From positions 1 to 25,285 of IMG/VR virus record IMGVR_UViG_3300006101_000060: a stretch of DNA of 25,285 nucleotides; one strand, 5' to 3'. The translations under genes were made by a program, and so were the position numbers. Positions 1 to 25,285 of this stretch are shown piece after piece; the stretch's first letter is position 1, and each line of letters opens with the position of its first letter. This stretch comes from a virus. The notes below the pieces were generated by a model, which did not search any database, was not told where the DNA came from, and saw only the letters and a program-made list of their open reading frames with translations.

Positions 1-2
1 CA

Positions 3-1385
3 CAAACTCCTGATCCAACAGACCAAACTAAGCAAGATAATACCCCTGCAAGTCCTGTTATTAATACAGATACTGGGCAGAACGGTGATAGAGCATCAGT
101 AGTGACTCTTGGAAATCAATTACAAAGAGGATTACCAAGTCCGGGACTGCCAGGTGTATTGAGCAATTTTACCAATGCCTCTGGCGGATTGGGAGGATCT
201 AATAATTACCTTCTTTCTCAAGTCAGCGGAGCGACTCCTAATCTAGCAGGCAATACAAGGATTGCTACACAAATTTTTGGCGGAGTTGTACCTGGAGGTA
301 TTAATCAAGGAATTCCGTTACAGGTATCAGGGATTGCAAATCTACAACAACAAATACTGAATCCTGCCAGTTTAGTATCACAGGTAGGAAATACCGCTCT
401 GAGACAATTTGGCATTACTAATCCTGCTGTTCAGTTAGCGGCGGTGCTTATCGGCAAAGCCAGTCAAGCACTTAATCAAGTATCAGTTCCTGGGTCTGGA
501 ATAGGTGCAGGATCTACTGTAAATTATACTCCAGTTACTCCAGTTTCAACATTGATTAATTCTGGACAAACAGTAACAGCACAAGATGTACAATTGCAAA
601 ATTCTACATTACCTACTAATGTTACTGCCATTACAGGTGCGGCAACAGGCCTTAACCCCAATACATTAGCCGCTGTGGCAAATCTTGAAACTGCAAATGC
701 TAATCTAGTTAATAATATAGGTGCAAATGCATCGGCAATAACACAAGGAATTCCTACAGATCCAGACGCAGTGGCACAAAAATTTGGAGTAGATCCTACA
801 CAAATATCTGGATTATCTGCTCCTTTAGAGAGCAAAGTACTGGGGCAAATGTCTAATATTGCTTCAACAGTTCCGTCTAATACAGATTTATCAGTGGCAA
901 GCAGTCAAGGTGTAAACTTAAAATCGTTGTCTCCACAAGGTATTGCAAATCTTCCTCCTACTGCACCTTATGCTACTGCACCTGCCCCTGCTCCAGATAC
1001 ACAATATATAGATAATATAGCAAAGTCTGGCGGTCCGAGTGCTGTAGCTAATGCTTATGGAGTTAAAAATGTTTCAAACATACCTCAAAATTTATTATCA
1101 TCTGTTGATCTTAAATCTGCATTATTGCCATCAGTTAATCTAGGCACAGCCGGCAATTTATTACTGGCCGCGGCTGCAGGGTCTAAATACTTGTCGGGAA
1201 ATTTACAATTATCTAATCTTGTAGGATCATCATTATCACAAGAAGCTGGGTTGAATACAGTACAACAAAATTTTGGTTCAACAATGAATACAGGTGGTGA
1301 CTTAACTAAATCAGTTACTAATCAATTTGGCAGTAAAAGTCAAGGATCGAGCCCACTAGATAAATTAATGTTAGGAAATAATTGA
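3..1385 (+). CDS. Putative virion structural protein, 5' end outside window (partial)
   Basis: The reading frame is open from position 3 with no stop, so the GTG at 102 is most likely internal and the gene begins outside the window. At least 460 residues are visible. They are rich in Gly, Asn, Ala, Ser, Leu and Gln, with almost no charged clusters and no recognisable catalytic motif. A Pro/Ala-rich stretch (APAPAPDTQ) lies in the middle. Two segments look like diverged copies of each other: DAVAQKFGVDPTQIS and SAVANAYGVKNVSNIP, each followed by a Leu/Ser-rich stretch. The TGA stop lies 3 bp before the start of the gp5-like gene, so both are probably co-transcribed. Composition and position suggest a baseplate or tail component. 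I do not recognise the family, and the functional call is by context only. Confidence 0.7.
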   Translation, partial: QTPDPTDQTKQDNTPASPVINTDTGQNGDRASVVTLGNQLQRGLPSPGLPGVLSNFTNASGGLGGSNNYLLSQVSGATPNLAGNTRIATQIFGGVVPGGINQGIPLQVSGIANLQQQILNPASLVSQVGNTALRQFGITNPAVQLAAVLIGKASQALNQVSVPGSGIGAGSTVNYTPVTPVSTLINSGQTVTAQDVQLQNSTLPTNVTAITGAATGLNPNTLAAVANLETANANLVNNIGANASAITQGIPTDPDAVAQKFGVDPTQISGLSAPLESKVLGQMSNIASTVPSNTDLSVASSQGVNLKSLSPQGIANLPPTAPYATAPAPAPDTQYIDNIAKSGGPSAVANAYGVKNVSNIPQNLLSSVDLKSALLPSVNLGTAGNLLLAAAAGSKYLSGNLQLSNLVGSSLSQEAGLNTVQQNFGSTMNTGGDLTKSVTNQFGSKSQGSSPLDKLMLGNN

Positions 1386-1388
1386 TAT

Positions 1389-3698
1389 ATGCCATTTGAA
1401 GAAAGACGCCGAGGTAAACTACCAACTCCTGGTCCGTTCCTAGCTGAAATTACTAGTCATTTAGATCCTAGTTATACAGGTAAGTTAGAAGTATCTTTGA
1501 TTAAAAATCTACAAAGCAATATAGATGATCAAGGACAGACTTATATTGTTAGTTACTTGAATCCTTTTTATGGAGTTACATCTGCACGATTTGAGGGTAA
1601 CAACAGCAGTGATTTTAACGATGTACAAAAAAGTTATGGCATGTGGTTTATTCCGCCGGATGTTGGAACTACCGTTATGGTTATCTTCATTGACGGTGAT
1701 CCTAATCAAGGATATTGGATGGGGTGTGTCCAAGACCCTTTTCAAAATCACATGGTTCCCGGAATTGCAGCCAGCAAACAAACTGCAATGACACAACAAC
1801 AAAAAGATAGATATGGTACAGAATATCTTCCTGTCGCTGAATTCCTCAAGGGTACACAAAAATTAAATGATCCTAATATAGATAAAATTCCTAAACCGAT
1901 ACATCCATTTGCTGACAGATTATTGGCTCAAGGATTATTATTAGATACAGTGAGAGGAGTTACATCGAGCAGTGCTAGAAGAGAACACCCGTCAAATGTA
2001 TTTGGAATATCTACTCCTGGCCCCTTAGATACAAGTACCAATGCTAAGACAGGTAAGATTGGTTATGAGGGTAATCGTCAAGTGCCTGTAAGTAGATTAG
2101 GTGGTAGTACATTTGTCATGGATGATGGTGATGTTAACGGACAAAATGAATTAGTAAGAATTCGTACTCGAACTGGACATCAAATATTGATGCATAACAG
2201 TCAAGATTTAATTTATATTGCTAACTCTAAAGGTACTGCCTGGATAGAAATGACCAGTAATGGTAAGTTAGATATCTATGCCGCAGACAGTGTTAGCATT
2301 CATTCTGAGGCAGATTTTAATTTCCGTGCTGATCGAGATATTAACATCGAAGCAGGGCGTAATCTTAATATGCGAGCCATGGGAAATATGGAAACCAATG
2401 TCAATGGTTATTATTATCTTGTAGTCGATGATTATGGAAAGATTTCATTTAAGAATGATTTAGATGAAACAATAGGCGGATCTCAAAGAACAAATATATC
2501 ACAAGATATTAACATGGCCGCAGGTAAAGATATATTATTTACAGCTGATGCAAGTATGCACCTAAGTGCTGAAACAAATATGTTCCAGGGTTCTGGCGGT
2601 GATTTTAATGTAGGCGCTAATGGAAACTATTATGGCAGTGCGGCAATATATCACATGAATGGACCCGCAGCCGCGGCACCTACTGCGGCAGTTGCGGCCA
2701 CTGCTCCACCTTTATTAAGTATCTATCATTTGCCTAATAGGGATCCTAAGACTGGATGGGCAGTTAACAACAAATATAAAACTACTCCTATCAATAGTAT
2801 CATGCAACGAGTTCCTACACATGAACCTTATGATCAGCATGAGAATATTAATCCTCAGGCATTTAGTTCTACTTCTACAGATGTAACATTACAAAGTCGT
2901 CCAGGGGTGGCACCTAATCCTAATTCTGGTATTGTAGATAGTGCTAATACACCTGAAGTTGTACCAGGTACCTGTGATCCTAAGTATGCTAAAGATATTA
3001 ACAATTCTGCAAGCAAAGCAGGGATAGATGCATTAAAAGCCGCCGCAGAAAAATTAGGATTAACTGCTCCTACAGCAGTGGCAAGTTTATTGGGAATAGC
3101 AGGTGGTGAGAGTCGTTGGAAAGTTGTTACAGAAAGTTTCAACTATACATCTGCCGCAAGATTATTAGAAGTATTTCCCACAGTGTTTAAGGGCGATGCA
3201 AATTTAGCTCAACAATATGTCGGTAATCCTAACAATAGCTTACCTGAATTTTTGTATGGTTATCAAACTGCCAAAGGTAAAGGTCTCGGTAATACACAGG
3301 CAGGAGATGGTGCCGCATTTATTGGCCGTGGATTTATACAATTAACAGGTCGTGCAAATTATGCAAAATACAGTAACTTAATGTTTAGTAAAGGTCTTGT
3401 AAGTTCCGCAACATCATTAACTGACAAACCTGAAATGCTTAATGATTTAACCATAGCCGCACAAGTAAGTGTACTATACTTCTTAGATCGTGTTAAGGTT
3501 CCTCAAACAGATCCTGGATATTTTGAAGCCGCTTGTCGTGCCGTAGGATTTAATACACCCGATATTCATGCTACTAAACAAGGATTTTATCAATGTTTTC
3601 TAGGTCAATTACAAGGCACCGTTGTACAATCCGGTAGTGGAACCATAGTAACAGACAGTTCAGGTAACCCTGTTAAGTCTGGTCAAATAGCGCAATAA
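1389..3698 (+). CDS. 5: gp5-like baseplate hub/tail spike with C-terminal GH19-type cell-wall hydrolase
   Basis: This 769-aa protein is the likely membrane-puncturing spike at the centre of the baseplate. Residues about 14-125 look like the gp5 OB-fold domain, with the motif MWFIPPDVGTTVMVIF (85-100) and then DGDPNQGYWMGCVQDPF. Residues about 250-420 consist of short polar beta repeats (IYAADSVSIHSEADFNF, INIEAGRNLNMRA), as in the triple-stranded beta-helix of T4 gp5 and VgrG proteins. A Pro/Ala linker (about 425-441) and a disordered-looking stretch follow. Residues about 545-740 resemble GH19 chitinase/endolysin domains: AGGES with candidate catalytic Glu574, ESFNY with Glu582, and GRGFIQLTGRANY. 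In T4 gp5 the lysozyme is a GH24 domain placed between the OB fold and the helix; here a different fold sits at the C terminus. A weak AGGA precedes the ATG. The stop overlaps an ATAAATA box ahead of gp25. Confidence 0.9.
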   Translation: MPFEERRRGKLPTPGPFLAEITSHLDPSYTGKLEVSLIKNLQSNIDDQGQTYIVSYLNPFYGVTSARFEGNNSSDFNDVQKSYGMWFIPPDVGTTVMVIFIDGDPNQGYWMGCVQDPFQNHMVPGIAASKQTAMTQQQKDRYGTEYLPVAEFLKGTQKLNDPNIDKIPKPIHPFADRLLAQGLLLDTVRGVTSSSARREHPSNVFGISTPGPLDTSTNAKTGKIGYEGNRQVPVSRLGGSTFVMDDGDVNGQNELVRIRTRTGHQILMHNSQDLIYIANSKGTAWIEMTSNGKLDIYAADSVSIHSEADFNFRADRDINIEAGRNLNMRAMGNMETNVNGYYYLVVDDYGKISFKNDLDETIGGSQRTNISQDINMAAGKDILFTADASMHLSAETNMFQGSGGDFNVGANGNYYGSAAIYHMNGPAAAAPTAAVAATAPPLLSIYHLPNRDPKTGWAVNNKYKTTPINSIMQRVPTHEPYDQHENINPQAFSSTSTDVTLQSRPGVAPNPNSGIVDSANTPEVVPGTCDPKYAKDINNSASKAGIDALKAAAEKLGLTAPTAVASLLGIAGGESRWKVVTESFNYTSAARLLEVFPTVFKGDANLAQQYVGNPNNSLPEFLYGYQTAKGKGLGNTQAGDGAAFIGRGFIQLTGRANYAKYSNLMFSKGLVSSATSLTDKPEMLNDLTIAAQVSVLYFLDRVKVPQTDPGYFEAACRAVGFNTPDIHATKQGFYQCFLGQLQGTVVQSGSGTIVTDSSGNPVKSGQIAQ

Positions 3699-3701
3699 AT
3701 A
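3694..3701 (+). promoter_or_regulatory. T4-type late promoter-like box before gp25
   Basis: AATAAATA matches the T4 late -10 box TATAAATA at 7 of 8 positions. It overlaps the TAA stop of the spike gene and ends only 4 bases before the gp25 ATG, so a transcript started at the usual distance would have almost no leader. The 11-mer CGCAATAAATA recurs exactly before gp6. In AT-rich DNA a chance match is possible. Confidence 0.35.
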
Positions 3702-3705
3702 TAGT

Positions 3706-4143
3706 ATGGCCTACAAATCACTAGTTATTACCAATGCTAATGCAGTTCCTCAACAACCTGTTAAAACTAGCCAGTTTTATATGGGATTCACCAGTCAAGA
3801 TCCTGCCAATACAACTTCACGATTATATGATCTTGATCTAATTAAGCAAGATATAATAAATCAATTTAATACACGCAAAGGTGAGCGTGTAATGAATCCT
3901 CAATTTGGTAGTATTATTTGGGATGCGTTAATGGAGCCTATGACTGACCAAATCAAACAAGCTCTTAACACAGACATTACAACAATATGTAATAGTGATC
4001 CTAGGGCTATTCCTACGCAGATTAATTTAACAGAATTTCAATCAGGTTATTTACTTGAAGTAACTTTACAATTAGCAGGCACTGATCAATCGAGTAATAT
4101 GATATTGACTTTTGATCAACGTGCCGGGTTAACAGTACAATAA
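3706..4143 (+). CDS. 25: gp25-like baseplate wedge subunit
   Basis: This 145-aa protein belongs to the GPW/gp25 family (T4 gp25 is 132 aa), the small wedge component that helps join the wedge to the hub and sheath in contractile tails. The diagnostic central segment is RKGERVMNPQFGSIIWD at residues 57-73, containing the family's conserved Glu60-Arg61 pair and the NPxFG turn. A helical region before it (YDLDLIKQDIINQF) and the beta-rich C terminus ending in TFDQRAGLTVQ also fit. It lies between the spike and gp6, the same order as V-W-J in P2-type phages. No clear Shine-Dalgarno sequence precedes the ATG. The start is supported by family length and by the stop just upstream. Confidence 0.93.
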   Translation: MAYKSLVITNANAVPQQPVKTSQFYMGFTSQDPANTTSRLYDLDLIKQDIINQFNTRKGERVMNPQFGSIIWDALMEPMTDQIKQALNTDITTICNSDPRAIPTQINLTEFQSGYLLEVTLQLAGTDQSSNMILTFDQRAGLTVQ

Positions 4144-4152
4144 TGTACATGG

Positions 4153-4169
4153 TTTATTGCCGCAATAAA
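4153..4169. repeat. Perfect 8-bp inverted repeat in the gp25-gp6 gap
   Basis: TTTATTGC and GCAATAAA flank a single central C, giving a perfect palindrome that makes up much of the 46-bp gap. The right arm overlaps the AATAAATA late-promoter-like box. A one-base loop would not form a normal RNA hairpin of full length, so a DNA site is a better reading than a terminator. No U-tract follows. Confidence 0.5.
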
Positions 4170-4171
4170 TA
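4164..4171 (+). promoter_or_regulatory. T4-type late promoter-like box before gp6
   Basis: AATAAATA (7 of 8 to TATAAATA) lies 18 bases before the gp6 ATG. That spacing is normal for a late promoter with a short leader. It sits in one of the few intergenic gaps of the tail module, and the preceding CGC is shared with the box before gp25. Confidence 0.5.
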
Positions 4172-4189
4172 CGGTATAGAATTAAAATT

Positions 4190-7100
4190 ATGACTATTCC
4201 ATCAACAACATCCAAACTACTAGTCACTGAAGACTGGAAAAAAATCTACCAAAGTTTTCGTAATGCTGACTTTCAAAGTTATGATTATGAAACTATTCGT
4301 AGAGTTTTAATTTCTTATCTACAAGAAAATTATCCAGAAGATTTTAATGACTATATTGATAGTAGTGAATATATTGCGTTAGTTGATTTAATAGCATATC
4401 TAGGACAAAACTTAAGTTTTCGTATCGATTTAAATGCTCGTGAAAACTTTTTAGAAACAGCACAACGTCGAGATAGTATTTTACGACTAGCACAGTTAGT
4501 AAGTTATGTTCCTAAACGCAATATTCCTGCCAGCGGATTATTAAAAATCACAGCTATAGCTACAACTGATTCTGTTACAGATTCTACAGGAGTCAATCTA
4601 GCTAATACTACAATTTCTTGGAATGATCCAACAAACACTAATTGGTACAATCAATTTATTAGTATTATAAATTCTGCAATGCCTGCACCTATGACATTTG
4701 GTAAACCCAATGATCATGGAACAATTAACGGCATTATTACAGATCAATATTTGATCAATAGTTCAAATGCTGATGTTCCTATCTATAGTTTTAATAAAAA
4801 TGTCAATGGAACATCTATGTCATTCGAAATTGTTCCTGCTACATTCAAAGGACAAAGCTACATATATGAATCCGCACCTAGTCCCGGAAGTTCTGTAAGT
4901 TTATTATATCAAAACGATAATCAGGGATCAGGTAGTGCTAATACAGGTTTCTTTGCACTATTCAAACAAGGTACGTTAGGATTAAGTAATTTTAGTATCA
5001 CAAATCCTGTTGCCAATGAAATTATTGGCATTAATGTTAGTCAAATTAACAACACTGATGTATGGTTATGGCAATTAAACAATGACGGAACTTATCCTAC
5101 AACACCATGGACTCAGGTTCCTGCTGTAGTAGGTAATAATGTTATCTATAATAGTATCGCCACAAATATACGAAATTTCTATAGTGTTACATCTAGAGAT
5201 CAAGATCAGATTGATTTAAATTTTGCGGATGGTAGTTTTGGTGATTTACCTAAAGGTAATTTTAATTTATATTATCGTCAAAGCAACGGATTAACATATG
5301 CAATTAAACCCGAGCAGATGAGTGGGGTAGTTATTAATGTGCCTTACGTTAATCAATCTGGACAAAATCAAACACTTACCGTAACATTAGGATTACAATA
5401 CACAGTCAGTAATAGTTCGGCACCTGAAACAAATGCTACTATTCAGAGAAATGCACCACAGGCATATTATACGCAAGATCGTATGGTCACAGGTGAAGAT
5501 TATAATATAGCACCATTGACTTATACCAGTAATGTTCTTAAAGTTAAAAGTACTAACAGGGTCAGTAGTGGTATCAGTAAATATTTTGAACTCAGTGATG
5601 TTAGTGGAAAATATAGTTCTACAAATATATTTGCTACTGATGGAATACTTTACAAAGATGTAAATGAGAAAAATTTCAGTTTTAGTTTTTCTAGCAGAAA
5701 TCAAATATTATCTGTAATTAAAAAACAGTTAGAACCTATAATTAATTCACCTGCATTAAAATCTTTTTACATTGATACCTATAGAACCATTGCTCCTATA
5801 ACACTTAATAGTAATTTGGCATCACTACTTTCAAGATGGCATTTAACAAATAGTGTATCGGGTCAAAGTAGAGGATATTTTACATTAGACAAAATTTCAT
5901 CTGGTAATGTTTTACAAGTTCCGATATCAGTAGGAACAACGGTAAATTATCCTTATGCATATATTTCTGCCGGTACTCTAATAAAATTTACTCCACCAGT
6001 AATTAACAATAAACAACAATATTTTTTACCTAATGGAAAAATTACAGCTATAAAAAATAATAAGACTACAGATTATATATGGTCTACTGTAATACAAGTA
6101 ATAGGTGATGGTGCTAATAACGGTCTAGGAAATCTTACCGATGGAACAGGTCCTATTATACTCGGAACACAAATTGATAACGGTGCTATTCCTGTTGAAA
6201 TTGTTCCCCCATTTGTAAGCACATTGTCTTATAGTTTTGAAAACGCATTGATTAATCTATGTCTTACCCAACGTAATTTTGGATTATCATTTAATGTTGT
6301 TACAAGAAGTTGGACAATTATTGAAGATACAAATTTAGATTTAATAAATCCATTTAGTACGACGTACCAAGGCGATGCAAGTAATTCAAATAAAGATTCG
6401 AGTTGGTTAATAGCATTCACATGGGTTGGGGATAGTTATAAAGTTAGATGTAGAATTACAGATTTTATATTTCAAAGTGTAAATCAAACTGGGTTTTATG
6501 TAGACCCAACTGATATTAATTTTGATTTTACAACCAATACAGTTATCAAAGATAAAATAAATGTCCTTGCTATTAATTCGCTACCTGGTGTTAATGTAAC
6601 ATCCCAAGGATTAGGCAAAGATTACAGTTGGCAAGTTGACAATCCTATTATCGAAGTTGACGGGTATACTGACCCTTCAAAAATTTCAGTAAGTTTTTAT
6701 AGTCATCAAGATTCTGGAACAGTCGGGCAAATTATCGACCCTGATGCATTTAACAATATCGTAGGTACAACTGTATCAGGAACATCCGATGGATATGTAA
6801 TGTATCAAATTTCTTCAGATGGAATGACAGTTACTCCTGTTGATAATTCTGCATTTATAGTATTTGGTTCTGAATCTGAAGCCTACACTTATTATAATGA
6901 ATACAATGGATTAGATACAAGTTATCTTTATTATTTTACTTCAACAAATGTTGTAAAGAGTGCAACGTCATCTGCATTTGTATATGAACCAAATTATATT
7001 GTATATCCTGGTCGAGCAGAATTAAATTTTCATTACCTACATAATAGTGGTAATGAGCGTAGGATCGATCCTAGTAAAAGTAATATTATTGATATCTATA

Positions 7101-7648
7101 TGTTAACTGCCGAGTATGATACAGCATTTAGAAATTGGTTGTTAACAGGTTCAGGAACACAACCGTTATCTCCTACTAGTCAAAGTTTAGAAAATAATTA
7201 CTCTAATAGTTTAAATCCTATTAAAACTATCAGTGATGAAATAGTATATCAACCAGTAACTTATAAAGTTTTATTTGGACCTACTGCTGATATTAAACTA
7301 CAAGGAACATTTAAAGCAGTGATTAATCCTACAAGTACCGCAAGTCACAATAGTATTATATCTAGAGTGTTATCTGCAATTAATGAATTTTTTGCATTAG
7401 AGAATTGGGATTTTGGTCAAAGTTTCTATTTCAGTGAGTTATCGACTTATGTAATGAACTTGTTATCTTCGGATATAACAAATTTTATATTGGTGCCAAC
7501 GATTAATAGTTTTGGAAGTTTATATGAAATAAATTGCCAAGATAATGAAATTTTTATTAGCGGTGCTACTGCTGCCGATATCGAAGTTATTGATGCAATT
7601 ACTGCTTCTCAACTAAACACTACATTTATTGTAACTAATGCCGGATAA
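4190..7648 (+). CDS. 6: gp6-like baseplate wedge protein (enlarged)
   Basis: This 1152-aa protein matches T4 gp6, the wedge subunit that forms the inner baseplate ring, and is distantly related to gpJ of P2. The conserved N-terminal block is at residues about 56-113 (EYIALVDLIAYLGQNLSFRI, then LNARENFLETAQRRDS and YVPKRN). QDRMVTGEDYNIAP at about 429-442 corresponds to the conserved DY-containing segment of J-like proteins. The C terminus from about residue 1054 (INEFFALENWDFGQSFYFSE, ILVPTIN) is also gp6-like. T4 gp6 is 660 aa, so nearly 500 residues are extra, mainly between the N-terminal block and the C-terminal domain and rich in Asn, Ser, Tyr and beta-prone sequence. The frame is intact throughout. 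The giant wedge-type gene follows after 5 bp. Confidence 0.92.
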   Translation: MTIPSTTSKLLVTEDWKKIYQSFRNADFQSYDYETIRRVLISYLQENYPEDFNDYIDSSEYIALVDLIAYLGQNLSFRIDLNARENFLETAQRRDSILRLAQLVSYVPKRNIPASGLLKITAIATTDSVTDSTGVNLANTTISWNDPTNTNWYNQFISIINSAMPAPMTFGKPNDHGTINGIITDQYLINSSNADVPIYSFNKNVNGTSMSFEIVPATFKGQSYIYESAPSPGSSVSLLYQNDNQGSGSANTGFFALFKQGTLGLSNFSITNPVANEIIGINVSQINNTDVWLWQLNNDGTYPTTPWTQVPAVVGNNVIYNSIATNIRNFYSVTSRDQDQIDLNFADGSFGDLPKGNFNLYYRQSNGLTYAIKPEQMSGVVINVPYVNQSGQNQTLTVTLGLQYTVSNSSAPETNATIQRNAPQAYYTQDRMVTGEDYNIAPLTYTSNVLKVKSTNRVSSGISKYFELSDVSGKYSSTNIFATDGILYKDVNEKNFSFSFSSRNQILSVIKKQLEPIINSPALKSFYIDTYRTIAPITLNSNLASLLSRWHLTNSVSGQSRGYFTLDKISSGNVLQVPISVGTTVNYPYAYISAGTLIKFTPPVINNKQQYFLPNGKITAIKNNKTTDYIWSTVIQVIGDGANNGLGNLTDGTGPIILGTQIDNGAIPVEIVPPFVSTLSYSFENALINLCLTQRNFGLSFNVVTRSWTIIEDTNLDLINPFSTTYQGDASNSNKDSSWLIAFTWVGDSYKVRCRITDFIFQSVNQTGFYVDPTDINFDFTTNTVIKDKINVLAINSLPGVNVTSQGLGKDYSWQVDNPIIEVDGYTDPSKISVSFYSHQDSGTVGQIIDPDAFNNIVGTTVSGTSDGYVMYQISSDGMTVTPVDNSAFIVFGSESEAYTYYNEYNGLDTSYLYYFTSTNVVKSATSSAFVYEPNYIVYPGRAELNFHYLHNSGNERRIDPSKSNIIDIYMLTAEYDTAFRNWLLTGSGTQPLSPTSQSLENNYSNSLNPIKTISDEIVYQPVTYKVLFGPTADIKLQGTFKAVINPTSTASHNSIISRVLSAINEFFALENWDFGQSFYFSELSTYVMNLLSSDITNFILVPTINSFGSLYEINCQDNEIFISGATAADIEVIDAITASQLNTTFIVTNAG

Positions 7649-7653
7649 TAAAA

Positions 7654-10600
7654 ATGGCAACTTCTAAAATTAATTCAGTAAATTTATTACCTATAACTTT
7701 ACAAACTGATAAAAATACTAAATTTTTAGCCAGTACACTTGATCAACTTATACAACCGACTCAATTAAAACGCCTCGACGGGTATATAGGATCAACCCAA
7801 ACTGCGACATATAATTCTACAAATGATGTCTATCTACCTGGAAATGTTTATGATTTAACTCCGGCATTGGTAACCAATGATAGTGTTGGTAATATCCAAT
7901 CTGTGCAAAGTTATAATGATTTAATAAATGAAATATCTGTTAAAGGTGGATTAACTAATAATCTTGACAGATTATTTAGATCAAAATCATACGCTTATAA
8001 CGCACATATTGATTGGGATAAACTAGTAAATTATCAAGATTATTTTTGGTTAACAACTGGCCCTCAAGTAATTGAAGTTACTTCGGACACACTAGATATT
8101 GAATCAACCATCATAGGACAATCTAATGCAACAGTCAATGTAGGAGATATGCAAGTTGCGTTAAGCAATGGAATGCTGATTACATTTGGCGGAATTAACA
8201 TCGACAAAAAATACCATGAAAAGGAATTTTTTGTAGAAGGAGTTGGATCATCTATTGTACTAGTTCCATTCCAAAAATTAATTACTACTGAACAAATTGC
8301 TACTCCGCAAACTGAAGGATTTGATACAAAGCCTTTTGATGATTATTCTTTTGATGATAATCGACCTGTACCTATTAACGCAGAATACATTACCATCAAT
8401 AGATCTAGTCTAGACTTAAATCCGTGGAGTCGTTATAATCGATGGATACATCGAGATATTATTGAAACAAGTGCAATTGCTAACGGTAAAATACCAGTCT
8501 ATCCTGCAAATCTCAGAGCACAGCGACCTATTGTAGAATTTGAAGCTGGATTACAATTATTTAATTTTGGATCTAATGCAATACACCCCATCGACATTAT
8601 TGATACAACAACAACCAACGCATTTTTAACAATAAATGGTGCTGCCTCTGCTATAAATTCTATATCAACTGATGTAGTAGTAGATGGAGTGATATTATCT
8701 CCGGGGCTTCGAATTGTATTCAATGCTGATGAGAATCCTGATGTTAGAGGAAAGATATACGAAATAGATTTTGTTAAAGTTAATGGAGCTATAACATTAA
8801 CATTGGTTCCTGCAGTTGATCATAATCCTGCTGTAGATTCTTCTGTATTAGTAATTAATGGGAGCTCAAATGGCGGAACAAGTTGGTGGTATGATGGCAA
8901 TCAATGGCAGTATGCACAACAACGAACTGTATTAAATCAAGCACCTTTGTTTAATTTGTATGATGAATCTGGAAATAGTTATGCAGATAAAAATTATTAT
9001 CTAAGTAATTTTAAAGGTAATCAAATATTTGGATATCAAGTTGGTACTGGAACAAATGATCCTTATTTAGGATTTCCTTTAGCATATAGAAATATCAATG
9101 CTGTAGGTAGTTTTTTATTCTCTAATTATTTTTCAAGTGATACAATTGTTATTTCTTATTCAAATCTTACAACATCACAAATTTCTACCAACATAACGTA
9201 TTGTAAACGTAATACGGATTCTGGAATAATTTACGAAAATTCTTGGAAGTTAGGAGTTGATTATCCTATTCCTTTATTAACAACCCCATCATTGACCTCA
9301 TATTATCAAGAACCACTTAGTTTAACCAACAACCCATTAAATTCAACAATTAATCAATTCACTATTAGCGAATTATATGAGCATGTTCAATCAATGACTA
9401 TGCAAGTTCCGGGATATGTGACAACATCAAGCGGTCTATCAAGTAATTTAAGAGACTTAGGTGATTACACGACATACGGTATTAAATTAATTTCTAATTC
9501 TAATCCTATTTCTTTTGCTCAAATGTTTATAGGAAAAAAAGAACATAGTATAATTGATGCTATTTCTAAAGTTGGTGATCAATACAATCAATTTAAATTA
9601 ACATTTTTAAACAGTATTGTTAAAATTTCTAATCAGTTAGATCCTGTATCTGCGGTTGATGAAGTATTGACTACCTTAAATCAAAACAACGGTAGTTATA
9701 GTCCTTACTATCTATCAGACATGTCAGCATACGGTAATCCAGAAATTATAAGGACATTTACAGTTACAGATCCGAGAAATGTTTTATATCCCCTAACTAC
9801 TGAATTTGATCTTGATACGTTGGGTTTACGATCTGTGTTAACTTACCTTAATGGTAATCATTTAATCTATGGTATTGATTATAATTTTAATAAAGAATTG
9901 TCATGTATTAATATATTAATACCATTATATAAAGGTGACACACTGGTTGTTAAAGATTTTACAAACACCGAAGGTGCCTACATTCCTCCAACTCCTACTA
10001 AGTTAGGAATGTATCCTGCGTTTATTCCTAAAATATATCAAGACAACACATACCTTACCCCTGTAAAAGTTATACAAGGACATGATGGTAGTATTATTCC
10101 TGCATACAATGATTACAGAGATGCTATTATTCTTGAATTAGAAAAAAGAATTTATAATAATATCAAAGTACAATATCGTCCAGAGTTATTAGACATTAAT
10201 AGTGTTATACCTGGTGCTTTTAGAAATACTGAGTATTCGACACCTGAAATTACTAAAATACTATCACAAGATTTTATAAAATGGACAGGCACTTATAGCA
10301 TTGATTATAGTAGTCGTGCAGAATTTGATATCAATGATGCTTTTACTTGGAATTTTAATGGTAGTTATACACCTTTTAATAATATAGCATTATTTGGATC
10401 ATGGCGCAGTGTTTACAAATATTTCTACGATACAGATCGACCGCATACTAATCCCTGGGAAATGTTAGGGTTCTCCGAACAGCCCAGTTGGTGGACATCG
10501 ACCTATGGAACAGATTTTTCATCTAACAATACACAGATGTGGACAGACTTGGAGAATGGTTATATAGCAGGTACAGGAGAAACTAATCCTTTATATGCTC

Positions 10601-13600
10601 GACTAGGTCTAAGTGAAATTATTCCTACTTATAATAATGGTGCATTAAAAGATCCTGCTAAAATTTTTGGTCCTACTATAAGCGGAACTTTAATTCAACA
10701 AACTTGGGTTCCAGGAGATCAAGGACCTGCTGAAACCGCATGGCGTAGAAGTAGTCTATGGCCTTATACTGTACAAAAAATATTGGCATTGACCATTCCT
10801 GCAACTTATGCTTCACTAATGTATGATACAAGTCGTATGCAAAAAAACATTGCTGGACAATGGACATACGGTGCCGACGAAACATTCTTACAATTAAATA
10901 ATCTCTATATATCTGGTGAAAATAATAATTTAACTAGCGGTTATAGTGTGTTAGTATCCGAAGTAGGACAGCAACGTACAACTAATTATATTGCTGAACT
11001 TCGCCAAGATTTAAATTATGCCAATTATAATTTATTTTATAAAGTTGGTGGATTTGTTGATCAAAATACACTGCAAGTTATTATAGATGCATATGATCCC
11101 ACAAGTACAGATCCTGGTTCTATATTACCTTCACAAAATTATAAATTAATTTTAGATATAAGTAATCCTATTAGATCTATTAGTATTTCTGGTTTTATAG
11201 TACAACGAACATCTACGGGATATACAATTAAGGGATATGATAGACAAAATCCTTATTTTACATATTATCCTAGTATAAGAAATCTTAATACACCTGCAAT
11301 TACTATAGGAGGTAAAACTGCTCCTTATGTTACATGGGCACCTAGCGGAACATTAGGAGATACTGGATTAAGTAATATAGATATAACTACAGCAAAATCA
11401 GCAGTGGCCGGTAATTTTTATCAGAAAGGGCAGATAGTTGCATATGGTAATAATTATTATAGAGTTATTGTTGCACATCAAGCAGAAGCTACATTCAATC
11501 CGGCCTATTATCAAATACTACAGTCTTTGCCTAGCACAGGTGGTGCTACGGTGCAGATTGCTAGCGGGTTTGCTACTACTGCGTTGCAAGTTCCTTATGG
11601 AACAACTTATTCAAGTATTCAAGAAGTCTATGATTTAATTATAGGATATGGACGATGGATAGTTAATCAAGGATTTATGTTCGATGAATATAATAAAGAT
11701 CTAGGAACAGTGCTTGATTGGAATTTAACAGCCAGTGAATTTTTATATTGGACAACTCAAAATTGGGCATCTGATAGTATTTTAACATTGAGTCCTTTTG
11801 CTAATCAGATAGTTTATCAGGCCACTGATTCTGTTGTGGATAATTTATTTGATGGTTTTTATGACTATAGTATTTTAAAAGCAGATGGCAGTCCATATCC
11901 TCAAAAGAGTTTAAGTATTTCTCGAAACAACGGGGTGTGTACCATTGCTACATTGCCCGACACTGATGGGATTTATTTTGCTAGATTAAATTGCATACAA
12001 AAACAACACGGTATGGTTTTTGATAATGTTGATGATTTTGGTGATGTCATTTATGATATTCAAACCGGCACACGACAAATGCGAATGAAATTAGTTGGCT
12101 TTAAAACCGATGGGTGGAACGGAGATTTCTTTAGTCCTGGATTTGTATATGATAATGTAACTGTGAGTAATTGGGAATCTAATACAAAATATTTGGCAGG
12201 TACCGTAGTATATTGCAACGGTAATTATTATTCAGCAATTAAGAATATTAATCCTAGCGAATATTTTAATTTTACCGATTGGAGCTCATTACCTAAAAAA
12301 CCTACTGCTGGTTTATTACCTAATCTTGATTATAAGATTACTCAGTTCTCTGATTTTTATAGTTTAGATATTGATAACTTTGATGCAGGCCAACAAAAAA
12401 TGGCCCAACATCTTACAGGATATACACCACGTGTTTATCTGAATAATATTTTTACAGATCCTATTTCACAATATAAATTCTATCAAGGATTTATTAAACA
12501 GAAAGGTACTAAAAATTCTATTGATTCATTAAAGAAAGCAACTATACATAATTTACAAGGTCAAGTTAGTTATAATGAAGAATGGGCATTTAGAATTGGT
12601 GAATACGGATCTTATACAACGTATCAGGAATTAGAAGTTCCATTGATTGAAGGAACGTTTTTAGAAAATCCTCAAATTATTAATTTTGTTGATCAAGTAC
12701 CTAATACAGCTGGTAATAGTTTAATACATTATACTATTTCCGATAACCTTACAATTAAACCTAAAAATTATTCTCCTAGTACAACTTTTGCATCAACATC
12801 TGATCAAAGTTCAATGATATTAACACATTCTGGGTATGTTCGATTAGATGATGTTACTGCCACAGCCTATAATGAAAATAGTTTATTAGATATTGCTAAC
12901 AATGGACAATTAAAAGAAGGTGACACAATATGGTTAGGCTTTACTCAAAATGGTAATTGGGACATTTACAGATACACATATAACCCTGCAGGTATTATAG
13001 GAGTATACGTAAGTTTTCCTGTTAGTCAAATTACATTTACCACTTCTGTAAATCATAATCTATCTGTAGGACAACTCATTAGCGTTTCTAATTTTAATAG
13101 TCAGGTAGATGGAATTTATACTGTACAATCTATACCAAAACTCAATCAATTTACAGTAGCAAGTACATTAGCTTCTATTACTAATTCAGAATTATTGTCT
13201 CCGGGTAAATTGTTTGAATTTAAAACTGCAAGGATATCTAATTTTGATAATTTACCTGCCGATAAAGAATTATACAAATTGCCTTACGGTACAAAATTTT
13301 GGATTGATAATACTTTTGAAAATGATCAAAACTGGTCAGTCTATCAAAAAATTAATAATTACAACTCAACAGTAACATATGGACAATTTGTAGATGGTCT
13401 AGGAACTAGTATCAGCAAACGAAGCGGTAGCAATATTGTAGTAATAGGTGCACCAACCTATAATTATAATAATAAACAAGGTGCCGTGTTCCTTTATCAA
13501 CAACAAGGAAATACATTAAAAAATATTTTAAGATATTTTATAGGATCTTCATATAGTTCTACAAACTTTGGTCAAACTGTAGTCTATGATGATATGCCTG

Positions 13601-16600
13601 TAAATTCTACGTCACCCTATGGATTTATATATGCATCAGCTCCAGATGCTAGTAGCGGAGCCGGAGTTGTTAAGGTTAGTACTGTTAATACAAATTCTCA
13701 AGAAGAAGGTTCTAATTTTTACATTACAAATCCAGATCCAACAAATGGATTTTTTGGTACATCTATATGGGTTCAGCGAAAGGCTGAAAATAAACTAGTT
13801 TTTATAGGTGCTCCGGGATCAAATACAGTTACTGGAAAAACTTGGATCTATAAAGTAAATTCAACATTGATATCTAATGCTGTGGCGGTGATTGATCACA
13901 ATATAAGTTACACAATAGGCAGTCAATGGGGATATTCTATTAGTGGCGCAGATGATGTATCTTATATTGCTATTAGTGCTCCGGGTTATACAGATAATAC
14001 TGGTATTGTTTCGGTATTTAAAAATGATATAAATTATGTACAAACTATAAGTTCTCCTTTTGGTGTTGGAGATAGATTTGGTCAGGTAGTTTCTATGTCA
14101 CCGATGGGAGATTATCTGTTTATATCTGCACCGAACGTAGTGAATAGTGATAATTCTATAGGTGCGGTTGCAATATATAATTTTGTTGATGGTTTATTTG
14201 TATTAGAATCAATTTTAGAAAATCCTGTAGCAGGTTCTTTAATGAAGTTTGGTTCGGCTATTGATATTAATACTACTTCAAATACTTTGGTAATTTCTGC
14301 ATTAGGAATTAATGCTACATTTCCAACTACTGTTGATAGCGGCAATACTACCTTTGACAATGGAATTACTGGATTTGTAGGAACAGAAACAAATTCTGGT
14401 GCAGTATATATGTACCATAGAAATTATCAAAGATTTATTTTGTCGCAAGAATTAACGGCATCTACAATTGCAATAACATCTGGAACAGATTTTGGAAGTA
14501 GTATAGCAATTGATGATGGAGTTGTATTTGTAGGTGCTCCAGCCGTTGATAACGATGCTGTAACTGGCGGAATATATCAATTTAATCAAATAGACTTAAC
14601 AACTAATAGTTTAAGTAAAATTAGAAATTTTGAAAATTTAGTTATACCTAATACTGTAGAAAAAGTATCATTGATTGATACTTACAACGAAGATATTTTA
14701 CAATATCTTGATGTCATTGATCCGTTGAAGGGGAAAATAGCAGGTATTGCTGAACAAGAATTAACTTATAAATTAATCAGCGATCCTGCAATATACTCTC
14801 TTGGACTTGCTGGAGTTAATGTAGATACAAATACTAACTGGTTAGATGACCATGTGGGAGAATTGTGGTGGGATCTTAGCACTGCAAAATATGTATGGTA
14901 CGAACAAAGCGATCTCGAATATCGTAAAAATAATTGGGGTAAATTATTTCCGGGTGCTACTATTGATGTCTACGAGTGGGTTGGTTCTACTCTGCTACCT
15001 AGTGAATGGAGTTCCCAAGCAGATACTACTCAGGGATTAACATTAGGTATCAGCGGACAACCTAAATTTCCAGACAACAGTATTGTCAGCGTTAAACAAG
15101 TCTATGACAACATAACTAATTCTTATAGTAACGTTTATTATTACTGGGTTAAGAATTCAATTATTGTACCTAATGCTAAAAATCGTAGAAAGAGCAGTTA
15201 CGAAGTTGCCAGTATAATTGCCGATCCTACTGCTTACGGATTAGAGTTTGCGGCATTTATTTCGCCTGATGCTGTGGCGTTGAGCAATGTTAGTTCTTTA
15301 TTAGTTGGTGAAAATATCAGTCTTAATATTGGACAAGATAGAGTTGCGGCTTCAATGACTAATTCTATACCTAAACATACCGAATGGTTGATTTTACAAG
15401 AAAATAATGAGAATAGCAGTCCAAATGCATTGTTAGAAAAGAAATTAATTGATAGTTTGTTAGGACATGATAGTGTAGGAAATCCTGTTCCTGATCCGGC
15501 GTTGAGTTTAAGAACACGATATGGAATTGGAATTAGACCTCGACAAACATTCTTTAAAGATAGAATTACCGCTATAAGAAATGTTGTTGAATTTACTAAC
15601 AATGTTTTAATCAACGAACTTATTACAGGTAATTATGATTTTATTAATCTTAATGCACAAGAACAAATTCCAAATAGATATCTAAACACTTATGATAAAA
15701 TTGTTGAAGATAATAATGAATTAACTTTAATAGATACAACGGTATTTCAACAAGCAAAAATTCAATGTACAGTCAATGATAATGGTCAAGTTATTTCTGC
15801 TAATATTATAAATCCTGGATTTGGATACGGCACGCTGAATTCTGTTGAAGGTGGGTATCAAGGCCCGACATTTATATATCCAGAATTTGGTAGCGGGATT
15901 AATTTATCTACAGTTGTCGATAATACCGGTGCTGTTATTGATGTAATAATAGAAAATGGTGGTACTGGATATATCAATAATTTTATTATTACCTCTAGAC
16001 CACAATCAGTGATCGTTGTTAGCGATGATATAAACAACGGAGGATGGACACAATACGTTTATGATTATTCTTCTAAAAACTGGATACGTTTTAAAACTCA
16101 AAGTTACAATACTACTTTATATTGGAATTATGTAGATTGGTCTAGTAGTGATTACGATCAGTATAGAATATACTCTTCGATTATAGGTAGTTCCTATGAG
16201 TTAAGTGAGTTAACTATAACGCCCGGTCAGTATATTAAAATTAACAATAGTGGAAATGGAAATTATATAGTTATAGAAGCATTAGATCCTAGTATTCAAG
16301 GAACATACGGACAGGGATTTAATTTAGTATATGCACAAAATGGTACAATACAATTATCAAACAGTATTTGGAATAGAGCAAATAGTACATATGGATTTGA
16401 CTATGTTAAATCTTATGACCAAACACTGTGGGATCAAACTCCTGATCTTGAATTAAAATATATCTTAACAGCACTAAAAGAAAACATATTCATTAATTCA
16501 TTAAAAATTAACTGGAATTTATTATTTTTTACCGCTGTTAGGTATGCGTTGTCGGAACAAAAATTATTAGACTGGGCTTTTAAAACATCTTTTATAAATG

Positions 16601-19600
16601 TTGTTAATCAGGTAGGACAATTAGGGCAACCGCCTATATATAAATTGCAAGACAGTAGTTTTTATCAACAATACATCGAAGAAGTCAAACCGTATCATAC
16701 ACAGATAAGAAATTTTGTTACTCAGTATTCTGATATAGAATCAACAAATACATATCTTGATGATTCTAATAGAAAAATTGATACTACAATTAAATTTGAT
16801 AGAATTTCTAAAGGTAACGAAATAGGTAGTTTAACAGCAACTGATACTTTTATCTGTGATGGAGTGACTAATAAATTTACATTAAATTGGTTGGCGCAGC
16901 CTAATAAAAGTTTAATTACAATTAAACTTACTAAAGCTGGATTACCTAATGGTACAGTATCTGTTGAAGATTATACAATTATATCAGATTTACAAAATAG
17001 TGTATTAGTATTCTTAAATTATATTCCAACAGCTGATGAAACAATAACAATCACATATCAAAAAAATAATAATTTACTCAATGCCGCTGAACGCATATTG
17101 AATTTTTATGAACCTACACCAGGAATGCCGGGTGTAGATTTAACACAATTGATGACCGGTATTGAGTACCCTGGAATCACAGTCGGCGGTCAATATGAAG
17201 GTCCTGGATTTAATAATACATTTGGAGGTTGGTACCCTGATAGTTTTATCGATGGCGGTACATGGACTAACGGATTATCAACTACTGCTTTGGGAATTAA
17301 TCCATCGGATATTATTATAGATGGCGAATACGGATTTGTAACACCGAATACCAGTTATGCTCCAGAAGAAGTTGTTCCAGGATTCGTTATGGATAGTTTA
17401 GGCATCAATGTGTATACTAAAAACAAATATGGAGCTCCGTTAGTACTTAATCACAATGTCAGTGTATTAGCATCAACTTCCACCCAATCTTTTGTATTAT
17501 CTACATTGCCTACTACAATTGATAATATTTTAGTATCTTATAATAATGTAGAATTAACTTATATTGATAATACTAATTTTACTTCATCTGTTCAATATAA
17601 TATAGATTGGGCTAATTCTACATTGATAATCCCCCCTCAAGTTGATAATGGATATCTGGGATATACTATAGTAAGTGTTGGCGGCGGAAATCCTGATGGA
17701 ACAACTGTAGGAGTTATTGATAAAGCTGTAAAAACATTTTCTGGTAATACTATTCCTGTAGTAGAAAGTTTGGCTTTTTATAATGATATAACAGATGTTT
17801 TTGTTACAATCAATGGACGACCTACCAGTGCATATACACTAGGACCAGTTAGTCTCAGTGATCAAAGAGCATCAGTAACAATTACTAGTTTTAACAATGC
17901 AGGAACTAATACAATTCAGGTATGGTTCTTTACAAATTCTCAAAGTTATTTTAATGTTATACATAATCAACAGTTAATGTTAAATGGGCATGACATTGCT
18001 GATCCGTTTATATTAATATGGCCTCCTGGAACTATCGAACCATTAAGTCAGCAAGCAATTGTTAAAATTACAGATTCAAACGGCACCAGACGATTGTTAC
18101 CACCGGACACGACTTATTATTCTGTTTCAGATCCATCCATTACAACATTTAATTTTACAATTAGTGGAATCAATAGCCTAATACCTAATTTATCATCATT
18201 TGAATTTGATAGAACCACGGTATATGTGTATGTCAATGGAGTAAAATTATCAAATTTTGATGACACTGAGTATACTGTTAACAGCATAGATAGAACAATT
18301 ACTATAGCATTATCATTAACAACTGGTGATGCTATTGCAATCGAAGCTTTTGTTCCTAATGTTATAGGAAATAGCGATCCTTTAAGTAGTGATCCTTATA
18401 CCTATCAATATAGAATAGTTGGTGATAAATTATATCTATCTCCTGAAGCAGGTAGCTCATTTGAACCTGATGCATATCTTGATGTTATTACCTACGCAGA
18501 TTCAAACGGAATGTTAATTGAGACTCAGAAATTTACTGGACACGCTAATCGAAGATTTACAATAAATCGACCTATTTTAAATGATAATTATGTTTTTATA
18601 ACAGTATTCAAATATGATGGCACTAATATAATAAGTTATCCTTTAGTCAATGGTATTGACTTTATTATATTAGATGATGATGTAACAATACAATTAAGTG
18701 ATAAATGGAAATTGACCAACAATGATATTGTTGAAATTATAAGTTTTGCTAGTCAGAATTTTAGTAGTGAAGTTCTAGGGTATCGTATATTCAACGACAT
18801 ATTAGGAAATACATCTTTTACAAGATTAGGTAATAAGTATTCAACAACATTGGCGCAACCTCTATTACTTGGTGATAATGAAATTTATGTCACAGATAGT
18901 TCTGTATTAACTCCTCCTCAAATTGATGAAAATATCCCCGGTGTTGTTCTTATCAACACAGAACGTATTGAATTTTTTCAAATTTATGGAAATGTATTAA
19001 GTCAATTACGTCGAGGTACACTGGGTACAAGTCCTAAATTATTTGTAGATCAAGGTACTGGTGTAATTGATCAAGGAGTGGATCAAATAATTCCATTCAC
19101 TGAACAAATTCGAATACAAAATACATTTACTAATACGTTAACTAATATACATAATATAGTTAAATCTGATACTTTGAGAACTTATCCTAATACATCAACT
19201 TTTGTGCGATGTGATGGAATAACACTATCTACAACTACTTCGTTGATTGATCAAATTGATGTTTATTATGGCGGAAGATTATTAAGAAAAACAGACAGCT
19301 ATCGTCAAGAAACAACAGCAACTTATAATACTGTTAGCATACCTAATACACTAGGCACTACATCAACGGTCGAATTATTACCTATTAGTGCCAACATAGG
19401 TGATTCATATATTATAAATTCTAATAATCAAATATGGACATATACAGGATATAGAACGCAGGCTCCGTCGACAACAGGATGGGTATATTCTGGATTAAAA
19501 TATTTGCCACAAGAATATTCAGTTACATTAACTAACTCAACACAGGTATTAGTATTGAATACTGCTACATTGAGAATTCATCCAAATTTACAAGTTTCTA

Positions 19601-19758
19601 TTGTACAGAAAGATTACCCGGTATCTGCATCATGGAATACAATCGATCCTATAAATTCTAAAAAGACGTTAAGTTTATTAGAAAGTACAACAACAGTAGC
19701 TCGATTCTTACAAGAAGCGCCTGCTGTACTCCCTGATAATTACTTTTATCGCAGGTAG
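7654..19758 (+). CDS. Giant (4034 aa) baseplate/tail structural protein with embedded beta-propeller
   Basis: This single uninterrupted frame encodes 4034 residues with no frameshift. It sits directly after gp6, where T4 has gene 7 (1032 aa), so it may be the functional counterpart of a peripheral wedge protein; that is inference. I recall similar blocks in large structural proteins of marine T4-like phages: DGYIGS near residue 42, YDTDRPHTNPWEMLGF (925-940), YQGFIKQKGTKNS (from 1610), YRKNNWGKLFPG (from 2423), RYGIGIRPRQTFF (from about 2622), a block around 2939-2975 (KINWNLLFFTAVRYALSEQ), and EEVKPYHTQIRNF (about 3009-3021). Inserted modules include two carbohydrate-binding-like segments (about 1253-1290 and 1507-1545) and a seven-blade FG-GAP propeller (1910-2311). 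From about 3030 onward, beta-rich units repeat, several with a YVNG or NG..L turn followed later by GD.I.I. Near the C terminus is TERIEFFQ followed by RRGTLGTS. No signal peptide or membrane segment is evident. Confidence 0.88.
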   Translation: MATSKINSVNLLPITLQTDKNTKFLASTLDQLIQPTQLKRLDGYIGSTQTATYNSTNDVYLPGNVYDLTPALVTNDSVGNIQSVQSYNDLINEISVKGGLTNNLDRLFRSKSYAYNAHIDWDKLVNYQDYFWLTTGPQVIEVTSDTLDIESTIIGQSNATVNVGDMQVALSNGMLITFGGINIDKKYHEKEFFVEGVGSSIVLVPFQKLITTEQIATPQTEGFDTKPFDDYSFDDNRPVPINAEYITINRSSLDLNPWSRYNRWIHRDIIETSAIANGKIPVYPANLRAQRPIVEFEAGLQLFNFGSNAIHPIDIIDTTTTNAFLTINGAASAINSISTDVVVDGVILSPGLRIVFNADENPDVRGKIYEIDFVKVNGAITLTLVPAVDHNPAVDSSVLVINGSSNGGTSWWYDGNQWQYAQQRTVLNQAPLFNLYDESGNSYADKNYYLSNFKGNQIFGYQVGTGTNDPYLGFPLAYRNINAVGSFLFSNYFSSDTIVISYSNLTTSQISTNITYCKRNTDSGIIYENSWKLGVDYPIPLLTTPSLTSYYQEPLSLTNNPLNSTINQFTISELYEHVQSMTMQVPGYVTTSSGLSSNLRDLGDYTTYGIKLISNSNPISFAQMFIGKKEHSIIDAISKVGDQYNQFKLTFLNSIVKISNQLDPVSAVDEVLTTLNQNNGSYSPYYLSDMSAYGNPEIIRTFTVTDPRNVLYPLTTEFDLDTLGLRSVLTYLNGNHLIYGIDYNFNKELSCINILIPLYKGDTLVVKDFTNTEGAYIPPTPTKLGMYPAFIPKIYQDNTYLTPVKVIQGHDGSIIPAYNDYRDAIILELEKRIYNNIKVQYRPELLDINSVIPGAFRNTEYSTPEITKILSQDFIKWTGTYSIDYSSRAEFDINDAFTWNFNGSYTPFNNIALFGSWRSVYKYFYDTDRPHTNPWEMLGFSEQPSWWTSTYGTDFSSNNTQMWTDLENGYIAGTGETNPLYARLGLSEIIPTYNNGALKDPAKIFGPTISGTLIQQTWVPGDQGPAETAWRRSSLWPYTVQKILALTIPATYASLMYDTSRMQKNIAGQWTYGADETFLQLNNLYISGENNNLTSGYSVLVSEVGQQRTTNYIAELRQDLNYANYNLFYKVGGFVDQNTLQVIIDAYDPTSTDPGSILPSQNYKLILDISNPIRSISISGFIVQRTSTGYTIKGYDRQNPYFTYYPSIRNLNTPAITIGGKTAPYVTWAPSGTLGDTGLSNIDITTAKSAVAGNFYQKGQIVAYGNNYYRVIVAHQAEATFNPAYYQILQSLPSTGGATVQIASGFATTALQVPYGTTYSSIQEVYDLIIGYGRWIVNQGFMFDEYNKDLGTVLDWNLTASEFLYWTTQNWASDSILTLSPFANQIVYQATDSVVDNLFDGFYDYSILKADGSPYPQKSLSISRNNGVCTIATLPDTDGIYFARLNCIQKQHGMVFDNVDDFGDVIYDIQTGTRQMRMKLVGFKTDGWNGDFFSPGFVYDNVTVSNWESNTKYLAGTVVYCNGNYYSAIKNINPSEYFNFTDWSSLPKKPTAGLLPNLDYKITQFSDFYSLDIDNFDAGQQKMAQHLTGYTPRVYLNNIFTDPISQYKFYQGFIKQKGTKNSIDSLKKATIHNLQGQVSYNEEWAFRIGEYGSYTTYQELEVPLIEGTFLENPQIINFVDQVPNTAGNSLIHYTISDNLTIKPKNYSPSTTFASTSDQSSMILTHSGYVRLDDVTATAYNENSLLDIANNGQLKEGDTIWLGFTQNGNWDIYRYTYNPAGIIGVYVSFPVSQITFTTSVNHNLSVGQLISVSNFNSQVDGIYTVQSIPKLNQFTVASTLASITNSELLSPGKLFEFKTARISNFDNLPADKELYKLPYGTKFWIDNTFENDQNWSVYQKINNYNSTVTYGQFVDGLGTSISKRSGSNIVVIGAPTYNYNNKQGAVFLYQQQGNTLKNILRYFIGSSYSSTNFGQTVVYDDMPVNSTSPYGFIYASAPDASSGAGVVKVSTVNTNSQEEGSNFYITNPDPTNGFFGTSIWVQRKAENKLVFIGAPGSNTVTGKTWIYKVNSTLISNAVAVIDHNISYTIGSQWGYSISGADDVSYIAISAPGYTDNTGIVSVFKNDINYVQTISSPFGVGDRFGQVVSMSPMGDYLFISAPNVVNSDNSIGAVAIYNFVDGLFVLESILENPVAGSLMKFGSAIDINTTSNTLVISALGINATFPTTVDSGNTTFDNGITGFVGTETNSGAVYMYHRNYQRFILSQELTASTIAITSGTDFGSSIAIDDGVVFVGAPAVDNDAVTGGIYQFNQIDLTTNSLSKIRNFENLVIPNTVEKVSLIDTYNEDILQYLDVIDPLKGKIAGIAEQELTYKLISDPAIYSLGLAGVNVDTNTNWLDDHVGELWWDLSTAKYVWYEQSDLEYRKNNWGKLFPGATIDVYEWVGSTLLPSEWSSQADTTQGLTLGISGQPKFPDNSIVSVKQVYDNITNSYSNVYYYWVKNSIIVPNAKNRRKSSYEVASIIADPTAYGLEFAAFISPDAVALSNVSSLLVGENISLNIGQDRVAASMTNSIPKHTEWLILQENNENSSPNALLEKKLIDSLLGHDSVGNPVPDPALSLRTRYGIGIRPRQTFFKDRITAIRNVVEFTNNVLINELITGNYDFINLNAQEQIPNRYLNTYDKIVEDNNELTLIDTTVFQQAKIQCTVNDNGQVISANIINPGFGYGTLNSVEGGYQGPTFIYPEFGSGINLSTVVDNTGAVIDVIIENGGTGYINNFIITSRPQSVIVVSDDINNGGWTQYVYDYSSKNWIRFKTQSYNTTLYWNYVDWSSSDYDQYRIYSSIIGSSYELSELTITPGQYIKINNSGNGNYIVIEALDPSIQGTYGQGFNLVYAQNGTIQLSNSIWNRANSTYGFDYVKSYDQTLWDQTPDLELKYILTALKENIFINSLKINWNLLFFTAVRYALSEQKLLDWAFKTSFINVVNQVGQLGQPPIYKLQDSSFYQQYIEEVKPYHTQIRNFVTQYSDIESTNTYLDDSNRKIDTTIKFDRISKGNEIGSLTATDTFICDGVTNKFTLNWLAQPNKSLITIKLTKAGLPNGTVSVEDYTIISDLQNSVLVFLNYIPTADETITITYQKNNNLLNAAERILNFYEPTPGMPGVDLTQLMTGIEYPGITVGGQYEGPGFNNTFGGWYPDSFIDGGTWTNGLSTTALGINPSDIIIDGEYGFVTPNTSYAPEEVVPGFVMDSLGINVYTKNKYGAPLVLNHNVSVLASTSTQSFVLSTLPTTIDNILVSYNNVELTYIDNTNFTSSVQYNIDWANSTLIIPPQVDNGYLGYTIVSVGGGNPDGTTVGVIDKAVKTFSGNTIPVVESLAFYNDITDVFVTINGRPTSAYTLGPVSLSDQRASVTITSFNNAGTNTIQVWFFTNSQSYFNVIHNQQLMLNGHDIADPFILIWPPGTIEPLSQQAIVKITDSNGTRRLLPPDTTYYSVSDPSITTFNFTISGINSLIPNLSSFEFDRTTVYVYVNGVKLSNFDDTEYTVNSIDRTITIALSLTTGDAIAIEAFVPNVIGNSDPLSSDPYTYQYRIVGDKLYLSPEAGSSFEPDAYLDVITYADSNGMLIETQKFTGHANRRFTINRPILNDNYVFITVFKYDGTNIISYPLVNGIDFIILDDDVTIQLSDKWKLTNNDIVEIISFASQNFSSEVLGYRIFNDILGNTSFTRLGNKYSTTLAQPLLLGDNEIYVTDSSVLTPPQIDENIPGVVLINTERIEFFQIYGNVLSQLRRGTLGTSPKLFVDQGTGVIDQGVDQIIPFTEQIRIQNTFTNTLTNIHNIVKSDTLRTYPNTSTFVRCDGITLSTTTSLIDQIDVYYGGRLLRKTDSYRQETTATYNTVSIPNTLGTTSTVELLPISANIGDSYIINSNNQIWTYTGYRTQAPSTTGWVYSGLKYLPQEYSVTLTNSTQVLVLNTATLRIHPNLQVSIVQKDYPVSASWNTIDPINSKKTLSLLESTTTVARFLQEAPAVLPDNYFYRR
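11410..11524 (+). other. Carbohydrate-binding-like module 1 within the giant protein
   Basis: Residues about 1253-1290 contain GNFYQKGQIVAYGNNYYRVI. This pattern (aromatic, then G-x-I/V-V-x-Y, then G-N-x-Y-Y) recalls chitin/cellulose-binding CBM5/12-type modules. A second segment with the same layout lies about 255 residues later. The resemblance is by motif only, and binding is not shown. Confidence 0.4.
12172..12295 (+). other. Carbohydrate-binding-like module 2 within the giant protein
   Basis: Residues about 1507-1547 begin at Trp1507 and contain NTKYLAGTVVYCNGNYYSAI, followed by an aromatic stretch ending FTDWSSLPKKP. The order W...Y..G..V.Y.G.YY.A fits the CBM5/12-like pattern better than the first copy does. 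The family call is tentative. Confidence 0.45.
13381..14586 (+). repeat. Seven-blade FG-GAP beta-propeller region within the giant protein
   Basis: Residues 1910-2311 contain seven consecutive units, each with a blade-start motif and then a GAP-like motif. The blade starts are DGLGTSI, TNFGQTV, GFFGTSI, SQWGYSI, DRFGQVV, MKFGSAI and TDFGSSI. They are followed respectively by VIGAP, YASAP, FIGAP, AISAP, FISAP, VISAL and FVGAP. After most GAP motifs comes a G-x-V-x-x-Y/F strand (GAVFLY, GIVSVF, GAVAIY, GAVYMY, GGIYQF). Spacing is about 50-70 residues. This is the FG-GAP repeat of integrin alpha subunits, whose propellers also have seven blades. The flanking regions resume marine-phage structural sequence, so the propeller looks inserted. 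The DNA shows no break or base-composition change that I can see. Confidence 0.85.
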
Positions 19759-19763
19759 TATAA

Positions 19764-19771
19764 CATAAATA
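19764..19771 (+). promoter_or_regulatory. T4-type late promoter-like box before the 213-aa virion gene
   Basis: CATAAATA matches TATAAATA at 7 of 8 positions, in the 18-bp gap after the giant gene. It ends 5 bases before the first ATG (19777). If it is a real promoter, transcription would begin about at that ATG, which would favour the in-frame ATG at 19792 as the start. Confidence 0.4.
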
Positions 19772-19776
19772 TTATT

Positions 19777-20418
19777 ATGGAAATTAAAAAAATGAGATCT
19801 CAATCTAGCAATCAACCAAAAGATCAAGGACTTGTGTCTGTAAAAGGACATATTAAAATATTTGATCCTAAAACAAACGAAGTTTTCATTGATAAACCCA
19901 ATGCAATACATTATGAAAATTTTAGTTTGGCATTGGCAAATAGTATCAGTAATCAAGGTTTTGGTACAATTGCTGAAATGGATTTTGGTAACGGTGGAAC
20001 TAGAGTAGATGATACTGGTATCATAACTTACTTAACTCCTAATGTAATAGGATCTAGTGCCAGTCTATATAATCAAACTTATTTAAAGGTTGTTGATTCC
20101 CAACAACCTACTGATTTAGATCCTTCTAGAAATTTTATGGAAGTTCGTCATGTAGCAGGTGCATACTATAGTGATATATTAGTTAGTTGTTTACTTGATT
20201 TTGGAGAACCAAATGGTCAACAAGCATTTGATAATGAAACAAATTCAAATGGTACATTTGTTTTTGACGAGCTAGGTTTACGATCTTATAGTCCGGATGG
20301 TCCAGGAACAGGGTTATTATTGACTCATGTTATTTTCCACCCTGTACAAAAATCTTTAAATCGAATGATACAAATTGATTATACAGTTCGTGTACAATCT
20401 CTTACTAACGGGATGTAA
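19777..20418 (+). CDS. Conserved virion/baseplate protein, 213 aa
   Basis: This soluble, beta-rich protein is of a type I associate with T4-like phages of aquatic bacteria. Characteristic stretches are GHIKIFDPKTNEVFIDKPNA, IHYENFSLALANSI, EMDFGNGGTRVDDTGIITYL, FVFDELGLRSYS, and LLTHVIFHPVQKSLNRMIQI near the end. It follows the giant wedge-type gene, the place of gene 8 in T4, but T4 gp8 is 334 aa and I see no motif that proves homology, so no symbol is given. Two in-frame ATGs compete, at 19777 and 19792. Neither has a Shine-Dalgarno sequence, and the late-promoter-like box just upstream may favour the second. The first 20 or so residues are polar and probably flexible. It is likely a wedge, connector or fibre-attachment protein, by context. 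Confidence 0.8.
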   Translation: MEIKKMRSQSSNQPKDQGLVSVKGHIKIFDPKTNEVFIDKPNAIHYENFSLALANSISNQGFGTIAEMDFGNGGTRVDDTGIITYLTPNVIGSSASLYNQTYLKVVDSQQPTDLDPSRNFMEVRHVAGAYYSDILVSCLLDFGEPNGQQAFDNETNSNGTFVFDELGLRSYSPDGPGTGLLLTHVIFHPVQKSLNRMIQIDYTVRVQSLTNGM

Positions 20419-20421
20419 TTT

Positions 20422-21189
20422 ATGGCCTATGTAGTTTATACAAGTAGTGGAACTTTCTTAACATCAATTCCTTCAGGAATTGTTAATTCAAATACAACTA
20501 GTTTAAGTCTCATTGGTAAAGATGTTGTTGGGTACGGTCAATACTACAATCAAAATTTAGTTAGTATGCTGTCTAATTTTTCAAATGTAACAGCGCCCTC
20601 AAATCCTTTACAAGGGCAATTATGGTATGATAGTAGGTATAATAAATTAAAAGTTTATAATAATAGTTGGCAATCAGTCCGTGCATCATTAATCTCACCG
20701 ACTCAACCAGTTGGTCAAGATCAAGGAGAATTATGGTATGACAGCGCTAACAAAGTAATGAATTTTATTGATAGTTTGGGTCAATATAATTCTATAAACA
20801 GTTTTCCTAGAAATAGTGTAGGAGGATGGCAGTACCCGTCGACACCGATTACAGATAATACACCATCTCCGATCCCATATAAAGTTACATTGTTGCAAAA
20901 TTATGGTCAGACAATCGGTGCCTTAACAACATCAAGTTTCACAGTATCAACACAACAGTCAACATCAACATTTGCCTCTGCAAATACAACATCAGTAAAA
21001 CTTGTCGCTGGATTAACCATTATTGGCAATATTCAAGCTACCAGCGGATTGCTAGTAAACAAACAACCAATTACTCCTACTTCTCCAGGAACACCGGGAC
21101 AAGTGGCCTATGATTTAAATGGTTTTTATGTTTGTACAGGGACTAATCTTTGGTCCAAAATAGCTTTTACACAAACATCAGGATTCTAA
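20422..21189 (+). CDS. Tail fibre/tail-associated protein with paired LWYD repeats (paralogue 1)
   Basis: This 255-aa protein has an N-terminal half closely related to that of the next gene: both have T/SLSLIG or TSLTFIG, then GYGQ, then SNxTAPxNPxQGQLW. Within it a short unit occurs twice, GQLWYDSRYNKLKVY (65-79) and GELWYDSANKVMNFI (102-116). The C-terminal half is Ser/Thr-rich and repetitive. It ends with GQVAYDLNGFYVCTGTNLW, a closing motif I recall from fibre-like proteins of marine phages. No enzymatic residues are visible. The ATG lies 3 bp after the preceding stop, with a weak GGGA upstream. It probably forms part of a fibre or of its attachment to the baseplate. Confidence 0.75.
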   Translation: MAYVVYTSSGTFLTSIPSGIVNSNTTSLSLIGKDVVGYGQYYNQNLVSMLSNFSNVTAPSNPLQGQLWYDSRYNKLKVYNNSWQSVRASLISPTQPVGQDQGELWYDSANKVMNFIDSLGQYNSINSFPRNSVGGWQYPSTPITDNTPSPIPYKVTLLQNYGQTIGALTTSSFTVSTQQSTSTFASANTTSVKLVAGLTIIGNIQATSGLLVNKQPITPTSPGTPGQVAYDLNGFYVCTGTNLWSKIAFTQTSGF

Positions 21190-21558
21190 TATTTTATGCC
21201 ATACATACTAACTAAATCAAACGGAACTATATTAGCCACAGTTCAAGATGCTACGGTAGATAATACTACAAGTTTAACATTTATAGGGCGTAATTATTCT
21301 GGATATGGACAAGCTGTTGAAGAAAATTTCCTACATCTATTAGAAAATTTTTCAAATACTACCGCACCTACAAATCCTATACAAGGGCAATTATGGTTTA
21401 ACAGTGCGCTTCAACAACTACAAATTTGTTATGACGGTAGTAATTTTACCAACGCTTCGAATGCCACTGTATCAAATGTTAAACCGTCAGATCCTATTAC
21501 AGGTAGTCTATGGTGGGATACCGGAAACAATTTATTAAAAATATATGTAGAAGGCTCT
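20422..21558 (+). repeat. Tandem duplication of the N-terminal tail-fibre module
   Basis: The first 120 or so codons of the 255-aa gene (20422-20781) and of the 395-aa gene (21196-21558) encode clearly homologous domains: NTTSL.LIG/FIG, GYGQ, ENF/NFS, TAPxNPxQGQLW, and a second LWYD/LWWD unit. Identity is far lower at DNA level than at motif level, so the duplication is old. The C-terminal halves are unrelated. Confidence 0.75.
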
Positions 21559-22383
21559 TGGCAGTCAAGTGAAGTATTTGGTGCCGCAGGATCATCTTGG
21601 GATTTTAATAAAATTTCAAGCCTTGCAGGGTCACAATCTTCTATCAAAGCTCTGTATAATAACAATACATTTATTATATTCTCGGATCAAACTGAATACT
21701 CTGCATTTAATGATACATTGGTATCTAGCACAACATTTCCAATAATTAAAAAAGGTATAACATTGCCTGGTGCAGATCCTATAACAGGAAGCAGTGCCGC
21801 ATCAACATCTACTGGATACCTGTTATGGGGAACAGCCGCTGAAGCAATTACAACCAAAGGTGTTACAGTTACTACAACATCTTCCAATAGTACATATTAT
21901 ATTCCTTTTGCTGATGGTACTACTGGCAACCCAAGTTTTTATACGAATGGTTCTTTCAATTATAATCCAAACACTAATATTCTTCAAGTAACTGCATCTG
22001 CCGCATTGTATGCTGATCTAGCAGAAAGATATGAAGCTGATGCTATTTACGAACCCGGAACCGTTTTAGTCATTGGTGGCTCTAAAGAAGTCACTACTAC
22101 AACAAAATATGCCGATACAAGGGTAGCGGGTATAGTAAGTAAAAACCCAGCCTATATGATGAATTCAGAGGCAGGAACCGACGAAACTCACCCCTATATT
22201 GCCTTAAAAGGCCGTGTTCCTTGCAAGGTTGTAGGCAGTATATTAAAAGGTGATCTTTTAGTTACTAGTACTCGTCTAGGACATGCTGAGAAAGCAAATG
22301 GATTTTTGTCAGGCGCTATAATTGGAAAAGCCCTCGAAGATAACTTCGAAGGCTCTGCCGTTATTGAAGTGCTAGTAGTCTAA
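21196..22383 (+). CDS. Tail fibre-like protein with Peptidase_G2-like C-terminal domain (paralogue 2)
   Basis: The 395-aa product shares its first 120 or so residues with the preceding protein, including paired units GQLWFNSALQQLQICY (64-79) and GSLWWDTGNNLLKIY (103-117). The central part is Ser/Thr/Asn-rich. From about residue 270 it carries a separate domain: ADLAERYEADAIYEPGTVLV, VAGIVSKNPAYMM, YIALKGRVPCKVVG, LKGDLLVTST and GAIIGKALE. This layout resembles the Peptidase_G2 or related C-terminal domains of phage fibres, some of which act as intramolecular chaperones that cleave themselves; I cannot identify catalytic residues here. Its TAA stop overlaps the thyA stop by 3-4 bases, tail to tail. 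The last 55 bp also encode the presumed terminator of the opposite operon. Confidence 0.78.
   Translation: MPYILTKSNGTILATVQDATVDNTTSLTFIGRNYSGYGQAVEENFLHLLENFSNTTAPTNPIQGQLWFNSALQQLQICYDGSNFTNASNATVSNVKPSDPITGSLWWDTGNNLLKIYVEGSWQSSEVFGAAGSSWDFNKISSLAGSQSSIKALYNNNTFIIFSDQTEYSAFNDTLVSSTTFPIIKKGITLPGADPITGSSAASTSTGYLLWGTAAEAITTKGVTVTTTSSNSTYYIPFADGTTGNPSFYTNGSFNYNPNTNILQVTASAALYADLAERYEADAIYEPGTVLVIGGSKEVTTTTKYADTRVAGIVSKNPAYMMNSEAGTDETHPYIALKGRVPCKVVGSILKGDLLVTSTRLGHAEKANGFLSGAIIGKALEDNFEGSAVIEVLVV
22329..22354 (-). terminator. Candidate intrinsic terminator of the thyA operon, inside the opposite tail gene
   Basis: Positions 22329-22339 pair with 22344-22354 around the 4-base loop at 22340-22343. 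Read on the - strand the stem is 11 bp with one G-U wobble, and the RNA continues GGGCUUUUCC, a short U-run. On the + strand the same site has a C-A mismatch and no U-run, so it suits - strand termination. It lies about 26 bases beyond the thyA stop. Confidence 0.55.
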
Positions 22384-23267
22384 ACAGCCATTGGTGCTGT
22401 TATAGCTTCGTGACTTTGATAATTCTCTAATTTAATATCTTCCATTTCAAAATTCATTATTACAGATACATCTGGATTTAACACCAATGTAGGTGCTGGA
22501 AATGGTTTACGACTTAATTGCTCTTGAACTTGATCAAAGTGATTTTTATAAATGTGAGCATCGCCTACACTGATAATCAAATCACCGACTTCTAAATTAC
22601 ATACCTGTGCAATCATATGTGTGAACAATGCATATGAAGCAATATTAAAGGGAATTCCCAAGAACATGTCAGCTGATCTTTGATACATATGACAACTTAA
22701 CTTGCCATTGTTAACCCAGAACTGGCTTAATATGTGACAAGGCGGAAGTGCCATTAATTCTAATTCGCCGGGGTTCCACGCTGTAAGAATGTGTCTACGA
22801 CTGTACGGGTCTTCTTTTATACCGGCAATTAAATCTATTAATTGATCGTGATTCTGTAGAACAACTTTATTAATACGAATAAGTGGCTTGCGCCATCTAC
22901 GCCATTGTACTCCATATATGCGACCTAAATCGCCTATACTTCGTTTAAGTTTTTTAGCCGTCCAATATGGTGCAAGAGCATTGTCTGTCCATATTGTTTT
23001 CTTGGACGAATTGCGATCACCGTGTAATATTTCACGCAATCTTAATTCATCACCACTACCTTCGATAAACCAAAGTAATTCACTTACGCAGGCTCGCCAT
23101 GCTAGTTTTTTAGTAGTGACAGCAGGAAAGCCTTCAGTCAAATCAAAACGCATTTGAAGACCAAAGATACTGCGAGTTCCTGTTCCTGTGCGATCAGGCC
23201 GGTCTTCACCGTTTTCTAAAATGTCTTTTAATGCGTTGAGATATTCTTGTTCAGAAGTTGTGTTCAT
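22380..23267 (-). CDS. thyA: Thymidylate synthase (ThyA type)
   Basis: This 295-aa enzyme converts dUMP and methylene-tetrahydrofolate to dTMP and dihydrofolate, supplying thymidylate for phage DNA synthesis. Family motifs are complete: RTGTGT (26-31), LPPCHILSQFWV with the nucleophile Cys177, YQRSADMFLGIPFNIASYAL (195-214), GDAHIYKNH (235-243), and a C-terminal PMAV closing segment. SRRHILTAWNP (156-166) provides the dUMP phosphate-binding arginines. The length exceeds the 264 aa of E. coli ThyA, as in many family members. The ATG overlaps the upstream TGA as ATGA, suggesting translational coupling to the 216-aa gene. No independent ribosome-binding site is obvious. It is convergent with the tail genes, their stop codons overlapping. 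T4 also encodes ThyA (td), but elsewhere in its genome. Confidence 0.97.
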   Translation of the reverse strand: MNTTSEQEYLNALKDILENGEDRPDRTGTGTRSIFGLQMRFDLTEGFPAVTTKKLAWRACVSELLWFIEGSGDELRLREILHGDRNSSKKTIWTDNALAPYWTAKKLKRSIGDLGRIYGVQWRRWRKPLIRINKVVLQNHDQLIDLIAGIKEDPYSRRHILTAWNPGELELMALPPCHILSQFWVNNGKLSCHMYQRSADMFLGIPFNIASYALFTHMIAQVCNLEVGDLIISVGDAHIYKNHFDQVQEQLSRKPFPAPTLVLNPDVSVIMNFEMEDIKLENYQSHEAITAPMAV

Positions 23268-23914
23268 TCAGCGTCTACAGTAACTAGTTTCTTTTTACTC
23301 TTAGGAGGATCAATTGCATCTGCTTGTTTACGCAATACTTGAGCCTGTTTAAAAAGAGCATCAGCTTTTGATCGTAATTGAGCAGGTGTCATATCTTCAG
23401 TTGATTCTTCAACTACTGCTACTGGAGCAGGCTTTGGAGTAACAACTGCTACTTCATCTAGATCATCTCCAGATACACTTTGACTAGTTGTCTTTGTAGG
23501 ATCATCTTTTGGAGTCTTACGGTTAGGATGGATACCATCTGTAACAGCAAGTTCGTCAATAGTAACACCTTTTTGTTCAGCAATTAGTTGATTCAATTCA
23601 CTTAACAAAATTGTAGCATTAGATGACGGAGTCATAATAACACCATTTGTGGGAACTCTCTTTAGATGACCATTACGATGCAATGATTCTAACATTGAAC
23701 CGCCGTCTGGAAATTTTCGAACTGCAAGAATATCTGCAAGTTCGTTGGCTTGTTGTGCACTAACATCTTGAATCAAATTCATTAAAGAATTATGCCAAGC
23801 ATCAGGCAAGCCACTAGTTCCTACTACTAGAGCATTTCCAGAATCTCCGGGCAATGTTCTATATACTACAGCAACTTTGGCATTATTGTTTGCCATTTTT
23901 CCCACATGTTTCAT
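23264..23914 (-). CDS. Unknown 216-aa protein with globular N terminus and charged tail
   Basis: I do not recognise a function. Residues about 11-115 look globular (KVAVVYRTLPGDSGNALVVG, then VSAQQANELADILAVRKFPD and HLKRVPTNGVIMTPSSNATI). A polar Pro/Thr/Val-rich linker (about 125-175) follows. Residues 174-200 are a probable helix or coiled coil (MTPAQLRSKADALFKQAQVL), and the tail is Lys-rich (PPKSKKK). The ATG at 23914 is chosen over the internal ATG (Met7) because AGGAGA lies 6 bases upstream, one of the best ribosome-binding sites in the window. It is the third gene of the late-promoter unit and overlaps thyA by 4 bases. Coupling with thyA need not mean a nucleotide-metabolism role. Confidence 0.8.
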   Translation of the reverse strand: MKHVGKMANNNAKVAVVYRTLPGDSGNALVVGTSGLPDAWHNSLMNLIQDVSAQQANELADILAVRKFPDGGSMLESLHRNGHLKRVPTNGVIMTPSSNATILLSELNQLIAEQKGVTIDELAVTDGIHPNRKTPKDDPTKTTSQSVSGDDLDEVAVVTPKPAPVAVVEESTEDMTPAQLRSKADALFKQAQVLRKQADAIDPPKSKKKLVTVDAE

Positions 23915-23927
23915 GTGTATTCTCCTA

Positions 23928-24161
23928 TTAAGCTGATGCTGGTGGTGTTTCTGTTTGTGCTTCAGGAGCCGGTGCTACTGAATTTAAAAAAGTATTCAAA
24001 CGATCGAATGTGGCACCAACTGAACTTAATTCAGCTCCACCAAATGCTCCGCGACGTGATGCTGTGTCTACAATAGCACGTAGATTTTGTAGGTCTACGA
24101 TAGTCAATTGTGGTTGTTCAGCTGGTGTTGCTGGTTGAGCTGTTGTGTCTTGATTTTCCAT
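23928..24161 (-). CDS. Small conserved-looking phage protein, 77 aa, unknown function
   Basis: The core, residues about 19-62, is helical: LTIVDLQNLRAIVDTASRRG and AFGGAELSSVGATFDRL. It is flanked by Pro/Ala/Gln/Thr-rich, probably disordered ends. I recall similar small proteins, with a helix followed by a RGAF..xEL..VG segment, as unknowns in T4-like phages of aquatic bacteria; that is memory, not a search. The ATG is preceded by AAAGGAA about 8 bases upstream. The gene lies 13 bp from each neighbour in the - strand unit. Confidence 0.78.
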   Translation of the reverse strand: MENQDTTAQPATPAEQPQLTIVDLQNLRAIVDTASRRGAFGGAELSSVGATFDRLNTFLNSVAPAPEAQTETPPASA

Positions 24162-24174
24162 TTTACAAATTCCT

Positions 24175-24453
24175 TTAATTTTTATGTATGTGGGGACAAC
24201 CTAATGTTAGCATAGTGATCTCCCTGGGATCCTCTAAGCCTATTTCTATCACTGACACTACTTTTTTATCAGTGTCTAATGACAGAGTCTTCTTTATTGC
24301 ATACCTACTATTTAAGTGGTAGGTAATCCAGTGGTCTAATAATTTGATATCTGCTTCTGGTATAGAAATTTTAGCAAAGTGTTCTGGGATAAAGGATAAT
24401 TTCCTATACCCCAAAAACCCCAACGGATTAACCTGACCTCTACTTAATGACAT
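24175..24453 (-). CDS. Small phage protein, 92 aa, unknown function
   Basis: The frame is open further upstream to an ATG at 24501, but I choose the ATG at 24453 (MSLSRGQVNPLGF). The perfect TATAAATA box at 24468-24475 lies between the two ATGs, and the longer form would overlap the VWA gene by 35 bases. The product is compact and mixed alpha/beta: FLGYRKLSFIPEHF, then LLDHWITYHLNSRYAIKKTL, then VVSVIEIGLEDPREITMLTL, and a terminal CPHIHKN. No catalytic motif is evident. The Cys and two His at the end could bind metal, but that is weak. No strong ribosome-binding site is visible. It would be the first gene of the late unit leading to thyA. Confidence 0.75.
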   Translation of the reverse strand: MSLSRGQVNPLGFLGYRKLSFIPEHFAKISIPEADIKLLDHWITYHLNSRYAIKKTLSLDTDKKVVSVIEIGLEDPREITMLTLGCPHIHKN

Positions 24454-24466
24454 ATTATATGCTACT

Positions 24467-25285
24467 TTATTTATAATGTGCAGTTTGGCCAAATGGTGCA
24501 ATTATTGTTTCATTGCCATGTACAATAAACAAGGTTTCGCAGTAATTCTCATCACCCCAGCTTCCGCAAGGATATCCATCTGTAAACATGATAAAGCGTT
24601 TTGGTTCAATACCCTCATTTTTCATGAAATTCCAATTAGCTTCAAAGTCAGTACCGCCGCCACCTTTACATTCATAATCCATAATCTCATCTGATGTATC
24701 GCCGGTAAATTTAGCATAGTTGTATACTTCAGTATCAAAACACCAAAGATCTAATTTGAAATCTTTGTATTCATCCATAATGCCTTTAACTTCACTTAAA
24801 AAGTCATTGGCTTGTTTGTTGCTGATACTTCCGGACATGTCAATAGCTACACTAACATCAATGGTTTCTTCGTTTAACATACCTGGTAGGATAGCACCAC
24901 TATGTTGTGATTTACGATTTGGACGGCTAAAACTAAAGTTGCTTTTTAGAATACTTTGGATATTCATACGCAACATCTGACGCCAATCCATTTTAGGTTC
25001 TGTAAACACTTGGATGTAACGAGCAATACCTGCAGGCACTTTACCAGCACCTGCTGATTGAGCGGCCGCTACCATTGCTTCTTTGATCTCATCACGGATC
25101 TGTTTCTTTTCTTCTGCGGTGAGTTTAGGACGACCTTTACCATCTTTGTCTTCGTCTCCTTCACCGGAGCCTTCTCCCTCACCTTCTCCATCTAAGTGAT
25201 CATCTAGCAATTCACCTAGCTCGCTGATATCAATTTTGATAGCATCTTTTTCCAAGTCTGCATAAATCTCTTCATAGCTCATGCC
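24467..25285 (-). CDS. VWA-domain protein, DUF2201/COG3864 type, 5' end outside window (partial)
   Basis: The visible 272 or so residues are the C-terminal part. The Met at 25282 is preceded in frame by a Gly codon that runs off the window, and GMSYEEIYADLEKD looks like an internal segment of this family. The N-terminal metallopeptidase-like part would therefore be missing here. Counting from that Met: an acidic Gly/Glu/Asp-rich linker (about 27-50), the conserved MDWRQMLRMNI (98-108), then a VWA domain with metal-site (MIDAS) motifs DMSGS (148-152), GGGGTDF (207-213) and FTDGYP (233-238). The likely role is metal-dependent protein binding, often with a MoxR-type AAA+ ATPase encoded next door; no such gene is visible. 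Its stop overlaps the late promoter of the next unit. Confidence 0.85.
   Translation of the reverse strand, partial: GMSYEEIYADLEKDAIKIDISELGELLDDHLDGEGEGEGSGEGDEDKDGKGRPKLTAEEKKQIRDEIKEAMVAAAQSAGAGKVPAGIARYIQVFTEPKMDWRQMLRMNIQSILKSNFSFSRPNRKSQHSGAILPGMLNEETIDVSVAIDMSGSISNKQANDFLSEVKGIMDEYKDFKLDLWCFDTEVYNYAKFTGDTSDEIMDYECKGGGGTDFEANWNFMKNEGIEPKRFIMFTDGYPCGSWGDENYCETLFIVHGNETIIAPFGQTAHYK
24468..24475 (-). promoter_or_regulatory. T4-type late promoter box for the 92-aa to thyA unit
   Basis: The + strand reads TATTTATA, so the - strand carries a perfect TATAAATA, the T4 late promoter -10 box recognised by sigma-gp55. It ends 14 bases before the ATG at 24453, leaving room for a short leader, and overlaps the VWA gene stop. 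Late transcription also needs phage sigma and clamp proteins, which are not in this window. Confidence 0.65.

Follow-up and report, generated by a model that had tools for sequence, protein, structure and literature searches.

An FG-GAP propeller resembling the integrin alpha head at an ancient site of domain exchange in a giant tail protein of uncultured phages

The window analyzed here is the whole of the 25,285-base virus record IMGVR_UViG_3300006101_000060, which belongs to an uncultured giant bacterial virus. A further IMG/VR contig, 3300025723_000095 (37 kb), is 100% identical to the window over the regions compared. The window harbors a run of tail genes in the order gp5-like, gp25-like and gp6-like, followed by an ORF of 4034 aa and three smaller conserved ORFs (Table 1). 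Beyond the tail genes lie a gene for thymidylate synthase and one for a VWA-like/metallopeptidase-like protein.

Table 1. Features of the window, with positions counted from its first base
Feature	Position	Strand	Basis or remark
gp5-like baseplate hub / tail lysozyme	1389..3698	+	PHROG 13211, E=2e-52
gp25-like baseplate wedge subunit	3706..4143	+	PHROG 43, E=1.2e-17
gp6-like baseplate wedge subunit, directly 5' of the giant gene	4190..7648	+	PHROG 10646, E=7e-281
Giant tail/baseplate-associated protein with propeller, 4034 aa	7654..19758	+	Intact ORF; PHROG 10938
N-side slot border, residues 1880-1909 (FWID...W-VY...NY)	13291..13380	+	Predicted strands
Seven-bladed FG-GAP (integrin-like) beta-propeller, residues 1910-2311	13381..14586	+	Motifs, Pfam, profile, fold
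Blade 1 unit (LGTSIS...VIGAP)	13399..13455	+	Motif scan
Blade 2 unit (FGQTV...YASA)	13567..13641	+	Motif scan
Blade 3 unit (FGTSI...FIGAP)	13753..13815	+	Motif scan
Blade 4 unit (WGYSI...AISAP)	13927..13983	+	Motif scan
Blade 5 unit (FGQVV...FISAP)	14077..14133	+	Motif scan
Blade 6 unit (FGSAI...VISAL), then long loop with conserved TTFD motif	14248..14304	+	Motif scan, alignment
Blade 7 unit (FGSSI...FVGAP)	14491..14541	+	Motif scan
C-side slot border, residues 2312-2345, leading into conserved backbone	14587..14688	+	
213-aa protein, conserved neighbor 3' of the giant gene	19777..20418	+	Present in propeller-less loci too
Thymidylate synthase gene, convergent to the tail genes	22380..23267	-	PF00303, E=7e-104
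VWA-like/metallopeptidase-like protein	24467..25282	-	DUF2201 and DUF2201_N

The backbone of the giant protein matches the profile of PHROG 10938, a virion structural protein, in four stretches (E=1.7e-302), and relatives at about 25-35% identity are encoded by RaK2, 121Q, PA5oct, Atu_ph07, SCTP-2 and Phosso. The PA5oct homologue, gp355, carries an ESI-MS/MS note in its own record. The order gp25-gp6-giant gene is conserved, and gp6 adjoins the giant gene in 67 of the 73 loci showing both. This synteny, together with the detection of a homologue in the virion, supports an association of the giant protein with the baseplate. The giant gene lies directly after gp6, which is the position of gp7 in T4, and from this gene order we infer that its product may be a wedge subunit. 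Alignment of three backbone profiles with T4 gp7 by hhalign gave probabilities of at most 0.3%, searches of the backbone profiles against the PDB returned no convincing relatives and none of relevance, and a model of the C-side backbone (residues 2325-3060; pLDDT 81, pTM 0.56) had no PDB fold match at E<=0.001; homology of the backbone to T4 gp7 is thus unsupported by hhalign, PDB profiles or fold search. The first-pass annotation had placed the propeller in a baseplate wedge protein. Its setting in a tail protein beside gp25 and gp6 holds, whereas membership of the wedge is a matter of gene order only. When genome contigs were scanned with the backbone no relative was found, so that the scan gave no clue to the host. 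One of two backbone stretches with a sub-threshold match to CBM_5_12, a sugar-binding module, lies at positions 11407-11502 of the window (residues 1252-1283).

A motif scan of the giant protein located seven FG...GAP units, which begin at residues 1916, 1972, 2034, 2092, 2142, 2199 and 2280 and span residues 1916-2296, and none in the rest of the 4034-aa protein. When the propeller region was shuffled 5000 times, a mean of 0.02 units and a maximum of two were obtained. In two of the blade units LG or WG stands in for the opening FG, and in blade 6 SAL is found where GAP is expected. In a check against the FG-GAP/Cage pattern, the conserved Gly was present in 7/7 blades and the Gly-to-Pro spacing was 14-18 in five blades and ambiguous in blade 2, while blade 6 has no Pro at the expected position. 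Pfam FG-GAP_2 (PF14312) was matched in the window segment with 26.3 and 24.8 bits (curated cut-off 23) and by 49 of 54 propeller homologues (E<=0.01). Matches to Pfam HisK_sensor within the propeller stayed under the curated cut-off and were treated as chance similarity to the repeat. In a PDB profile search with about 54 homologues the top matches were to integrin alpha (alpha-4 at E=1.2e-15), and the three non-integrin matches had E>=0.011.

The AlphaFold2 model obtained with the homologue alignment was all-beta (pLDDT 88.9, pTM 0.87). In the PDB fold search all 50 matches listed were integrin alpha chains, which covered the full query with E-values down to 7e-15 and a TM of about 0.6. These matches and the pTM suggest that the propeller ring is closed, and a strand predicted in the N-side border may close blade 7. 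Units, Pfam, profile and predicted fold therefore agree on the seven-bladed FG-GAP propeller that had been proposed from the first reading of the sequence, and the likeness to integrin alpha proposed along with it is borne out by the best PDB matches in both profile and fold comparison. The true domain is slightly wider than first reported and comprises about residues 1900-2327. Among the matches in a viral library the best were mostly from giant viruses of eukaryotes, several of them named FG-GAP, and a few were phage proteins, including the 'hemagglutinin' of Atu_ph07 (A0A2L0UZX4) and a virion protein of cyanophage S-TIM5 (H6WG31).

With integrin alpha (alpha-4, alpha-V) the phage propeller thus shares its seven FG-GAP blades, in addition to the best profile and fold matches. 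Unlike integrin alpha, it has no DxDxDG loops, its short strand 1-2 loops have, for most blades, about 4-5 aa, and it resides inside a viral tail protein, in which no thigh or calf Pfam domain and no membrane segment was found and the flanks are PHROG 10938 virion-protein sequence. Even with a loose pattern, DxDxDG calcium loops were not detected in the window; among the homologues (n=54) the strict pattern occurred in none and the loose pattern somewhere in 20. Such loops are present in blades 4/5-7 of integrins and in all seven blades of described bacterial integrin-type propellers (Chouhan et al., 2011, PMC3192720). The latter resemble the phage propeller in having seven repeats, of an FG-GAP/Cage pattern that is incompletely recognizable in the phage domain, and FG-GAP_2 matches above the cut-off, but differ from it in this calcium motif. 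Since DxDxDG loops are lacking, we filed the domain as an FG-GAP propeller resembling the integrin alpha head and not as a strict integrin-type propeller.

Between conserved borders, the 62 closest IMG/VR relatives hold about 370-1150 aa, with FG-GAP-type sequence, in the slot that the propeller occupies. Relative to the window protein, RaK2 and 121Q lack about 440 aa of this stretch and have a nearly empty slot; the stretch is shorter by 322 and 375 aa in PA5oct and a Vibrio phage and by 142 aa in SCTP-2, and about 880 aa longer in Atu_ph07 and Phosso. The slots of PA5oct, SCTP-2 and Atu_ph07/Phosso hold other sequence, and a Pfam scan of the cultured relatives apart from Phosso gp294 gave no FG-GAP match in the slot. 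The insert of SCTP-2, which by eye resembled a LamG/jelly-roll domain, was not confirmed as such by Pfam or PDB sequence search. No propeller was found in this slot among the isolates of the phage collection or in the seven cultured relatives examined. RaK2 ORF070w, 121Q gp582 and PA5oct gp355 (PHROG 10938), with their homologous backbones at the same place after gp6, differ from the window protein in this respect. The eukaryotic giant virus proteins, A0A2L0UZX4, H6WG31 and the Phosso proteins gp107 and gp108, with FG-GAP or similar propellers, are separate proteins outside the slot. The two Phosso proteins (3162 and 3692 aa) are adjacent giants (PV764938.1, 48338-68978; L095, 2339-22979) with FG-/GAP-type motifs throughout, and may be chains of several propellers.

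In a wider set of 90 loci the propeller profile was matched in 80 and not in 10, and one of the latter (L176) still has a Pfam FG-GAP_2 match. The slot of L167 (5715-8018) and L168 is filled by a YHYH domain (PF14240, E=4e-29 in L167) instead of the propeller; the W-VY and VD borders recur around the YHYH domain of L167, and W-VY weakly in RaK2/121Q. Inserts of about 600 aa in L074, L076, L078 and L083 apparently follow strand 2 of blade 2, and judged from the alignment the strand 2-3 loop of this blade is their most likely place. Weak CBM5/12-like stretches, below the Pfam cut-off, are found beside the propeller in several relatives including L076 and L083. A single in-frame TAG interrupts the giant gene in L003 (6159-6161; the same contig as L008, 5639-5641) and in L084 (9662-9664), where it falls inside the propeller; sequencing error, real mutation and amber readthrough are indistinguishable as its cause. 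The slot accepts widely differing sequence, with a length of anything between about 105 aa and about 1400-1500 aa, and this would suit a propeller that is a spacer or stabilizing filler of an enlarged baseplate with no specific partner. We consider this improbable, since FG-GAP motifs are retained at 20-40% identity, which argues for selection for an intact fold, and at least one swap leads to another compact domain.

A tree of the C-side backbone was quickly computed from loci fetched by similarity to backbone queries; it contains several long branches and was rooted at the midpoint. One clade of this tree (SH-aLRT 99) had the propeller in 79 of its 80 rows, the YHYH lineage being the exception, while all 12 rows outside the clade lacked it. 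Inside the clade the segment continues through the relatives with no boundary, whereas against the outgroups boundaries are visible. Propeller divergence tracked that of the two flanks (Mantel r 0.82 and 0.84; 59 rows), and among these rows no outlying pairs suggestive of a swap between relatives were observed. On the congruent divergence and the tree, recent swapping among close relatives was rejected. The simplest reading would be one ancient gain (or a loss outside the clade) and one replacement. The suggestion of the first-pass annotation that the propeller may be a modular, swappable insertion is therefore to be divided: modularity is evident at depth, in the shortened slots of RaK2/121Q and the YHYH domain of L167/L168, but recent or frequent swapping is not. 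The site is an old exchange slot and not a frequently swapped cassette, and the propeller is vertically inherited in the clade.

The propeller was less conserved than its surroundings, with a median identity of 44% compared to 63 and 66% for the flanks (100 pairs of moderately close relatives). In integrins, ligands are bound at the face formed by the strand 2-3 and 4-1 loops. Length variation in the phage propeller was much greater in the 2-3 and 4-1 loops than in the 1-2 and 3-4 loops (p=0.0015), the loop classes being derived from predicted secondary structure and integrin topology, not from model coordinates. Point substitutions showed no concentration at the putative ligand face, so that only length variation speaks for such a face; a host-arms-race signal in the form of substitutions on one face was not seen, and the host-arms-race reading is weakened accordingly.

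With evenly balanced confidence, we favor the reading that the propeller serves as a displayed binding module, whose most likely partner is a molecule on the host surface. It is suggested by the fold and sequence, the differing contents of the slot, the faster evolution of the propeller, the loop-length variation on the integrin-like ligand face and the weak CBM5/12-like stretches, and also by two precedents. The first, phiKZ gp131C (PDB 4GBF) of a large myophage, has seven blades and is reported to lie at the periphery of the baseplate, with unproven function, and in phi11 gp45 the propeller is a proposed sugar-binding domain in a phage baseplate (PMC4901313). Both differ from the window protein in being separate proteins, and gp45 is moreover five-bladed and the trimeric RBP of a siphophage; 4GBF was absent from the sequence-profile matches (E<=1) and from the 50 fold matches listed. 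In the proposed mechanism the slot of the giant protein would point outward from the baseplate, the flanking backbone would keep the propeller in place, and the loops on one face would contact a host glycan or protein during adsorption, a mode of action proposed for other tail-tip propellers of phages. The slot domain can be replaced without loss of the neighboring tail genes. The assignment of these loops to a ligand face is borrowed from integrins, and receptor binding is plausible.

The chief rival, possible though rather unlikely in our judgment, is that the propeller is an assembly platform which docks tail fibers or peripheral baseplate proteins and makes no host contact. Propellers are commonly protein-interaction scaffolds, and a near-universal, vertically inherited propeller in the clade suits a structural role as well, as does a presumed ligand face without concentrated substitutions. 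On the other hand, the downstream neighbors of 213, 255 and 395 aa persist in loci without the propeller, which is therefore not their obligatory dock, and an exposed position would agree with the large insertions in the slot and with its stretches of weak similarity to sugar-binding modules. An enzyme acting on surface polysaccharides, be it the propeller or its accompanying domains, is highly improbable, even though some propellers are glycosidases or lyases and propellers occur in phage endosialidases (PMC4901313). Most columns conserved in at least 90% of the homologues are Gly, Pro or structural positions of aromatic or FG type, among which no catalytic set is obvious. No integrin-type FG-GAP propeller is known to be an enzyme.

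Taken together, the FG-GAP propeller is real and well supported as a fold; it occupies an ancient slot for domain exchange in the giant tail protein and is widespread in uncultured phages. In the literature searched, which lay mostly outside subscription journals, no description was found of an FG-GAP (integrin-like) propeller in a phage baseplate, tail-fiber or wedge-adjacent giant protein. Propellers at phage tail tips were already known; what is added is an FG-GAP propeller in a wedge-adjacent giant protein. The slot is a defined site that can be compared between proteins several thousand residues long; domains come and go there on a persistent backbone, and the role of giant baseplate proteins thereby becomes testable. 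As a tentative extension of the binding-module reading, uncultured giant phages of one large lineage might use an integrin-like propeller in the exchange slot as a main or secondary host-binding module, and exchange of the slot content between propeller, YHYH and other domains might mark changes of adsorption target.
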